Shown here piece by piece: positions 1 through 64,000 of a stretch of 64,000 bases of DNA. Each line of letters begins with the position of its first letter. Position 1 is the first letter of the stretch. The DNA comes from Flavobacterium sp. KACC 22761 (GTDB lineage Bacteria; Bacteroidota; Bacteroidia; Flavobacteriales; Flavobacteriaceae), in assembly GCF_034058155.1 (NCBI RefSeq), contig NZ_CP139148.1, forward strand, positions 682,001 through 746,000, given 5' to 3'. The notes under the pieces were generated by a model, which worked only from the letters and a program-made list of their open reading frames with translations, was not told where the DNA came from and made no database searches. Position numbers and translations under genes: made by a program.

Positions 1-1733
1 TTAGCCACAAATTTGCTTTCGCTTCCAAACAAATCAATCAAACCATACGGATCTTGAGGAACCAACCAAGTATACTGCCACGCATTTCCCTCAACATAAT
101 CGTCTTTTCGATGCGCCGATGAAAGCGGATTAAATGGCGTTCTCCAATTTCCATCGGTCAATTTTCCGCGCATGAAAGTTGTTTCTTTGTCAAAATAAAG
201 TTTATATAAATTCGCTCTTTTTGAGAAATAATCATAATCTTCGGTTTTGTTTAAAGCTTTTGCTACTTGTGCAATACAATAATCATCAATTGCATATTCT
301 AAAGCATTCCCAACACTTTCCAACATTTTGTCTGCCGGAATATATTGCAGTTTTTGTACATAATCCATTCCGTCGCGAGTTTGCATTCCCGTTTTTTTCA
401 TGGCTTCATAAGCCAAATTCACATCATAATCGCGATATCCTTTCAAATAAGCATCTGCAATTACTGCAATTGAGTGATTTCCATTCATGGTATTAGTTTC
501 ATTTCCCATCAAATGCCAAACTGGCAACCTTCCTTGCTGTTCGTAAATCGCCAAAAATGATTTTACAATGTCGTTGATTTTATCGGGTTGCGTGATGGTG
601 TATAATGGATGAAGTCCGCGATAGGTATCCCAAAGTGAAAAAGTAGTGTAGTTTGTAAAATTTGCTTTTTCGTAAACCTTTTTATCAGTTCCTCTGTAGT
701 CTCCGTTGGCATCATTAAAAATGGAAGGCGCAAAAATCGTGTGATACAATGAAGTATAAAAAACTTTCATTGTTTTGTCGTTTCCTGTGATCTGAATTTT
801 ATTTAATTCTTTATTCCATTTTGAAGAAGCCATTTTGACGGTTTGATCAAAATCCCAATTCGGGATTTCAGCTTTTATATTCGCTGAAGCATTTTCAGAA
901 CTTACTGGAGAAATTCCGACTTTAACTAAAACTTGTTTGTTTTTTAAAGTTGCGAAATCTACAACTGCCTTCATTTTCAAACCTTCGCCTTCATTTCCTG
1001 AAACTAATGTTTTATCATCGTACAATGCTAAATTAGAAATTGGTTCAGAAAATTCCATTGTAAAATAAACACGCTGATCTGTCGCCCATCCTGCCGAAAA
1101 ACGATAGCCTGCCAGCGTAGTTGCATTTATTTTTTTGATGAAAGTTTTTACCGGTTTGTCCCATCCAACTCCATCCGTAAGGTCTAATAAAACATGAGTA
1201 TCTGATGCCGAATTAAAAGTATATTTATGAAAACCAACTCTTTCGGTAGCGGTTAATTCGGCTTTGATTTTGTATTTATCCAAAATGACACTGTAATAGC
1301 CTGGTTTGCTCACTTCGCTTGCATGCGAGAAATACGAACCGTAACCATTTGTCATATCTTCTTTTGTACCTTTAAAAAGAGGAACTTTTCCTGTAACTGG
1401 AAGCAATAGAATATCGTTCAAATCTCCAATTCCGGTGCCGCTTAAATGCGTATGTGTAAATCCTAAAACAGTATTGCTTGCATAATTATAGCCGCTGCAC
1501 CAATCCCAGCCTTCAAAAATATTTACCGGCCCAAGTTGCACTGCCCCAAAAGGAACATTCGCTCCCACAAATACATGTCCATGCCCTGCCGATCCGATAA
1601 GCGGATTTACATATTTTGTATAATCGATATTATTTTGATTTGCGCTTTTTTTCTGTGCATCAACAGAATTTGCAAAAAACAAGTTTAAAGCGAAAATACC
1701 GCTAAAAGCTATTTTGGTGTATTTTGTAAACAT
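1..1733 (-). CDS. GH92 alpha-mannosidase (3' end outside window)
   Basis: Secreted or periplasmic GH92 family alpha-mannosidase, a calcium-dependent exo-enzyme that removes alpha-linked mannose from N-glycans or yeast-type mannan. About 577 codons are visible; the C-terminus runs off the window start. The start at 1733 gives a signal peptide (MFTKYTKIAFSG..., Ala-rich end near residue 26). Family hallmarks follow: NPLIGSAGHGHVFVGA, PFGAVQLGP, GFTHTHLSGTGIGD and, further on, SLWDTYRGLHPLYT and a GNHSIAVIADAYLKG segment. Family members are usually about 750 residues, so roughly three quarters is present. It lies 99 bp downstream of the GH2 beta-mannosidase on the same strand, so the two probably act together on mannose-containing glycans. 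The family call is firm; the linkage specificity is not readable from the sequence. Confidence 0.93.
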   Translation of the reverse strand, partial: MFTKYTKIAFSGIFALNLFFANSVDAQKKSANQNNIDYTKYVNPLIGSAGHGHVFVGANVPFGAVQLGPVNIFEGWDWCSGYNYASNTVLGFTHTHLSGTGIGDLNDILLLPVTGKVPLFKGTKEDMTNGYGSYFSHASEVSKPGYYSVILDKYKIKAELTATERVGFHKYTFNSASDTHVLLDLTDGVGWDKPVKTFIKKINATTLAGYRFSAGWATDQRVYFTMEFSEPISNLALYDDKTLVSGNEGEGLKMKAVVDFATLKNKQVLVKVGISPVSSENASANIKAEIPNWDFDQTVKMASSKWNKELNKIQITGNDKTMKVFYTSLYHTIFAPSIFNDANGDYRGTDKKVYEKANFTNYTTFSLWDTYRGLHPLYTITQPDKINDIVKSFLAIYEQQGRLPVWHLMGNETNTMNGNHSIAVIADAYLKGYRDYDVNLAYEAMKKTGMQTRDGMDYVQKLQYIPADKMLESVGNALEYAIDDYCIAQVAKALNKTEDYDYFSKRANLYKLYFDKETTFMRGKLTDGNWRTPFNPLSSAHRKDDYVEGNAWQYTWLVPQDPYGLIDLFGSESKFVA

Positions 1734-1740
1734 ATATTCT

Positions 1741-1813
1741 TTAGCTTCTAAGATACTGAGATGCTAAGGTTCTAAGTTTTTTCTCTAATCTTTCTTAGAG
1801 TCTTAGCAACTAA
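1741..1813. repeat. imperfect intergenic inverted repeat
   Basis: Between the GH92 and GH2 genes. The left arm (1741-1760, TTAGCTTCTAAGATACTGAG) pairs imperfectly with the right arm (1794-1813, CTTAGAGTCTTAGCAACTAA). It belongs to the word-like CTAAG/TTAG repeats scattered between genes in this window. It may fold in RNA between two co-directional genes and act as a partial terminator or processing hairpin; that is inference. Confidence 0.5.
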
Positions 1814-1832
1814 ACAGCTCAATATTTATTAA

Positions 1833-3821
1833 TTAATATTTATTCAAAACGTCATAAAGCGAATAAACCTTAAAAAGTGGTTTCTCAATTTTACCTTCAA
1901 ACGTGATCGTTTTTTCTTCTCCTTCTTTCAAATCAAAATAATTGTCGCTCCATTTTCCGGTATAGCCTTTTATGGAAATATATACGTATTTTGCTGCCTT
2001 TGATGCTTTTATAGCGACTTTATTTCCTGTAATTTTATAGGTGATTTTTGGATCTTCTAATTTCAAATTAATGGGGCGCGTCAAATCGATTTCCGGTTTT
2101 TTATCATCCCTGTATGCTTCTTTCATGGCATACCAGGCAGCTTTTGGCTGGCGATCATAATAATCAGTTACGCTCCAACTTGCTACTGGCCAGCAATCGT
2201 TGAGTTGCCAAACCAAAGTTCCCATATTGTAAGGCGCTTTTGAACGATGAATACCGATAATATTTTTTAAAGAATAATACTGAAGACATTGCGTAAGATA
2301 GGTATAATCCTCAACACTCATTTTCTTAATTTTAGCCTCCTCAATAAAATAGCGATTCAAATAAGAATCTAATTTCATAAAACCTTTTCCAGCTTTTTGA
2401 TGCGCTTCTAAAATATCAGAATACAAATAGCGATCTTCTGGCAAAGTAAAAGCTTCTATAGACGAATAATTTGGCATGGCTTGCATACCATATTCGCTTA
2501 CAAAACGGCCGGTTTTAGAGTTAGTTATTTCTATATCATCTAAACCCCACCATGTACCCCAATAATGACTGTCTCCTTGAGTAATACTTTCCTTCTTTCC
2601 CCAACCAAATAAAGGTGAAGAACTTACATAAGGACGTTTATTATCGACCTGCTTTACCCATTTTGGAATACTGTCTTGAAACAAACGAACATAATCCTGC
2701 CACAAACGTGTTGAATCTTGTTTCGACATATTCATGCTCTTTTGCCAGCCCCAATTTTTAAAGGCTTCATCAATCTCATTATTTCCGCACCACAAAACAA
2801 TACTTGGATGATGGCGAAGACGTTTTACCTGATATTGGACTTCGGCTTTTACATTATCAAAAAAAGCTTTGTCGCCAGGAATCATGGTGCCAGCAAACAT
2901 AAAATCCTGCCAGACATAAATTCCGTTTTTATCACATAAGTCATAAAAATAATCATCCTCATAAATACCGCCGCCCCAGACACGCAACATATTCATATTG
3001 GCATCTTTCGCCATTGAAATTACTTTTTCGTATTCTTTTTTCGTCACTCGCGAAAGAAAAGCATCTGATGGAATGTAATTGGCGCCTTTCATATAAACTG
3101 GCTTTCCATCAATTTTGAAATAAAATGATTTGCCAACGCTGTCCGGCTCTTGAACCAATTCTATTTTGCGATTCAGCACATAAGGTTTCTCAGGTGTTTT
3201 TTTATCATAAACTTCTAAGCGCGGTGTTTTCCAAATACCGCAAGTGGTGAATTTTGGCCCCCAATCCCATCCAAAATGGTATTGTGCTTTTCGAACATAG
3301 GCACGCGGGTTGTCGGGAATTACAAAAGGCAAATCTTTTTTAGCCAATGAATCTGCTACATTTTGTGCCGATTTAAATACGATTACCAAATCATTGTTTC
3401 CAGATTTCAGCAGATTTTTAACTTCAACGCGCCATTGACGAAACATATTGTCGGCTTTCAAAACCTGTTTATTATTCAAATAAACGGTAGCGTAAGTATC
3501 TAATCCGTCAAAAACCAATTCAGCATTTTTCTTTTTTAATAAAGCTGGTGTTACTTGAAAAGTGGTTTTATATTCCCAGTCTTTCTTTTCAATCCATTGC
3601 AGTTTTTTTTCGTTGTCTCTGTAAAATGGATCCGGAATTGTTTTATTATTCAACAAATCAGTATGCACTTCACCTGGAACTGTTGCAGGAAGCCATTTTG
3701 CAGTTTTCGTTTCTCGAAATTGCCAGCCTTCTTTTATATTTATATTTTGGGCATTGGCAACAAATGAAAAAATTGTTGCACAAATGCCCAAAAACCAATA
3801 AACTCTTTTTTTATAATTCAT
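1833..3821 (-). CDS. GH2 beta-mannosidase, lacking the central Ig-like domain
   Basis: Exported GH2 beta-mannosidase that releases beta-mannose from the non-reducing end of mannosides. A signal peptide ends near residue 24 (FVANAQ). Residues 25-205 form the sugar-binding jelly-roll (ATVPGEVHTDLL, QYHFGWDWGPKF, TTCGIWKTPRLEV). The TIM barrel starts near 219 (GKSFYFKIDGKPVYMKGANYIPSD). The acid/base is Glu349 in LWCGNNE and the nucleophile is Glu443 in FVSEYG. A small beta domain closes the protein. Odd point: after RLEVYDKK at about residue 207 the text passes within a dozen residues to RKIELVQEPD, which in homologues follows an Ig-like domain of about 100 residues. At 662 residues it is well short of the usual 820-860. 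The frame is open throughout, so it may be a domain-deleted enzyme, a natural in-frame deletion or an assembly collapse. Confidence 0.9.
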   Translation of the reverse strand: MNYKKRVYWFLGICATIFSFVANAQNINIKEGWQFRETKTAKWLPATVPGEVHTDLLNNKTIPDPFYRDNEKKLQWIEKKDWEYKTTFQVTPALLKKKNAELVFDGLDTYATVYLNNKQVLKADNMFRQWRVEVKNLLKSGNNDLVIVFKSAQNVADSLAKKDLPFVIPDNPRAYVRKAQYHFGWDWGPKFTTCGIWKTPRLEVYDKKTPEKPYVLNRKIELVQEPDSVGKSFYFKIDGKPVYMKGANYIPSDAFLSRVTKKEYEKVISMAKDANMNMLRVWGGGIYEDDYFYDLCDKNGIYVWQDFMFAGTMIPGDKAFFDNVKAEVQYQVKRLRHHPSIVLWCGNNEIDEAFKNWGWQKSMNMSKQDSTRLWQDYVRLFQDSIPKWVKQVDNKRPYVSSSPLFGWGKKESITQGDSHYWGTWWGLDDIEITNSKTGRFVSEYGMQAMPNYSSIEAFTLPEDRYLYSDILEAHQKAGKGFMKLDSYLNRYFIEEAKIKKMSVEDYTYLTQCLQYYSLKNIIGIHRSKAPYNMGTLVWQLNDCWPVASWSVTDYYDRQPKAAWYAMKEAYRDDKKPEIDLTRPINLKLEDPKITYKITGNKVAIKASKAAKYVYISIKGYTGKWSDNYFDLKEGEEKTITFEGKIEKPLFKVYSLYDVLNKY

Positions 3822-4243
3822 TTCAACTAAATGCTAACTTAATTTAATCGCAAAAGGCCCGCTGGCAGTTAGAGAAGGAGAATTGATTAAACAACTACTT
3901 CCTTCTCTTAGATATGTATCAGAATAATAGTAACTAACAAAATATCACTGAAATCATTTCCTTTTTTACGGCTGCCAAGCTTAACTTATATGCTAATTGT
4001 TTATTGCCAAAGCAATTATTCTTATTTCTTTTCTGATTTTTTACTAATACTAAAATCAGTAAACCAATTTAAAACAAGCCGGAAACCGCAGGAATACTTC
4101 CCGGCTTAATTCAATTTAACTAACCAAAATTCAACCATTTAAAAACTATTAAAGTCCCGCTCTGAATTAACTTTTTATTTATTTTATTCCTAATATTTCC
4201 TTTGTTTACGGGCTTTTATCTTTTCTAAGGCTTTATTTTTACC

Positions 4244-4262
4244 CTAAAACGATTTAGTAAAA
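4244..4262 (-). promoter_or_regulatory. LacI-type operator candidate upstream of GH2
   Basis: CTAAAACGATTTAGTAAAA. It matches 18 of 19 bases with the site at 5387-5405 upstream of the LacI gene. The core TAAAACGATTTA is palindromic apart from one base pair and has the central CG common in LacI-family operators. Position and duplication suggest the neighbouring LacI protein controls both itself and the mannosidase genes; this is inference. Confidence 0.5.
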
Positions 4263-4266
4263 TCTC

Positions 4267-4291
4267 AAAAAAAAACGAACCGTTTTTTTTT
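4267..4291 (-). terminator. terminator of the LacI gene
   Basis: An A-run, ACG, a 3-nt loop, CGT and a T-run form an A/T-dominated hairpin just after the LacI stop codon at 4315. It is symmetrical and could work in both directions, but no plus-strand gene ends here. Confidence 0.5.
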
Positions 4292-4314
4292 CCTTTTTTC
4301 TTGAATTTTATGAA

Positions 4315-5325
4315 TTAGACCGACTCCCGAATAATTAAATCACCTTTCTTTAAACTTTTTTCAACTTCAAATGATTCCATGTTTGTCATTTGGCTCATCA
4401 ACAATTCTATTGCCTTCACTCCAATGTCAACTATAGGTTGCGCTATTACGCTAATTGTTGGAGTATGCAATTTAAAACTGTCATGATCATCAAAACTAAT
4501 AATCGAAATATCTTCCGGAATACTAATTCCCATTCCTCTTAAAGCCTGAAGTCCAGAAAGCCCCATATAATTTGTCAAAAACAAAACAGCATCAATTTCT
4601 GTATTTTTCTTGAAAAATTTCACAAGACTCTCTATTCTTGTTTCTTCATTGCTATGATAATCCAAATGCAGTACAAGTTTTTCCTTGTACATTCCTTCTT
4701 CTTTCAAAGCATCTTTGTAGCCATCTTCCCTTAACTTCATCTGAATCATTTCAGAAGTATTGTTAACCACGGCAATATTTTTACGATTCTTTTTAATCAA
4801 AAATTTGGTAGCCGAATGTGCCGCTTCATAATTATCCATTACAACATGGCTCACATTTTGTCCCGGAAAATACCTGTCGATCAACACCATCGGCTTTTTA
4901 AGCTTTAGAAGAAGATCGATTTTCTCTTCCAGATTTTTGGTCGGTGTGATAATAAATCCGTCAACATTTGCCTGCAAAAGACTATGTATCAATTCCTCAG
5001 AACGCTCATCATCATCACCTGTACTGCAATAAAAAACCCTGTAATCGATATTTTTTGCTTCATCTTCGATCACACGCGCAAGATCAGAAAAGAATTGATT
5101 TGAAATATCCTCAACAATAAGCCCAATCGATCTTGTTTTTCCAGTTCGCAAACTGGTCGCTATCATACTCGGTCTATAATTAAGCTTTTCTGCTACATCT
5201 TGCACTTTTTTAATCACAGCTGCGCTAATCCCCATTTTTTCACCTTTACCATTAATAACAAAAGATACTGTAGATACTGAAACCTGAGCTTCTGTCGCAA
5301 TATCTTTTATTGTAATTTTTTTCAT
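4315..5325 (-). CDS. LacI-family transcriptional regulator
   Basis: A 336-residue sugar-responsive DNA-binding protein. The N-terminal helix-turn-helix is textbook LacI: ITIKDIATEAQVSVSTVSFVINGKG (residues 4-28), followed by the hinge LNYRPSMIATSLRTGKTRSIGLI. The periplasmic-binding-protein-like ligand domain fills residues 60-330 (ISIPEDISIISFDDHDSFKLHTPTISVIAQP is the typical late segment). The length is normal for the family. It lies upstream of, and in the same direction as, the GH2 and GH92 mannosidase genes, so a mannose-containing oligosaccharide is the likely inducer (inference). Near-identical operator-like sites lie about 60 bp upstream of its own start and upstream of the GH2 gene, which supports autoregulation and control of the enzymes. 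Confidence 0.95.
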   Translation of the reverse strand: MKKITIKDIATEAQVSVSTVSFVINGKGEKMGISAAVIKKVQDVAEKLNYRPSMIATSLRTGKTRSIGLIVEDISNQFFSDLARVIEDEAKNIDYRVFYCSTGDDDERSEELIHSLLQANVDGFIITPTKNLEEKIDLLLKLKKPMVLIDRYFPGQNVSHVVMDNYEAAHSATKFLIKKNRKNIAVVNNTSEMIQMKLREDGYKDALKEEGMYKEKLVLHLDYHSNEETRIESLVKFFKKNTEIDAVLFLTNYMGLSGLQALRGMGISIPEDISIISFDDHDSFKLHTPTISVIAQPIVDIGVKAIELLMSQMTNMESFEVEKSLKKGDLIIRESV

Positions 5326-5711
5326 GTAATGGTTAATTTATTGGGTTCTCTTTTATCGCAATCACAAATATAAACAAAAATAGCAACTAAAACGATTTTG
5401 TAAAAATTATATTTAAACAAATCATTTTTTTATCATTAATATTAAATGAAATTATCTACAATTATAAGAATTTTACATTTATAAGTAATGAAAATAAAGA
5501 CTTATTTTTAAAAACAAATTTTAAGCAATTCAATCTTCTTAAATTTTTTTAATTAATATTTGGTATATCGACGCAGAGCGGATAAGAAATATTTCAAATA
5601 AATTCGTATTTTTAGTACTATTAATTTATAAGATTAAAAAAACATAAAAAATTGCACCACTAATTGGCGCTAAAATCTCATTTTTGCAACCAAATTAATT
5701 TAAACAGAAAA
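5326..5711. other. 386-bp AT-rich region holding the LacI promoter
   Basis: No gene seen. Contains the LacI promoter and operator. An upstream reading frame that could begin at a TTG near 5664 adds 16 residues of non-conserved-looking sequence to the next gene; the ATG at 5712 is preferred. Confidence 0.5.
5365..5405 (-). promoter_or_regulatory. LacI gene promoter with operator
   Basis: On the minus strand, -7 candidates TATTTTTG (5375-5382) and TATATTTG (5365-5372) match the Bacteroidota TAnnTTTG box. The operator-like site CTAAAACGATTTTGTAAAA (5387-5405) lies directly upstream, where the -33 element and RNA polymerase would contact DNA. Binding there would block transcription of the regulator's own gene. 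Confidence 0.5.
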
Positions 5712-5975
5712 ATGGATATAGTTAAGTTTAAAATCACATCAAAAACGATAAAAGTTGAAGTACGTAATTCTAATAATTACGTTTTTAATTTTAACACTGC
5801 CTTAGAAATCGAAAAAGCAGACCGCGATGTTTTATTAAAACTATATAACGCATTAGATCTTCTTTTCAAAAAAGAAAATGCTCCTGAAATAAAAAACTAT
5901 ATTTCGCCTAACCAAACTAATATTTTGGATCAAATTTCTGCAGCTACAAGTTTAGAAAACGAGAATAAAGAATAA
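5712..5975 (+). CDS. small conserved hypothetical protein (87 aa)
   Basis: Not recognised. It starts MDIVKFKITSKTIKVEV and has no signal peptide, membrane helix or cysteine. The first half looks like a short beta-rich unit (KFKITSKTIKVEVRNSNNYVFNF), the second is helical and charged (EIEKADRDVLLKLYNALDLLFKKE). It is monocistronic: an AT-rich promoter region precedes it and a strong terminator follows at 6022-6053. I chose the ATG at 5712 over an in-frame TTG 48 bp upstream because the extra residues look like translated leader. Probably a cytosolic protein. Confidence 0.65.
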   Translation: MDIVKFKITSKTIKVEVRNSNNYVFNFNTALEIEKADRDVLLKLYNALDLLFKKENAPEIKNYISPNQTNILDQISAATSLENENKE

Positions 5976-6021
5976 TTGCCATCAAAGCAATACAAATTTA
6001 ATATCTGAATATTCAAAAACG

Positions 6022-6053
6022 AGCCCTTAAGCAATTTACTTAAGGGCTTTTTT
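6022..6053 (+). terminator. rho-independent terminator
   Basis: Stem AGCCCTTAAG / CTTAAGGGCT with a 7-nt loop followed by a T-run, 46 bp after the stop of the small gene at 5712-5975. Confidence 0.85.
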
Positions 6054-6205
6054 GTTGCAACTACATTATCTAATACTATTTTAAAAAGCAAAAAAAAACA
6101 CGTAATCAAACAATTACAAAATCAAAACTTAAAATATTTTCATAACTTAGTAAAAAAATCCCATAAATAATTAGCCTTTTTATTTCTCATCAAAACTTAA
6201 GTCTT

Positions 6206-7303
6206 ATGAAAATCAAACAGAAATTATCAGCAGGAATATTTTTATTAGTTATATCATTTTTGGCTTTTGCCTGCAAAAAAAATTCAACAACAGATTCTGA
6301 ATCAACAAAAAAAGATTCAATACAAACAACAACAGATTCTCTGGCTTCAAAAAAAGGCGATCTTGTTACAGCTGCCAATTTTAATCGAGCAGAAACCGAT
6401 TTGTATTTTAACACTTCAGTTAAACAATCTAATGGTATCGGTGCTATTTTTCATTATAGAACTTTAATGCCTATAGATAATCAATCTGTTATTCGAGCCA
6501 ATCGCGATGTTTTATATTCATCAGGTGTTTTTGATCTTGATGCTGGACCAATAACCGTAACATTGCCTAATCCAGGGAAACGATTCATGTCGATGCAAAC
6601 AATTGATCAAGATCAATATTCTGAAACCTATTATGCGCCGGGAACTTTTACTTTTACCAAAGAAAAAGTCGGCACACGCTACTTAATGCTGGGAATTAGA
6701 ACCTTTATCAATCCAAATGATCCCAAAGATTTGCCAATTGTAACGGCTTTACAAAATGCAATTAAAGTTGATCAAAAAGAAAAAGGAACTTTTGAAATTC
6801 CGAATTGGGATAAAGCAAGCCAAAAGAAAGTTAGGGATTCACTTATTGAAGTATCCAAAAAATTAGCCGATACAAAAGGAATGTTTGGTCCAAGAGGAAA
6901 AGTAGACGAAACGCTTCATTTGATAGGAAGTGCTACCGGATGGGGCGGAAATCCTGAAAAAGATGCTTTTTATCTTTCAGTCAATCCTCCTAAAAATGAC
7001 GGAAAAACGATTTATAAATTAAAAGTAAAAAATGTACCTGTAGATGGTTTTTGGTCTGTGAGTGTTTATAATAAAGAAGGCTATTTTGAGAAAAATGATC
7101 TTAATATCTATTCATTGAATAATATTACCGCAAAGAAAGATGCTGACGGGTCTGTAACCATTCAATTTGGAGGCTGTGATGGTAAAACGCCAAATTGCAT
7201 CCCAACTGTTGCTGGCTGGAATTATTGGGTAAGACTTTATCGTCCGCACAAAGAAGTTTTAAATGGTACTTGGAAATTTCCTGAAGCTCAAATTATCAAA
7301 TAA
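6206..7303 (+). CDS. DUF1254/DUF1214 lipoprotein
   Basis: A 365-residue lipoprotein of the DUF1254-DUF1214 family. The signal ends in LAFAC with lipid-accepting Cys23, followed by a low-complexity Ser/Thr/Lys linker (24-50). DUF1254 covers about 80-180 (NRDVLYSSGVFDLDAGPITV, RFMSMQTIDQDQYSETYYAPG). DUF1214 covers about 265-365 (VDGFWSVSVYNKEGYF, NDLNIYSLN, NCIPTVAGWNYWVRLYRP). The biochemical role of the family is not established. The start at 6206 places the signal peptide correctly. A secreted protein gene follows 67 bp downstream and may be co-transcribed. Confidence 0.88.
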   Translation: MKIKQKLSAGIFLLVISFLAFACKKNSTTDSESTKKDSIQTTTDSLASKKGDLVTAANFNRAETDLYFNTSVKQSNGIGAIFHYRTLMPIDNQSVIRANRDVLYSSGVFDLDAGPITVTLPNPGKRFMSMQTIDQDQYSETYYAPGTFTFTKEKVGTRYLMLGIRTFINPNDPKDLPIVTALQNAIKVDQKEKGTFEIPNWDKASQKKVRDSLIEVSKKLADTKGMFGPRGKVDETLHLIGSATGWGGNPEKDAFYLSVNPPKNDGKTIYKLKVKNVPVDGFWSVSVYNKEGYFEKNDLNIYSLNNITAKKDADGSVTIQFGGCDGKTPNCIPTVAGWNYWVRLYRPHKEVLNGTWKFPEAQIIK

Positions 7304-7370
7304 CTCTTATGCAAATTTTAGGTACACTTTTTGGAAGCATTAAGTAATAATCATTTAAAAATTAAATATT

Positions 7371-7841
7371 ATGAAATCATTTAAATTTTTAACAGCAGGA
7401 ATTTTATTCTTCACCGTTTACTTTTCAAATGCACAAGTAAATGTGAATGTAAATATTGGAACGCCACCCGCTTGGGGGCCCGTAGGATATACAGATGTGC
7501 GTTATTACTATTTGCCAGATCTTGAAACCTATTATGATATAAATACCGCGAATTACATTTATAGCAATAATGGAAAATGGATCAGAGCAAAATCATTGCC
7601 TACCGTTTATAGAAACTATGATCTTTACAATGAATACAAAGTTGTATTGACGGATTACAGAGGAAATTCGCCTTATGACAATTTCAAAACGCATAAAGTA
7701 AAATATGCAAAAGGTTATAAAGGAAAACCGCAACAAACCATTGGTCCTAAACCTGGAAAAGGAAACAACAAACAAGGAAAAGATAATGGAAACCATGGAC
7801 ATGGAAATAATGGAAATGGGCATGGAAATGGGAAACATTAA
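7371..7841 (+). CDS. secreted protein with Gly/Asn/His/Lys-rich tail
   Basis: A 156-residue exported protein with a signal peptide ending near residue 21 (YFSNAQ). Residues 22-105 are Tyr-rich (VRYYYLPDLETYYDINTANYIY, NGKWIRAKSLP, YRNYDLYNEYKVVLTDYRG). The last 35 residues are low-complexity NGNHGHGNNGNGHG-type sequence ending in KH. The tail could bind metal or surface polymers; that is speculation. Function unknown. It is probably transcribed with the upstream DUF1254 gene, and a clear terminator follows. Confidence 0.75.
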   Translation: MKSFKFLTAGILFFTVYFSNAQVNVNVNIGTPPAWGPVGYTDVRYYYLPDLETYYDINTANYIYSNNGKWIRAKSLPTVYRNYDLYNEYKVVLTDYRGNSPYDNFKTHKVKYAKGYKGKPQQTIGPKPGKGNNKQGKDNGNHGHGNNGNGHGNGKH

Positions 7842-8143
7842 ATTTCACTCTTAATTCAATAATTTATTTATAGAATTTCACAAAAACCGCTACTAATTTT
7901 AGCGGTTTTTTTATGCTTATTTTTCGCCAAAACCACCAAACTATGAACAAACACAAAACGTCTTTCTTAAAAAAACAATTCCGTTTTGTAACATTTATCC
8001 AATAACGACGACAAATCTTCAATTAAATTACGGTTCTTTGCAACTTGTTACATTCTTAATTGAAATTGATCAATTCTTGAATACAATAATATTGACTCCA
8101 ATGAGTTTTCACTAGGTAAAAGCTAGTCGCGATATTTTTCTTT
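7842..8143. other. 302-bp intergenic region before the sigma-factor gene
   Basis: Holds the terminator at 7882-7912 and the promoter region of the ECF sigma gene. The 12-bp palindrome AATTGATCAATT lies near 8059-8070. No gene seen. Confidence 0.5.
7882..7912 (+). terminator. rho-independent terminator
   Basis: AAAAACCGCTA / TAGCGGTTTTT stem with an 8-9 nt loop and T-run, 40 bp after the secreted protein gene. Confidence 0.9.
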
Positions 8144-8665
8144 ATGGACAATAAAAAATTTATTTTAAGTTTAAAAAAAGGTAATGAAGAAGCTTTTAAA
8201 GAAGTTTACTTCAAATACTACGACAAACTGAAAAATATTGCCAAACGATTCAATTCTTCAGTATTAACTCCAGAAGATTTTGTTCAGGAAACTTTCATAA
8301 GACTTTACAATAAAAAGGAATTGCTCAACGAAGATGTTTTGCTAGACAAACAATTGTTTGTCATTTGCAAAAATATCATCATCAATCACATTAATAGAGA
8401 AAACAAAATAATGCAACTTGACACTTTTCAAGTTGAAGTCGCACAAGAAGAAATCGATACTTCAGTTTTTGATGAAAGAAGTGAAAAACTGCATAATTTC
8501 ATCAATCAGCTTCCGGAACAACAACAAAAAATATTTACTTTACACAAACTGGAAAACCTTAGCTATAAGGAAATTGCAGAGCTTACAGATCTTTCTGAAA
8601 AGACAATTGCCAATCATATTTATCTCGCCAGTAAATTTATTCGAAAAAAAATCGAAAACCATTAG
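8144..8665 (+). CDS. ECF-type RNA polymerase sigma factor
   Basis: A 173-residue sigma-70 of the FecI-like extracytoplasmic-function group. Region 2 is at about 10-75 (KEVYFKYYDKLKNIAKRF, PEDFVQETFIRLYNKK). Region 4 is at 115-165 (INQLPEQQQKIFTLHKLENL then SYKEIAELTDLSEKTIANHI, a clear helix-turn-helix). It heads a cluster with a FecR anti-sigma (8932) and a TonB receptor carrying an N-terminal STN domain (9878): the classic cell-surface signalling layout, in which ligand bound at the outer-membrane receptor is reported through FecR and frees the sigma factor to transcribe the receptor operon. The ligand is not evident. Confidence 0.95.
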   Translation: MDNKKFILSLKKGNEEAFKEVYFKYYDKLKNIAKRFNSSVLTPEDFVQETFIRLYNKKELLNEDVLLDKQLFVICKNIIINHINRENKIMQLDTFQVEVAQEEIDTSVFDERSEKLHNFINQLPEQQQKIFTLHKLENLSYKEIAELTDLSEKTIANHIYLASKFIRKKIENH

Positions 8666-8712
8666 GAACTTTTTTGTTCTCGTTTGTTATATCTAAAAAC
8701 AAGGACAAAAAA

Positions 8713-8922
8713 ATGCATATCGAAGCGTATAAAACTAATGTCAGAACCAAGAAAGAAGCCCATTTGCTTGTGGCGCTTTTACAATTTGTCATTTCTGACT
8801 GTATCATAAATTTTGATCAAAAAGGTCAGGAAAACATTCTCAAAATCGAAACCAATCGTGACATCAAAGAAATGGTCTACGGTGTTTTTAGCAAACAAGG
8901 TTTTCAATGTCAAATCATTTAA
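8713..8922 (+). CDS. small HMA-fold-like protein without cysteine pair (69 aa)
   Basis: Starts MHIEAYKTNVRTKKEAHLL. The pattern of a short strand, helix, FDQKGQENILKIET strand pair and final helix/strand (GVFSKQGFQCQII) resembles heavy-metal-associated (ferredoxin-like) domains, but the CxxC metal site is absent. It is a clear relative of the 66-residue protein at 20654-20854 (TTV..QTKLEQA against TNV..KKEAHL; DNILRIDSEHEITDLVL against ENILKIETNRDIKEMVY). It is encoded between the sigma factor and FecR genes, 9 bp before FecR, so it is very likely part of the signalling operon. The in-frame upstream start at 8674 is unlikely because it leaves almost no gap from the sigma gene. Function unknown. 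Confidence 0.7.
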   Translation: MHIEAYKTNVRTKKEAHLLVALLQFVISDCIINFDQKGQENILKIETNRDIKEMVYGVFSKQGFQCQII

Positions 8923-8931
8923 CATTAAAAA

Positions 8932-9774
8932 ATGGATAAAGAAAAATTTGACGAAGAGTTCAAAAAACTATGGAATGAATCTCCACTTTCTCATTCAGAT
9001 AATGAAAAGGAAGCTTCGTGGGAACAATTTCATTCCAAAACTTTCGCCACGAAAAAACGAAAAATAAGACCGTGGCGTTATTATTCGGCGGCAGCGGTTT
9101 TGCTTTTTGTTCTTATCGGAACTGGAATTTATTTCAACAACAAACCGCAACAGGAAAATGTTGTTCTTGCCGAAAATGTCATTGAGAATACTACTTCTAA
9201 AGTAAAATATGTCATTTTACCGGATAATTCAAAGGTCGAATTAAGTCCGAATTCTAAAATTACATACGGCGCCAATTTCGTGTCAAATAGAAAAATCGAA
9301 ATTGATGGTGAAGTTTATTTCAAAGTCAAAAAAGACAAACAACATCCTTTTCAGGTTTTTTGCAATGAAACGACAACTACAGTTTTAGGAACTTCTTTTA
9401 CCGTTAATGAAACAGAAGACGAAAAAGTAACTGTTGAACTTTATGAAGGAAGCGTTCAAATGAATGTAAAAGGCCAAGACCAAAAATGGATCTTGAAACC
9501 CGGCGAAAAATTCACTTACGGAAATCAAACGGCTTCTGTTGAAGAATTCAACCGATTTATCGATTTTGACAATGAAAAGCTTTCTGCTTTAAGCCAATAT
9601 ATTGAGAAAAATTATGGCTATAAAGTCATTCTTCTATCAGAAAATCTAGATCAGAAAATCACAATCCGAATCAATAAAAAAGAAGATTTAAAAACAATTG
9701 TACAATTAATATCAGAAATGTATAACCTAAACTTTGAAATAAATGAAGATTTAAAACAAATTACTTTTCAATAG
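8932..9774 (+). CDS. FecR-family anti-sigma factor
   Basis: A 280-residue inner-membrane regulator. The cytoplasmic N-terminal segment (1-48) would bind the sigma factor, a single membrane helix spans 50-68 (YYSAAAVLLFVLIGTGIYF), and the periplasmic FecR domain (about 90-195) carries VILPDNSKVELSPNSKITY, IDGEVYFKVKKDKQHPF and VLGTSFTVNE. The C-terminal part (FDNEKLSALSQYIEKNYGYKV ... MYNLNFEINEDLKQITF) has the DUF4974/secretin-like half typical of Bacteroidota FecR proteins, which contacts the STN domain of the partner receptor. It sits between the small HMA-like gene and the TonB receptor gene. The role is sound from family and context. Confidence 0.93.
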   Translation: MDKEKFDEEFKKLWNESPLSHSDNEKEASWEQFHSKTFATKKRKIRPWRYYSAAAVLLFVLIGTGIYFNNKPQQENVVLAENVIENTTSKVKYVILPDNSKVELSPNSKITYGANFVSNRKIEIDGEVYFKVKKDKQHPFQVFCNETTTTVLGTSFTVNETEDEKVTVELYEGSVQMNVKGQDQKWILKPGEKFTYGNQTASVEEFNRFIDFDNEKLSALSQYIEKNYGYKVILLSENLDQKITIRINKKEDLKTIVQLISEMYNLNFEINEDLKQITFQ

Positions 9775-9877
9775 AAAAGAAAAAAAGGATGCAAGCCGCG
9801 AAACTACACATCCTCCTTATATAGTCAGAATAACACGAAGTTATTCCATTCAATAATATTCAAAAATACAAAAATTC

Positions 9878-12496
9878 ATGAAGCATATAATTTCAGCATG
9901 CTTTTTTTTACTCAGCTTAAGTATGTCTGCACAAAAGGTAAATGTTACTGTAGATCATAATATGACCTTAAAAGAATTTTTCAAACAAATTGAAAACCAA
10001 ACCGATTTCAAGTTTGCTTTTACCGATCAAATTGATACCAATAAAAAATATTTTACCAAAAAAAGTACGTATAAGCAAATCGAAATTGGTACGCTCATTT
10101 CAGAATTAAACAAAACGGCAACAATCCAATTTTCTGTTGTTGGTAATAATATTTTTGTGAAACAGAAATCTCAACCTCAAAAAGCAACCAAAAAAAAAAG
10201 CAAGCTGAAAGGCCAGATTATTGATGATGAAAAACAGCCCGTTATTGGCGCTAATATTTTCATTAAAGAATTGGAAACTGGCACCGTAACGGATTATAAT
10301 GGAAAATTCAGCATCGAAGTTCCAAATGGCACTTACACTTTTGTGATTAGTTATGTGGGGTTTAAAAATCAGGAAAAACAAATTACGATTTCTGATGATG
10401 CGAATATCAATTTCAATATCGAATCAGACAGTCAGCAATTGGGCGAAGTTATTGTAACTGCCAACAAAGCCACTGATATCAAAAATACTCAAATGAGCGT
10501 CAACAAGCTTTCGATGCAGGAAATCAAAAGAATTCCGGTTGCAATGGGCGAACCAGATCCTTTAAAATCAATTTTGACTTTGCCCGGAGTTACCAATGCC
10601 GGAGAAGCTTCCTCAGGATTTAACGTTCGCGGAGGCGCGGCTGACCAGAATTTGATTCTTTTAGATGGCGCTCCCGTTTATGCCGATTCACACATGTTTG
10701 GATTTTTCTCCATTTTTAATGCCGATGCCATTAGTGGTTTAGAATTGTATAAAGGCGGAATTCCTTCAAAATATGGAGGACGTGTTTCTTCTGTTTTGGA
10801 TGTTACGCAACAAACCGGAGATTTTCAAAACTATAAAGTAAATGGAGGAATTGGATTAATTTCGAGCCGTCTTTTGGTTCAAGGACCAATTCAAAAAGAC
10901 AAAGGTTCATTTATTGTTTCGGGCCGAACTTCGTATGCACATTTATTTTTGAAATTGGCTGACAACAAAAACTCAGCAATGTTTTATGATTTAAATGCGA
11001 AATTCAATTATCGTTTTAATGCTAGTAATAGTTTGGCTTTCTCTGGCTATTTCGGAAATGATGTTTTTGACATCAATGATCGTTTTTCGAGCAAATATGG
11101 AAATACAATGGGGATTTTAAGTTGGAAACATAAATTTTCAGATCGTTTAAACACTAATCTTTCTACATTTTACAGTGATTATAAATTCAACTTAGGACTT
11201 TCTTCAGAAAATTTTGAATGGGACAGCAATATCAAAAGCTACGGATTGAAGTACAATTGGTTTTATCAGAAATCCGACAAATTCAAAATAAACTACGGAA
11301 TTGATGGTTTGTACTATAATTTCAATCCGGGAGTTGTACAGCCAACAAGCTCTGATTCGCAGTTTAATTATCAGCAATTGGACAAAAAATATGCTTTAGA
11401 AACTTCAGCATTTATCGATTTTGAAAATCAAATTACAGAGAAACTGAATTTCCGTTATGGACTTCGTTACAGTATATTTTATCGTTTAGGTTCAGAAGAA
11501 ATCAGTACTTATGAAAACGATCAGGCTGTGGTTTTTAATCCGCTTTATAATATTTATCAGGAAGGAACTCCAACTGGTTCTGTATATTATGGAAAAGGAA
11601 AAAAGATTAGCAGTTTCAACAATTTTGAGCCTAGAGCAGCTTTGTCTTATGCGTTCAACGAAAATACTTCGGTAAAAGCAAGCTACAACAGAATGGCGCA
11701 ATACATTCATATTTTGTCGAATACGCAGTCGCCTCTGCCAATGAGTATTTGGACGCCAAGCGGGCCTTTTACCAAACCACAAATGCTGGATCAATATGCG
11801 ATGGGTTATTTCAAAAATTTCAAAGACGGAGATTATTCTTTTGAGGGAGAATTATTTTATAAAAACGTTCAAAACCGAATTGATTACATTGATGGAGCTG
11901 ATGTTTTGGCCAACAACAATATTGAACAAGTTATCCTAAACGGAAAAGCCAGATCGTACGGAATGGAGTTATTACTTCGAAAAAACACAGGAAATTTCAC
12001 CGGATGGATTTCCTACACGCTATCGCGCGCCGAACAAAAAACACCGGGAAGAACTCCAGATGAACCAGGAATTGCAAACGGCGACTGGTATTTATCTGGG
12101 TATGACAAAATGCATAATTTGAGCGTTGTTGGTAGTTATGAATTTAGTCCAAAATGGTCTTTTAATGGAAATTTCACCTTGCAGTCAGGTCAACCGGTAA
12201 CGTATGCAAACGGTTATTATGAATTTGGTGGTATTCACGTTCCTAATTATTCTTTGAGAAACGAGAACAGATTACCGCTTTTTCACCATTTAGATGTTGC
12301 CGCAACTTATACGCCAAGACCAGAGAAAAAGAAAGGCTGGCAAAGCTATTGGGTATTCAGCATTTACAATATTTATAATCGAAAAAATGCAGCTTCAATG
12401 AATTTTACAACCAATGAAGATACGGGAATGAATGAAACCAGAAGGCTTTCAATCTTCGGAATTGTACCTGGGGTTTCTTATAATTTTAAATTTTAA
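9878..12496 (+). CDS. TonB-dependent receptor with STN signalling domain
   Basis: An 872-residue outer-membrane active transporter/signal transducer. Signal peptide to about 19. The STN (secretin/TonB short N-terminal) domain covers 20-90 (VNVTVDHNMTLKEFFKQIEN, TDFKFAFTDQ). A carboxypeptidase-regulatory-like beta domain covers about 110-190 (LKGQIIDDEKQPVIGANIFI, GTVTDYNGKFSIEVPNG). The plug covers about 200-330 (SILTLPGVTNAGEASSGFNVRGGAADQN, DGAPVYADSHMFGFFS, YGGRVSSVLDV). The beta-barrel ends in YNFKF, the aromatic terminus expected for barrel assembly. The receptor is not a classical SusC and its partner is a DUF4249 protein. The STN domain with the upstream FecR/sigma pair implies ligand-induced self-regulation. 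The substrate is unknown. Confidence 0.93.
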   Translation: MKHIISACFFLLSLSMSAQKVNVTVDHNMTLKEFFKQIENQTDFKFAFTDQIDTNKKYFTKKSTYKQIEIGTLISELNKTATIQFSVVGNNIFVKQKSQPQKATKKKSKLKGQIIDDEKQPVIGANIFIKELETGTVTDYNGKFSIEVPNGTYTFVISYVGFKNQEKQITISDDANINFNIESDSQQLGEVIVTANKATDIKNTQMSVNKLSMQEIKRIPVAMGEPDPLKSILTLPGVTNAGEASSGFNVRGGAADQNLILLDGAPVYADSHMFGFFSIFNADAISGLELYKGGIPSKYGGRVSSVLDVTQQTGDFQNYKVNGGIGLISSRLLVQGPIQKDKGSFIVSGRTSYAHLFLKLADNKNSAMFYDLNAKFNYRFNASNSLAFSGYFGNDVFDINDRFSSKYGNTMGILSWKHKFSDRLNTNLSTFYSDYKFNLGLSSENFEWDSNIKSYGLKYNWFYQKSDKFKINYGIDGLYYNFNPGVVQPTSSDSQFNYQQLDKKYALETSAFIDFENQITEKLNFRYGLRYSIFYRLGSEEISTYENDQAVVFNPLYNIYQEGTPTGSVYYGKGKKISSFNNFEPRAALSYAFNENTSVKASYNRMAQYIHILSNTQSPLPMSIWTPSGPFTKPQMLDQYAMGYFKNFKDGDYSFEGELFYKNVQNRIDYIDGADVLANNNIEQVILNGKARSYGMELLLRKNTGNFTGWISYTLSRAEQKTPGRTPDEPGIANGDWYLSGYDKMHNLSVVGSYEFSPKWSFNGNFTLQSGQPVTYANGYYEFGGIHVPNYSLRNENRLPLFHHLDVAATYTPRPEKKKGWQSYWVFSIYNIYNRKNAASMNFTTNEDTGMNETRRLSIFGIVPGVSYNFKF

Positions 12497-12500
12497 TGCT

Positions 12501-13340
12501 ATGAAAAAATTAAAAAAATACAGCATCATGAATAAAGCATTGGCATTATTGAGTCTTTTTTCGGTTTTGTTTTTCAGTTCGTGCGAAGAAGTCGTAAATC
12601 TCGATTTGGAAACTGGCGAAACTAAACTTGTAATTGATGCCGAAATTGTATGGAAAAAAGGAACTTCAGGAAATGAACAAACCATTAAAATCAGCAAAAC
12701 AGCTCCATATTATAATGGCTCCACGCCAAAAGTCTCAGGTGCACAGGTTAGAGTTGAAAACAGCAATGGCGATGTCTTTACTTTTACCGAATCTGAAGCA
12801 GGAATTTACAAATGCACCAATTTTGTTCCTGTAATCAACATGGATTACAAATTGTTTGTTCAGGCCGAAGGACAAAGTTATACAGCTGTCGAAAAACTGA
12901 CTTCGGCAACTCCAATTGATAAAATAGAACAAAAAATCGTTCCTGATTTTGGCGGAAAAGATGCAATTGAAGTCACATTTTATTATAAAGATCCAGCAGA
13001 TCAAGTCAATTTTTATTTGACCGATTATCAAAGTGAATTTTTAATTTTTCCGGAATATGAAATCACAAACGATGATTTTTATAACGGAAACGAAATCAGT
13101 ACAAGATATTCCAATGAAGACATGAAGCCAGGAAATACTTTAAAGATTTTGCATCGCGGTATTTCTAAAAACTTTTTCAATTATATGAAATTGATTTTAG
13201 AAGCTTCAAACTCAAATCCTTTTCAGGTTCCTCCAGGAAATATTAGAGGAAACATTGTAAATACAAACAATGTCAATAATTATGCATTAGGTTATTTTAG
13301 ATTATGCGAAGCTGATCAGGTTTCATATTTAGTAAAATAG
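12501..13340 (+). CDS. DUF4249 surface lipoprotein
   Basis: A 279-residue lipoprotein partnered with the TonB receptor; the start codon lies 2 nt after the receptor's stop. The signal is MKKLKKYSIMNKALALLSLFSVLFFSSC, with a lipobox ending in Cys at about residue 28. A second ATG at 12528 would also give a good signal peptide. DUF4249 features follow: VVNLDLETGETKLVIDAEI, GAQVRVENSNGDVFTFTE, YKLFVQAEGQSYTAVEKL, TPIDKIEQK. DUF4249 proteins are encoded next to non-SusC TonB receptors in Bacteroidota and probably act as the extracellular lid or binding partner. The reading frame open further upstream (from 12432) overlaps the receptor gene and is not used. Confidence 0.88.
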   Translation: MKKLKKYSIMNKALALLSLFSVLFFSSCEEVVNLDLETGETKLVIDAEIVWKKGTSGNEQTIKISKTAPYYNGSTPKVSGAQVRVENSNGDVFTFTESEAGIYKCTNFVPVINMDYKLFVQAEGQSYTAVEKLTSATPIDKIEQKIVPDFGGKDAIEVTFYYKDPADQVNFYLTDYQSEFLIFPEYEITNDDFYNGNEISTRYSNEDMKPGNTLKILHRGISKNFFNYMKLILEASNSNPFQVPPGNIRGNIVNTNNVNNYALGYFRLCEADQVSYLVK

Positions 13341-13444
13341 ATTTTTCCTAAAAACACAAAAGGCTGTTTCAAAAGAATAGCTCCTTTTTTACAAGCTTCA
13401 GAGAAGCTAAATATCTATAGTAAAGAATATACGTTTTACAATAT

Positions 13445-13507
13445 AAAGCTCCATCGGAGCGACATACTTTTAGATTATGAAAAAAGATGTCGCTCCGATG
13501 GAGCTTT
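13445..13507. repeat. long perfect hairpin repeat (GCTCCATCGGAGCGACAT type)
   Basis: Two 21-nt arms at 13445-13465 and 13487-13507 are perfect inverted copies with a 21-nt loop. Each arm holds the smaller palindrome GCTCCATCGGAGC. I recall similar elements as common intergenic repeats in Bacteroidota. It lies between the convergent DUF4249 and nucleosidase genes and could serve as a bidirectional terminator. Confidence 0.8.
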
Positions 13508-13628
13508 TTTATCTATCTTATTAAAATGCTATAAATATTTTACCCCGCTGGGTTTTTTATCTGCAAAATATTTTTATAAATATTCTGGCAAACCAAAAGA
13601 ATTGCCCTTTTGAGACCGCACTTTATAT

Positions 13629-14213
13629 TTAAATCAATCCTAAAATTTTGCCATAAGAAATCGCTGCTTTATGAACTTGAACGGTCCAATCTTCGGCGGC
13701 ATTATCATCAGCTCCATCAGAAATATATTTTAGGCATAAAAATGGAATTTTTTCTTTCATTGCAATCATTGCTAAAGCATAAGCTTCCATATCAACAACA
13801 TTATAGGCATCAGAAGAATGTTCCATTTCGAAATTATCTCCCGTTCCGCAAATTCCTTCTTTCCTATCATCCATCAGCAAACCATATTCTAAAACTGGAG
13901 GCAAACCAGATAATGGCGTTTCATATAATGCAAAACCCAAACCACGAACATCCATGTCTCGTTGTACGAATTTGGTACAGCAAATTACTTCGCCTTTTTG
14001 AAAACTGCTGCTTCCCGCAGATCCAAGATTTATGATTATAGAAGGCTTTTTGTTTTGAATTGCTTTCGTCAATTCGTAAGCTGCATTTACTTTTCCAATT
14101 CCGGTAAATAAAGTGTTGTTTTCTTTAAAAACTTCTGCTGCTTCAGATTCAAGAGCAAAACAGAATAGTATATCTTCAACGGCAAAAGATTCCGTTTGAT
14201 TAATTTTTATCAT
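13629..14213 (-). CDS. nucleoside phosphorylase-family nucleosidase
   Basis: A 194-residue PNP/UDP phosphorylase-superfamily protein, most like 5'-methylthioadenosine/S-adenosylhomocysteine nucleosidases. Typical signatures are ILFCFALESEA (strand 1), FTGIGKVNAAYELTKAI, IINLGSAGS, the purine/ribose pocket VVDMEAYALAMIAM and the end segment FLCLKYISDGADDNAAEDW with the catalytic Asp in SDGAD. Family members are usually about 230 residues, so this is a short version. No partner genes indicate the exact substrate; futalosine or MTA/SAH are possible. Monocistronic, convergent with the TonB cluster. Confidence 0.82.
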   Translation of the reverse strand: MIKINQTESFAVEDILFCFALESEAAEVFKENNTLFTGIGKVNAAYELTKAIQNKKPSIIINLGSAGSSSFQKGEVICCTKFVQRDMDVRGLGFALYETPLSGLPPVLEYGLLMDDRKEGICGTGDNFEMEHSSDAYNVVDMEAYALAMIAMKEKIPFLCLKYISDGADDNAAEDWTVQVHKAAISYGKILGLI

Positions 14214-14297
14214 GATTGATTTTGATTTTCAGTTGGCAAAAATACGTTAAAATTCAATGAGAGAATAATTCTTTTTGCTTCCTAAACCAATCTGAAA

Positions 14298-14927
14298 TCA
14301 CAAAATCAATTCTTCAAAAATTGGATCTTGCATAAGTGCTGCAGATAATAATTCCATTGATTTTTTGGAAGCATGTACCTGCCATTCCAAAGTAACATGA
14401 TCTTGATTGCAACGCTGAATAATCAATTTTGATTTTATATCATATTGAGAAAAAAGTTCTTTACATTTTTTATGACCGTCTTCGCCACGCTTAAATGTGA
14501 TACGAAGTATTTTATGTTCATTGCTAATATCAATCTTATCTTGCAAAACGGTAAGCATTGTCAAAATCAGAAGAATCATTAATGCCGCACAAGCCGAAGC
14601 AAAATAATAACCTGCTCCTACGCCCATGCTCACCGCCGCAACTGACCAAATTGTCGCAGCAGTTGTAATACCGCTAACATGGCTGTCTGATCTAAAAATT
14701 ACTCCTGCACAAAGAAAACCTAAACCTGTTACAATGTTCGAAGCAATTCGGTCCGGATTTCCGGCTCCGCCAATCCAAACTGACATGAATGTAAAGAAAC
14801 AAGCTCCCACAGAAATCATTATTGTAGTCCGAAGACCTGCCGCTTTTCCTCTATATTCTCTTTCAGCTCCAATTAAAGCTCCCCAAAATGCCGCTAAAAG
14901 CAATCTAATGACGATTTCTATTTCCAT
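14298..14927 (-). CDS. MgtC/SapB-family membrane protein
   Basis: A 209-residue inner-membrane protein. The first about 140 residues hold four to five hydrophobic helices with the MgtC signature: LLLAAFWGALIGAEREYRGKAAGLRTTI, GACFFTFMS, RIASNIVTGLGFLCAGVIF and GITTAATIWSVAAVSMGVGAG. The last about 65 residues form a soluble, probably ACT-like domain (HKILRITFKRGEDGHKKCKE ... HVTLEWQVHASKKS). MgtC proteins are linked to Mg2+-limited growth and regulation of F-type ATPase or P-type transporters rather than transport itself. Upstream of the nucleosidase on the same strand with an 84-bp gap; co-transcription is possible. Confidence 0.9.
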   Translation of the reverse strand: MEIEIVIRLLLAAFWGALIGAEREYRGKAAGLRTTIMISVGACFFTFMSVWIGGAGNPDRIASNIVTGLGFLCAGVIFRSDSHVSGITTAATIWSVAAVSMGVGAGYYFASACAALMILLILTMLTVLQDKIDISNEHKILRITFKRGEDGHKKCKELFSQYDIKSKLIIQRCNQDHVTLEWQVHASKKSMELLSAALMQDPIFEELIL

Positions 14928-15056
14928 TTAAGTCTTTTATTTTTCAAGTTAAAATTACGGAAAAAACACAAAACCTTCAAAATCAAAAATGATTCTGAAG
15001 GTTTTGAACTTTATTTTAAATTGTCATTTAGCGTAAATGTAATCTTTAGTTTTTTC

Positions 15057-15193
15057 AACACATAGAAACATAGATTTTATTTAATAAATAATAGGGATTG
15101 GAAAGAAACTAGTTTCTAACACATAGCCACTATGTTTATTTTAAACAAGTAAAACGCCTTTCTAACCATCCTAAATCTATGTTTCTATGTGTT
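15057..15193. repeat. intergenic inverted repeat, perfect 21-nt arms
   Basis: Arms at 15057-15077 (begins AACACATAGAAACATAG) and 15173-15193 (ends CTATGTTTCTATGTGTT) are perfect inverted copies enclosing 95 nt. It lies between the MgtC gene and the GH2 gene on the minus strand. The inside also carries related CACATAG/CTATG half copies. Likely a transcribed hairpin at the 3' end of the GH2 gene. Confidence 0.8.
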
Positions 15194-15210
15194 AGAATAA
15201 ATAAGTGTTT

Positions 15211-17013
15211 TTAATTGTCCTTATATTCTTTTTCTTTTTGCGCATACCAATCTTTCATGACATAAAAAGCTTTCTTTTTAATTCCGCCGCTTGAAATCAA
15301 ACCTTTTCTGTTAAAGAAATCTTGAATATCTGGCAATTGTCTTCTTGGTGATCTAAAATCAACTAAAATCCAAGGTGAAACTCCGGCCAAACCTTCAATT
15401 CGATTGAACATTTGCGTATTCTGAATATACAACTCTTCTTGATATTCCTCGTTCCAACGTTCTTTCTTGTCGCCGTGCAAACCTTGCAAAGCCTCGCCTC
15501 CAAATTCGCTTATAATTACGGGTTTGTTGTACGGAATTACCCATTGCATGTCCTTGCAAGATTCATTTGTTCCTCGATACCAACCAAGATATTGATTGAA
15601 ACTCACAATATCAACATATTCGTTCATATTGTCTTGCAATGTATTGATGTTGTTTGGGCTTTTTGTCACTTCCATCGCCATGCTTATTAAGCGGGAATTG
15701 TCTTGCGTACGAGCATATTTCGCCAATTTGCTTAAAAAAGCATCTCGGTCGTCACCATGTGGCGTTTCATTTGCAATTGACCAAATTACGATACCACAAC
15801 GATTTTTATCTCGGTATATCATGTCGTGCAATTGATGCTCTGCATTGGCATAAGTATCTGGATTTGTCCATGAAATAGTCCAATAAACTGGAACTTCTGA
15901 CCAAATCATTAATCCCATTTTTTCTGCTTCTTTCACCATATTTTCATTGTGCGGATAATGCGCTAAACGAACATAATTGCAACCCAATTCTTTTGCCCAA
16001 GTCAGCAAAGTATGAGCATCTTCTGTTGACCAAGCTCTTCCCGATCTAAAAGGCGCTTCTTCGTGAATACTTATGCCTCGCAAAAAGACTTTTTTTCCGT
16101 TTAACAGAATTTCTTTTCCTTTTGTTTCAATCGTTCTGAAGCCAATTTGGTCCACTAAATTTTCATCTGCCTTGCTAATTTTTACTTCATATAATTTTGG
16201 AATTTCTGGTGTCCACAAAACTGGATTGGCTTTGATTTCAAAATAAGCCATTCCTTTCGCATCAGTCTTGATCTCTTTTTTGATTTTTAATTCTGGAATT
16301 GAAACCGAAACCGATTCGTTTGCTGTTTCATTATTTAATTTTATCCAACCCGAAATTTTTTCGTTTTTGTTCAATTGAACCAAATAATCTTCAATATAGG
16401 TATTCGGAACTTGCGCTAAATTTACATCTCTTGTAATTCCGCCATAATTCCACCAATCCATATTTACGGTCGGAACATTGTCTTTATGACGTTTGTTATC
16501 TGCTTTTACTACTACAAAATTATTTCCGTCAACAAGCAAATTGGTTACATCAAAATTAAAAGGCGTATAACCGCCAATATGAGTTCCTGCCAGTTTTCCG
16601 TTTACATATACTTTTGCATCATAATTTACAGCTCCAAAATGAAGAATGCCTTTGGTTTTGGCATCTTTTTTATAATTAAAGTCTTTTTCAAACCAAACTG
16701 TTCCTTCATAAAAAAACAATCTTTCATCTTTTGAATTCCAATCTGACGGAATCTGCATGACTGCCGAGGTTGCAAAATTATATTCTGAAAGTTCTGTCGT
16801 ATTGAATTTTTTGTTTTCGAAAAATCCATTGCTTTTTAAAGGCATCAAACGATAATCATAATATCCGTTTTCGAGCGGATCAACAATATAACGCCATTGT
16901 CCGTTTAAGTTAATATTGTTTCTTGCCGAAATATTTGACAAAAGTGGCACTTCCTGCGCTATTGTTTTTCCGATAAACAAAAAAGCAAAGCACAGCATTA
17001 TAATTTTTCTCAT
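15211..17013 (-). CDS. GH2 beta-glucuronidase/beta-galactosidase-like enzyme
   Basis: A 600-residue exported GH2 hydrolase. The start at 17013 (MRKIIMLCFAFLFIGKTIAQ) is preferred over an in-frame ATG 12 bp upstream because it gives a standard signal peptide. It has the sugar-binding domain (LNGQWRYIVDPLENGYYDYR; QIPSDWNSKDERLFFYEGTVWFEKDF), a short Ig-like domain (about 205-295) and a TIM barrel beginning LNGKKVFLRGISIHEEAP. The acid/base is Glu416 in WSIANETP and the nucleophile Glu503 in IISEFGGEA. The beta-glucuronidase-like NYGGITRD segment and compact size favour a beta-glucuronidase or related activity, but substrate cannot be fixed by reading. Flanked by gene-poor DNA; divergent from the GH130 gene. 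Confidence 0.9.
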   Translation of the reverse strand: MRKIIMLCFAFLFIGKTIAQEVPLLSNISARNNINLNGQWRYIVDPLENGYYDYRLMPLKSNGFFENKKFNTTELSEYNFATSAVMQIPSDWNSKDERLFFYEGTVWFEKDFNYKKDAKTKGILHFGAVNYDAKVYVNGKLAGTHIGGYTPFNFDVTNLLVDGNNFVVVKADNKRHKDNVPTVNMDWWNYGGITRDVNLAQVPNTYIEDYLVQLNKNEKISGWIKLNNETANESVSVSIPELKIKKEIKTDAKGMAYFEIKANPVLWTPEIPKLYEVKISKADENLVDQIGFRTIETKGKEILLNGKKVFLRGISIHEEAPFRSGRAWSTEDAHTLLTWAKELGCNYVRLAHYPHNENMVKEAEKMGLMIWSEVPVYWTISWTNPDTYANAEHQLHDMIYRDKNRCGIVIWSIANETPHGDDRDAFLSKLAKYARTQDNSRLISMAMEVTKSPNNINTLQDNMNEYVDIVSFNQYLGWYRGTNESCKDMQWVIPYNKPVIISEFGGEALQGLHGDKKERWNEEYQEELYIQNTQMFNRIEGLAGVSPWILVDFRSPRRQLPDIQDFFNRKGLISSGGIKKKAFYVMKDWYAQKEKEYKDN

Positions 17014-17025
17014 AACTAAAATCAT

Positions 17026-17494
17026 TTATTTTTTTTTTCGAAATTCTTAACCGCTAAAGTTAAATTTTTATCCTAAAAATTAGGGATACAAAAGTTCAGA
17101 TTTTATTGAAAACACCCCATCAAATACTTATCAGTTAAAGGCTAAAAACCATCTTTTTCTAGGTTTTACAACCGAAATTATTAATTTTAACAAAAAACTG
17201 ATCATTCTAAAAAATTACTTCTTCCGATAAAGAATCAATTTCACATTTTCTTCATTTTTAGAGTTTGTTTTTTTATCCGTATTTACCTTAAGCATTTATG
17301 CCTAAATGCAAAATTTTTAATAATAATGTTTTTTTTCGTTAACAAAATCACTAACTTGTTTATGCTTAAGAATTTGGTATAATAATTTTCTTATTTGCAC
17401 GCTTTAATTCTATATTTTCTGAAGCAAATTTAAATTCCCCGAAATAAATTTTACTAAAGGCCCTTATTTTATTACAATTAAAAAAAATAAAACT
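17026..17494. other. 469-bp divergent promoter region, no gene
   Basis: A very AT-rich region between the divergent GH2 and GH130 genes. No ORF, long repeat or clear operator was seen. It must contain the promoters of both genes. Confidence 0.5.
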
Positions 17495-18964
17495 ATGCGA
17501 GTATCAGTTATCCGAAAAAACATAAAATTTACCCCAGATTCCAGAAGAGTTGTTGCCCGATATTTTATGAATGGCGACGAACGAACCCAGCAGATGGTAG
17601 CACGGATAATGATGCTAGATGAAAAACAAGTTTATGACACTTTAGAACAAACCCTTCGTGAATTTGCCAGAAGACACCGAAATATTTCAGCTATATTTTT
17701 CAAGCACTGCGAGAAAATAAGACCTCTAATTGAAGCCATGCAAATTGACTATGAAGCACTTTCTATAAATCGAAAAATGCTAATAGGTTCATACTGCACA
17801 ATGGAATACGCAATTGAATCGGCGGCAATATTCAATCCTTCAATTATCGAAGATTTTGATCAATCTGGGCTTGAAGTGGGAGAAAAACGTGTGATTATTT
17901 CATTTAGAGCAACAGGCGAAGGACATATTTCGTCTATTGTCTTTAGAAGAGGAATTCTCGATAAAGACAATAATTTACAAATAATGAAGATTGGCAATCA
18001 AATTGACAAAGCCGAAATTGAACATAAAACGTTGTTAAATAAAGAACGATTTCTAACGAAGTTGTCTGAAATGCACACCACAAACAAATACATTGACCAA
18101 ATTATGCAGGATTTGCCTGATGCGTTTGAATTTGTTGTTTTAAAAAATATGGTTAATACTGCTTTAAGTGATCCTTCCATTCGTCAGGAACGACGAACTG
18201 CGCTTGAAGAAATAATTTGGCTCGCCAATTCATTTTATGATGTTCAGTTCAGCCATGATTCGGATATAACTGAACGTGTCATTTTTCCGATTTCCGAATC
18301 AGAAAGCCGCGGTATTGAAGATGCACGTTTTGTTCGCTTTACAGATGATGACGGTTCTTCTCGCGTTATGGCAACCTATACCGCATACAACGGACATGCG
18401 ATCTTACCAAAACTAATTTTGACCGAGGACTTTTATAGTTTTAGAGTATTGCCTTTGCACGGCGATGGCGCTCAGAATAAAAATTTGGCATTGTTTCCTA
18501 AAAAAATCAATGGAAAATATGCTATGCTTGCCCGAATTGACGGCGTCAACAATTATATTATGTACTCCGAGCGAGCAACACAATGGAACAATCCCATTCT
18601 TTTGCAAGAACCACGTTATAGTTGGGAATTGACGCAAATAGGAAACTGCGGTTCGCCATTATGGACAGAAGAAGGCTGGCTTGTTATCACTCACGGTGTG
18701 GGCACAATGCGACGTTATTGCATAGGTGCATCACTTTTTGATCTCGATGACCCTTCAAAAGAAATTGGAAGACTTCAAGAACCGTTGCTTGCGCCACTGG
18801 AAGATGAACGCGAAGGTTATGTACCAAACGTAGTATATTCTTGTGGTGCGATTATTCATAATAACAGTTTAATTTTGCCTTATGCCGTTTCTGATTATTC
18901 TTCGACTTATGCGACTGTCAATCTAACCGAATTGTTAATTGCTTTGAAAAATAGCAGGTATTAA
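17495..18964 (+). CDS. GH130 family mannoside phosphorylase/hydrolase
   Basis: A 489-residue cytosolic-type protein (no signal peptide) of the GH130 five-bladed propeller family, which phosphorolyses or hydrolyses beta-mannosidic bonds. The propeller covers about 200-489: RVIFPISESESRGIEDARFVRF, YTAYNGHAILPKLILTEDF, KNLALFPKKINGKYAMLARIDG, GNCGSPLWTEEGWLVITHGVG and the late segment EGYVPNVVYSCGAIIHNNSLILPYAVSD. An N-terminal helical extension of about 190 residues (RRVVARYFMNGDERTQQMVARI, MLIGSYCTMEYAIESAAIFNPS) marks the longer GH130 subgroup. It fits with GH92 and beta-mannosidase activity 14 kb away, but no transporter or epimerase adjoins it. Exact reaction uncertain. Confidence 0.9.
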   Translation: MRVSVIRKNIKFTPDSRRVVARYFMNGDERTQQMVARIMMLDEKQVYDTLEQTLREFARRHRNISAIFFKHCEKIRPLIEAMQIDYEALSINRKMLIGSYCTMEYAIESAAIFNPSIIEDFDQSGLEVGEKRVIISFRATGEGHISSIVFRRGILDKDNNLQIMKIGNQIDKAEIEHKTLLNKERFLTKLSEMHTTNKYIDQIMQDLPDAFEFVVLKNMVNTALSDPSIRQERRTALEEIIWLANSFYDVQFSHDSDITERVIFPISESESRGIEDARFVRFTDDDGSSRVMATYTAYNGHAILPKLILTEDFYSFRVLPLHGDGAQNKNLALFPKKINGKYAMLARIDGVNNYIMYSERATQWNNPILLQEPRYSWELTQIGNCGSPLWTEEGWLVITHGVGTMRRYCIGASLFDLDDPSKEIGRLQEPLLAPLEDEREGYVPNVVYSCGAIIHNNSLILPYAVSDYSSTYATVNLTELLIALKNSRY

Positions 18965-19097
18965 ACTTATCTCAAACTTTAATCAAATCTAAAATCCACG
19001 TTAAAATCAGTGTTGAATAGCTGTTTTTCCGCATAAAAAAATACTTTTGTCTAAAACCACATTTCTGCTTTGAAAGCGAAATCAAAAAGACATTTGT

Positions 19098-19661
19098 ATG
19101 GATAATGAAAAATTTATTTTCTGCCTTGAAGGCGTTCCTGATGTAGATGATTTTACTACAACCGATGTGGTCAAAAATCTTGAAGAAATTGCAATTAACC
19201 AAGGTATTTCCAGCATTCATAAAACCTGCGACACTATTGAAGGTCTTGAGGAAAGTTTAAACACCTTATTGTATGATGATCACAACTTTAAAGATTATGA
19301 GATCATTTATTTGGTGATGCCAGGACAAGAAAACAACATTTGCCTTCATGATTATTATTACAGCATTGAGGAAATAGCAGAACTTTTTGAAGGAAAAATG
19401 AAAGGAAAGATTATTCATTTTGCCAATAAAAAAAGACTCGACCTTAACGACGAAGAAGCACAATATTTTCTAGACATAACTGGTGCGCGCGCCATTTCGG
19501 GTTACGGATCTACTTATAACAAAATTGCAAGTTGCAGTACAATTGACAAGGCATTTTTTAGCTTGTATCAAGAAAATGATGACCTTACTGAAATGGTCGA
19601 AGAGTTGTACCAAAAACATTATGCACTCTGTAAATTGCTTGATTTCAGATTATATTATTAG
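19098..19661 (+). CDS. DUF6642-like / degenerate caspase-CHAT-fold protein
   Basis: A 187-residue soluble protein. The core reads YEIIYLVMPGQEN (strand then the place of the caspase His loop), YYSIEEIAELFEGKMKGKIIHFANKKRLDL (strand and the place of the catalytic Cys loop) and FLDITGARAISGYGSTY. This order strongly resembles CHAT/caspase-like domains, but the His-Gly and Ser-Cys catalytic motifs are absent, so it would be a pseudoenzyme. The family name is from memory. Only 2 nt separate it from the AraC regulator gene downstream, so the two are probably translated together. No membrane segment. Function unknown; a regulatory or partner role beside AraC is inference. Confidence 0.65.
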   Translation: MDNEKFIFCLEGVPDVDDFTTTDVVKNLEEIAINQGISSIHKTCDTIEGLEESLNTLLYDDHNFKDYEIIYLVMPGQENNICLHDYYYSIEEIAELFEGKMKGKIIHFANKKRLDLNDEEAQYFLDITGARAISGYGSTYNKIASCSTIDKAFFSLYQENDDLTEMVEELYQKHYALCKLLDFRLYY

Positions 19662-19663
19662 AT

Positions 19664-20584
19664 ATGAAATCAAAGCCGATTGAAAAAATAAAAACCTATA
19701 GCCCAAAAGGATTTCGAGAGAAGTTTTTAGGAGAAGACAATCCTATTCATTTACTTTTCAAATCGAATTCTGATCATTTTTTCTGTCTTGAAATTGAAGA
19801 AATGATGCACATGCAGCACCCCGTTCCTCCTTCTAAACATTCTTGCCATACTTTGATTTTTATTTCATCTGGTCAGCACGTTATGAAATTAGGTTATCAG
19901 GAATATACAACCACGAATAATGAAATAATTGTGGTGCCGGCAGGACAAATTTTCTCGCTTGATAATGTCAACAATATACACAATGGCTATGTTTGTCAAT
20001 TTCATCCAGAAATTATGGTTGGAAAGCATGGTAGCCGCGAACTTCTTAACGATTTTGATTTCTTAAAAATTTCAGGAAATCCAAAAATACTTTTGCCATC
20101 AGAAGATGTTCCGTTGATTACCACTATTTTCAAGAGACTGCAAAAAGAGTATTCAGATAATGATAATGCAAATTTAAATATTGTTCAAACGTATTTATTT
20201 GCTTTGTTTTATGAAATGAACAAGAATGCCGTTCAGTCGCCTAAGAGTCTTTCGGCTTCAGAAATTATTACAAGCAAATTCAAAGAATTGATTCATGTTC
20301 ACATCAAAACACATCATCAAGTCAATCATTATGCTTCTTTGCTAAGTGTCACGCCTAATCATTTAAACAAATGTGTGAAAACGGTAACCGGCAAATCGGC
20401 AGTAAAATGGATTGACGAGAACATATTATTGGAAGCCAAATATTTGCTCTTTCAAACTACGCTTTCAATCAATGAAATTGCAGCGCAGGTAGGTCATGAA
20501 GACCAATCTTATTTCAGTCGTTTTTTCAAAAAACACGAAGGAGTTTCTCCTATTCAATATCGAAAAATGATTGATAAATCCTAA
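19664..20584 (+). CDS. AraC-family transcriptional regulator
   Basis: A 306-residue regulator. The N-terminal cupin-like effector domain (about 50-170) includes HTLIFISSGQHVMKLGYQEY and NEIIVVPAGQIFSLDN. The C-terminal double helix-turn-helix (about 205-303) reads HYASLLSVTPNHLNKCVKTVTGKSAVKWI and LSINEIAAQVGHEDQSYFSRFFKKHEGVSPIQYRK, the classical AraC signature. Length normal. It follows the caspase-like gene with a 2-nt gap and is followed 69 bp later by a small HMA-like gene. The target is not evident; the SusCD operon is convergent downstream and the GH130 gene is upstream on the same strand. Confidence 0.95.
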   Translation: MKSKPIEKIKTYSPKGFREKFLGEDNPIHLLFKSNSDHFFCLEIEEMMHMQHPVPPSKHSCHTLIFISSGQHVMKLGYQEYTTTNNEIIVVPAGQIFSLDNVNNIHNGYVCQFHPEIMVGKHGSRELLNDFDFLKISGNPKILLPSEDVPLITTIFKRLQKEYSDNDNANLNIVQTYLFALFYEMNKNAVQSPKSLSASEIITSKFKELIHVHIKTHHQVNHYASLLSVTPNHLNKCVKTVTGKSAVKWIDENILLEAKYLLFQTTLSINEIAAQVGHEDQSYFSRFFKKHEGVSPIQYRKMIDKS

Positions 20585-20653
20585 TTTTAGATTATAGAAT
20601 CCTATTTCATCGAAATACATTTTCAGAAATTTGCCCATCAAATACTGCTAATT

Positions 20654-20854
20654 ATGATTTATGTTTTCAAAACTACTGTTGATAGTCAAACAAAATTAGA
20701 ACAAGCTTCTGCCCTTCTTGACGAACTACTGCCAAAAACTTCATGGAATTTTGACCTCGAAGATTGTGATAATATCCTACGAATTGACAGCGAACACGAA
20801 ATAACCGATTTAGTTTTAAACAATGGCCTTTTTGAATGTGTTGAATTAGAGTAA
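20654..20854 (+). CDS. small HMA-fold-like protein without cysteine pair (66 aa)
   Basis: MIYVFKTTVDSQTKLEQASALL ... FDLEDCDNILRIDSEHEITDLVLNNGLFECVELE. The strand-helix-strand-strand-helix-strand order and the WNFDLEDCDNILRI segment look like a heavy-metal-associated domain, but the CxxC site is replaced by DSQT. It is paralogous to the 69-residue protein at 8713-8922. Both genes sit beside regulators (AraC here, sigma/FecR there). It ends just before a strong terminator. Probably a cytosolic protein-protein adaptor or ligand-binding unit; no function is established. Confidence 0.72.
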   Translation: MIYVFKTTVDSQTKLEQASALLDELLPKTSWNFDLEDCDNILRIDSEHEITDLVLNNGLFECVELE

Positions 20855-20868
20855 TTCTTCAAAAATAA

Positions 20869-20902
20869 AAAAGGGATGCAGTTTAATTGCTGCATCCCTT
20901 TT
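20869..20902. terminator. bidirectional rho-independent terminator
   Basis: AAAAGGGATGCAG (20869-20881) pairs perfectly with CTGCATCCCTTTT (20890-20902) around an 8-nt loop. It lies between the convergent small HMA-like gene and the beta-helix lipoprotein gene. Confidence 0.9.
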
Positions 20903-20922
20903 CAAACTAACTATAAAAATAT

Positions 20923-22506
20923 TTATTTAAGCCATTGTGGATCTCCGATTTTTTTATCTTTTATCGATTGATTTCCAACTGTAAAATTCCCTCCCGCTGC
21001 ATTTGTAAATTGCGGATCTAAGGTTGTTGCAGAAGCATCAGGTCTGTTATTGCTTCCTACTAGCGCCAAATTAGGAGAATTGAAATTATTATTATTCAAA
21101 AATGTCGGTGCTGCAGTTGCAGTTGAGTTTGTATAAACTGCAGATCCAACCGCAAACAATGTGTTACGCACTATTGATGCATTTGAAACAAAACGTAAAT
21201 ACAAGATTCTACTTGCAAGTGGTAATGTAGGTGTATATATTGTACATTGATCAATTAACACATTACTTGTTAAACCTGTTCCAGAAAAACCTCCATTAGC
21301 AGGAAGAACAGCATCTAGCCTAACAAAATCACGTGATGAACAGGTATCGAATGTACTTTTTGTTAAAGAAACATTTGCAACAAAAGTAGCTCTAAAGTCA
21401 ACAAAATCAGCCGAACCGGCAGTATTTACATTTTTAATAGTACTGCCATCAACAGTAAATGATTTTAATTTAGCTGTAGCATTTCCATACATTAATTGAG
21501 AAGGAAAATCGTGAACATTAGAATTACTTATTAAAACATCTCCTAATTGTGTTGGAGCAGCAGTGCTTATTGCTATTGCAGCACCTGTTAAACCGCTTCC
21601 GCTCATATCTACATCAATCAAAGAGAAATTTACCACTTCACTTGCATTTGCAGGATTATTAGCTAGAGTGAAATTAAGTTTTAATTTTGGTTTATTTTCT
21701 GTTCTAAGACCTCTAATGGTTATTGTCTTATTTATAGCTACTAATCCCGTCTGAGTTGTATAGTCTCCAGGCATTAGAACAAGAACAGAACCAGTTGGAG
21801 AATCAGTAATTTTTTGAATTAAATTATTGTCTTCTGCTTTAACCAAAATGCCAGTTCCGATATCAATTCCAGTTGTAAAAGTTGCTGTACCACGTTTCTT
21901 TGTTCCGTTTAACAAAGTTGCAGTATATTTAGTTTCTCCTGTTAAACCTTTAATAACAGCAACTCCGGCCGTTTTTTCAGCTGCCGTAATTGTATGAGAA
22001 ATTCCGCCTGGCTCAACAGTAATTTGAGTTACATTACTATTTGGAACCCATCTTAAAGTTACTTGCGTTGCTTCAATATCTGATGCCGGTACTGGCGAAA
22101 CAAAAAGCTGCTCAGACAAAGTTGTAGCTGTAGTAACCGACCATTTAGAATCTTCTAAACCAGTTGCACTTACTGCTTTTACTCGAATCGAATAAACTGT
22201 TTCTCCTTCAAGCTGCACTTTTACAGGCAATTCAGATGGCGCAACATTTACTGTTTTAAAAATAGTTTTAAAGTCAGGATCATCTGCACTGAATTGCACT
22301 ACATAATGATCTGCATCTGGTTTTACAGTCCAATTCAACTCTACTGAAGTCTCATTTCTAACCGTCGCTTTAAGTTCTATTGGAGAAAACGCTCTGTTTA
22401 CATCCAAAGTGTCAATTACTCCTTCATTAAAAGTGTCACAACTTGAAAAGGCAGTCATGAACAATAATGCCGCAATTGCTCCTTTCATAATATATTTTGT
22501 TTTCAT
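20923..22506 (-). CDS. DUF4957/DUF5123 surface lipoprotein with FN3 and beta-helix
   Basis: A 527-residue lipoprotein, third gene of the SusC-SusD operon. The signal ends FMTAFSSC with lipid-accepting Cys23. Two fibronectin-III-like domains (about 40-130 and 135-215; FSPIELKATVRNETSVELNW, GETVYSIRVKAVS) precede a right-handed parallel beta-helix (about 230-500) with DUF4957/DUF5123 features (ILVKAEDNNLIQKITDSPTG, LVLMPGDYTTQTGLVAINKTITIRG, IDQCTIYTP, TTLDPQFTNAAGGNFTVG). Family members go with pectin/rhamnogalacturonan-type or other polysaccharide loci and are thought to bind glycan at the surface; catalytic residues of a lyase are not obvious. No glycosidase is encoded in the operon. Confidence 0.87.
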   Translation of the reverse strand: MKTKYIMKGAIAALLFMTAFSSCDTFNEGVIDTLDVNRAFSPIELKATVRNETSVELNWTVKPDADHYVVQFSADDPDFKTIFKTVNVAPSELPVKVQLEGETVYSIRVKAVSATGLEDSKWSVTTATTLSEQLFVSPVPASDIEATQVTLRWVPNSNVTQITVEPGGISHTITAAEKTAGVAVIKGLTGETKYTATLLNGTKKRGTATFTTGIDIGTGILVKAEDNNLIQKITDSPTGSVLVLMPGDYTTQTGLVAINKTITIRGLRTENKPKLKLNFTLANNPANASEVVNFSLIDVDMSGSGLTGAAIAISTAAPTQLGDVLISNSNVHDFPSQLMYGNATAKLKSFTVDGSTIKNVNTAGSADFVDFRATFVANVSLTKSTFDTCSSRDFVRLDAVLPANGGFSGTGLTSNVLIDQCTIYTPTLPLASRILYLRFVSNASIVRNTLFAVGSAVYTNSTATAAPTFLNNNNFNSPNLALVGSNNRPDASATTLDPQFTNAAGGNFTVGNQSIKDKKIGDPQWLK

Positions 22507-22533
22507 ACTCTTACTTTATTAATTCACAAAAGG

Positions 22534-24324
22534 TTAATACCCATAATCATTAGTCAATTTCCCGTTACTTCCATCTAGGAATACTTGCCAAATTGGCCAA
22601 AATTGTCTGTTATCAGGATTAACTCCTGGTTTGTACAAAGTATTGATTTTAGTATCTGCTGCAGCGCCTGTCCATGTCCATGCGAAGCTGGTATAACCTG
22701 TTCCTGGATTTGTAGTTTCTCCACGATTTAAACCATAAATATCAAGACTTACGTTATCTGCTTTAAATTTATAATATAAAGTAGATGGAACATCAGCATA
22801 CTTTCCTGAACGAGTCGACAAATCTTTCATATTTGCCTTAGCTTCGTCCATTTTTGCTTTAAGTAAATTCCAACGAATAAGATTTTGCTTACGCTCCATT
22901 TCACCTGTAAACTCATATTTGTTTTCATCAACAAGCGCTTTAAACATAGCATCTTTTGTTGTAAAAGCATTTACATAAGCCTCAACTTTAGCAGGTTGGT
23001 CCGCAGCAGCAAATGCTCTTGCTCTTACTGCTTTTAAATATGGCGCTGCCGCCGCTGGTCCTTCTATTTCGTTTGCAGCTTCTGCAGCAATTAATAAAAC
23101 TTCAGCATAACGCATGTAAATTTTATTCACACCATCATCATTTGTTGAAGTCACAAAACGCGTCATCCACTCGTAACGGTATTTCCCAAAATACCATGTA
23201 TTTAATGCTCCTAATTCTTGTTTCGCTATGTTGTTTACAGCAGTTCCATATTTATAAGGAACACAAGTAACATCTCTTCTTGTATCTTTTTGATCATAGT
23301 CATAGAAAACAGTTGGAAGCGGTCCTGCTGTTCCTCCACGGTTTGCTCCATTTGCATGAAACTGGTCGTTTGTAGTATGGCGCACTGCAAAAGTGAACAA
23401 CATACGTCCTCTACCATCTGAGAAAGGAAGTTCCCATAATGATTCTCCTCCCGCTGTCAAATATTCTTGATTGTATTTTCTCCAAAATGTCTCAAATGAA
23501 GATTCCAAATGCGCTGATCCACTTGCAATAACCGAACGCGATTCAGCTAATGCCAATGCATACATATTTGCCACTGATAATTCAGGATCTGTACTTCTTC
23601 TGATTCCGTCAGGATATTGCTGATACCCACTTGCATCCATCGCTAAACGTGCGCGGAAACCTTTTACGAAAGCTTTATTAATTCTTTCTACACTAGTAGT
23701 CTCTTTAGTTTCACCTGGCCAAGGAACTAATGTTGCCGCTTCAGCCAAATCAGCCAAAAGTTGTTTGTAAATCACATCACGGCTTGTTTTTCCAACATAA
23801 ATAGTTGCATTATTTAATGGCTCAAACCTTCCTGGAACATCTCCCCAAGCTTTCACCAAATCAGCATAATAAATTGCTCTCAAAGTCAAAGCTTCTCCTA
23901 ATAAATATCCTAATTGAGATCCAGGAGTTGGATTACCATAAGTACGCAAACCACGAATACAAATGTTAGCACGCTCAATACCTGAATAACTCATTGCCCA
24001 CGAATTATTTGCCGTATTCATTTGTGAATTATTTGGTTTTGCATCATAGGTACACAAATCTGAAGCATCACTTACAGTTTGCGAAGAGTTGTACCATTCT
24101 GTATCTGTATTCAATCCGTAAAAAGGAAGAAAACGTCCTCTGTAAGAGTTGGTTTCAGCAAATGGAATTTTGATTCCATCAATTGCTGCTGATGCCAAAT
24201 CTGGGCTAGAAAAAATAACTGATTCGTCTAAGGTTGATTTTGCCGGAGCATCTAAATAATCGTCTGAGCAAGAAGCAAAAAGGCTTGCAATAAATATTCC
24301 TGCTATTAATATTTTATGTTTCAT
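22534..24324 (-). CDS. SusD/RagB-family glycan-binding lipoprotein
   Basis: A 596-residue outer-membrane lipoprotein that forms the lid of the SusC transporter and captures oligosaccharide. The lipobox is SLFASC (Cys19), followed by the usual SDDYLDAPAKSTLDESVIF. SusD signatures include YLLGEALTLRAIYYADLVKAWGDVP (TPR-like helices), YKQLLADLAEAATLVPWPGE, RINKAFVKGFRARLAMDAS, and the conserved late segment YMRYAEVLLIAAEAANEI followed by AVRARAFA and ERKQNLIRWNLL. It sits 20 bp downstream of susC and 27 bp upstream of the beta-helix lipoprotein gene. The glycan is not readable; the beta-helix neighbour hints at a pectic or other plant polymer. Confidence 0.95.
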   Translation of the reverse strand: MKHKILIAGIFIASLFASCSDDYLDAPAKSTLDESVIFSSPDLASAAIDGIKIPFAETNSYRGRFLPFYGLNTDTEWYNSSQTVSDASDLCTYDAKPNNSQMNTANNSWAMSYSGIERANICIRGLRTYGNPTPGSQLGYLLGEALTLRAIYYADLVKAWGDVPGRFEPLNNATIYVGKTSRDVIYKQLLADLAEAATLVPWPGETKETTSVERINKAFVKGFRARLAMDASGYQQYPDGIRRSTDPELSVANMYALALAESRSVIASGSAHLESSFETFWRKYNQEYLTAGGESLWELPFSDGRGRMLFTFAVRHTTNDQFHANGANRGGTAGPLPTVFYDYDQKDTRRDVTCVPYKYGTAVNNIAKQELGALNTWYFGKYRYEWMTRFVTSTNDDGVNKIYMRYAEVLLIAAEAANEIEGPAAAAPYLKAVRARAFAAADQPAKVEAYVNAFTTKDAMFKALVDENKYEFTGEMERKQNLIRWNLLKAKMDEAKANMKDLSTRSGKYADVPSTLYYKFKADNVSLDIYGLNRGETTNPGTGYTSFAWTWTGAAADTKINTLYKPGVNPDNRQFWPIWQVFLDGSNGKLTNDYGY

Positions 24325-24344
24325 CTTGTGAAAGTTTTACTGAA

Positions 24345-27300
24345 TTAAAAATTAAGGTTTAGACCAAAGATCAACTGTCTGCTTCTCGGATAAGCTGAAT
24401 AATCAACTCCCGGTGTATAAGGCGTGCTTCTTCTAGTTGAAGATTCTGGATCTGGACCTGAATAGTTCGTCCAAACAAAAACATTACTTGCTGTAAAATA
24501 AAATCTCAACTTAGAAACTCCTAAAGCAGAAGTCAAAGCATTTGGAGTTGTATAACCCAAACTCAAAGTATTAAGTCTTAAGAAAGATCCGTCTTCAACT
24601 GCCCAATCACTAAATACATAGCGAGGCATATAAGGCGACCACATTGTAGTGTTTGCATTTAAAGCAGTCAATGCTGTAGGATCTGTTACTAATTGTCCTG
24701 TGTTTGGATCAAGATTTGTCCATCTTTTTCCATCAGCCATTTCTGTGCTTAAATTTCTATATTGTCCATTCGGAATTGAAGAAGCAAATTCAATTTTATT
24801 TGCGTTGTACACATCGTTTCCAATACTCCAGTTGAAAGCAGCAGAAAGATCGAATCCGTAAGCATTTGCATTTAACACCATACCACCTGTGCTTTTTGGA
24901 TTTGCATTTCCAATAACAGTCAAATCATTTGCATTTACTTTTCCGTCACCATCAATATCTTTTAATTTCATAGCACCTGGCTGCATTTTACCAACTACTG
25001 TTGAACCGTCTGGCACTCCACTTTTTAAAGTATAAGCTCCTGCAGCGTAATCAAAGTCGCTTACTTCATAACGTCCATCGCTCTTATATCCGTACATGAT
25101 ACCTAATGGCTGTCCTACGTTAACTAAATAATCTCCTGTAATTGATGACGAAGCCCATCCAGATGACGCAGTAAAGTTATTCATTACTCCAAGTGAGTTG
25201 ATTTTATTAGTATTAAATGCAGCGTTGAAAGATACACTTACACCGTACTTTTCTCTTTCAATAAGGTTAAGATTCAAAGTTGCCTCAACTCCACTGTTTT
25301 GAATTTCACCCATATTTCTGTATTGGTTGTCATAACCTCCAGAGATTGGGAAAAGCATTAATAAATCTTTTGTTTTATTTTTATAAACCTCTACCGATCC
25401 TGTTACTTTGTTTTTGAACAAGTCAAAATCTAAACCGATATTTTGTGTAACTGTAGTTTCCCATTTTAAATCTGGATTTGCCATTGTTTTAGAAGCTGCC
25501 CAGAAATTATCAACACCATTAATCCAAGTAGATGTAGAAGAAATGAAACTTTGAACCATTTGTCCAGTTGGAATATTATTGTTTCCAGCCTCACCATAAC
25601 TCACTCTTAATTTAAGCAAATTGATCCATGAAGCATCTTTCATAAACTCTTCTCCTGAAATTTTCCAAGCTGCTGCTGCTGCAGGGAAGAATCCCCATTT
25701 ATTGCTGCCTAAGAATTTACTAGATCCATCGGCACGGTACGTTGCTGTAAGAAGATATTTGTCTTTATAGTCATAATTTGCACGTCCGAAGAAAGAAAGC
25801 AGTTTGTCATCTGGATAATAAAAATTATCAACTGAAATTGGCGTACCCTGAGAAGTTAATTTTTTTGCTTCATCTAGTTCAAAAGATAATGGATAACCTT
25901 GAATTGTACTTGTAAGGTCATTTCTTTGATAGTTAATACTTTCTTCTCCAAAAAGGAATTTCAAATTATGATTTTCACCAACTAATTTTTTCAAATCATA
26001 ATTTAAAGTATTCGCATTTCTAAAACGAGTATCTTTTCTGTCCACCATAATCATCGCAGGCATATTTTGTCTTTCTGCTGCTGGATTATTTTTTACATAA
26101 TACGTTGTACGTCCGTAGAAACGGTAATCTTGGTAGTTATAGTTGTCTAAACCTAACTCTGATTTAAAAACTAAATCTTGAGTCAATTTCCAAGAAAAAC
26201 TTCCTAATGTATTAAAGTTTTTTCTGAACTGTTGACGGTTATTATCTGTAATAGCTACGAAAGGGTGCGTTAAATTTGCGGCAACAGCTTCATCTGTATC
26301 ATCAGTAGTCAAACCTGGGACTGGAATTGGAGCATATCCAACAATATTTTTCAAACGAGAATCTGCTGATGAAACCTCATTTTGCTCGTTCATACCAGCA
26401 CCATTAATTTCTGTATCTGAGTAACGAACTGTAAAACTTAAATCAATTTTATCAGAAGCTTTGCTGTTTAAGGCAAGAGATAAATTGTTTCTGTTGAAAT
26501 CAGATCCCAACATAATTGCTTTTTCGTCATAATGAGCATAGTTGAAATTATAGTTTATTTTATCAGATCCACCACGAATAGACAAGTCACGGCTTTGAAC
26601 TTCACCTGTACGTCCAAAAACTTGTTTTTGCCAGTCGTTTCCTTTCATGCCTTTGTATTGGTCATAATCTTGCCAGTTACCAAAATATTTTGTGTAAGAA
26701 CTTGGGTTACTCAAAATAGTTTTGTCTGTTTGATCAAGCAATGCATACTCATATTGCCATTTCACATAATCTTCAGGAGATGTAACAGGAATCGTATTTG
26801 TCATCTGTTTCATTCCGTAGAACATATTGAAGTTTACTGCAATTTTACCATCTTTACCTTTTTTCGTAGTAACAATAATAACTCCATAAGCTCCTCTAGA
26901 ACCATAGATTGCTGTAGATGATGCATCTTTCAAGACTGTCATAGTTTCAATATCAGAAGCAGAAATATCATTAAGACTGTTTACCGGAAATCCATCAACG
27001 ATATATAATGGAGATGCATCTTGGCTTAAAGAACCGTTTCCACGAATTCTAACTTGAATATTCGAATCTGGCGAACCTTCAGAAGAAGTTACCGATACTC
27101 CGGCAATACGCCCAGTTAAAGCTTCTGCAACGTTAGGAACCGGAATTTTGCGCACCTCATTTCCAGAGAATGTCGCAACTGCTCCAGTCAAATCAGATTT
27201 CTTTGAAGTTCCATATCCAATTACAACAACCTCATTCAAGTTATTAGAATCTTCGGTCAGAACTACATCAACTTTCGTTTTTCCTGCTGCAGGAATTTCT

Positions 27301-27572
27301 TTGGTTCCAAATCCGATAAATGAAAAAGTCAAAACAGCTTTAGGATTAGTCAATTTGATCTTATAACGTCCGTCAAAATCTGTAGAAACACCGTTTTTAG
27401 TTCCTTTTTCAAGCACATTAACTCCCGGCAAAGTAAGTCCGGCAGCGTCCTTAACTGTTCCTTCTATAGTTGTAGTCTGTGCATTTACCTGACTACTCAT
27501 AAGCAAGCACAATAAGAAAACAAGTACAGAGCAATAGTTTGCTCCTTTGTTTAATAATTCTTTAAAGTTCAT
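24345..27572 (-). CDS. SusC/RagA-family TonB-dependent transporter
   Basis: A 1075-residue outer-membrane channel for oligosaccharide import. Signal peptide to about 31 (MSSQVNAQ). The carboxypeptidase-D regulatory-like domain covers 35-110 (TIEGTVKDAAGLTLPGVNVLEKGTKNGVSTDFDGRYKI). The SusC hallmark LNEVVVIGYGTSKKSDLTGAV (about 113-133) precedes the plug (VAEALTGRIAGVSVTSSEGSPDSNIQVRIRGNGS, PLYIVDGFPVN, VLKDASSTAIYGSRGAYGVIIVTTKKG). The 22-strand barrel ends in IFGLNLNF. First gene of a three-gene operon with susD and a beta-helix lipoprotein. A palindromic LacI-type operator overlaps its promoter at 27739-27760. Confidence 0.96.
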   Translation of the reverse strand: MNFKELLNKGANYCSVLVFLLCLLMSSQVNAQTTTIEGTVKDAAGLTLPGVNVLEKGTKNGVSTDFDGRYKIKLTNPKAVLTFSFIGFGTKEIPAAGKTKVDVVLTEDSNNLNEVVVIGYGTSKKSDLTGAVATFSGNEVRKIPVPNVAEALTGRIAGVSVTSSEGSPDSNIQVRIRGNGSLSQDASPLYIVDGFPVNSLNDISASDIETMTVLKDASSTAIYGSRGAYGVIIVTTKKGKDGKIAVNFNMFYGMKQMTNTIPVTSPEDYVKWQYEYALLDQTDKTILSNPSSYTKYFGNWQDYDQYKGMKGNDWQKQVFGRTGEVQSRDLSIRGGSDKINYNFNYAHYDEKAIMLGSDFNRNNLSLALNSKASDKIDLSFTVRYSDTEINGAGMNEQNEVSSADSRLKNIVGYAPIPVPGLTTDDTDEAVAANLTHPFVAITDNNRQQFRKNFNTLGSFSWKLTQDLVFKSELGLDNYNYQDYRFYGRTTYYVKNNPAAERQNMPAMIMVDRKDTRFRNANTLNYDLKKLVGENHNLKFLFGEESINYQRNDLTSTIQGYPLSFELDEAKKLTSQGTPISVDNFYYPDDKLLSFFGRANYDYKDKYLLTATYRADGSSKFLGSNKWGFFPAAAAAWKISGEEFMKDASWINLLKLRVSYGEAGNNNIPTGQMVQSFISSTSTWINGVDNFWAASKTMANPDLKWETTVTQNIGLDFDLFKNKVTGSVEVYKNKTKDLLMLFPISGGYDNQYRNMGEIQNSGVEATLNLNLIEREKYGVSVSFNAAFNTNKINSLGVMNNFTASSGWASSSITGDYLVNVGQPLGIMYGYKSDGRYEVSDFDYAAGAYTLKSGVPDGSTVVGKMQPGAMKLKDIDGDGKVNANDLTVIGNANPKSTGGMVLNANAYGFDLSAAFNWSIGNDVYNANKIEFASSIPNGQYRNLSTEMADGKRWTNLDPNTGQLVTDPTALTALNANTTMWSPYMPRYVFSDWAVEDGSFLRLNTLSLGYTTPNALTSALGVSKLRFYFTASNVFVWTNYSGPDPESSTRRSTPYTPGVDYSAYPRSRQLIFGLNLNF

Positions 27573-27738
27573 GGTTTATTGTTTAAGTTATTAAATGGTT
27601 AATCGTAATTTATGTGGTTTTGAAATTTTAATTTTTGATGTTTTTACTGTCTTAATTTTAAAAAAACTCAATAACAGCAAGGTTTTTCAATCGATTTCGC
27701 TTTTGAAAAATAAGTTGCAATCAACAAAAATCAAATCA

Positions 27739-27760
27739 TGTAATCGATTACACAAACATA
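27739..27760 (-). promoter_or_regulatory. susC promoter -7 box with palindromic LacI-type operator
   Basis: TGTAATCGATTACA (27739-27752) is a perfect 14-bp palindrome with a central CG, typical of LacI-family operators. It abuts CAAACATA (27753-27760), which is TATGTTTG on the minus strand and matches the -7 box. The predicted transcription start falls inside the operator, so a bound repressor would block initiation. This gives a leader of about 175 nt before the susC start codon. Confidence 0.6.
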
Positions 27761-27925
27761 GATATTTTTTTCATATAAAAAATTAATTTTCATAAAAATT
27801 TGCTAAAAAAAATTACATATCAAAAATAAAAGCACTTTTTTATACCACAAATGCAATTTATATTATGAATAAATAGTAATTATATTATTGTCAAATATTA
27901 ATTTCTTTCGTTTTTATCAAAAAAA

Positions 27926-27939
27926 CAATCGATTACATG
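27926..27939 (-). promoter_or_regulatory. second operator-like site upstream of susC
   Basis: CAATCGATTACATG. On the minus strand it reads CATGTAATCGATTG, sharing the 12-base run CATGTAATCGAT (extended to CATGTAATCGATT) with the promoter site. Its centre lies 187 bp upstream of the primary operator, a distance compatible with looping by a tetrameric LacI protein. Confidence 0.45.
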
Positions 27940-28071
27940 AAAAAAAAATATTCAATCAATTTTTATAGAAGAAGAAAAACAAAACACATTGCGAAGCCCT
28001 AAAAATCCAATTAATTCCTACAATATCATCCAAAGCCATTGCCTAAATTTAAAATTGAATTCAAAAAAAAA

Positions 28072-28095
28072 GCCCTTAAACAATTAAGTTTAAGG
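28072..28095 (-). terminator. terminator of the MFS gene
   Basis: Stem CCTTAAAC / GTTTAAGG with a 6-nt loop; on the minus strand it is followed by GGC and a run of nine Ts. It lies 28 bp past the MFS stop codon. Confidence 0.8.
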
Positions 28096-28123
28096 ACATT
28101 TGAATAATGGATTCGTTTTTTTT

Positions 28124-29290
28124 TTAAGCGCGCTGCAGTTGTAAATTTGCTTTGTGTTTTTGCATTAAAGTAAAAGTAATTATCATTCCGGTGATAGCCA
28201 TTGCAATACCTATAAGATTGGGTGAAGCAAAGTTATAACCTGCTGCCAAAGGAAGTCCGCCAAGAAAAGCTCCCAAAGCATTTCCAATATTAAAACTTCC
28301 TTGAAGCGCTGCCGAAGCAATCATTTCAGCATCTTTAGCTGTTTTGATCATTAGCATTTGAATTGGTGCGATAACTGAAAAAGAAATTGCTCCCGTCAAA
28401 AATGTTAGAAATAACGAAATATATTGATTGAAAGAGAAAAAGTAAACCATCAACAAATCAAGAACCATTACGAACAATAATGCAAGTACGGTTGGAGCTG
28501 GTGAATATTTATCAGCTAATTTCCCTCCCAGAAAATTCCCGACAACCATTCCTAATCCCGCCAAGATTAAGATTGAAGAAACATCTTCTGGCGAAAATTT
28601 AGAAATATTAATTAATAGCGGCGCAATATAACTGATCCAGGCAAACAATCCTCCAAAACCAATTGCAGTAATTCCGATGATTAACCAAGCTTCAGTTTTT
28701 TTGAAAAATTGTAATTGCGTTTTCATATTTACATCACCGGCTTTCTCCAATTTTGGCATCCATAAAGAAATAAACAAAAATGTCAATAAACCAACAATTG
28801 CAATTAATATAAAGGTATAACGCCAAATAAAATGATGCCCAATATAGGTACCAATTGGCACACCAATTAGGTTAGCAATTGTCAAACCAGCAAACATAAT
28901 GGAGATGGCCTGTGCTTCTTTTCCTTTATCAGCCAAGCGACTGGCAACAACCGCTCCAACTCCAAAAAAGGCTCCGTGTGGCAATCCAGAAAGAAATCTC
29001 GAAGCAAACAAGAAATTATAATTTGGCGCAATTATCGAAAGTGCATTAAAAACGGTCAGCATTAGCGCCAAAATCAAAAGCATTTTTTTTGGCGGAAAAT
29101 TGCGTCCTAAGATTACTAATAAAGGCGCTCCAATAACAACTCCAAGTGCATAAGACGAAATTAAATATCCAGCAACCGGAATTGAAACTTTCATATCTGA
29201 AGCAATATCTGGGAGTAATCCCATCATTACAAATTCTGTAATTCCAATAGTTAACCCTCCTAAAGAGAGTGCAATAAGACTTTTTTTCAT
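28124..29290 (-). CDS. MFS transporter, DHA1 (AraJ/YdhP-like) family
   Basis: A 388-residue inner-membrane antiporter with 12 predicted helices, of the family of sugar-efflux and drug-efflux permeases. It opens SLGGLTIGITEFVMMGLLPDIASDM, a hallmark of AraJ/YdhP-like proteins, followed by LISSYALGVVIGAPLLVILG, FLSGLPHGAFFGVGAVVASRLA and NLIGVPIGTYIGHHFIWRYTF. Length is usual. It is divergently transcribed from an AraC regulator across 103 bp that hold two 21-bp-spaced direct repeats, so it is very likely the regulator's target. A -7 box (TAATTTTG on the minus strand, 29328-29335) lies about 40 bp upstream. Substrate unknown. Confidence 0.92.
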   Translation of the reverse strand: MKKSLIALSLGGLTIGITEFVMMGLLPDIASDMKVSIPVAGYLISSYALGVVIGAPLLVILGRNFPPKKMLLILALMLTVFNALSIIAPNYNFLFASRFLSGLPHGAFFGVGAVVASRLADKGKEAQAISIMFAGLTIANLIGVPIGTYIGHHFIWRYTFILIAIVGLLTFLFISLWMPKLEKAGDVNMKTQLQFFKKTEAWLIIGITAIGFGGLFAWISYIAPLLINISKFSPEDVSSILILAGLGMVVGNFLGGKLADKYSPAPTVLALLFVMVLDLLMVYFFSFNQYISLFLTFLTGAISFSVIAPIQMLMIKTAKDAEMIASAALQGSFNIGNALGAFLGGLPLAAGYNFASPNLIGIAMAITGMIITFTLMQKHKANLQLQRA

Positions 29291-29327
29291 TTTGATTCAA
29301 TGTAGAAAGGAATAGATTTCTACGACG

Positions 29328-29385
29328 CAAAATTAACACCGTTAAGCGAATTAAAAATTGTATATTTGTGATATAAAATTGTATA
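29328..29385. promoter_or_regulatory. divergent MFS/AraC promoters with two direct repeats
   Basis: AAAATTGTATA occurs at 29354-29364 and again at 29375-29385, exactly 21 bp (two helical turns) apart, the usual arrangement of AraC half-sites. The araC-side -7 box TATATTTG (29361-29368) lies between and overlaps them. The MFS -7 box is CAAAATTA on the plus strand (29328-29335). A bound regulator would cover its own promoter and lie just upstream of the MFS promoter. Confidence 0.6.
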
Positions 29386-29393
29386 ATTAAGTT

Positions 29394-30227
29394 ATGCCGA
29401 AATTAAATCAGTTTAAAACGCTTGTCCTTGACGAATTTGAAGAAGAAAAATTTCACCTTCCTCCACATACACATACGTATTACGAAATCATATACATTAA
29501 GAAAGGGAGCGGGATTCATCATCTAAATAATAATCTTCTGCCTTACAAAGCGGGCGACTTATTTGTGATTTCGCCAGACGATGAACATTATTTTGACATA
29601 AAGAAAAGCACTCGATTCATCTTTATCAAATTCACTGACAATTATTTCAATTCTAAACAGAATTTAACTTGCGATGAATTTTTATTGAATACTCCCGAAA
29701 GTTTCATGCGCGATAAAATCTTAAAAGAAACGGTTTTGAAATTTGATGAACCTTGCAGAACAATTTTAAAAAATACTGTCGAAAATATTGTAACCTATGA
29801 TAAGTATATCGATGTTACCTCTTCTCCGATTGTATTTTATCAGATTCTTTCGATTTTTGGTTTAATCAAAGAAACTATCCGCTGCATGAACCTTCAGATG
29901 AAATCGGCTCATTTTGATAGTGAACAAATTGCCAATTATATTCATCAGAATATTTATCAGCCCAAATTGGTTCAGGTAAAAGTTATTGCAGAACATTTTA
30001 ATATTGCGCAAACCTATTTTAGCGCTTATTTCAAAAGGACTTTTGGTGTCAGTTATCGAGAATATATTCATAATTTAAGATTGGCTTTAATCGAAAAAAG
30101 ATTTCACAACAATAAATTGCCGATTAAACAGATTGCGCATGAATTTGGCTTTACAGACGAAAGTCATTTGACCAATTATTTCAAAAAACGTAAAAACATG
30201 AAACCGACAGATTTCAAAAAACTCTAG
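29394..30227 (+). CDS. AraC-family transcriptional regulator
   Basis: A 277-residue regulator. The N-terminal cupin is clear: FHLPPHTHTYYEIIYIKKGSGIHHLNNNLLPYKAGDLFVISPDDEHYF (about 20-65), with the HxH...E pattern of a small-molecule-binding barrel. The C-terminal AraC domain (about 178-275) reads VKVIAEHFNIAQTYFSAYFKRTFGVSYREYIHNLR and LPIKQIAHEFGFTDESHLTNYFKKRKNMKPTDFKK. It is divergent from the MFS exporter; the shared control region holds two direct repeats 21 bp apart. It probably activates the exporter and dampens its own expression; the effector is unknown. Confidence 0.95.
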   Translation: MPKLNQFKTLVLDEFEEEKFHLPPHTHTYYEIIYIKKGSGIHHLNNNLLPYKAGDLFVISPDDEHYFDIKKSTRFIFIKFTDNYFNSKQNLTCDEFLLNTPESFMRDKILKETVLKFDEPCRTILKNTVENIVTYDKYIDVTSSPIVFYQILSIFGLIKETIRCMNLQMKSAHFDSEQIANYIHQNIYQPKLVQVKVIAEHFNIAQTYFSAYFKRTFGVSYREYIHNLRLALIEKRFHNNKLPIKQIAHEFGFTDESHLTNYFKKRKNMKPTDFKKL

Positions 30228-30269
30228 TTAGCAAAATCTTAAAAAGTAATTTCCTCGAACATTTTTAGC

Positions 30270-30277
30270 TAAATTTG
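30270..30277 (+). promoter_or_regulatory. -7 box deciding the start of the copper-cluster gene
   Basis: TAAATTTG matches TAnnTTTG. It covers the GTG at 30277 that would otherwise open the reading frame, so translation must begin downstream (TTG at 30298 or ATG at 30319/30322). Confidence 0.55.
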
Positions 30278-30297
30278 TGCTACTAAAAACAATTTCT

Positions 30298-30657
30298 TTG
30301 GAAAAGAAAATCCATATAATGATGCTTTTTATAATACTCAGTTTCTTTTGGAACCCGAGTTATACTTACGCATGCCATTCTGGACACTCTAAAGAAATTG
30401 TTGCCAAAGAAGAAAACAGCTGTTCTAAAAAATGCTGTGAAAAGAAAACTTCAAAACAAGAAAAACACAATTGTGACGGAAAATGCCGTCATAGCAGCTG
30501 TACAACTTCGGCGTTGCAATTCGTTATTTTAAACTCAAATGATTTTGATTTACAAAACGATGTTTTTAATTTTTCTTTAAAAAACACCATTTCATCTTAT
30601 AGCAATTCTACTATTTCTTCTGGATTTACATCGATTTGGCTGAAGCCGAAAATATAA
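30298..30657 (+). CDS. small Cys/His-rich exported protein of the copper cluster
   Basis: About 119 residues. The start is uncertain: the TTG at 30298 gives (M)EKKIHIMMLFIILSFFWNPSYTYA, a good signal peptide with a charged N-end; ATG at 30319 or 30322 loses the charges. The mature part begins CHSGHSKE and has a cysteine- and lysine-rich stretch (ENSCSKKCCEKKTSKQ, HNCDGKCRHSSCTT) that could bind Cu or other soft metals. The last 50 residues (FDLQNDVFNFSLKNTISSYS) are not recognised. It heads a gene run with a DUF3347 protein, an HMA-AraC regulator and Cu-ATPase genes, so a periplasmic copper role is likely, though not shown. The frame also opens at a GTG inside the -7 box at 30277. Confidence 0.65.
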   Translation: MEKKIHIMMLFIILSFFWNPSYTYACHSGHSKEIVAKEENSCSKKCCEKKTSKQEKHNCDGKCRHSSCTTSALQFVILNSNDFDLQNDVFNFSLKNTISSYSNSTISSGFTSIWLKPKI

Positions 30658-30754
30658 TTATTGTATTTGTGACAGCCCATGTTGGGTCTTTTTGAAATCA
30701 AATTTTTTAATTAATTTTAAAGGAAATTAAATCCTTTACCAAATATCATATACA

Positions 30755-31282
30755 ATGAAAAAATCAATTATAGCTTTAGCAACAGCACTTACGGTAGTAT
30801 TTAGTGCAAATACAATTCAGGCAAAAACAAATAACGCCGAATCAACAGCAATCGAAATGGCAGATTCTCAATTACAATCTGTTTACGATGCATATTTTTC
30901 AGTAAAAGATGCACTTATTAAAAGTGACAGCAAACTGACTTCGGCGAAAGCGACAACTTTATTAACTGCTATTACTGCAGTAAAAATGGACAAACTTAAA
31001 AGCAATGAGCATACCGTTTGGATGAAAGTGGTTAAAAAACTAACTGCCGACGCCAAAAGTATTTCAACCACAACAGATCTTAAAAAACAGCGCGAGACTT
31101 TTAAATCTTTATCTAAAAGTACTTACGACTTAATAAAAGTTTCAAGTCCAACAGAACCAATCTACAAACAATATTGCCCAATGGCAGACGCTGATTGGTT
31201 AAGTAAAGAAAAAGCAGTTAAGAATCCGTACTACGGTTCTTCTATGCTAACTTGCGGAAATGTGGTAGAAACAATCAAATAA
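30755..31282 (+). CDS. DUF3347 periplasmic protein
   Basis: A 175-residue exported protein with a signal peptide ending IQAK (about residue 24). The DUF3347 domain (about 35-130) is helical: QLQSVYDAYFSVKDALIKSDSKLTSAKATTLL, ETFKSLSKSTYDLIK. The characteristic C-terminal segment is IYKQYCPMADADWLSKEKAVKNPYYGSSMLTCG, with Cys, Met and His-poor residues suited to Cu(I). DUF3347 often occurs alone or fused to the end of CusB-like membrane-fusion proteins in Bacteroidota, which suggests periplasmic copper or silver handling. The stop lies 2 nt before the next start codon, so it is co-translated with the HMA-AraC regulator. Confidence 0.88.
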   Translation: MKKSIIALATALTVVFSANTIQAKTNNAESTAIEMADSQLQSVYDAYFSVKDALIKSDSKLTSAKATTLLTAITAVKMDKLKSNEHTVWMKVVKKLTADAKSISTTTDLKKQRETFKSLSKSTYDLIKVSSPTEPIYKQYCPMADADWLSKEKAVKNPYYGSSMLTCGNVVETIK

Positions 31283-31284
31283 AT

Positions 31285-31845
31285 ATGAAGCTCTACATCA
31301 AAAATATGGTGTGCAGCCGATGCAAAATGGTAGTGAAGTCTGAGTTCGAAAAACTCGGACTTCAACCTACTGCTGTAGAATTGGGAGAAGTTGAGCTACA
31401 AGAAGAAATCAGCGATAAGCAAAAAGAAGTTTTATTAGAAAATCTTCAAGCTTTAGGTTTTGATTTAATTGATGATAAAAAAACAAAAACCGTCGAAAGA
31501 ATAAAAAACCTGATTGTCGATTTGGTTCATCATAAAAATAATGATTTAAAAATAAACCTATCAGAATATCTGGCAGAAAACCTCAATCAAGATTATAATT
31601 CGTTAAGCAATTTATTTTCTGAAATTGAAAACACCACTATCGAAAAGTATTTCATCAGTCAGAAAATCGAAAAAGTAAAGGAATTATTGGTTTATAATGA
31701 GCTTTCGTTAAGCGAAATTGCCGATATGCTTAACTACAGTAATGTAGCGCATTTAAGCAATCAATTCAAAAAAATTACAGGCTTTACTCCTACTTCTTTC
31801 AAACAGTCAAAAGATAAAATGCGCATACAGATCGAGAATATTTAA
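31285..31845 (+). CDS. AraC-type regulator with N-terminal HMA-like metal-sensor domain
   Basis: 186 residues. Residues 1-65 form an HMA-like domain with a metal-binding CxxC (MKLYIKNMVCSRCKMVVKSEF; Cys10 and Cys13). Residues 75-180 are the AraC DNA-binding domain (LSLSEIADMLNYSNVAHLSNQFKKITGFTPTSFKQ). The protein lacks a cupin, so the metal-binding domain replaces the effector domain. I chose 31285 because it starts at the HMA fold; an ATG at 31252 would overlap the upstream gene. Located between DUF3347 and the Cu-ATPase gene, it is probably the copper-responsive regulator of this cluster (inference from domains and position). Confidence 0.88.
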   Translation: MKLYIKNMVCSRCKMVVKSEFEKLGLQPTAVELGEVELQEEISDKQKEVLLENLQALGFDLIDDKKTKTVERIKNLIVDLVHHKNNDLKINLSEYLAENLNQDYNSLSNLFSEIENTTIEKYFISQKIEKVKELLVYNELSLSEIADMLNYSNVAHLSNQFKKITGFTPTSFKQSKDKMRIQIENI

Positions 31846-32027
31846 TCTCTCGCAAAGTCGCACAGGCGCAAAGTTTTTTTACTCTCCCGCAGATTCAGCA
31901 GATTTAACAGATTTAAATTTTAATGCTTACAATTAATTTATCTGCCAAATCTGCTGAATCTGCGGGAGATTATTTTTAATTATCTTATTAAATACAAAAC
32001 TTCGCGCCTGTGCGACTTTGCGAGATT
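31844..32027. repeat. two nested inverted repeats
   Basis: The outer arms (about 31844-31876 and 31997-32027) are near-perfect inverted copies containing GCAAAGTCGCACAGGCGC. The inner arms (31884-31905 and 31947-31968) are perfect 22-nt inverted copies beginning CTCCCGCAGATTCAGCAG. Together they form a long stepped hairpin. The composition (GC-rich words in an AT-rich genome) differs from its neighbours. Probably a dispersed repeat nested in another. Confidence 0.8.
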
Positions 32028-32194
32028 AATGCCAACGTTTTAAAAAAAATCTGCTTAAATCTGCCATCCCGATAGCTATCGGGAGCGTGAAACAAAAATC
32101 ATTTAGTAAATCTTACAAATCATTCCCAAAATTCTACAAACCGAACTCACAGATACTTAGGAAATTTGCATTGTAATACTTAAAAACCAATACA
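31846..32194. other. 349-bp intergenic region with nested inverted repeats
   Basis: No gene. Occupied by the nested hairpin (31844-32027) and the 18-bp palindrome (32067-32084). The remaining 110 bp should contain the promoter of the Cu-ATPase gene; GGAAATTTGC near 32160 is a weak -7 candidate. Confidence 0.55.
32067..32084. repeat. 18-bp perfect palindrome
   Basis: TCCCGATAGCTATCGGGA. It shares the TCCCG...CGGGA frame with the hairpins inside the tRNA-Pro fragments (45561-45578, 46009-46026) and with 60630-60645. A short mobile or dispersed hairpin module is likely. Confidence 0.7.
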
Positions 32195-34735
32195 ATGACT
32201 CATCAATATATAATTTCAGGAATGTCGTGCAACGGATGCCGAACCAAAGTCGAGAAAACTCTAAACGAAGTTGAAGGCGTTCATGCAGAAGTTAGTTTGA
32301 ATCCGCCAACAGCAACCATAACAATGGATAAGCACGTCCCGACAGAAAAATTTCAGGAAGTTTTATCGGATGCGGGGAATTATACTATTGAAATGGATTC
32401 TCCTAAAAATCATGGGGAACCTGCCGTTAAATCTTGCTGTGCAAGTCATAAAAAAGAGAATCACGATCATAGTCATCATAAAACAGAAACAAAAAAAGTA
32501 CACCAGCATAGTGCAAATGGCGTTTATTATTGTCCAATGCATTGCGAAGGCGATAAAACATACAACAAACCCGGAGATTGTGCGGTCTGCGGAATGGACT
32601 TAGTTCCGCAAGTTGCCGTAACTGCAACACAATTTACGTGTCCAATGCATCCTGAAATCGTTTCAAACGAACCAGGCGATTGTCCAATTTGCGGAATGGA
32701 TTTAGTTCCGATGCAGGCTTCAGAAAGTGAAGAAAACAAAACCTACACTAATTTATTGAAGAAGATGAAAATCGCGATTTTGTTTACGCTTCCTATTTTC
32801 ATTATTTCCATGTCAGAAATGATTCCGAATAATCCATTATATAATGTAATTTCGATTGAAAAGTGGAATTGGGTTCAGCTTTTATTTTCGATTCCTGTTT
32901 TGTTTTATGCAGGATGGATGTTTTTCGTTCGCGCATACAAATCAATAGTAACTTGGAATTTAAACATGTTTACTTTAATCGGAATCGGAACCAGCGTTGC
33001 TTTTCTATTTAGTATTGTCGGAATGTTTTTTCCAGATATTTTTCCTTCGGAATTCAAATCACATCACGGAACGATTCATTTGTATTTTGAAGCTGCGACC
33101 GTAATTATCACTTTGGTTTTATTAGGACAATTATTGGAAGCCAAAGCGCACGGACAAACAAATGGTGCGATAAAAGAACTATTGAAATTAGCTCCAACGG
33201 AAGCAACTTTGGTTGAAAACGGAATTGACAAAGTAATTTCAATCCATAATATCAAAAAAGGCGATTTACTTCGTGTAAAACCGGGAGAAAAAATTCCAGT
33301 TGATGGAAAAATAACAACTGGCGAAAGTAGCATCGACGAATCTATGATTACAGGAGAGCCAATTCCGGTAGATAAAAAAACAGGCGATGCCGTGATTTCC
33401 GGAACTATAAACGGAACAAAATCGTTTGTAATGATTGCTGAAAAAGTAGGATCAGAAACCATGTTGTCGCAAATTATTCAAATGGTAAATGATGCCAGCA
33501 AATCTCGCGCTCCAATTCAGAAATTAGCCGATCGCGTTTCTAAATATTTTGTGCCGACAGTTGTGATCATTTCAATTTTAACATTCTTTCTTTGGGCAAA
33601 ATTTGGTCCAGAACCCGCTTACGTTTACGGATTAATTAATGCGATTGCCGTTTTAATTATTGCTTGCCCTTGCGCACTCGGATTAGCAACGCCAATGTCT
33701 GTAATGGTTGGGGTGGGAAAAGGCGCTCAAAACGGAATCCTGATTAAAAATGCCGAAGCATTGGAAAACATGAATAAAATTGATGTTTTGATAACCGATA
33801 AAACAGGAACAATTACCGAAGGAAAACCATCTGTAGAAAAAATATACGCGGTTAACAATGACGAAGATTTTCTGCTTCAAAACATTGCTTCGTTAAATCA
33901 GCACAGTGAACATCCTTTGGCGCAAGCCGTTGTCAATTTCGCTAAAGCAAAAAATAGTTCATTCAAAGAAGTTCAAGGTTTCGAAACTATTGCAGGAAAA
34001 GGTGTTTTAGGAACTATAGAAAACATAAGTGTCGCTTTAGGAAACAAAAAATTAATGGCTGAAATTGGTGCATCTGTTTCTAATGATTTAGAACAAAAAG
34101 TAATTTCTGAACAGAATTTAGGAAAAACTATTTCGTACATCGCCATTGAAAAAAGCGTTTTAGGTTTCGTTGCCATTACCGATGCCATTAAAGAAAACAG
34201 TGCAAAAGCTATTAAAGAATTAATTGCTCAAGGCGTTGAGGTTATTATGATGACAGGGGATAATCATAATACTGCAAAAGCCGTTGCTGAACATTTGCAT
34301 TTGAGTTCTTTTAAAGCAGATTGTCTTCCGCAAGATAAATTGAAAGAAATTGAACGTCTTCAAGCACAAGGAAAAATCGTTGCCATGGCGGGTGACGGAA
34401 TCAACGATGCGCCTGCTCTGGCTCAATCCAACATCGGAATTGCAATGGGAACAGGAACTGATGTCGCAATCGAAAGCGCTAAAATTACTTTAGTAAAAGG
34501 AGACTTAAACGGAATCGTAAAAGCTAAAAATCTAAGCCATGCTGTGATGTCAAATATCAAGCAAAATTTATTCTTTGCTTTTATTTATAACACTTTAGGC
34601 GTTCCAATTGCGGCTGGAATTTTATATCCTTTTTTAGGAATCTTGCTTTCGCCGATGCTAGCTGCGGTGGCAATGAGTTTGAGTTCTGTCTCAGTAATCG
34701 TAAATGCTTTGCGATTGAGAAATTTAAAATTATAA
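32195..34735 (+). CDS. copA: Cu(I)-exporting P1B-type ATPase
   Basis: An 846-residue inner-membrane ATPase that pumps Cu(I) to the periplasm. It has an N-terminal HMA domain with CxxC (Cys12-x-x-Cys15), a His-rich linker ([16 protein letters not shown]), and then two heavy-metal-binding units of the CPMH...CGMDLVP type (about 112-138 and 148-175). Eight membrane helices follow. Key motifs are TGES ([14 protein letters not shown]), the transmembrane CPC at 491-493 ([13 protein letters not shown]), the phosphorylated Asp535 in DKTGTITEG, the HP motif in SEHPLAQ, and [10 protein letters not shown] / [12 protein letters not shown]. It is 4 bp upstream of the multicopper oxidase gene, with the metal-sensing AraC gene 349 bp upstream. 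Copper is the best-supported substrate (CPC class); silver is possible. Confidence 0.95.
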
Positions 34736-34738
34736 TAT

Positions 34739-36982
34739 ATGATTAAGATCAAATATATACTTATACTATTTTTAATTGCTTTTCAGTTAAAGGCACAAAA
34801 AATCGTGCGTTACGATTTGCATGTTCGCGATACGATTGTCAATTTTTCGGGTAAAGAAAAACGCGCGATTGCAGTAAATGGACAAATTCCGATGCCGACG
34901 CTAACTTTTACAGAAGGTGATATTGCAGAAATTTATGTGCATAACGAATTAAAAAAGGAAAGTACTTCGATGCACTGGCACGGATTGTTTCTGCCTAATA
35001 AAGAAGATGGCGTTCCGTATTTAACTCAAATGCCAATTGAACCCAGAACAACTCACAAATATACTTTCCCAATTATTCAAAACGGAACGTATTGGTATCA
35101 CAGCCATTCGGGTTTGCAGGAACAAATTGGTTTGTACGGACTTTTTATCATCAATAAGAAAAAAGACGATTCGACAATTCGAAAAGGCATCGACGATTTG
35201 CCAACGATTCCAGTCATTTTAAGCGAATGGTCAGATCTTAAACCAGAGAATATTCAGCGAATGCTGCACAATGCCAATGACTGGTTTGCGATTAAAAAAG
35301 GAACGACTCAAAGTTATGCCGAAGCTATCAAACAAGGGCATTTTTCGACCAAAGTGACCAACGAATGGAAACGAATGAATGCAATGGATGTCAGCGATGT
35401 TTATTACGAAAAGTTTCTAATTAACGGAAAAAATGAACAGCAGTTTTCAGATCTTAAACCAGGTTCAAAAGTCCGCTTACGAATTGCCAATGGAGGTGCT
35501 TCCAGTTATTTTTGGCTGACTTATGGTGGAGGAAAAATCACCGTTGTAGCAAGTGATGGAAACGATGTCGAACCAGTAGAAGTAGATCGTTTGATTATTG
35601 CGGTTTCTGAAACTTACGATATTGTCGTTACGATTCCAGAAGACCATAAATCTTTTGCTTTTTTGGCTACAGCCGAAGATAGAACAGGATCTGCGTCTTT
35701 GTTTTTAGGAAGTGGAGAAAAACAGCCTGTTCATCATCTTTCGAAATTAAAATATTTTGAAGGCATGAAAATGATGAACGATATGATGAAAATGAACGGC
35801 GACATGAACGATATGGGCATGAATATGTCTTTAAATAAAATGGACATGAATGCTGTAATGTATCCTGAAATTTCGGGCGAAGATGAAAATGCGAAACCTA
35901 AAATGGATCATTCTAATCATAATATGGCCGACATGAAAATGGAAAGTGACAGTACTGAAACTTCAGAAATTGTGACTTTGAATTACGGAATGCTGAAATC
36001 TCCGTTTAAAACCAATCTCCCAAAAGATGCGCCTGTTAAAGAATTACGTTTCACTTTATCTGGAAATATGAATCGTTATGTTTGGAGTTTAGATAATAAA
36101 GTAGTTTCTGAAACCGATAAAATCTTAATCAAAAAAGGAGAAAATGTTCGCATCGTTTTATACAACGGTTCGATGATGCGTCACCCAATGCATTTACACG
36201 GACATGATTTTAGAATTCTAAACGAACACGGCGATTATGCTCCGCTAAAAAATGTGATTGATATTATGCCAATGGAAACCGATACGATCGAATTCCAAGC
36301 AAATGCAGATGGCGACTGGTTTTTTCACTGTCATATTTTGTATCACATGATGGCTGGGATGGGAAGGATTTTTAGTTATGAAAATTCAGCGCCAAACCCG
36401 CTGATCCATCATCCGGAAATGGCTTTTAAAATGCTGAAAATGGATGATCGTATGTTTCATTTTATGGGAGAAAATGATTTTGCTACAAATGGAAATGATG
36501 GTGAAGCAATGTTCAGCAACACACGTTGGAGTATTGGAACGGAATGGAGACTAGGTTACAACGACAAACACGGTTATGAAACTGAAACTCACATTGGTCG
36601 TTATATTGGAAAAAATCAATGGTTAATGCCATTTATTGGTTTTGACTGGCGCTACCGAAAAATGGGAATGGACGAACAGGAACAAAATCTTTGGGGACAA
36701 AAAAATACCAAAGACAATCGTTCGGTTTTCAGCATCGGAGCCGAATATACTTTACCAATGCTGGTAAAAGCACAACTGGAAGTTTTTACAGATGGAAATG
36801 TGAGAGTACAATTTGAACGAAAAGATATTCCGCTTTCACAGCGTCTTCGAATGAATTTAATGTGGAATACCGATAAAGAATATATGGCGGGATTGAAATA
36901 TATTGTTGCCAGAAACTTTGGAATCACAACGCATTATGATAGCGATATGGGAATTGGTTTTGGGGTTAGTGTGAATTATTAA
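34739..36982 (+). CDS. multicopper oxidase fused to a CopB-like outer-membrane domain
   Basis: 747 residues. After a signal peptide (to about 19) comes a three-cupredoxin multicopper oxidase of the CopA/PcoA type, which oxidises Cu(I). Copper ligands are HWHG (79-82), WYHSHSG (119-125), HPMHLHGHDF (about 482-491) and HCHILYHMMAGM (about 530-541). A Met-rich loop (about 340-400; NDMMKMNGDMNDMGMNMS, HSNHNMADMKME) could load copper. From about 585 to the end the sequence changes to amphipathic strands (NTRWSIGTEWRLGY, ETHIGRYIGKNQWLMPFIGFDWRY, FSIGAEYTLP, GITTHYDSDMGIGFGVSVNY) like the CopB/PcoB outer-membrane barrel. It thus seems to join PcoA and PcoB functions in one chain. Co-transcribed with copA. 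Confidence 0.92.
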   Translation: MIKIKYILILFLIAFQLKAQKIVRYDLHVRDTIVNFSGKEKRAIAVNGQIPMPTLTFTEGDIAEIYVHNELKKESTSMHWHGLFLPNKEDGVPYLTQMPIEPRTTHKYTFPIIQNGTYWYHSHSGLQEQIGLYGLFIINKKKDDSTIRKGIDDLPTIPVILSEWSDLKPENIQRMLHNANDWFAIKKGTTQSYAEAIKQGHFSTKVTNEWKRMNAMDVSDVYYEKFLINGKNEQQFSDLKPGSKVRLRIANGGASSYFWLTYGGGKITVVASDGNDVEPVEVDRLIIAVSETYDIVVTIPEDHKSFAFLATAEDRTGSASLFLGSGEKQPVHHLSKLKYFEGMKMMNDMMKMNGDMNDMGMNMSLNKMDMNAVMYPEISGEDENAKPKMDHSNHNMADMKMESDSTETSEIVTLNYGMLKSPFKTNLPKDAPVKELRFTLSGNMNRYVWSLDNKVVSETDKILIKKGENVRIVLYNGSMMRHPMHLHGHDFRILNEHGDYAPLKNVIDIMPMETDTIEFQANADGDWFFHCHILYHMMAGMGRIFSYENSAPNPLIHHPEMAFKMLKMDDRMFHFMGENDFATNGNDGEAMFSNTRWSIGTEWRLGYNDKHGYETETHIGRYIGKNQWLMPFIGFDWRYRKMGMDEQEQNLWGQKNTKDNRSVFSIGAEYTLPMLVKAQLEVFTDGNVRVQFERKDIPLSQRLRMNLMWNTDKEYMAGLKYIVARNFGITTHYDSDMGIGFGVSVNY

Positions 36983-37091
36983 TTTGTTTTTTCACCATAT
37001 AAGTGATTTAAGTTCATTTAGAAAAGCATTCTTAACAATGAAATAAATTAATATCTTAGTTTTCTAGAAACCAATAATCTGGACATAAAGT

Positions 37092-37757
37092 ATGAGAAAA
37101 CTATATTTTGCATTGCTCCTTTTTTGTGGAATAATTTTAATAAGCTGTAACAACAAAAAAGCTGATTTACAATTTGAAAAAAATGTGATGTATGAAGTTT
37201 ATCCTGCATTAATTGATTCTGTTTGGGTAAATGCTGTGCTAACTTATGTCCCGCCTCCACCGCCAGGAATAGATCCTTCAGAATATAAATTGAATCGACG
37301 AAATGAATCGAACAAAAGATTCAATAAAGAACTAGCAGAATTTAAAAAAAAGAAATTCCCTGTTGATCTTGTTTTTTTGGATAAAACAGTTGTAAGGGAC
37401 AATTCTAAAGAACTTCAAGAACACTTTAAAGATGCTGTACTATCAGAAAACAATATTTTAGATACACTTGATTATAAGTTTGACAGAAAAAAACTGGATT
37501 CATATCAAGCTTTTCATCTTCATTATGTTCCTAGAATACCACGTGGAAATGACAGAAAATTTTATAACGAATGTTGTTATTCTGTACGAGGAGTAATTAG
37601 TTTAAGCAGAATTCAATTTGATAATGAAAAAAAATATGGCATTCTCACTGCAGGAATTGAATGTGGAGATATGTGCAGTTACGGTTATCGTGTTTATATT
37701 AAAAAAGTAAAAAATAAATGGGTTATTGATAAAATAGAAGACGCGTGGATTGCATAA
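37092..37757 (+). CDS. hypothetical lipoprotein (221 aa)
   Basis: Not recognised. MRKLYFALLLFCGIILISC gives a lipoprotein signal (Cys19). The mature protein has a Pro-rich stretch (YVPPPPPGIDPSEYKL), charged helical middle and a beta-rich end (FYNECCYSVRGVISLSRIQF, YGILTAGIECGDMCSYGYRVYI, NKWVIDKIEDAW) reminiscent of small envelope proteins that end in a beta-sheet. Two cysteine pairs (ECC and C...C) may form disulphides. It begins a run of three small genes on the same strand (37092, 37814, 38138) but the gaps do not prove an operon. Confidence 0.6.
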   Translation: MRKLYFALLLFCGIILISCNNKKADLQFEKNVMYEVYPALIDSVWVNAVLTYVPPPPPGIDPSEYKLNRRNESNKRFNKELAEFKKKKFPVDLVFLDKTVVRDNSKELQEHFKDAVLSENNILDTLDYKFDRKKLDSYQAFHLHYVPRIPRGNDRKFYNECCYSVRGVISLSRIQFDNEKKYGILTAGIECGDMCSYGYRVYIKKVKNKWVIDKIEDAWIA

Positions 37758-37813
37758 TGGCATCAATTTTGGAATGACAAAAAACATCAAAAAAACCAAT
37801 TGAATTAACCTTT

Positions 37814-38134
37814 ATGAACCAAACTCTTTTCCTTTTATTACTGGCTTTGCCAATGATTTTTCAAATTATATTTGGAAGAAAAGCGATCGGCGAAAGCATA
37901 AAACTAACTTTTTTTAAAATCTGTTTAATTACGATTCTTTCTCAATTTATATCCTTCATCATTGCATTTAAAATACTTTCAAACAAATTGCGAGCGGAAT
38001 CAAACGGACAAATTCACTGCGGAATGCCATTTGTTGGATTAATAGGTTTAGAAATCTTGATCACCATTATTATAGTGGTTATTATTCTTGTTCAATATTT
38101 AATTAAGAGATCGTATAATCGTAATTATGAATAA
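37814..38134 (+). CDS. hypothetical small membrane protein (106 aa)
   Basis: MNQTLFLLLLALPMIFQIIFG, then KLTFFKICLITILSQFISFIIAF and a third hydrophobic stretch (VGLIGLEILITIIIVVIILVQYLI) give three predicted membrane helices. No family recognised. The next gene starts 3 bp after its stop, so the two are likely translated together. Confidence 0.6.
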   Translation: MNQTLFLLLLALPMIFQIIFGRKAIGESIKLTFFKICLITILSQFISFIIAFKILSNKLRAESNGQIHCGMPFVGLIGLEILITIIIVVIILVQYLIKRSYNRNYE

Positions 38135-38137
38135 AAA

Positions 38138-38821
38138 ATGAAAGTAATTTCTATTCTCCTAGTTTTCTTTTTTAATAATGCCTTTGCCCAATTTGCAGTC
38201 ATCAAAGATAATGATGAATATGTAAACATCAGAACTGAAGCTTCAATAGAAAACAACGTTTCAGATAAATTGAACAACGGTTTTGTGGTGTATTGTTTCG
38301 AACCAAAAAATAACTGGATCAACATTGATTATTCTAAAAACAACAAAGACAGAAATGGTTATTTATACAAAAATCGGGTTCAATATTTATCTGAATTTAC
38401 AACTATTCCGTTAATTAAGAAAACTCAAACTCAAGTGATTTTTGAGAAAAATGGTCTTAATATTAGTATTGAAAGCAAAAATTTTGAATCAAATTCAGCA
38501 AAATTAACCTTTCTTGAGAAGGACAAATCAATCCTTAAAAAGATTAACGGAAAAGATTTTTGGGGAACTGACGGAGGAATTCCAAAAAGCACTTATAAAA
38601 GCATAGCCGTTGTGATAGACAACAATACTATTGAGCTTCCTAAAAATGCTTTTGACGATTTGTTCGAACCTAATCTTTACAACACTAAAATTAATTTCGA
38701 CAAAAAGAACAACATCTTATATATCGCTTCCAGCAATAGCGATGGCGCAGGCGGATATGAAATTGTCTGGGTTATAGAAAAAGGGAAGTATAAAGAGCGA
38801 AAAATTGTTTATGGTTTTTAA
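38138..38821 (+). CDS. exported SH3-like domain protein (227 aa)
   Basis: Signal peptide MKVISILLVFFFNNAFAQ. Residues 22-82 look like a bacterial SH3 domain (EYVNIRTEASIENNVSDKLNNGFVVYCFEPKNNWINIDY), which in other proteins binds cell-wall peptides or proteins. The rest (KTQTQVIFEKNGLNISIESKNF, DFWGTDGGIPKSTYKSIAVVIDNN, SNSDGAGGYEIVWVIEKGKYKERKIVYGF) is beta-rich and not assigned. It is 3 bp downstream of the small membrane protein gene. Role unknown; likely periplasmic. Confidence 0.65.
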   Translation: MKVISILLVFFFNNAFAQFAVIKDNDEYVNIRTEASIENNVSDKLNNGFVVYCFEPKNNWINIDYSKNNKDRNGYLYKNRVQYLSEFTTIPLIKKTQTQVIFEKNGLNISIESKNFESNSAKLTFLEKDKSILKKINGKDFWGTDGGIPKSTYKSIAVVIDNNTIELPKNAFDDLFEPNLYNTKINFDKKNNILYIASSNSDGAGGYEIVWVIEKGKYKERKIVYGF

Positions 38822-38897
38822 ATAATGTTGCTTTTTGTTAAATCATTATTGACAAAACATTAACAAAATTGTAAGAATCAACCTTAAGAAATGTCGC

Positions 38898-38905
38898 TAT
38901 ATTTG
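38898..38905 (+). promoter_or_regulatory. -7 box of the double-Cys peptide gene
   Basis: TATATTTG, a perfect TAnnTTTG match 42 bp upstream of the start codon at 38948. An ideal -33 element was not found. Confidence 0.45.
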
Positions 38906-38947
38906 ATTACCAATTACAATTCTCTAACAAAAATAAATTAAATCAAA

Positions 38948-39106
38948 ATGACAAAAGTAGTTACAATCCTTACTGTTGCTTTATTTACAATTGGCCTAAG
39001 TGCTCAAGAAACAAAACCAGCAACAAAAGATAAAACGAAAAAAGAATCATGTTGTAAAAAAACAACAGACAAAAAAGACACAAAATCTTGTTGCGTTAAA
39101 AAGTAA
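38948..39106 (+). CDS. 52-residue exported double-Cys peptide
   Basis: Small ORF with its own promoter-like box and terminator. MTKVVTILTVALFTIGLSAQ is a clear signal peptide; the mature 32-33 residues are ETKPATKDKTKKESCCKKTT then DKKDTKSCCVKK, i.e. two CC pairs in a Lys-rich chain. It could chelate soft metals (Cu, Zn), which would fit the copper genes 2-8 kb upstream, but there is no direct operon link. Start is clear (first ATG after the promoter). Confidence 0.7.
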   Translation: MTKVVTILTVALFTIGLSAQETKPATKDKTKKESCCKKTTDKKDTKSCCVKK

Positions 39107-39123
39107 CGATAAATTATAAAGTA

Positions 39124-39154
39124 AAAGGCTTCGAATTGTTCTAAGCCTTTTTTT
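39124..39154 (+). terminator. rho-independent terminator
   Basis: AAAGGCTT / AAGCCTTT stem, 11-nt loop and T-run, 18 bp after the double-Cys peptide gene. Confidence 0.8.
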
Positions 39155-39164
39155 ATGTTTTTTC

Positions 39165-39235
39165 GCCACGAATTTCACTAATTTACACTAATTACTTTCC
39201 ATTTAAAATTTGTGCTAATCCGTGAAATTCGTGGC
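39165..39235. repeat. GCCACGAATT-family inverted repeat, copy 1
   Basis: Perfect 14-nt arms GCCACGAATTTCAC (39165-39178) and GTGAAATTCGTGGC (39222-39235), with further weaker pairing inside (TAATTTACACTA / TTGTGCTAAT). Located between convergent genes. Related copies lie at 46169-46280, 62943-63040 and 63765-63824. Confidence 0.8.
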
Positions 39236-39245
39236 AAACAAAATT

Positions 39246-39698
39246 CTATTTCAATCTAACGCTCCATTCAAAATCCATTTCAGAAACCTGAACTCCTTCT
39301 TCATTTGTTCCAATAGATTTCATCCAGAACGTCTGCCCTTCTCCGGTTTCAATTGTTTTTTGAATCGCTTCAGCAATTAAATGACCATCGTTGCATACAA
39401 ATGTTATTCTGCCCGTTGCTTTTTTAGTGAAGTTTCCTTTATTATTAGCAACTAACATTGAAATTTTTCGGCCACTTTCCTGAATCTGAGAAATCACCAA
39501 AGCTCCTGTTGTTAACTCTGCCGCCATTGCCTGAACTGCAAAATACATAGAATTAAAAGGGTTTTGATTGATCCAACGGTGTTTGACACTAACAATACAA
39601 CTGTCTTTATCGATAGCTTTTACACGTACACCGCAAAAGTATGCCGATGGTAATTTGAACAATACAAATTTGTTGAGTTTGGAAACTGAAACTGCCAT
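39246..39698 (-). CDS. DUF4442 hotdog-fold protein
   Basis: A 150-residue protein of the DUF4442 family (hotdog fold related to PaaI-type thioesterases). Features: LPSAYFCGVRVKAIDKDSCIVSVKHRWINQNPFNSMYFAVQAMAAELTTGAL, where the NPFNSMYFAVQAMAAE helix matches the thioesterase core helix. An acyl-CoA or related thioester substrate is plausible but unproven. Monocistronic; no signal peptide. Confidence 0.85.
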   Translation of the reverse strand: MAVSVSKLNKFVLFKLPSAYFCGVRVKAIDKDSCIVSVKHRWINQNPFNSMYFAVQAMAAELTTGALVISQIQESGRKISMLVANNKGNFTKKATGRITFVCNDGHLIAEAIQKTIETGEGQTFWMKSIGTNEEGVQVSEMDFEWSVRLK

Positions 39699-39928
39699 AG
39701 ATTTATTTTTTTATGTAAAAATACAAAAAAACTATGCGCGCACAATAAATTCAATACTCTTTTGAAAGACACCAATAAAATCAAGCATTCCGAATGATTT
39801 TCAGCAAATTATCTTAGTATTACAAATTTTAAACTTGTTAAAATTTTGTTAATATTAGGTACTATGTAAAACAAGATACTGTTTTTTAGCCATATATTTG
39901 CATAAGAAATTACTATATACTTTTAATC

Positions 39929-40408
39929 ATGGAAACAACACCACCACTCATCATGGAAACAACATCAGAAAGAAACACTGCGGCATTTACGCATTTAAGC
40001 ACATTAAGTCAGTACATTATTCCATTTGGGAATTATATTTTCCCAATCATTTTTTGGTCAAGCTACAAAGACAAATCAGAATTTGTAAATCACCACGGAA
40101 AACAAACATTGAATTTTCAATTGAGTTTATTGCTTTACACTTTGATTTTGGCTTTAATCGCAATTCCGATTTTCGTATCAGTAGTATTACAAAACATTCC
40201 GATGGAAGCTGTTTTTAATGACGAAAATTTCGTAATCAGAAATTTCAACTTTCAAGGAAATATTGCCTTATTAAGTATTGGAGCAACTGCGGTTTTACTT
40301 TTTGGATTGCTAAAATTTGTTGAATTCTTTTTAGTGATATATGCTTCAATAAAGGCTTCAAATGGAGAATTATACAATTATCCGCTTACGATTCCTTTTA
40401 TAAAGTAA
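39929..40408 (+). CDS. DUF4870 membrane protein
   Basis: A 159-residue membrane protein of the DUF4870 family. An N-terminal 20-residue polar segment is followed by FTHLSTLSQYIIPFGNYIFPIIFWSSYKDKSEFVNHHGKQTLNFQLSL, the family signature, then helices LLLYTLILALIAIPIFVSVVL and ALLSIGATAVLLFGLLKFVEFFLVIYASIKASNGELYNYPLTIPF. The start at 39929 is first choice, with an ATG at 39953 as alternative. Upstream of the PadR-PspC-GIN genes on the same strand but separated by 126 bp. Confidence 0.85.
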   Translation: METTPPLIMETTSERNTAAFTHLSTLSQYIIPFGNYIFPIIFWSSYKDKSEFVNHHGKQTLNFQLSLLLYTLILALIAIPIFVSVVLQNIPMEAVFNDENFVIRNFNFQGNIALLSIGATAVLLFGLLKFVEFFLVIYASIKASNGELYNYPLTIPFIK

Positions 40409-40534
40409 TCTAAAAAGGTTAAAAGTTATAAGTTATTCGAGATCATTCTAAAAGAATAAATTCGAAATCAATCATCAATCATCATCATCAATCAAAAAAC
40501 GAATTGTTCAATCAAAAAAAAACAAAATGAAATT

Positions 40535-40867
40535 ATGAACATTGAAAACACAAAAGCACAGATGCGCAAAGGTGTTCTTGAGTTTTGCATCTTATCAGTA
40601 CTAAAAGAAAAAGATGCCTATACCTCTGAAATATTAGACACTTTAAAAAACGCAAAATTACTAGTTGTAGAAGGAACCGTTTACCCGTTGTTAACTAGAT
40701 TGAAAAATGACGGTTTACTAAATTATCGCTGGGAAGAATCGACCTCAGGGCCGCCACGAAAATATTATGGATTAACCGAGATAGGACAAACTTTTTTAAA
40801 CGAACTTAGCGGCACTTGGACAGAATTATCTGACGCCGTAAAACTAATCACCAATCAAAATCAATAA
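40535..40867 (+). CDS. PadR-family transcriptional regulator
   Basis: A 110-residue winged-helix repressor-type protein: AQMRKGVLEFCILSVLKEKDAYTSEILDTLKNAKLLVVEGTVYPLLTRLKNDGLLNYRWEESTSGPPRKYYGLTEIG is a complete PadR domain, with no separate C-terminal effector domain. It is 3 bp upstream of the PspC-domain gene, so it probably regulates this four-gene operon. The signal sensed is unknown; envelope stress would fit its neighbours. Confidence 0.93.
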   Translation: MNIENTKAQMRKGVLEFCILSVLKEKDAYTSEILDTLKNAKLLVVEGTVYPLLTRLKNDGLLNYRWEESTSGPPRKYYGLTEIGQTFLNELSGTWTELSDAVKLITNQNQ

Positions 40868-40870
40868 GTC

Positions 40871-42601
40871 ATGAACAAAACAGTAAATATTAACTTAGGC
40901 GGTATGTTTTTTCACATCGATGAAGATGCATATTTAAAATTGACACGCTATTTTGACGCTATAAAACGATCACTTAACAACTCATCTGGTCAAGATGAAA
41001 TTATTAAAGATATCGAAATGCGCGTTTCTGAATTATTAACAGAAAAACAAAAAAGCGAAAAACATGTTGTTGGCTTAAAAGACGTTGACGAAGTGATTGC
41101 GGTGATGGGCCAACCTGAAGACTATAGAATTGAAGACGAAGAAAACCAAAATCAATCGTTCAATAATTACGGCGCTAGACAACACAAAAAATTATACCGT
41201 GATAAAGAAAAAGGTATGATTGGTGGAGTTGCAACAGGTTTAGGACACTATTTTGGAGTAGATGCAGTTTGGATCAAAATCCTTTTCTTAATCTTTGTTT
41301 TCGCAGGTTTTGGAACTGGAATCTTAGCTTACTTCGTGCTTTGGATTGTTACTCCTGAGGCGGTAACAACTTCAGAGAAACTAGAAATGACTGGAGAGCC
41401 GGTTACGATTTCGAACATCGAAAAAAAAGTTCGTGAAGAAATTGACTCATTATCTGAAAAATTCAAAAATGCAGATTATGACAAAATGGGAAACCAAGTA
41501 AAGTCGGGAGCTGAGAGAATAAGTAGTTCATTTGGAGACTTTATCATGACGGTTTTTAAAATCTTTGCTAAGTTTTTGGGCGTAATTTTAATCATGTCTG
41601 GAATTAGTGTTTTGATCATGTTATTAATCGGAATTTTTACTTTGGGAACTAATATTTTTGTTGATTTCCCTTGGCAGAATTTCGTTGACGCTGGAAACTT
41701 TACAGATTATCCTCTTTGGTCATTTGGCTTGCTAATGTTCTTTGCGGTTGGAATTCCATTTTTCTTCTTGACTCTGTTAGGATTTAAATTGTTATCTCCG
41801 AATTTAAAATCAATCGGAAATATTACAAAATACACTTTGCTTGCCATTTGGATTATTGCTGTTGCAATTGCAATCAGCATCGGAATCAAACAAGCTACTG
41901 AAATATCTTATGACAATAAATCGGTTGAGAAAAAGACACTTAACATTTTGCCAAAGGATACACTTTATGTAAAATTCAGATACAACGATTATTATGCAAA
42001 AGATTTAGGTCATCATCATGAATTCACTTTTGTACAAGATTCAGCAAACAATAACTTGATTTATTCAAATGATGTTCGTTTGCATGTTTTGCACACTGAC
42101 AACGCAACGGCATACTTGCAAATCGAGAAAAGTGCAAGAGGAAATTCGTTTTCAAGTGCAAAACAAAGAGCAGAAAAAATTACTTACAATTTACAGATTA
42201 AAGGAAATCATTTAATTTTGGATAATTATTTTCTGACAGATGTAAAAAATAAGTTCAGAGGACAAGAAGTTGATGTATATTTGTACTTGCCAGAAGGGCA
42301 GTTGTTTAAGCCAGATGCATCAGTACAAGATTATGATCATTCTGAAAATGATTTTTTCAACCTGCACTTTAGCGGCGATTACAATTACAAAGTTGAAGGT
42401 TCAAAAATAAAATGCTTAAACTGCCCTGCAGAAGAAAACGAGTATAATGATGGAGATTATGATAGTGACGAAAACACTATTGAAAATGACACTGTAAAGG
42501 AAGTTTCGATTAAAGTTAACGGAAAAGAAATTTTAAACGGAAAAAAAACCAAAGGAAAGTTAACCACTGATAAAAATGGAGTTATAATTAAAATCAACTA
42601 A
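40871..42601 (+). CDS. PspC-domain membrane protein with C-terminal GIN-like region
   Basis: 576 residues. N-terminal helical segment (DAYLKLTRYFDAIKRSLNN... VSELLTEKQ) typical of Bacteroidota PspC proteins. The PspC domain (about 105-170) reads LYRDKEKGMIGGVATGLGHYFGVDAVWIKILFLIFVFAGFGTGILAYFVLWIVTPEA. Four further membrane helices lie at about 230-345, followed by a soluble beta-rich region (LHVLHTDNATAYLQIEKSARG ... FFNLHFSGDYNYKVEGSKIKC). PspC proteins act in phage-shock/envelope stress responses. The operon continues with two GIN-domain (DUF2807) genes. Confidence 0.9.
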   Translation: MNKTVNINLGGMFFHIDEDAYLKLTRYFDAIKRSLNNSSGQDEIIKDIEMRVSELLTEKQKSEKHVVGLKDVDEVIAVMGQPEDYRIEDEENQNQSFNNYGARQHKKLYRDKEKGMIGGVATGLGHYFGVDAVWIKILFLIFVFAGFGTGILAYFVLWIVTPEAVTTSEKLEMTGEPVTISNIEKKVREEIDSLSEKFKNADYDKMGNQVKSGAERISSSFGDFIMTVFKIFAKFLGVILIMSGISVLIMLLIGIFTLGTNIFVDFPWQNFVDAGNFTDYPLWSFGLLMFFAVGIPFFFLTLLGFKLLSPNLKSIGNITKYTLLAIWIIAVAIAISIGIKQATEISYDNKSVEKKTLNILPKDTLYVKFRYNDYYAKDLGHHHEFTFVQDSANNNLIYSNDVRLHVLHTDNATAYLQIEKSARGNSFSSAKQRAEKITYNLQIKGNHLILDNYFLTDVKNKFRGQEVDVYLYLPEGQLFKPDASVQDYDHSENDFFNLHFSGDYNYKVEGSKIKCLNCPAEENEYNDGDYDSDENTIENDTVKEVSIKVNGKEILNGKKTKGKLTTDKNGVIIKIN

Positions 42602-42615
42602 TAATACCACAAGCC

Positions 42616-43350
42616 ATGATCAAAATAATCATTCATATTACAAAATTTATTATTGCAGCTGTTACCGCATTATTGTTTGCCTCTTGCAACTTTAATTTGA
42701 ATGCAGTTGAAGGAAGCGGAAATGTAACTACTGAGAAAAGAATTGTTCAGGGAGATTTCAAAAAAGTATCGGTAAGCAATGCGATTGATTTAGTAATCGT
42801 ACAGTCTGATTCAACTGAAATTTTAGTGGAAGCTGATGATAATCTGCAAAAAGACATCATCACAAAAGTAGAAAATGGAACATTGATAATCAAATGCAAA
42901 TTCAGCTCATTCAGAAATATTACTGCTAAAAAAGTAACAGTAAAAATGCCTGTTATTGATAAACTTGAAGCTTCTAGCGCATCATCTGTTCAAAGCAAAA
43001 ATACAATTCAAGCAGAAAACATTGATTTGGAAACTTCAAGCGCAGCCTCAATGAATGTTAATGTAGAATCTGATAATATTTCGGCTGATTCTGGAAGTGG
43101 CAGCACAATTTCACTTGAAGGAAAAGCATTGAAAATTAAAACTTCGGCATCAAGTGGTTCTAACATCAATGCTAAAAAGATGTTGGCGAACGAAGTTCAA
43201 GCAGAAGCATCAAGCGGCGGAAGCGTAAATGTACACCCGATTGTAAGCTTAAAAGCAGAAGCATCAAGTGGCGGAAGCATCAACTACGATTCAAATCCGA
43301 AAACGGTTGAAAAATCTTCACATTCTGGAGGAAGCATCAGCCAGGGATAA
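42616..43350 (+). CDS. GIN-domain (DUF2807) lipoprotein
   Basis: 244 residues with a lipoprotein signal (AAVTALLFASC, Cys24). The beta-helical GIN/DUF2807 domain has repeated strand pairs: GDFKKVSVSNAIDLVIVQSD, VEADDNLQKDIITKVENGTLIIKCK, then DIDKLEASSASSVQS and many Ser/Gly repeats (SASSGSNINAKKM, EASSGGSVNVHP, EASSGGSINYD). The domain is common downstream of PspC in Bacteroidota; its role is unproven, probably in the cell envelope. Starts 14 bp after the PspC gene. Confidence 0.9.
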   Translation: MIKIIIHITKFIIAAVTALLFASCNFNLNAVEGSGNVTTEKRIVQGDFKKVSVSNAIDLVIVQSDSTEILVEADDNLQKDIITKVENGTLIIKCKFSSFRNITAKKVTVKMPVIDKLEASSASSVQSKNTIQAENIDLETSSAASMNVNVESDNISADSGSGSTISLEGKALKIKTSASSGSNINAKKMLANEVQAEASSGGSVNVHPIVSLKAEASSGGSINYDSNPKTVEKSSHSGGSISQG

Positions 43351-43434
43351 ACGAATTTATCTGTTAAATATAAAAGAAATCATTCATCAAAAGTGGATGA
43401 TTTTTTTATATTTGTCAAAATCAAATCTCGAATA

Positions 43435-44268
43435 ATGAAAAAAAATACTGCCCTGATTTTGTTCTTATTAGTTACAACATTAACTTTTGCACAACGAAGA
43501 GAAAAAATTAAAGGAACTAAAATAGTGACGACATCTGTAAAAGAAGTCGGAAGTTTTGACGGACTTGAAGTCGATGACAATTTAGAAGTTTATTTAGAAA
43601 GAGGAGAAAAAAACGAAATCAAGATTGAGGCCGACGACAACCTGCATGAAATTGTTGCAATGGATTTAAGAGAAAGAACGCTTCGTTTATACACTTCAAA
43701 AGAAAGCACCATTTTCAAAAAACTTGCAGTACGTGTTACTTATACTGGAACACTAAATAAAGTAATCGCAAAAAATGAAGCAGTAATCTACGCTATTCAA
43801 GAACTTAAACTAGACGATATTACTTTTAATAGTGTTGATTACTCAAAGCTATATTTAAATGTAAATGCAAAAAAATTCAGTTTAATTTCCGATGACAAAT
43901 CAAAATCAGAAATAAACCTGAAAGCAGATGAGGCAAATATTCAGTTGAGTAAAAATTCGGCATTGAAATCATTAGTTTCTGCAATTAAATTTAAATGTGA
44001 TTTATACCAAAAAGGAACTGCAACTATTGAAGGAATTGCTGAAAAAGCAACTATTCGCTTAGATAACAATTCAGTTTTCACCGGAACAAAATTTACTTTG
44101 AAAGATGCTAACGTTACTGCAGAAAGCTATTCTACTGGAACTATCTTGGCAGAAACAGCTATTTCAATCGCCGTTGGAGACAAAGCAGAACTTTCATTAT
44201 TTGGAAACCCAACCATTCAATTGACACGTTTTTCTGAAGAAGCTAAATTGTTTAAGAAAATGAAATAA
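43435..44268 (+). CDS. second GIN-domain (DUF2807) exported protein
   Basis: 277 residues from the ATG at 43435 (signal MKKNTALILFLLVTTLTFAQ); an in-frame start at 43393 would put extra residues before a perfect signal peptide. The DUF2807 domain (about 30-245) has the same fold as its neighbour but less Ser/Gly: KEVGSFDGLEVDDNLEVYLERGEKNEIKIEADDNL, RVTYTGTLNKVIAKNEAVIYA, SEINLKADEANIQLSKNSALKSL. It ends 49 bp before a bidirectional terminator. Together the pair probably derives from duplication. Confidence 0.88.
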   Translation: MKKNTALILFLLVTTLTFAQRREKIKGTKIVTTSVKEVGSFDGLEVDDNLEVYLERGEKNEIKIEADDNLHEIVAMDLRERTLRLYTSKESTIFKKLAVRVTYTGTLNKVIAKNEAVIYAIQELKLDDITFNSVDYSKLYLNVNAKKFSLISDDKSKSEINLKADEANIQLSKNSALKSLVSAIKFKCDLYQKGTATIEGIAEKATIRLDNNSVFTGTKFTLKDANVTAESYSTGTILAETAISIAVGDKAELSLFGNPTIQLTRFSEEAKLFKKMK

Positions 44269-44270
44269 AA

Positions 44271-44408
44271 AGTCTCAGTGTTCAGTCACAGTGTTCAGTC
44301 TGAAACTTCTTTTAAAAAAAAAGTCCCAATCTTAGAGATTGGGACTTTTTTTATAGTGTCGCCCATTTTCCAATAAAAAACTGAAAACTGTGACTGAATA
44401 CTGCGACT
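44271..44408. repeat. 29-nt imperfect inverted repeat flanking a terminator
   Basis: Arms at 44271-44299 and 44380-44408 match as inverted copies in 26 of 29 positions (core TTCAGTCACAGT / ACTGTGACTGAA). The bidirectional terminator at 44318-44352 lies between them. It belongs to the word-like (CAGTCACAGT, TTCAGT) repeats at gene ends in this window. Confidence 0.75.
44318..44352. terminator. bidirectional terminator between the GIN gene and trxB
   Basis: AAAAAGTCCCAATC / GATTGGGACTTTTT stem with a 5-nt loop and T-runs on both sides. Confidence 0.95.
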
Positions 44409-44411
44409 AAT

Positions 44412-45359
44412 TTACTCTTTTGAAGCCAAATATCTTTCAGCATCAAGCGCAGCCATACATCCTGTACCTGCGGCAGTAATTGCCTGACGATAAACATGAT
44501 CTGCAGCATCTCCTGCTACGAATACACCAGCAACATTTGTATTTGATGTTCCAGGAGTATTTACGATATAACCTGTTTCATCAAGAGTAATATAATCTTT
44601 AAAAATATCAGTATTTGGTTTGTGTCCAATTGCTACAAAGAATCCAGTTGCTGGAATTTCGATTGTTTCGCCAGTTGTTTTGTTCAAAGCTTTAATAGCG
44701 TGAACTACATTATTATCTCCTAAAACTTCAACTGTATCGTGATTCATTAAAATCTCGATATTTTCTGTTTTGCGAACGCGCTCTTCCATAATTTTTGAAG
44801 CTCTGAATTTTTCGCTTCTCACCAACATTGTTACTTTTTTACAAAGTTTAGATAAGTAATGCGCTTCTTCACAAGCAGAATCTCCTGCTCCAACAATTAC
44901 AACTTCTTGATTTCTATAGAAAAATCCGTCACAAACAGCACAAGCAGAAACTCCTCCACCCATATTTAAATAATGTTGTTCTGATGGCAATCCTAAATAT
45001 TTAGCCGAAGCACCTGTAGAAATAATTACAGTTTCACAGTGCAATTCGATTGAATCGTTAATCCAAACTTTATGAATATCTCCAGAAAAATCAACTTTTG
45101 TTGCCCATCCATCACGAATATCTGCACCAAAACGTCTTGCTTGCTCTTGCAATTGAATCATCATTTCTGGCCCAGTAACTCCATCAACATAACCTGGAAA
45201 GTTTTCAACCTCATTAGTTGTAGTCAATTGACCACCAGGTTGCATTCCTTGATATAACACTGGATTCATGTTAGCTCTAGCCGCATAAATAGCTGCAGTA
45301 TAACCTGCAGGGCCAGAACCTATAATAAGGCATTTAATTTTTTCGATTGTATTTGACAT
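44412..45359 (-). CDS. trxB: thioredoxin reductase
   Basis: 315 residues. NADPH-dependent FAD flavoprotein that reduces thioredoxin. The FAD fold begins KCLIIGSGPAGYTAAIYAARAN; the redox pair is in GGVSACAVCDGFFYRN; the NADP fold is EVVIVGAGDSACEEAHYLSKLCKKVTMLVRSE; the late FAD motif is VAGVFVAGDAADHVYRQAITAAGTGCMAALDAERYL. The start at 45359 (MSNTIEKIK) is preferred: a more upstream ATG at 45383 falls inside the -7 box at 45381-45388. Monocistronic, ending before a bidirectional terminator. Confidence 0.97.
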   Translation of the reverse strand: MSNTIEKIKCLIIGSGPAGYTAAIYAARANMNPVLYQGMQPGGQLTTTNEVENFPGYVDGVTGPEMMIQLQEQARRFGADIRDGWATKVDFSGDIHKVWINDSIELHCETVIISTGASAKYLGLPSEQHYLNMGGGVSACAVCDGFFYRNQEVVIVGAGDSACEEAHYLSKLCKKVTMLVRSEKFRASKIMEERVRKTENIEILMNHDTVEVLGDNNVVHAIKALNKTTGETIEIPATGFFVAIGHKPNTDIFKDYITLDETGYIVNTPGTSNTNVAGVFVAGDAADHVYRQAITAAGTGCMAALDAERYLASKE

Positions 45360-45380
45360 AGTAATAGTATTTTTGAGTTG

Positions 45381-45388
45381 CAAATGTA
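45381..45388 (-). promoter_or_regulatory. trxB -7 box
   Basis: CAAATGTA on the plus strand reads TACATTTG on the minus strand, a match to TAnnTTTG. Transcription would start about 15-20 nt before the trxB start codon at 45359, which rules out the alternative ATG at 45383. Confidence 0.55.
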
Positions 45389-45532
45389 AACTTTATTATA
45401 AAAAATACAGACGAAAATAAATCCTAAATAACTATCACAAAATAAGTTTTATTTATTTTCACTTTTTCCTTTTGTAAACGAAATTTATTTATATCTTTGC
45501 ATCCGCTTTCGGGCAGTACAACAATACATCAT

Positions 45533-45610
45533 CGGGGTGTAGCGTAGCCCGGTTATCGTGTCCCGCTCTAAGGCGGGAAGACCACAGTAACGAACAATGA
45601 GCAAATGCTA
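45533..45610 (+). pseudogene. tRNA-Pro 5' fragment with a replaced anticodon arm
   Basis: The first 26 nt (45533-45558) are identical to the 5' acceptor strand and D arm of the tRNA-Pro gene 78 bp downstream. The anticodon arm is replaced by TCCCGCTCTAAGGCGGGA (45561-45578), a near-palindromic hairpin, then AGACCACAG, a degraded copy of the variable-loop region AGGCCGCAG. The T arm and 3' acceptor strand are missing, so it cannot be a functional tRNA. Confidence 0.8.
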
Positions 45611-45685
45611 CGGGGTGTAGCGTAGCCCGGTTATCGCGCCTGCTTTGGGAGCAGGAGGCCGCAGGTTCGAATCCTGCCACCCCGA
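45611..45685 (+). tRNA. tRNA-Pro (anticodon TGG)
   Basis: Complete cloverleaf of 75 nt: acceptor CGGGGTG/CACCCCG with discriminator A, D arm, anticodon stem CCTGC/GCAGG with loop TTTGGGA (TGG anticodon, positions 34-36), T arm GCAGG-TTCGAAT-CCTGC. CCA is not encoded. A terminator follows directly. It is preceded by a 5' copy and followed by a GIY-YIG gene ending in a 3' copy. Confidence 0.97.
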
Positions 45686-45690
45686 CAAAA
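45656..45690 (+). repeat. 35-bp direct repeat, copy 1 (tRNA 3' part)
   Basis: The 3' part of tRNA-Pro from the variable loop through the acceptor end plus CAAAA. It is identical over 35 bp with 46027-46061, so the two copies bracket the GIY-YIG nuclease gene with a 371-bp period. Confidence 0.9.
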
Positions 45691-45716
45691 GCCGAACAGA
45701 AATGTTCGGCTTTTTT
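45687..45716 (+). terminator. tRNA-Pro terminator
   Basis: GCCGAAC (45691-45697) and GTTCGGC (45704-45710) form a stem with a 6-nt loop and six Ts, immediately after the tRNA. Confidence 0.92.
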
Positions 45717-45724
45717 CATTTCTT

Positions 45725-45732
45725 TAAATTTG
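45725..45732 (+). promoter_or_regulatory. -7 box of the GIY-YIG gene
   Basis: TAAATTTG, a perfect match to TAnnTTTG, 7 nt before the start codon at 45740. The mRNA would be nearly leaderless. Confidence 0.5.
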
Positions 45733-45739
45733 CACGTTT

Positions 45740-45991
45740 ATGTTTTTAGTTTACATTCTTTACAGCACTACAAAAGAAAAATTTTACATCGGTCAAACAA
45801 ATAATATTGAAGATAGACTTAGACGACACAATAGTGGACAATCTTTATCTACAAAAAATGGTGCACCATGGAAAGTTATTTATACAATTCAACTAAATTC
45901 AAGATCTGAAGCAGTAGCTTTAGAAACTAAAATAAAAAAACGAGGTGCAAAAAGATATCTTCAAGACATAGATTTTGAGTTTCAATTGTAG
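45740..45991 (+). CDS. GIY-YIG nuclease-domain protein (83 aa, UPF0213-like)
   Basis: A single GIY-YIG domain: MFLVYILYSTTKEKFYIGQTNNIEDRLRRHNSGQ carries YIL (for GIY), YIG, and the catalytic Arg in RLRRHNSG; the metal-binding Glu is in EAVALETKIKK. This is the compact domain seen in YhbQ/UPF0213 proteins and in homing-type endonucleases, with the active-site residues apparently intact. The gene lies directly after tRNA-Pro and its stop codon TAG (45989-45991) is inside a copy of the tRNA D-arm sequence, so the coding region is embedded in tRNA-derived DNA. A tRNA-targeting mobile nuclease is a reasonable hypothesis; activity is not shown. Confidence 0.88.
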   Translation: MFLVYILYSTTKEKFYIGQTNNIEDRLRRHNSGQSLSTKNGAPWKVIYTIQLNSRSEAVALETKIKKRGAKRYLQDIDFEFQL

Positions 45992-46056
45992 ATAGCACGG
46001 TTATTGCGTCCCGCCTTAAGGCGGGAAGGCCGCAGGTTCGAATCCTGCCACCCCGA
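45988..46056 (+). pseudogene. tRNA-Pro 3' fragment with a replaced anticodon arm
   Basis: From GTAG (overlapping the GIY-YIG stop codon), the D-arm-like TAGCACGGTTATTGCG is followed by the perfect 18-nt palindrome TCCCGCCTTAAGGCGGGA (46009-46026) in place of the anticodon arm, then an intact variable loop, T arm and 3' acceptor strand identical to tRNA-Pro. The 5' acceptor strand is absent, so no cloverleaf can close. Confidence 0.85.
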
Positions 46057-46061
46057 CAAAA
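46027..46061 (+). repeat. 35-bp direct repeat, copy 2
   Basis: Identical to 45656-45690. Marks the right boundary of a 371-bp unit that contains the GIY-YIG gene. Confidence 0.9.
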
Positions 46062-46093
46062 AAGTCTTTTCAATTTTGGAAAGACTTTTTTTT
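46059..46093 (+). terminator. terminator after the tRNA 3' fragment
   Basis: AAAAAGTCTTT / AAAGACTTTTT stem with a T-run. The tRNA fragment therefore keeps a terminator of its own with a different stem sequence from that of the intact tRNA. Confidence 0.75.
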
Positions 46094-46168
46094 GCTTTAA
46101 ACTCAAATAAAAAATTTTGCACCTTTGCTAGCTATTTCCTAAACATACTAGAAATGAAACAAATAGCA

Positions 46169-46280
46169 TTCGCCACAAATTCACGAATTTTCTTTTTAAA
46201 TACTTTATCTAATATTATTCGAATTAATTCGAATAAATAATCGCGAAGATTTGAAAAATAATTCGTGAATTCGTGGCGAA
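46169..46280. repeat. GCCACGAATT-family inverted repeat, copy 2
   Basis: Arms of 21 nt at 46169-46189 (TTCGCCACAAATTCACGAAT...) and 46260-46280 with one mismatch. Lies between the tRNA unit and the convergent beta-helix gene. Confidence 0.8.
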
Positions 46281-46294
46281 AAAAAATGTTCTTA

Positions 46295-48460
46295 TTATTT
46301 TTCCATACTTATATAAGAAGGACAAGACTCCTTATTAGGCAAAATAAACTCTTCATCAAAAGGCTGAGCGCCTTCACCATTATTATACAATGCCACACGT
46401 TTTGCGCCAGTTGCAGTGCTTCCGCCAGTTCCGTTAACAACGTTTTGGATATTTCCTGGACCCGCAAAACGAGTAATACACATTTTCTCCAATTTCACAT
46501 TTGAGCTATTCGGAATTTCGAAACCATTTTTTTTGTTTACATTTCCATCAGTTCCAGTAAAAACAGCATAAGAACCCATCCCAATACTTTGATGTACTTT
46601 TACTGTATTTGCAACTTTGAATGCCGCATAACCGTCAACTTTTCCTCCTTGACTACTCCAAGTTGCTTGATTTGGCGCATCGTATGGAGGTTCATTTTGA
46701 AAGAAATACGTTCTGCCACGCTCTCCCAACCATAACACTTCATATTCTTGAAAGTGCTCTACAAACAAACCATAAAGCGTCACATCATCACCCGTAACTA
46801 TTAGTCCGTTTTTGCATCGGTCCCTTACCCAGCGAAGGTCACCGCCTTTTTGTGAACCATGATCAGCACGCCACAACCAAAAGTGATCTCCCACAACATT
46901 GTCGCTATTAATTTGCATTGCAGCCTGAATCTGAATATTTTTTGACTGAACGCCACCTACCCTACAAGTAATGTCCGTAAGGAGAATAGGATCTATTGCA
47001 TGATCAGCATTTGCACCTTCTGCTCCAATTCTAACCTGATAAGTTGTACTATTAAATGAATCCATTAAAAGTCCCGCGATAATAATTCCGTCCTTATCAT
47101 CTGCATAAATGCAACCCCAAGTATTTTTTTCAGTTGGCTCCAGCGTTACCGAAGCAATACCAGCGCCTAAAAGTATGGCATCTTTCCTGTTCACTTGAAT
47201 AGGAGCATTTAATGAATAATGTCCAGGCGTAAAAAATATATTCTTGCCCGCTTTTAAAGCATTATTGATTTCGACATCAGTATCACCTTCTTTAGCAACG
47301 TACCATTCCGCGATCAAATCTTGGATTTTTCCTTTACCCATATCTGTTGCCGACCACGAAACTCCTACTCTATCTTTTTGCCAAGCAGGAATAAATACTT
47401 TGTATTCTCCATCTTTATCAATAAACAAAAAAGGTTTTTCTCTAATTATTGGCGTCGTCGCAACTGGTGAGTTTATCTCATCTGCCTGTGGCGGATTCAC
47501 GCAACCTTGCCAAACCATATTATAAGATCCTCCCATAGCGCCAGAACCCGAAGGAAAAACACTATTTCTAGTGTACCATTGTTGCTGTCCTTTCCAATTT
47601 GGTCGATCCGTTGTGTAATGAGTATCGGCAATAAAACCTCCACTTCCCCAAAAATTTGTATTTCCAATATCTGAAATATATTTCGATGTACTTTCAATCA
47701 ATAATCGTCGTGCACTAGTAGACTGAGAAACGGTCCAAGAAAAATCACGCATTACTTCTACATTTTCTACTGAACGCCAAAAAGTACAAGTTGCATTTGC
47801 TCCACCTGAAAGATGAGGTCTTGTAAATATTGAACCCAATTTAACATCTGAAGGCACTCTTCCTAAACCTCCAATATGAGAATAAAATCCCAATTCGATT
47901 GAATTGGCTTCCGCCGAAGATGCAGAGCCTGATCCGCCAACATCATACGTTTCGCCGTTAACATTTGCTTTAAAATAATAAGCCTGACGTTTTGTTGTCC
48001 ATTCACCATTTGGCCCACCTAAACCAATTTTACTAAAATGTGAATTAATTTCATTTTTTGCAGTTTCAGCTTTTTCATATTTTCTATCATAGAAATACAT
48101 ATTATCACCGAAAATCTGGTTTTCAAGCGAAATCACTACAGTTATATCATCACGAGTAACTTTGTAGTAGTTCTCGTATTTATTTGCATTCGGCTTATTA
48201 TCAGTAAAGGTCAATTTAGAAGTCGTACCAACTGCAACAAAATCAGATGCCAAATGACTTCCTCCTCTTGTTATTGTATAATTTCCAGACGAACCAAATG
48301 CTGGCCATGACAATGTGATGCTGTGTTTTTTCTTGTTGTAAACAATCTTGCCTTCTATCTTGTTTTCTGTTTTTTCACCAGACAGACAAGGTCTCGCGAA
48401 GCTGCATAAAACCCATGTAAATGCAAATACGAAACATAAAGAGATTACCTTTTTAATCAT
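46295..48460 (-). CDS. large exported beta-helix protein ('adenylyl cyclase'-annotated family)
   Basis: 721 residues with an N-terminal signal (MIKKVISLCFVFAFTWVLCS). Residues 35-100 look like an FN3-type sandwich (KIVYNKKKHSITLSWPAFGSSGNYTITRGG). The second half (about 380-700) is a right-handed beta-helix of the GH55/pectate-lyase-3 type: EINNALKAGKNIFFTPGHYSLNAPIQVNRKDAILLGAGI, DKDGIIIAGLLMDS, HFWLWRADHGSQKGGDLRWVRDRCKNGLIVTGDDVTLYGLFVEHFQEYEVLWLGERGRTYFFQNEPPYD. I recall relatives in actinobacteria mis-annotated as adenylyl cyclase. A secreted glycan-active or binding role is likely. No operon partner; convergent with the GIY-YIG unit. Confidence 0.8.
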   Translation of the reverse strand: MIKKVISLCFVFAFTWVLCSFARPCLSGEKTENKIEGKIVYNKKKHSITLSWPAFGSSGNYTITRGGSHLASDFVAVGTTSKLTFTDNKPNANKYENYYKVTRDDITVVISLENQIFGDNMYFYDRKYEKAETAKNEINSHFSKIGLGGPNGEWTTKRQAYYFKANVNGETYDVGGSGSASSAEANSIELGFYSHIGGLGRVPSDVKLGSIFTRPHLSGGANATCTFWRSVENVEVMRDFSWTVSQSTSARRLLIESTSKYISDIGNTNFWGSGGFIADTHYTTDRPNWKGQQQWYTRNSVFPSGSGAMGGSYNMVWQGCVNPPQADEINSPVATTPIIREKPFLFIDKDGEYKVFIPAWQKDRVGVSWSATDMGKGKIQDLIAEWYVAKEGDTDVEINNALKAGKNIFFTPGHYSLNAPIQVNRKDAILLGAGIASVTLEPTEKNTWGCIYADDKDGIIIAGLLMDSFNSTTYQVRIGAEGANADHAIDPILLTDITCRVGGVQSKNIQIQAAMQINSDNVVGDHFWLWRADHGSQKGGDLRWVRDRCKNGLIVTGDDVTLYGLFVEHFQEYEVLWLGERGRTYFFQNEPPYDAPNQATWSSQGGKVDGYAAFKVANTVKVHQSIGMGSYAVFTGTDGNVNKKNGFEIPNSSNVKLEKMCITRFAGPGNIQNVVNGTGGSTATGAKRVALYNNGEGAQPFDEEFILPNKESCPSYISMEK

Positions 48461-48916
48461 AAAAATTCTTTTTTGGTTTTAATAGTAATAATAGTTTTTC
48501 GAGATTTGAAAAATAACGATAATCTTTAACCTAAAAGTCCGTTTTTGGTTTCAATTTTCTTATCAAAAACTATACAAAATCCCAATTTACAAGGCTTATA
48601 GAGGTTTTTCCTTAGTGAACGAGAAATTAAACCAACCTAAAAAATCAATTCTGATCAAAAAACAACCAATCTATATTTTTGCTTTGAATTTGTGAAAAGG
48701 ACTTTTTTTCAAGAAAAACCAGATCCGAGTATTTTTTTAGCATGAATACGAATTCAACCAATCAAAATTCTTTTGATAATCTTATTTATAACTAAAATTA
48801 TTTTCTGCCGAACACCCACTATACAACGATTACACAAAGTTTCTTAAATGTTAACAAAATAGATTTTCAAAAACCATAAATAATTGTATTTTTACGGTTC
48901 AAAATTCAGAAAATAA
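48461..48916. other. 456-bp divergent region before parA, no gene
   Basis: AT-rich region between the divergent beta-helix and parA genes. No ORF, terminator or long repeat was seen, and no parS-like 16-mer was noticed by eye. It must hold both promoters. Confidence 0.5.
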
Positions 48917-49684
48917 ATGGGCAAAATCATTGCTATTGCTAATCAAAAAGGAGGCGTTGGAAAGACTACTACATCAGTAAATCTTGCGGCCTCATTAGGT
49001 GTTTTAGAGAAAAAAGTATTATTGATCGACGCTGATCCTCAGGCCAATGCAACATCTGGCCTTGGAATTGATGTAGAATCTGTTGAAGTTGGAACATACC
49101 AAATTCTTGAGCACACTGTAACACCAAAAGAAGCCATTTTAAAATGCACATCGCCAAATGTTGACGTGATTCCAGCTCACATTGACCTTGTTGCGATCGA
49201 AATTGAATTGGTTGACAAAGAAAACCGTGAATATATGCTTAAAAAAGCATTAGAAGAGGCAAAACAAGAATATGACTATATCATTATTGATTGTGCGCCA
49301 TCTTTAGGTTTGTTAACCTTGAATGCTTTAACAGCTGCAGATTCAGTAGTTATTCCGATTCAATGCGAGTATTTTGCTCTTGAAGGATTAGGAAAATTAT
49401 TGAATACTATTAAAAGTATTCAAAAAATACACAATCCAGATCTTGACATCGAAGGTTTGTTATTAACGATGTATGATTCAAGATTGCGTTTATCTAATCA
49501 AGTTGTTGAAGAGGTTCAAAAACACTTTAACGACATGGTTTTTGAAACTGTGATTCAGCGAAATGTTAAATTAAGTGAAGCTCCAAGTTTTGGTGAAAGC
49601 ATCATCAATTATGACGCAACAAGCAAAGGTGCAGTAAACTACATTCATTTAGCTCAAGAAATTATAAAGAAAAACAGCAAATAG
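48917..49684 (+). CDS. parA: chromosome-partitioning ATPase ParA (Soj)
   Basis: 255-residue Walker-type ATPase that moves the ParB/parS complex. The deviant Walker A is KGGVGKTTTSVNLAASL (about 11-27), then VLLIDADPQANATSGL, YIIIDCAPSLGLLTLNAL and VIPIQCEYFALEGLGKLL. No N-terminal HTH, so the chromosomal Soj type. Stop is 5 bp before parB. It starts the core block parA-parB-DUF5683-dapB-lepB-wbqC. Confidence 0.97.
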   Translation: MGKIIAIANQKGGVGKTTTSVNLAASLGVLEKKVLLIDADPQANATSGLGIDVESVEVGTYQILEHTVTPKEAILKCTSPNVDVIPAHIDLVAIEIELVDKENREYMLKKALEEAKQEYDYIIIDCAPSLGLLTLNALTAADSVVIPIQCEYFALEGLGKLLNTIKSIQKIHNPDLDIEGLLLTMYDSRLRLSNQVVEEVQKHFNDMVFETVIQRNVKLSEAPSFGESIINYDATSKGAVNYIHLAQEIIKKNSK

Positions 49685-49689
49685 TTTTT

Positions 49690-50592
49690 ATGACAAAAGC
49701 AATTAAAAAACAAGCCTTAGGAAGAGGATTATCAGCATTATTAAAAGATCCGGAAAACGACATAAAATCAGTTGACGATAAAAATGCTGACAAAGTTGTT
49801 GGAAACATCATTGAGCTTGAAATAAGTGCTATCGAAATAAATCCGTTTCAGCCTAGAAGCAATTTTAATGAAGAATCATTACGTGAATTAGCCACTTCCA
49901 TCAAGGAACTTGGTGTAATTCAACCTATTACTGTTCGAAAATTAGATTTCAACAAATACCAGCTAATTTCTGGAGAGCGTCGTTTGCGTGCTTCAACTTT
50001 AGTGGGGCTAACTCACGTTCCTGCATATATTCGTATTGCTAATGACAATGAATCATTAGTAATGGCGTTAGTAGAGAATATCCAGCGTCATGATTTAGAT
50101 CCTATTGAGATCGCTCTTTCTTACCAACGTTTGATGGACGAAATTCAATTGACACAGGAGCAAATGAGTGAACGCGTTGGAAAAAAACGCTCTACGATTG
50201 CCAATTATCTACGTCTTTTAAAATTAGATCCGATTATTCAAACCGGTATTCGTGATGGTTTTATCAGCATGGGACATGGTAGAGCGATTATCAACATTGA
50301 AGATTTAGACGTTCAGACTGATATTTACCAAAAAATCGTAAGTCAGAATTTATCTGTTCGTGAAACTGAAGCTTTAGTTAAAAATTACCACGAAGGACAA
50401 CAGCCAAAAGCGGAAGGAAAACCAAAGCCAGAATCTTCTTTTGTAGTTAGAGAAACGCAAAAAAATACTTTCAACGACTATTTTGGTTCGAAAGTTGATA
50501 TTAAAGTGGCTGGCAACGGAAAAGGAAAAATCACAATTCCTTTCAATTCTGAGGCCGACTTTAATAGGATTATAAAATTAATTAATGGATAG
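49690..50592 (+). CDS. parB: ParB/Spo0J partition protein
   Basis: 300 residues. Binds parS and spreads as a CTP-dependent clamp. N-terminal GRGLSALL motif; ParB/Srx core (IELEISAIEINPFQPRSNFNEESLRELATSIKELGVIQPITVRK, YQLISGERRLRASTLVGLTHVPAYI, ENIQRHDLDPIEIALSYQRLMDE); HTH (QEQMSERVGKKRSTIANYLRLLKL); C-terminal dimerisation part with KVDIKVAGNGKGKITIPFN. Pairs with ParA upstream. Its stop codon overlaps the GTG start of the next gene by 1 nt. Confidence 0.97.
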   Translation: MTKAIKKQALGRGLSALLKDPENDIKSVDDKNADKVVGNIIELEISAIEINPFQPRSNFNEESLRELATSIKELGVIQPITVRKLDFNKYQLISGERRLRASTLVGLTHVPAYIRIANDNESLVMALVENIQRHDLDPIEIALSYQRLMDEIQLTQEQMSERVGKKRSTIANYLRLLKLDPIIQTGIRDGFISMGHGRAIINIEDLDVQTDIYQKIVSQNLSVRETEALVKNYHEGQQPKAEGKPKPESSFVVRETQKNTFNDYFGSKVDIKVAGNGKGKITIPFNSEADFNRIIKLING

Positions 50593-51155
50593 TGAATAAG
50601 ATTGTCCCCATAAGTTTATTGTTCTTTCTCATAGGAACCGCTTCTATTTTTGCTCAAGCAAAATCAGATGCGGTTTTAGTCGCTAAAGACACTACCAAGT
50701 TAGAAGAAATAGACCCGCTAACACCAGCAAAAGCTGCTTTTTATTCTGCAATTTTACCTGGTTTAGGCCAAGCATACAACAAAAAATATTGGAAAATTCC
50801 GCTCGTTTACGGAGCAATTGGTACCAGCCTTTATTTCTACATTGACAACAACAAAAAATACCACGATTATCGCGACGCCTACAAACGAAGACTTGAAGGC
50901 TACAACGATGACAACTATCAGTTTTTGGACGACAGCAGACTTATAGCTGGACAAAAATTTTATCAACGAAACCGAGATTTATCTGCTCTATTTGTTGTCG
51001 GTTTTTATGTGCTTAACATTATAGATGCCAACGTTGATGCCGCTTTGATCCAATTTAACGTAAACGAAAGATTATCAATGCGTCCAGAGATTTATCCCAA
51101 CGATGCAACATTTAGACCCAACGTTGGACTAACTTTTAATTACACTTTTAAATAG
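50592..51155 (+). CDS. DUF5683 membrane protein
   Basis: 187 residues with a GTG start that shares its first base with the parB stop (TAGTG), which implies translational coupling. A signal-like N-end (VPISLLFFLIGTASIFAQ) precedes the DUF5683 core: DPLTPAKAAFYSAILPGLGQAYNKKYWKIPLVYGAIGTSLYFYIDNNKKYHDYRDAYKRRL and LSALFVVGFYVLNIIDANVDAALIQFNV. Two membrane helices probable. Conserved position next to parB in Flavobacteriaceae; function unknown. Confidence 0.88.
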   Translation: MNKIVPISLLFFLIGTASIFAQAKSDAVLVAKDTTKLEEIDPLTPAKAAFYSAILPGLGQAYNKKYWKIPLVYGAIGTSLYFYIDNNKKYHDYRDAYKRRLEGYNDDNYQFLDDSRLIAGQKFYQRNRDLSALFVVGFYVLNIIDANVDAALIQFNVNERLSMRPEIYPNDATFRPNVGLTFNYTFK

Positions 51156-51194
51156 CAATTAACGCTTTTTAAAAACTCAAAAAAACACACAAAA

Positions 51195-51893
51195 ATGAAA
51201 ATTGCGCTTTTAGGATATGGCAAAATGGGTAAAGTAATTGAAAGAATTGCTTTAGAAAGAGGTCATGAAATTATTTTAAAGAAAGACGAATTCAACACCT
51301 ACGAAGGACTTTCAGATGCTGATGTTGCAATTGACTTCAGTGTTCCTACTGCAGCTGTTGACAATATTTCAAACTGCTTTCATGCAAATGTTCCTGTAGT
51401 TTCTGGAACTACTGGATGGCTAGAGCATTATGACGAAATGATTACCCTTTGCAACGAGAAAAAAGGAGGCTTTATCTCAAGTTCAAATTTCAGTTTAGGC
51501 GTAAATATTTTCTTTGGATTAAATGAATATTTAGCCAAAATCATGAATCAATTTGATTCGTACAAAGTCACAATGGAAGAAATTCACCATATCCACAAGC
51601 TTGATGCGCCAAGTGGAACTGCTATTTCATTGGCGCAAGGTGTTATTCAAAACAGCAATTACGAGAAATGGACTTTAGACGAAGCAAAATCAAACGAAAT
51701 TCGTATTGAGGCAAAAAGAATTGGAGAAGTTCCAGGAACGCATACCGTAAATTACGACTCTGCGATTGACAGCATCGAAATAAAACATACTGCACACAAT
51801 CGCGAAGGTTTTGCTTTAGGTGCCGTTATTGCTGCTGAATGGCTAGCAGGAAAAACGGGAATTTACACGATGAAAGACGTATTGAATCTATAA
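51195..51893 (+). CDS. dapB: 4-hydroxy-tetrahydrodipicolinate reductase
   Basis: 232 residues. Reduces hydroxy-tetrahydrodipicolinate with NAD(P)H in lysine/diaminopimelate synthesis. NAD fold MKIALLGYGKMGKVIERIALERGHEII; VSGTTGW; SSNFSLGVNIFF; the catalytic segment MEEIHHIHKLDAPSGTAISLAQG; and the C-terminal HTAHNREGFALGAVIAAEWLAGK. Shorter than the E. coli enzyme (273), as usual in Bacteroidota. In the core gene order upstream of lepB. Confidence 0.96.
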   Translation: MKIALLGYGKMGKVIERIALERGHEIILKKDEFNTYEGLSDADVAIDFSVPTAAVDNISNCFHANVPVVSGTTGWLEHYDEMITLCNEKKGGFISSSNFSLGVNIFFGLNEYLAKIMNQFDSYKVTMEEIHHIHKLDAPSGTAISLAQGVIQNSNYEKWTLDEAKSNEIRIEAKRIGEVPGTHTVNYDSAIDSIEIKHTAHNREGFALGAVIAAEWLAGKTGIYTMKDVLNL

Positions 51894-51964
51894 TAAATCT
51901 GAATTTAAGTTTAAGATTTTAAATCACAAACAGTCTTAAGCTTCAAACTTTAAACAAAAACATT

Positions 51965-53521
51965 ATGACACTATATTTTTGGTTTGTCTTTTTCCTTGCA
52001 GTTCAAGTGATTCATTTTATTGGAACATGGAAATTGTACCAAACGGCAGGAAGAAAAAGCTGGGAAGCTGCTATTCCGATTTACAACTCCATAGTTTTAA
52101 TGAAAATAATTAGCCGTCCAACTTGGTGGACCTTGTTGCTTTTTATTCCAATTATCAACTTGATTATGTTTCCTGTTATTTGGGTTGAAACTTTGAGAAC
52201 GTTCGGAAAAAAATCAACTTTAGATACTTTTCTTGGAATTTTCACTTTAGGATTCTATATCTATTACGTGAATTACACTCAAAAATTAGAATATCAAGCC
52301 GATAGAGATTTAACGCCAAAAAGCAAAACTGCAGACACCGTAAGTTCATTGCTTTTTGCAATAATCGTTGCTACATTGGTACACACTTATGTGGTACAGC
52401 CTTACACAATCCCGACATCTTCTCTAGAAAAATCCTTACTTGTAGGAGACTTTTTGTTTGTAAGCAAGTTAAATTATGGACCAAGAGTTCCAATGACGAC
52501 TGTTGCACTGCCAATGGTTCACGATTCTATTCCATTTACCAAAAGCAAATCGTATTTAAAATGGCCACAATTGCCTTACTTCAGACTTCCTGCTTTTGAA
52601 ACTATAAAACGAAATGATATTGTTGTTTTTAACTGGCCAGTAGATACTGTACGTTATTTTCATGAACCAACAGGAAGACCAGGCGTTATCAAACCAATTG
52701 ACAAAAAATCAAATTACGTAAAAAGATGTGTAGGTATTCCTGGAGATAGCTTATCTATAAAAGACGGATTTGTATTCATAAACGGAACAAAATTAATTTT
52801 ACCGGAACGTGCAAAACCACAATACTCTTATACCATTGCTTTTGACGGAAAAACACCAGTTGACTTACAATCTTTAGTTCAAGAGTTAGACATCACTGAT
52901 GGAGGTTATTTCAAAAACGACAAAACCAAAGATACTCTTGTTTTAGGAGCTTTAACAGAAGCAAGTGCCGAACGTTTCAGAAGCACGCCAGGAGTTCTTT
53001 CGGTTACTAGAATAATCGACAATACAAGCGACAACAGAATATTTCCTCATGTTGAGAAATGGAGTCAAGACAATTTTGGCCCTATTTATATTCCACAAGC
53101 AGGAAAAACAGTTGCTTTGACTAATACTTCTTTGCCATTTTACAAAGAAATCATTACGAATTATGAAGGAAACACTTTAGAATTACAAGGTTCTAAATTC
53201 ATCATAAACGGCAAAGAAACCAACAGCTATACCTTCAAACAAAATTATTACTGGATGATGGGAGACAACCGCCATAACTCTGAAGACAGCCGTTATTGGG
53301 GTTATGTTCCAGAAAATCACATTGTTGGAAAACCTGTTTTCATTTGGTTAAGCTGGGACACAAACGGAAAAGGAATTAACAAAATTCGTTGGAGCAGAGT
53401 TTTCACAACTGTTGACGGTGAAGGACAACCGCAATCGTATTTCAAATACTTCTTAATCCTTCTTGCTCTTTATTTCGTCGGAGAATTCTTCTGGAGAAAA
53501 AGAAAAGAAAACAAAGCATAA
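51965..53521 (+). CDS. lepB: signal peptidase I with DUF5684-like N-terminal membrane domain
   Basis: 518 residues, longer than the classical 320. Residues 1-110 form a three-helix membrane domain (AVQVIHFIGTWKLYQTAGRKSWEAAIPIYNSIVLMKI), typical of Flavobacteriaceae LepB. Catalytic Ser153 lies in YTIPTSSLEKSLLVGDFLFVSKLNYG and Lys253 in SNYVKRCVGIPGDSLSI. A large insertion (about 275-405) precedes the third box YYWMMGDNRHNSEDSRYWGYVPENHIVGKPVFIWLSW. It removes signal peptides from exported proteins in the inner membrane. C-terminal helix at about 497-511. Confidence 0.95.
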   Translation: MTLYFWFVFFLAVQVIHFIGTWKLYQTAGRKSWEAAIPIYNSIVLMKIISRPTWWTLLLFIPIINLIMFPVIWVETLRTFGKKSTLDTFLGIFTLGFYIYYVNYTQKLEYQADRDLTPKSKTADTVSSLLFAIIVATLVHTYVVQPYTIPTSSLEKSLLVGDFLFVSKLNYGPRVPMTTVALPMVHDSIPFTKSKSYLKWPQLPYFRLPAFETIKRNDIVVFNWPVDTVRYFHEPTGRPGVIKPIDKKSNYVKRCVGIPGDSLSIKDGFVFINGTKLILPERAKPQYSYTIAFDGKTPVDLQSLVQELDITDGGYFKNDKTKDTLVLGALTEASAERFRSTPGVLSVTRIIDNTSDNRIFPHVEKWSQDNFGPIYIPQAGKTVALTNTSLPFYKEIITNYEGNTLELQGSKFIINGKETNSYTFKQNYYWMMGDNRHNSEDSRYWGYVPENHIVGKPVFIWLSWDTNGKGINKIRWSRVFTTVDGEGQPQSYFKYFLILLALYFVGEFFWRKRKENKA

Positions 53522-53538
53522 TAAAAATTGTTATTTTT

Positions 53539-53593
53539 GTTTCAGGTTTCAAGTTTCAGGGTCATATAAAACCTGAAACTTGAAACCTGAAAC
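53539..53593. repeat. perfect 22-nt inverted repeat
   Basis: Arms 53539-53560 (begins GTTTCAGGTTTCAAGTTTC) and 53572-53593 form a perfect hairpin with an 11-nt loop in the lepB-wbqC gap. Made of the words CAGGTTTCAAG/TTTCAGG. It may limit read-through from lepB. Confidence 0.85.
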
Positions 53594-53613
53594 TTTATAA
53601 ATATAATACAATC

Positions 53614-54234
53614 ATGAATTCGTTACTACTTCCTACCTATTTTCCTTCAATAAGCCACTTTGCAGTTATGGCGCAATCTGAGACTATTACTTTTGAAATG
53701 GAGGATAATTTCCAGAAGCAGACCAATAGAAACAGAACTTATATCTATAGCCCAAACGGAATTCAGCTATTAAATATTCCTGTGAAGCATTCAAAAGCAA
53801 CGCATCAAAAAACAAAAGACATTTTGATCGAAAATGAATTTGACTGGCAGAAACAGCATTTTAAATCGCTTGAAGCCGCATACAGGAGTTCGCCTTTCTT
53901 TGAGTACTTCGAAGATGATATCGTGCCGATTTTCGAGAAAAAACACACTTTTTTAATGGATCTTAACTTCGAAGTTTTAGACATTGTGACGAAATGCCTT
54001 AGAATGAAATTAGAATTCGGAAAAACGGCAGAATATTTTCACGAAACACCAGATTTCGCTGATTTCAGATATTTGGCAAATGGCAAAAAAGATCAGAATT
54101 CATTTGAAAAATACACCCAAGTTTTTGATGATAAACACGGTTTTATAAACAACTTAAGTGTTTTGGATTTGCTTTTCAACGAAGGTAAGTTTGCAATGGA
54201 TTATTTAAAAACCCAGAAATTAATAAAAGTTTAG
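53614..54234 (+). CDS. WbqC-family protein
   Basis: 206 residues of the WbqC/WbmP family, associated with polysaccharide and O-antigen loci and with this conserved core block in Bacteroidota. Recognised by LLPTYFPSISHFAVMAQSETITFEMEDNFQKQTNRNRTYIYSPNGIQLLNIPVKHS (start), DIVTKCLRMKLEFG and the end LSVLDLLFNEGKFAMDYLKTQKLI. No signal peptide. The biochemical role is not known; it has been compared with tRNA/aminoacyl-type transfer enzymes but I cannot confirm this. Confidence 0.85.
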   Translation: MNSLLLPTYFPSISHFAVMAQSETITFEMEDNFQKQTNRNRTYIYSPNGIQLLNIPVKHSKATHQKTKDILIENEFDWQKQHFKSLEAAYRSSPFFEYFEDDIVPIFEKKHTFLMDLNFEVLDIVTKCLRMKLEFGKTAEYFHETPDFADFRYLANGKKDQNSFEKYTQVFDDKHGFINNLSVLDLLFNEGKFAMDYLKTQKLIKV

Positions 54235-54406
54235 ACTAAGGAGTTATAAGTTTTGTTTCACTTAACTTCTAACATTCTTGTGCCACCGTGGGTTAGAGAT
54301 TAAATTAAGCCCATTATTCGGATTTGCTAAATGATATCAAATACAAAACCAACTTTCCAATAATTCAATTGCCAAATCTGTTATAGCGGTTGTTGGCAAT
54401 AGTTTT

Positions 54407-55021
54407 TTATTTACAATATTTTTCTATAGTGTCCCGACACCTTTGTCCATTTATAAGCCATAGCTCGTCAGCTTTATTTAAGTCAAAACAAGCCCCATCT
54501 CTATCTCCTATCCTTAATTTAGCTATTCCCCTATTATAATAAGCTTCTGAAGCCATACCGCTATGTATTTCTATTGCTTTTGTGCAATCGCTGATTGCAC
54601 CTTTGTAATTTTTTAAATAATATTTAGCCAATCCTCTATCAGAATAAGCCACCCATGAAGTTGGCTGAAACCCAATAGTTTTTGTAAAATCATCTATTGC
54701 TCCTTGATAATTAGCTAAATCAATTTTTACAAGCCCTCGATGGTAATAAGAGTAGCAACTATGAGAATCTATTTCTATTGCTTTAGAAAAATCTATCATT
54801 GCTCCATTATAATCTCCTAAAATATGTTTTTCAATTCCTCTACGACGATAAGCCTCTACAAAAGTCTTGTCTAATTCTATTGCTTTAGAAAAATCTGAAA
54901 GAGCTCCTTCATGGTTTTCCAACTCACTTTTTTCTATTCCCCTGTTATAATAATTAGACTCATCCATACAAGAAACAGTGGCAATAAAAAGAAAAATAAT
55001 TAGAACCCTTATTAACTTCAT
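54407..55021 (-). CDS. TPR-repeat lipoprotein, cassette-like insertion
   Basis: 204 residues: signal MKLIRVLIIFLFIATVSC (lipid Cys18) then five tetratricopeptide-type repeats (each DFSKAIELD.. / DFTKTIGFQ-type, e.g. NRGIEKSELENHEGALSDFSKAIELDKTFVEAYRRRG, ...YYHRGLVKIDLANYQGAIDDFTKTI, ...SDRGLAKYYLKNYKGAISDCTKAIEI, ...NRGIAKLRIGDRDGACFDLNKADEL). A Sel1/TPR protein-interaction role is likely. It sits between the wbqC gene and the EEP-phosphatase gene, an order that in this core block normally has no such gene, and is flanked by sequences resembling each other in inverted sense (see findings). Confidence 0.85.
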   Translation of the reverse strand: MKLIRVLIIFLFIATVSCMDESNYYNRGIEKSELENHEGALSDFSKAIELDKTFVEAYRRRGIEKHILGDYNGAMIDFSKAIEIDSHSCYSYYHRGLVKIDLANYQGAIDDFTKTIGFQPTSWVAYSDRGLAKYYLKNYKGAISDCTKAIEIHSGMASEAYYNRGIAKLRIGDRDGACFDLNKADELWLINGQRCRDTIEKYCK

Positions 55022-55114
55022 TATGTAGTCGTTTTGTTTTTAGTATTGTCCATTTTTCACTTTCTTCATTAGCTTTAGCTCACGGCAATTTGGCGAATTA
55101 GCACCCACATTCCA

Positions 55115-56167
55115 CTAAAACTGATCTATCGAAAGCCTTGTCATGATTGGATAATGATCCGAATTTTCAAAATCAGAGAAACTTTCAAATTGTTTTACTT
55201 TCATCTTGGTATCGGTAAAAATATAATCAATTCTTGCTGGATAGTATTTGAATTTATAAGTTGCTCCAAAGCCTTCTCCAGCCTCTTCAAAAGCGTCTTT
55301 AAGTTTCCCTTTAATATTTCGGTAAACGTACGAAAATGGACTGTTATTCATGTCGCCACAAATAATAATTGGGTATTTACATTTTTTGATGTGCTCTTTA
55401 AAAATTTCAGCTTGTTCTTGCTGTTGTGTAAATCCTTTGCTTATTCTGGAATAAATACGTTGTGATTTCTTCTGATTTACATTATCAATATCATCTGAAA
55501 TCTCGCTTACGTCTGGAGATATTTTGATCGATTGCAAGTGCATATTATAAACGCGAATAATATCTTTTCCGCGTTTTATATCAGCATATACGACGTTATT
55601 GTCTGATTTAGGAAAAACGATATTTCCTTCATCAATAATTGGGAATTTTGAAAAAATAGCCTGACCCGTCTTTATCTGATTCCCATCAATAAAAATATAT
55701 CGGTGTGGGTAAACTTTCAAATCCAAATGAGCAGAGTTAGAATATTCCTGAATACATAAAATATCAGGATCTTTTTCATCTATAAAAGCTTTGATGTTTT
55801 CCGGAATATCATCACGGTCCAGCCATTTAAAAACATTAAAAAGACGGACGTTATAACTCATTATAGAGAAATCTCTTTCATCTTTCACATATTCCTTTGC
55901 CGAAAATTTATAGAACTTGCTAATAAAAGTAATCCCCATTAATAAAACCAAGCCTGATAAAATAAGGCGCTTTTTAAACTGAATTGCCCAATAGACAAAA
56001 AACAATCCATTTGCAACAAAAAAAGCAGGCATAAACAGCGTGAGCACCGATAAAAGCGGAAAGCTCTTAGGTGCTAAAAATGGCAAAATATAGACGCTAA
56101 ATGTAAGCACAGTCAGCACTATATTCAAAAAGAACATTATTTTGTTAAACCACGAAAGGTTTTTCAT
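55115..56167 (-). CDS. membrane-anchored endonuclease/exonuclease/phosphatase-family protein
   Basis: 350 residues. Three N-terminal membrane helices (1-90), then an EEP-fold catalytic domain: FSIMSYNVRLFNVFKWLDRDDIPENIKAFIDEKDPDILCIQEYS, IIRVYNMHLQSI, KYPIIICGDMNNSPFSYVYRNIKGKLKDAFEEAGEGFGATYKFKYYPARIDYIFTDTKMKVKQFESFSDFENSDHYPIMTRL. The Asn/Glu/Asp/His catalytic residues (SYN, QEY, GDMN, SDHYP) are all present. Family members cleave phosphodiesters or sphingomyelin/phosphoinositide. Minus-strand run with two rhomboids and mutL; 17-bp gap to the next gene. Confidence 0.92.
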   Translation of the reverse strand: MKNLSWFNKIMFFLNIVLTVLTFSVYILPFLAPKSFPLLSVLTLFMPAFFVANGLFFVYWAIQFKKRLILSGLVLLMGITFISKFYKFSAKEYVKDERDFSIMSYNVRLFNVFKWLDRDDIPENIKAFIDEKDPDILCIQEYSNSAHLDLKVYPHRYIFIDGNQIKTGQAIFSKFPIIDEGNIVFPKSDNNVVYADIKRGKDIIRVYNMHLQSIKISPDVSEISDDIDNVNQKKSQRIYSRISKGFTQQQEQAEIFKEHIKKCKYPIIICGDMNNSPFSYVYRNIKGKLKDAFEEAGEGFGATYKFKYYPARIDYIFTDTKMKVKQFESFSDFENSDHYPIMTRLSIDQF

Positions 56168-56184
56168 ATTATTTGCTAAAAGGA

Positions 56185-57048
56185 TTATTTTCCAGCTCTA
56201 AATAGAAACTCTTTTTCTTCTTTTGTGAGACAATCATAACCAGATTGGCTAATCTTATCCAAAATCTCATCAATTTGCTGTTGCGTTTTGTCTTTCGTAA
56301 CAATTCTTGACGAAGTTTTTTCCGTAGGTTTTTTGTAATTTTTATGAACTTTTGTGAATGGGGTCGTTGGGGATTTTCTAAAAAGATTAGCAAAAAAATC
56401 TAATACTTTAGAAACTATGATACTCAAATCGGTACCATTTTGAAGCAATTTTATATAAACAAATCCGAAAAATGCTCCAGCAAGATGCGAAATATGTCCG
56501 CCGGTATTCTCTAAACGAAACTGCAGTAAATCTAAAAGCAGAATTACACCAGTAATGTGCCAAAGCTTAACATTGCCAAAAAACAACAGTCGAACATTCA
56601 TCAATGGCGAATAGGTAGTTGCCGCAACTAAAATGGCCATAATTGCCGCAGAAGCACCAACTATTAAAGCAGAGTTTCCTAAAATGTAATAGCTAAGTAC
56701 AAATATAATTCCTGAAAAGATTGCTCCTAAAATATAAAGTCCTAGATATTGTTTCTGAGTAAAAAACGTCAAAAATAAATTACTCGCAAAATTCAAAACC
56801 AGCATATTAAACAACAGATGCATAGGTCCGTAATGAAAAAAAGCATAAGTTAAAAATGTCCAAGGCTTGAACATAAAAACCTGAGGATCTGATGACAATG
56901 CAAGCCAATTTGGAAAATTAAATTGACCATTTGAAAACTGATAGAAAAATATCAAAGAAATAAGAAAACAAGCAATATTCCAATAAATCACACGCATTGC
57001 GATGCCTCCCAATTTATATTGCAATTTTAAATCGTCAAGAATATTCAT
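56185..57048 (-). CDS. rhomboid-family intramembrane serine protease (second)
   Basis: 287 residues. Six membrane helices. Rhomboid landmarks: TFLTYAFFHYGPMHLLFNMLVLNFASNLFLTFF, catalytic Ser in LIVGASAAIMAILVAA (Ala in place of the usual Gly after Ser), and catalytic His in GGHISHLAGAFFGFVYI. A soluble, DUF6576-like C-terminal tail of about 80 residues follows (TKVHKNYKKPTEKTSSRIVTKDKTQQQIDEILDKISQSGYDCLTKEEKEFLFRAGK). Adjacent to another rhomboid gene. Confidence 0.93.
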   Translation of the reverse strand: MNILDDLKLQYKLGGIAMRVIYWNIACFLISLIFFYQFSNGQFNFPNWLALSSDPQVFMFKPWTFLTYAFFHYGPMHLLFNMLVLNFASNLFLTFFTQKQYLGLYILGAIFSGIIFVLSYYILGNSALIVGASAAIMAILVAATTYSPLMNVRLLFFGNVKLWHITGVILLLDLLQFRLENTGGHISHLAGAFFGFVYIKLLQNGTDLSIIVSKVLDFFANLFRKSPTTPFTKVHKNYKKPTEKTSSRIVTKDKTQQQIDEILDKISQSGYDCLTKEEKEFLFRAGK

Positions 57049-57094
57049 AAAGTCTTCGTTTCGTTTTTTAAAGTTAATAAATTAAAGTTAAAAA

Positions 57095-57892
57095 TTAATT
57101 CCAACGATTGTTATTAAACTGATTTTTTTTCCAGTACAACATCATTAAAAAACCAGCAATTGCTCCACCAATATGTGCAAAATGTGCAATTCCAGTTCCA
57201 CCACTTCCAAATAAAGAACTTCCTTTAAACCCTAAAAACAAATCTACTGCCAAAATTCCAGGAACAAAATATTTTGCTTTTATTGGAACCGGAATAAATA
57301 ATAATCCCAATTGTGCGTTAGGAAACATAAAAGCAAAAGCTGTTAACAAACCATAAATTGCTCCAGAAGCTCCCAAAACAGGAGACTGAACAATTCCTGC
57401 TGCCTGTCCTAAAACATTAAATTGTTCCTGAGTACAATGTGCATTTTTTAAAATTGTAGCAACTTCACCTTGTATGATTTCGCCAGATTCATATCTCATA
57501 TTCAAAATCAAATGAAGATCTGCTTTAGATAAATTTAAACCAGATACAGAATCCAGAAGTGAATGCAATTGTAAATAATTTACTCCTGTATGAAGCAATG
57601 CCGCTCCAAGTCCGCAAGAAATGTAAAAAAACAAGAATTTTTTTCCACCCCAAAAATGCTCTAATGCAGATCCAAAGCTATATAATGCAAACATATTGAA
57701 TAAAATATGCGCAAAATTTGGCCATGGCGCATGCATAAACATATGCGTAAAAATCTGCCATATTCTGAAATCATTGCTTTCCGGATAAAACAATGAAAAA
57801 TATTCGTAGGAAATCGGTACCATTTGAGCACCAATAAAAAATATAATATTAATAATAAGCAGTTGTTTGACAACTGGAGTGATATTCATCAT
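57095..57892 (-). CDS. rhomboid-family intramembrane serine protease (first)
   Basis: 265 residues. Six predicted helices. Motifs: IFTHMFMHAPWPNFAHILFNMFALYSFGSALE, Ser in PVLGASGAIYGLLTAFAFMFPNAQL (GASG), His in GGTGIAHFAHIGGAIAGFLMMLYW. A luminal insertion of about 55 residues lies between helices (YLQLHSLLDSVSGLNLSKADLHLILNMRYESGEIIQGEVATILKNAHCTQEQ). The start ATG overlaps the mutL stop (ATGATGA), so translation is coupled. Duplicate rhomboids downstream of mutL are a stable Flavobacteriaceae arrangement. Confidence 0.94.
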   Translation of the reverse strand: MMNITPVVKQLLIINIIFFIGAQMVPISYEYFSLFYPESNDFRIWQIFTHMFMHAPWPNFAHILFNMFALYSFGSALEHFWGGKKFLFFYISCGLGAALLHTGVNYLQLHSLLDSVSGLNLSKADLHLILNMRYESGEIIQGEVATILKNAHCTQEQFNVLGQAAGIVQSPVLGASGAIYGLLTAFAFMFPNAQLGLLFIPVPIKAKYFVPGILAVDLFLGFKGSSLFGSGGTGIAHFAHIGGAIAGFLMMLYWKKNQFNNNRWN

Positions 57893-59820
57893 AAGGCAAA
57901 CTTTTTATCTATATCTTCAACACGCATGGTGATAAAGGTAGGTTTTTGAAAAGGTGAAATATTCGGATCTTTGCAGGCAAATAATCCGTTTACGATATTA
58001 TCCTGCTCTTTTTCGGTTAAATATGATCCTGTTTTAACCGCTAAACTTTTGGCCATTGACTTGGCAATTGTATCATTTTGACTGTAACTGCTCGCTGGAA
58101 TTCCGTCCTGCAAATCGCTCAACAATTGATCAATTACAATTGAAACTTCACTCTCTGTAATATTTACAGGAATTCCTGAAATCACAATATGATCTGTTTT
58201 GGCATCTTCAAAAATAAATCCTGTTGTTTCTAATGAAGGTTTTAATTCCTCAATCAATTTCATTTCAACAGTAGAATAAAATAAATCCAATGGAAAAAGC
58301 AATTGCTGGCTTGATGCCTGATTAACGGTCATGTTCAGTAAAAATTGTTCGTACAAAATACGCTGATGTGCGCGTTGCTGATCCACAATAATCATTCCTG
58401 ATTTAATTGGCGAAACAATGTATTTTTTATGAATTTGATAGGTTTTCTGACTCGCTTGCTCGATTTCGTCATCGTTAAATAACGACGAAGTTACTTCTTC
58501 ATTTTCGAATGTAAAAGGCGAACTTTCAATTGTTTCTGGATTATCGGTATCTAAACCTACATATAAACTTTCCCAGCTTACTGTCGGCTCCACTCTTTTC
58601 GAATAACTCGAATACGATGATCCTGAATAGGAAGAGCCAGAAGAAGATGAAGAACCTAAACTATAGCCAGATCCTGAACTTCCTTTTGTATAATGCTGAT
58701 TCGTTTTATCGTCTGTAAACGGATTGAAATTCCCATCAACTTGAATTGTTGGAGTTTCGGCTTCTAAATCTTTATAATGATACGGCGTATCTAAGTTGGC
58801 ATCTCTCTCAAAATCCAAAACTGGAGCCACATTAAACTGCCCTAAACTATGCTTGATTGATGCTCTTAAAATCGCATACAAAGCTTGTTCATCGTCAAAC
58901 TTAATCTCCGTTTTTGTCGGATGAATATTGATATCAATAGTATTTGGCGGTACTTGCAAGTATAAAAAATAGCTTGGTTGCATTCCGTCTTTTAACAAAC
59001 CATCATAAGCGGCCATAACAGCATGATGCAAATAACCACTTTTTATGAAACGATCGTTTACAAAAAAGAACTGCTCACCTCTGCTCTTTTTGGCAAATTC
59101 TGGCTTGCACACAAATCCCTGAATATTGATAATCTCAGTATCTTCATTTACAGGAACCAGTTTTTCATTGGTTTTGCCCGACATAATTCCGACAATCCTT
59201 TGACGATATCCTGCTGATGGAAGATTATACAATTCGCTTCCGTTGTGATAAAAACTAAAATGAATATTCGGATGCGCCAAAGCCACACGCTGAAATTCAT
59301 CCATAACATGACGAAACTCAACCGTATCTGACTTCAAGAAATTACGACGCGCCGGAATATTAAAAAACAAATTTTTAACTGCAAATGACGTTCCTTTTGG
59401 CAAAACCGCCACTTCCTGCGAAACAAATTTACTTCCTTCGATTACAATATGTGTTCCAAGTTCGTCTTGATCTTGTTTGGTTTTCATTTCCATGTGCGCG
59501 ATTGCGGCAATCGACGCTAAAGCTTCACCACGAAACCCCTTTGTACCAAGCGAGAATAAATCTTCGGCTTGGCGAATTTTTGAAGTCGCGTGACGCGCGA
59601 AGCACAAACGAGCATCTGTAACGGTCATTCCAACGCCATTATCAATAACCTGAACCAATGATTTGCCGGCATCTTTTATGATCAATTTGATATCCGTTGC
59701 TTTTGCATCAACAGCATTTTCTAACAATTCTTTTACCACAGAAGCTGGTCTTTGAACCACTTCTCCAGCAGCAATTTGGTTAGCAACGTGATCAGGAAGT
59801 AATTGAATAATACTCGACAT
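57889..59820 (-). CDS. mutL: DNA mismatch repair protein MutL
   Basis: 643 residues. N-terminal GHKL ATPase: IAAGEVVQRPASVVKELLENAVDAKATDIKLIIKDAGKSLVQVIDNGVGMT, GTKGFRGEALASIAAIAHM. A Ser/Gly-rich linker at about 385-410 (SGSGYSLGSSSSSGSSYSGSS) joins the C-terminal dimerisation domain. The usual endonuclease motif DQHA-xx-E-xxxx-E reads DQQRAHQRILYE and the late CPHGRP motif reads SPFQKP, so the nicking site looks lost. It functions with MutS to coordinate mismatch repair; in this group it may lack nuclease activity. Overlaps the rhomboid gene by 4 nt. Confidence 0.96.
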   Translation of the reverse strand: MSSIIQLLPDHVANQIAAGEVVQRPASVVKELLENAVDAKATDIKLIIKDAGKSLVQVIDNGVGMTVTDARLCFARHATSKIRQAEDLFSLGTKGFRGEALASIAAIAHMEMKTKQDQDELGTHIVIEGSKFVSQEVAVLPKGTSFAVKNLFFNIPARRNFLKSDTVEFRHVMDEFQRVALAHPNIHFSFYHNGSELYNLPSAGYRQRIVGIMSGKTNEKLVPVNEDTEIINIQGFVCKPEFAKKSRGEQFFFVNDRFIKSGYLHHAVMAAYDGLLKDGMQPSYFLYLQVPPNTIDINIHPTKTEIKFDDEQALYAILRASIKHSLGQFNVAPVLDFERDANLDTPYHYKDLEAETPTIQVDGNFNPFTDDKTNQHYTKGSSGSGYSLGSSSSSGSSYSGSSYSSYSKRVEPTVSWESLYVGLDTDNPETIESSPFTFENEEVTSSLFNDDEIEQASQKTYQIHKKYIVSPIKSGMIIVDQQRAHQRILYEQFLLNMTVNQASSQQLLFPLDLFYSTVEMKLIEELKPSLETTGFIFEDAKTDHIVISGIPVNITESEVSIVIDQLLSDLQDGIPASSYSQNDTIAKSMAKSLAVKTGSYLTEKEQDNIVNGLFACKDPNISPFQKPTFITMRVEDIDKKFAL

Positions 59821-60029
59821 TAAAAAATTTGGGTTAAAGGTTTCTCCTTGATTTTATAGTCAAAAATCTTAGATTGAAATTGTTAGTTATCTTTTGATTC
59901 TAAAAAACCAAGGTGTACAAATTTAATGAATTTTGGTTGTGATTTGGAATAGCGGCAGTCATAAAAAAAACAAAAAACCTATACTATTTTACACAGTATA
60001 GGTTTTAGTATTTTTAAAACAATTGTGTT

Positions 60030-60602
60030 TTATTCGTTCTCAATTTTTCTTGGCGAATCTTCGATTTGAAGCGCACCAGAAGTCAATAAAGGCTGATTGA
60101 AAGCATGAGCTATTGAAGCCTGCTGACGAATATATGCCATTTTGATCGCTGCAATTGCGGCTTCAGTTCCTTTGTTTCCGTGAACACCACCGCTTCGGTC
60201 GATTGACTGTTGCATGTTATTGTCTGTCAAAACGCAGAAAATAACCGGAATATCGGTTTGAACATTCAAATCTTTAATTCCTTGTGTCACGCCTTCACAC
60301 ACAAAATCAAAATGTTTTGTTTCGCCTTGAATTACACATCCAATTACAATTACTGCATCAACATTTTGTGTCTGCAACATTTTTTTTGCGCCATAAATAA
60401 GCTCAAAACTTCCAGGAACATTCCATCTGATAATTTGTTGTGCAGGAACATCACAATCGACTAATGCATCAAAAGCGCCGTTATAAAGTCCTTCTGTTAT
60501 AGTGTCGTTCCACTCAGAAACAACAATCCCAAATCGAAAATCTTTCGCATTTGGGATCGTGTTTTTATCGTATTCTGATAAATTTTTATTTTCAGTAGCC
60601 AT
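60030..60602 (-). CDS. ribH: 6,7-dimethyl-8-ribityllumazine synthase
   Basis: 190 residues. Condenses aminoribitylamino-uracil with dihydroxybutanone phosphate in riboflavin synthesis. Family blocks: FRFGIVVSEWNDTITEGLYNGAFDALV, IIRWNVPGSFELIYGAKKML, AVIVIGCVIQGETKHFDFVCEGVTQGI, VIFCVLTDNNMQQSIDRSGGVHGNKGTEAAIAAIKMA. Catalytic His is in the KHFDFV motif. Standard length with a short C-terminal extension. In the core order between mutL and the TPR/recF genes. Confidence 0.97.
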   Translation of the reverse strand: MATENKNLSEYDKNTIPNAKDFRFGIVVSEWNDTITEGLYNGAFDALVDCDVPAQQIIRWNVPGSFELIYGAKKMLQTQNVDAVIVIGCVIQGETKHFDFVCEGVTQGIKDLNVQTDIPVIFCVLTDNNMQQSIDRSGGVHGNKGTEAAIAAIKMAYIRQQASIAHAFNQPLLTSGALQIEDSPRKIENE

Positions 60603-60629
60603 TTGTACTATTTTAGATTTTAGTTCCGA

Positions 60630-60645
60630 TCCCGAAACATCGGGA
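60630..60645. repeat. short TCCCG...CGGGA hairpin
   Basis: TCCCGAAACATCGGGA, extended by a second GGGA just after (CGGGA). Between ribH and the TPR gene. Same class as 32067-32084. Confidence 0.5.
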
Positions 60646-60710
60646 CGGGATAGATTTCAGATTGCTAAAATACGAATCTAAAATCAAAAATCTGAACTCA
60701 AAAAGTATAA

Positions 60711-61490
60711 TTATTGCGCTAATCCGATCAATACATCAACAGAAGCTGCTTCTGGAGTCGCATCAAAATTATCTTTAATATCGTTTAAGTATTTCAGCGC
60801 CTCTTCTTTTTGACCTAAAGCAATTGCTGTTTTAGCCGCTTTTAACAAGAAACGAGGTGTAGTGAAATCATTTTTGTTAGTCTCAGCCGCTTTTACATAA
60901 TAGCTCAAAGCTTCTTTTTGATTGTTTTTTTGCGAGTAAGCATCTCCAATTGCACCAGTTGCCAAAGCACCTAAAATTGCATCTTGAGATTTAAATTCTC
61001 CAAGATATTTGATCGCATCGTCAAATTTTCCTGTATTCAAATATGCCATACCAGCATAGTAGTTTGCTAAATTTCCAGCATCAGTTCCAGAATATTCGTC
61101 AGCAATTTTAACAAATCCGAATTTACCTTCAGAACCATTTAATGCTAATTTATACAATGAATCACTTGCAACACCATCAACTGCTTTTTGAAAGTTTTGT
61201 TGAGCAACAAACATTTCATTTGCAGCTTCATCTTGTTTTGGAGTTTCGATGAATTTTTGGTAAGCCAAATATCCAATTGTAGCTACTGCAATACCAGCAA
61301 CTAAACCAATAATGATTTTTTGATTTTTAGCCACCCAATCCTCAGTTCTTGAAGCTGTTTCATCTAATTTTGAGAAAACTCCAGCTGTAGTGCTGTCTTT
61401 TTCGTCAATAACTACTTGTTGTTCTTCAGTAACTTCTTTAACTTCCTTCTCTTTTGGTGTCTTATATCCTCTTTTATTGTAAGTTGCCAT
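60711..61490 (-). CDS. YfgM-like TPR membrane protein
   Basis: 259 residues. A charged N-end (1-60) precedes one membrane helix (IIIGLVAGIAVATIGYLAY, about 77-95), then a periplasmic domain of TPR-like helices (ANYYAGMAYLNTGKFDDAIKYLGEF, GDAYSQKNNQKEALSYYVKAAE). Resembles YfgM/BamD-type tetratricopeptide proteins that assist outer-membrane protein folding. Core-block neighbour of recF in Flavobacteriaceae, divergent from it. Confidence 0.88.
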   Translation of the reverse strand: MATYNKRGYKTPKEKEVKEVTEEQQVVIDEKDSTTAGVFSKLDETASRTEDWVAKNQKIIIGLVAGIAVATIGYLAYQKFIETPKQDEAANEMFVAQQNFQKAVDGVASDSLYKLALNGSEGKFGFVKIADEYSGTDAGNLANYYAGMAYLNTGKFDDAIKYLGEFKSQDAILGALATGAIGDAYSQKNNQKEALSYYVKAAETNKNDFTTPRFLLKAAKTAIALGQKEEALKYLNDIKDNFDATPEAASVDVLIGLAQ

Positions 61491-61853
61491 TTAAAAATAA
61501 TTTAGTGAACGGCAAAAATAAAATTTTTCTTGAAACTGAGGCAAAAAAAATGAATTTTATCACTATTTTAAAAAAAATATTTTTCTCGTTCGCTTGTACT
61601 TTCTCAAAAGCATTAAAATAAATCAGTTCGAAACTTCTCTGAAGCCAATTATATCGATAATTTTCGGTAATTTGCACCCACAATTCAAATCAATTTTCTG
61701 AAAGCTAAAGAATTTATTTTTTAGCCACAGATTTCACAGATTATCACTGATTATTTTTTAAAAAAAAATCCTTTTAATCCTTTTAATCTGTGGCTGAGCA
61801 AAAAATAATTGACACAAAATTTCAAACTTTATCTATATAGAGTCTTTTAAAAA
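61491..61853. other. 363-bp divergent region of TPR/recF genes
   Basis: Holds both promoters and, at 61723-61795, an inverted repeat with 11-nt arms (AGCCACAGATT / AATCTGTGGCT). No gene seen. Confidence 0.6.
61723..61795. repeat. GCCACAGATT-type inverted repeat
   Basis: AGCCACAGATT (61723-61733) and AATCTGTGGCT (61785-61795). Related in style to the GCCACGAATT family: a GCCAC box followed by a direct-repeated AT-rich word (CACAGATTTCACAGATTA). Confidence 0.7.
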
Positions 61854-62933
61854 ATGCATCTTAACAAAATCTCTTTATTCAATTATAAGAACTTTTCAGA
61901 AGCAAGTTTTGATTTCGACATCAAAATCAACTGTTTTGTGGGGAAAAACGGCATTGGAAAAACCAATGTACTCGACGCAATTTATCATTTGGCTTATGGA
62001 AAAAGCTATTTTAACCCGCTTGCAGTACAAAATATCAAACATGGCGAAGAGTTTTTTGTGATTGATGCCGAGTTAGACAAAAACGAGAGAACTGAGCAAA
62101 TTGTCTGTAGTTTAAAAAAAGGACAGAAAAAGGTTTTAAAACGAAATGGAAAAGCTTACGACAAATTTTCAGATCATATAGGATTTATTCCGTTAGTAAT
62201 TATCTCACCGGCCGATCGTGATTTGATTGTGGAAGGGAGCGAAACACGCCGTAAATTTATGGATAGTGTGATTTCACAACTTGATTCGGCTTATCTGCAC
62301 GAATTAATCAACTACCAAAAAGTAATTACACAGCGAAATGCACTTTTAAAATATTTTGCGCTCAATCATACTTTTGACAATGATACCTTATCTATATATA
62401 ATGAGCAACTAAACGAGTACGGAAAATCGATTTTTGAAAAGCGAAAAAATTTCCTCGAGCAGTTTATACCTATATTTAATAGACATCATCAAGCTATAAC
62501 AGGATCTGAAGAAAGCGTTCAATTAGTCTATGAAAGTCATTTGTTTGAAAAAGAACTTTTGACTCTTTTACAAGAAAACATCAACAAAGATCGCGCACTG
62601 CAATATACAAATGTCGGAATCCACAAAGACGATTTGTCTTTTGAAATTGATTCTCATCCAATAAAAAAATTCGGATCGCAAGGACAGCAAAAGTCTTTTT
62701 TGATTGCCTTAAAACTGGCTCAATTTGAATTTCTGAAAAAACAAAGCGGCGTAAAACCAATTCTTTTGTTTGATGATATTTTTGACAAACTAGACGAAAC
62801 GCGTGTTGCCAAAATTGTCGAAATGGTAAATAGCGAAACGTTTGGACAGCTTTTTATTTCGGACACGCATCCAGAAAGAACCGAAGCGATTGTAAAATCG
62901 ACGCACCAAACGTATAAGATATTTAATTTGTAA
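61854..62933 (+). CDS. recF: DNA replication/repair protein RecF
   Basis: 359 residues, SMC-like ATPase loading RecA at gaps. Walker A is [45 protein letters not shown] is the ABC signature region; [24 protein letters not shown] is Walker B. Length is as expected. Divergent from the TPR gene, followed by the DUF2461 gene. Confidence 0.97.
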
Positions 62934-62942
62934 AGGTGTTTT

Positions 62943-63040
62943 TTGCCACGAATTGCACAAATTTCCACGAATTAAAACTTTGACAAAGTTGATTGATATG
63001 TAATAAAAAAATTAGTGTAAATTCGTGCAATTAGTGGCAA
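62943..63040. repeat. GCCACGAATT-family inverted repeat, copy 3
   Basis: Arms 62943-62964 and 63019-63040 (22 nt) with two mismatches. Between recF and the DUF2461 gene; folds in the transcript between two co-directional genes. Confidence 0.8.
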
Positions 63041-63074
63041 CCTTAAAAATAACTGCAATCAAAAAACACAGCAT

Positions 63075-63752
63075 ATGTTAGCGAAAGAATCATTGCAATT
63101 TTTAGACGATTTAAAAAAGAACAATAACCGAGAATGGTTTCAAGAGAACAAAAAGCGTTATGAAGTTTTCAAGAAAGACTATCACCAATTGGTAAGTGAT
63201 TTTCTTGACGCCATGAAGCCGCTTGATCCTTCATTAGAATTGTTGGAAGTAAAAAACTGCACTTTCAGAATTAATCGTGATATTCGTTTTTCTAAAGACA
63301 AATCACCTTATAAAGCGCATTTGGGAATCTGGATGTCTGGCGGAACAAAAGGCTTAAACCGTGCTGGATATTATGTTCATATTGAAAAAGGCGCAAGTTT
63401 TATTGCCGGCGGATTTTATTCTCCCGAGTCGGAAGATTTAAAGAAAGTTCGTAAAGAAATTGGATTTTTCTATGATGATTTACAAGAAATCTTAAACAAC
63501 AAGAACTTCAAAAAAGAGTTTGGAAGTTTAGATTTCAACGAAAATAATTCTTTAAAAAGCATGCCTCGTGGTTACGAAAAAGACCATCCTGCAGCCGAGT
63601 TTTTAAAATTGAAAAGTTTCACAGCGACTCAGGTTTACAATGTTTCTGAAGTGATGGAAAAAGATTTCGTAAAAAAGATAAGTCAAAAGCTTATTGCTCT
63701 AAAGCCACTTAACGAATTTATAAATCGAGCTTTAGATACTGAAGAATTCTAA
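63075..63752 (+). CDS. DUF2461/TIGR02453 family protein
   Basis: 225 residues: FLDDLKKNNNREWFQENKKRYEVFKKDYHQLVSDFLDAM, CTFRINRDIRFSKDKSPYKAHLGIWMSGG, AGYYVHIEKGASFIAGGFYSPESEDLKKVRKEIGFF and GYEKDHPAAEFLKLKSFTATQ. The family is widespread and its role is unknown. Downstream of recF across the repeat. Confidence 0.9.
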   Translation: MLAKESLQFLDDLKKNNNREWFQENKKRYEVFKKDYHQLVSDFLDAMKPLDPSLELLEVKNCTFRINRDIRFSKDKSPYKAHLGIWMSGGTKGLNRAGYYVHIEKGASFIAGGFYSPESEDLKKVRKEIGFFYDDLQEILNNKNFKKEFGSLDFNENNSLKSMPRGYEKDHPAAEFLKLKSFTATQVYNVSEVMEKDFVKKISQKLIALKPLNEFINRALDTEEF

Positions 63753-63764
63753 AAAAGATTAGAT

Positions 63765-63824
63765 CGCCACGAATTTCACGAATTTACACAAATTTATTAG
63801 TAGAAATTCGTGAAATTCGTGGCG
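63765..63824. repeat. GCCACGAATT-family inverted repeat, copy 4
   Basis: Perfect 21-nt arms at 63765-63785 (CGCCACGAATTTCACGAATT...) and 63804-63824 with an 18-nt loop, between the DUF2461 gene and the partial last gene. The cleanest copy of the family. Confidence 0.85.
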
Positions 63825-63839
63825 GAAAAACTTTTATAA

Positions 63840-64000
63840 ATGAATAGGAAAATACTTTTTCTTGGAGAATCTTATCGTGCCGATGCCATCACTTGGATGA
63901 AAGGCCTGAAGGAATTTGGCGATTTTGAAATCATTACCTGGGAACTTCAAACTTCAAACAATCAGCGATTCAAACGTATTTTAGAATATTTCTTCGCTCC
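63840..64000 (+). CDS. partial gene, probable glycosyltransferase (N-terminus only)
   Basis: Starts MNRKILFLGESYRADAITWMKGLKEFGDFEI and continues open to the window end (53 codons). The strand KILFLGES followed by WMKGLKEFG looks like the first beta-alpha unit of a GT-B-type glycosyltransferase, but this is too short for a firm call. Confidence 0.5.
   Translation, partial: MNRKILFLGESYRADAITWMKGLKEFGDFEIITWELQTSNNQRFKRILEYFFA

Follow-up and report, generated by a model that had tools for sequence, protein, structure and literature searches.

Transfer RNA genes are favoured landing sites for mobile DNA. Group I introns with homing endonucleases occupy tRNA genes and leave the tRNA functional, and REP palindromes with their RAYT transposases, which are HuH tyrosine enzymes, combine a small nuclease-family gene flanked by hairpins with dispersed palindrome copies elsewhere. 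The nearest functional precedent for the locus described here is SegB of phages T4 and T6, a free-standing GIY-YIG homing endonuclease of the tRNA region that cuts within tRNA genes and drives, via recombination, the tandem amplification of tRNA together with a C-terminally truncated segB; the published account reports the motif RAWTSGAAC and no favoured isotype (PMC13096335). The Tn7-like CAST I-D is reported to home to tRNA genes and to insert around 30–33 nt downstream of the tRNA, and Tsy elements carry an accessory GIY-YIG nuclease and insert in comM (PMC10293859); as described there, both are multi-gene transposons, unlike the minimal cassette reported here.

The locus lies in a 64-kb window (the whole stretch of DNA that was analysed) of a Flavobacterium genome, where a small GIY-YIG gene stands between an intact tRNA-Pro and a partial copy of that tRNA, the typical layout of a cassette family that is real and widespread. 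Unlike a tRNA gene occupied by a group I intron, it has no intron, the tRNA is intact in the DNA and the element itself would carry the replacement half. RAYTs differ from the window family in being HuH rather than GIY-YIG enzymes and are not known to be tied to tRNA isotypes. As in SegB, a GIY-YIG enzyme stands beside tRNA genes, and the complement of the SegB motif, GTTCSAWTY, fits the T arm in the window, GTTCGAATC. SegB, however, is phage-borne, whereas the window family is chromosomal and single-domain, has clades that follow isotype and a hairpin, and is proposed to regenerate half a tRNA; we found neither half-tRNA fragments nor hairpins in the consulted part of the SegB account (PMC13096335). 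The features of the locus are the following:

45533–45610, + strand: upstream ψ-tRNA-Pro unit of 78 bp, with tRNA positions 1–26, a hairpin and a decayed 3′ half (repeat search)
45561–45578, + strand: hairpin in place of the anticodon arm of the upstream ψ-tRNA, TCCCGC-TCTAAG-GCGGGA (repeat search and hairpin count)
45611–45686, + strand: intact tRNA-Pro(TGG) (ARAGORN; RF00005 of Rfam at 69.2 bits on the identical sequence in locus L001)
45656–45690, + strand: 35-bp direct repeat, copy 1, tRNA positions 46–76 plus AAAA (repeat search)
45684–45717, + strand: terminator-like inverted repeat 3′ of the intact tRNA, part of the unit (repeat search)
45740–45991, + strand: GIY-YIG nuclease gene, 83 aa (ORF; PF01541, E 7e-17)
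45987–46057, + strand: downstream ψ-tRNA-Pro, with a degenerate 5′ half (inner), a hairpin and an exact 3′ half (outer) (repeats and locus comparison)
46009–46026, + strand: perfect 18-nt palindrome in place of the anticodon arm of the downstream ψ-tRNA (repeat search and hairpin count)
46027–46061, + strand: 35-bp direct repeat, copy 2 (repeat search)
46058–46091, + strand: terminator-like inverted repeat after the second 35-bp repeat (repeat search)

The tRNA-Pro(TGG) is the sole tRNA that ARAGORN called in the window. Positions 45533–45558 are repeated at 45611–45636 (26 nt, spacing 78), and 45656–45690 at 46027–46061 (35 nt, perfect), the spacing of 371 defining a 371-bp unit. Chance could hardly produce a perfect 35-bp repeat, and recurrence across many genomes ruled out both chance and an assembly artefact. 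The first-pass annotation had already described the 78-bp upstream unit repeating the first 26 nt of the tRNA, the 83-residue GIY-YIG gene and the 35-bp direct repeat bracketing it, and the repeat search, the ORF and the Pfam match agree with it. Its tRNA-Pro is intact as claimed, but ends at 45686 according to ARAGORN and not at 45685; both fragments do contain a hairpin, but the 18-nt palindrome ascribed to both is perfect only downstream, the upstream one having a 6-bp stem and a 6-nt loop; and the nuclease stop codon, said to lie inside the D-arm sequence, is a TAG that aligns by eye with tRNA positions 8–10 of the downstream fragment, at the acceptor/D-arm junction. The outer half of this fragment equals tRNA 46–76 letter for letter. 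The inverted repeat at 46058–46091 is probably the original terminator of the locus, since a similar sequence lies directly 3′ of tRNA-Pro in L112 and L110 (by eye). Just 3′ of the locus there is also a 27-nt inverted repeat (46169–46195 and 46254–46280, 89% complementary, 58 nt apart), and downstream of it, on the − strand, a 721-aa ORF (46295–48460) that has no Pfam match at E 0.001 and is kept in L025 (89% identity) and L026 (87%), in each over the part covered.

The window protein matched the GIY-YIG family of Pfam at 61.9 bits, against a cut-off of 22.6, and at E 0.001 its Pfam matches were GIY-YIG and T5orf172 only, with no HuH tyrosine transposase domain among them. Residues Y5, Y16, R26, H30, E62 and K66 are invariant in 22 aligned proteins; we take Y5, Y16, R26 and E62 to be the conserved active-site tyrosines, arginine and glutamate of GIY-YIG enzymes. 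A group I intron homing endonuclease was ruled out, as the tRNA is intact in the DNA and the intron-endonuclease model of NCBIfam (TIGR01453) gave 25.0 bits, far below its cut-off of 56.05, over residues 4–40 only. By sequence, the best solved relatives are the single-domain UPF0213 proteins of PDB entries 1zg2 (E 4.6e-17, profile positions 2–78 of 83) and 1ywl (E 8.6e-15, 2–79 of 83), both named hypothetical; the solved relative SLX1 is named a structure-specific endonuclease. The cassette nucleases consist of a single domain of about 80–95 aa, and their two relatives on viral contigs are weak (50% over 36 residues and 33% over 61). Purifying selection is indicated by median dN/dS values of 0.11–0.33 in eight overlapping sets of 2 to 520 usable pairs, few in some of them (Asp 2, Phe 4). 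Fifteen nuclease rows listed for same-genus genomes contain internal stop codons, so decay of nuclease copies is common.

To place the window in context, we searched overlapping sets of genomes from the genus, class and phylum. Nuclease matches occurred in 171 of 299 same-genus genomes at E 1e-6, in 197 of 295 genomes (110 of 155 genera) class-wide at E 1e-8 and in 191 of 296 genomes (100 of 139 genera) phylum-wide at E 1e-10; the closest named relative is F. quisquiliarum (88%), of the phylum Bacteroidota. Eighty named loci span Flavobacterium, Winogradskyella, Arenibacter, Aquimarina, Christiangramia, Chitinophaga, Cyclobacteriaceae and Saprospiraceae, among others. All 29 best same-genus loci, the window's own excluded, have tRNA-Pro sequence beside the nuclease, although contig ends leave only one side visible in some (e.g., L029, L036, L050). 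They come in two mirror-image forms: layout D has intact tRNA, nuclease and tRNA 46–76, and layout U has tRNA 1–26/28, nuclease and intact tRNA. Forty weaker matches, hand-picked down the same-genus list, sit at Ala, Val, Phe, Arg and Asp tRNAs, with an intact tRNA near 39 of them. The window genome itself, a single contig of 5.04 Mb, has five family members at E 1e-8, and in a second tRNA-linked case an intact tRNA-Met(CAT) is followed by a nuclease 39% identical to the window's and by a tRNA-Met 3′ fragment, which holds a different palindrome, TCCGCCGCGGCGGA.

Altogether, at 205 of 212 loci the nuclease lies next to a tRNA fragment, within 400 nt of an intact tRNA, or both; the loci are a collection of overlapping sets (the 80 named loci repeat some genus loci) obtained as best matches to mostly tRNA-linked queries. 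At 186 of them an intact tRNA on the same strand lies either no more than 400 nt away (173 loci) or at a greater distance with a fragment on the other side of the gene; the tally is 160 loci with a tRNA and a fragment across the gene, 26 with a tRNA within 400 nt only and 26 with neither. Nineteen of the latter have part of a tRNA no more than 400 nt away on at least one side, and among the remaining seven, L090 has a Phe fragment and L175 lies between dispersed repeats (both by eye). As a control, the tRNA library matched 1 of 359 single 400-nt stretches taken at least 700 nt from any nuclease, on one side where the loci were tested on two; the library contained one merged entry, which makes some isotype names unreliable and leaves the presence or absence of a match unaffected. 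At the 12 loci searched with Rfam, out of the 26 without intact tRNA, only tRNA reached a gathering score. By isotype, the fragments are Pro 84, Ala 21, Val 18, Phe 10, Arg 9, Asp 8, Asn 4, Met 3 and His 2, with one doubtful Glu; we count nine isotypes and not eleven because the evidence for Ser and for the one Glu is proximity or a doubtful tRNA call. More than one nuclease copy is present at 61 of the 212 loci, ten array loci included.

The nuclease clade tends to follow the tRNA isotype, judging from a tree of 208 of 217 proteins (rows with stops or shorter than 60 aa left out) labelled by script with the nearest tRNA. On this tree the 180 labels change 24 times, against a shuffled mean of 82.1, and on a deduplicated tree of 122 proteins less than 75% identical there are 25 changes, against 56.5; in both cases none of 200 shuffles was as low. 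The His and Ser labels, with 2–3 rows, do not cluster. Given the small number of columns behind the tree and its many unresolved forks, we claim clustering only, not branching order, and since two isotypes can occur in one genome (Pro and Met in that of the window), host phylogeny alone is insufficient to explain it. The break position also varies with isotype: in Flavobacterium it lies, by eye, in the anticodon arm for Pro, Ala, Val and Met, in the T loop for Phe and in the D loop for Arg. Twenty of 33 D-type Pro(TGG) fragments start at 44–46, and in the other 13 the inner half can still be recognised, so that these extend further in the 5′ direction. U-type fragments end at 26–28 in 14 of 40 cases and at 49–52 in 22, which implies at least two U-type break points.

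A hairpin in the partial tRNA copy was read by eye in Pro, Ala, Val, Phe, Arg and Met examples, at a site that differs by isotype. Among the Pro-type ones we counted 32 distinct hairpins (21 D, 12 U, one shared), with stems of the form T-N-N-C-G-N and freely varying loops; three of 88 fragments were off pattern and left out (one of 65 D, two of 23 U), and of these L250 and L257 have a TCCCGC..GCGGGA hairpin by eye and L203 starts at a contig end. At the three pattern-free stem positions 93 of 96 cells are paired (shuffled mean 77.5, maximum 86; 0 of 5000 shuffles as good), and with each stem counted once 24 of 27 (8 of 5000 as good), stem pair 3 showing C-G, A-T and T-A. For U-type stems alone, each counted once, the signal is weak (13 of 15 paired; 232 of 5000 as good), and arm-to-arm correction of palindromes could mimic covariation. 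A search for the TCCCGC hairpin joined to tRNA-Pro sequence gave 39 sites, spread over 21 of 299 genomes, and none in the control. In the ψ-tRNA T arms of L110, L064, L086, L061 and L059 a palindrome replaces, by eye, the five bases after GGTTC, which are GAATC or GATTC (in L059, GATCC) and overlap with the complement of the SegB motif.

The cassettes also form tandem arrays. One genome from another family has 10.2 units of 457 bp (99%) after a tRNA-Met beside era, a gene that also adjoins the tRNA-Met case of the window genome and locus L152, from yet another family; in genome G022, 5.1 units of 350 bp (99%) follow a tRNA-Pro. In these arrays, which belong to a set of ten loci mostly chosen for being arrays, each unit comprises the nuclease with an incomplete tRNA, so that nuclease copies accumulate and whole tRNAs do not. 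Tandem units with no nuclease detected, made of tRNA 60–76, a terminator and a further stretch, follow tRNA-Pro in L119 and L132, the latter with three of about 172 bp.

The trxB neighbourhood was compared at 30 loci, the window's own and those of 29 of 38 relatives with a match. The nuclease is present at four; 14 lack it and have a tRNA-Pro in the same orientation (a GGG one in one case, at a distance of 826 nt in one), seven have an inverted tRNA-Pro, upstream of trxB (L111, L114, L118, L120, L125, L126, L128), and five have no tRNA. The GIY unit is present in L109 and absent from L110 and L112. In L112, whose TrxB is 97% identical, both the 78-bp and the 371-bp units are missing and the tRNA leads directly into a terminator resembling that after the window's second 35-bp repeat, while L110 (TrxB 98%) has only the upstream unit, of 77 bp; an older decayed fragment lies further on in both. 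The unit-free state of L112 may be ancestral, or it could result from exact loss by recombination between the 35-bp repeats. In five trxB-locus genomes of the window's subclade the dS of the GIY gene (0.28–1.03) is similar to that of TrxB (0.50–0.72), which fits vertical inheritance there. Across the ten pairs of these five loci, out of eight (L205, L206 and L221 are outside the table), the outer arm differs at 0–4 of 31 positions and the hand-aligned inner half at 3–8 of 24, so the arm is much better conserved than neutral drift would leave it, whether through selection or because the intact tRNA is copied into it again and again. L206, by contrast, has an intact ORF but no outer arm, and in L221 the arm carries a second hairpin and the nuclease match is split in two.

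These comparisons bear on the broader proposals of the first-pass annotation. The many isotypes, the tandem arrays and the unit-free loci lend strong support to its idea of a minimal mobile unit that is associated with a tRNA and leaves it intact. The empty tRNA-Pro site that it recommended looking for among relatives exists in L112, and the same pattern at other tRNA genes is seen in the fragments of nine isotypes beside relatives' nucleases; the arrangement is thus neither fixed in all relatives nor are the homologues unlinked to tRNA. The view of the fragments as mere leftovers of earlier events does not fit the outer fragment being better conserved than the inner half in five same-locus genomes or the covariation of the Pro hairpin stems, but the outer arm is lost or broken at two further loci.

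We regard the window as probably holding one member of a phylum-wide, selfish, homing-type cassette family in tRNA genes, a reading in which cleavage and copying are inferred. The nuclease would cut its own tRNA gene at one spot (the anticodon arm for Pro), and repair would copy in the cassette with its replacement half-tRNA, so that, as proposed, the tRNA stays whole. The displaced outer half, usually near-identical, would serve as a homology arm for spread and also for unequal exchange, leading to arrays, and exact loss, and the hairpin in the partial copy would remove the cut site there or mark the end of the element. The main puzzle is the persistence of an identical, unoccupied tRNA-Pro gene in the window genome: nine genomes have 2–3 full-length tRNA-Pro matches each (95–100% identity), and the two of the window genome are identical over 76 nt, one of them without a cassette, so the nuclease, if made, is not simply destroying or filling every copy.

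Palindromes and nucleases of the family also occur away from tRNAs. TCCCGN6CGGGA, the generic class to which the genome-wide palindrome count for tRNA-linked cassettes is confined, has 36 sites in the window genome (one at window 60630–60645) and none in the reversed control; TCCCGAAGCYTCGGGA, identical to the Phe-type hairpin, is frequent among them. Three nucleases of the window genome have no tRNA beside them:

804957–805169 of the window genome: L003 nuclease, with CTGAGCGNAGTCGAAG copies on both sides
2857151–2857363 of the window genome: L004 nuclease, with TCGACGNAGGAGNAATCT copies on both sides
335119–335325 of the window genome: L005 nuclease, with a TCGACGNAGGAGNAATCT variant on one side only, by eye

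CTGAGCGNAGTCGAAG has 107 copies in the genome and TCGACGNAGGAGNAATCT 38 (control 0 for each), many of them in inverted pairs. The arrangement around L003 and L004 resembles the REP/RAYT organisation and keeps alive the idea that the GIY-YIG protein is transposase-like and acts on hairpins in RAYT/REP fashion, the hairpin being the recognised end and the tRNA merely a preferred landing site. The covarying stems with variable loops would suit such an enzyme, as would the 36 dispersed palindromes, the dispersed repeats on either side of the L003 and L004 nucleases and the palindromes that replace five bases in some ψ-tRNA T arms. We nevertheless consider it unlikely: among the 21 genomes with a tRNA-Pro-joined hairpin, by a pattern that covers the TCCCGC stem only and is blind to hairpins away from tRNA, 19 hold a Pro-type nuclease (best match below 2e-18 in the same-genus list, hand-sorted), against 15 of 278 others, the two without being G056 and G222, and an enzyme recognising hairpins alone would have no need for clades that track tRNA isotype.

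Isotype clustering could also speak for a protein that acts on RNA, an isotype-specific tRNA nuclease of toxin or defence type for which the hairpin-bearing tRNA-like transcript is a decoy or antidote; the conserved hairpin with variable loops and the T arm kept in downstream-type fragments fit this as well. Yet upstream-type fragments keep the opposite half, downstream-type ones, having no 5′ acceptor strand, are not expected to fold into a complete tRNA, the units occur in tandem and are absent from near relatives, and the solved relatives by sequence are UPF0213, hypothetical, and the structure-specific endonuclease SLX1, all of which makes the proposal improbable in our judgement. Purifying selection and the SegB precedent could also speak for a service to the host, with the nuclease kept for raising tRNA copy number or supplying decoy tRNA against tRNA-cutting enzymes, like SegB for T6; we give this very little credence, as the repeat unit has only part of the tRNA and arrays add nuclease copies without adding whole tRNAs. 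Just as implausible is that tandem duplication of tRNA regions passively trapped a nuclease gene with no active role: direct repeats suffice for tandem expansion and exact loss, but hitchhiking sits badly with one protein family associated with fragments of nine isotypes, isotype-related breakpoints, covarying hairpins and purifying selection.

If the selfish homing-type reading is right, it would account for the tRNA-like fragments at tRNA loci and for the small GIY-YIG genes in tandem there, would provide a set of naturally occurring nucleases that differ in tRNA-gene specificity on a scaffold of about 80–95 aa, and makes testable how a selfish nuclease targets an essential multi-copy gene without killing its host; it points to an overlooked family of selfish elements living in tRNA genes without breaking them. 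In the open-access literature (subscription papers and preprints being outside its scope) we found no equally small element inside tRNA with nuclease clades following isotype, nor a description of half-tRNA fragments or hairpins with such nucleases, and the consulted part of the 2006 superfamily survey mentions no half-tRNA fragments, hairpins or isotype-following clades (PMC1564403). Only tentatively, we suggest that this may be a new category of element, a cassette of about 350 bp with a single-domain GIY-YIG enzyme that recognises a single tRNA gene at a single site, insertion by a half-tRNA swap and a displaced half capped by a functional hairpin, and with sister enzymes that have moved to dispersed palindromic repeats; in that event the tRNA-linked cassettes and the REP-like repeats of Bacteroidota would both be maintained by a single family of nucleases.

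Two minor observations concern individual loci. In the Asp-type loci L057 and L068 the nuclease is surrounded by a direct repeat that is not tRNA sequence, GGTTTAGTAGTTAGACCAATGAAAAGC, and that a hairpin interrupts in the copies 3′ of the gene; the repeat matched nothing in an Rfam search at E 0.5 and is perhaps an undescribed small RNA. In L045 the nuclease ORF continues into the tRNA fragment, giving the tail AGSNPATPT, and database proteins with similar tails may be the product of tRNA read-through.
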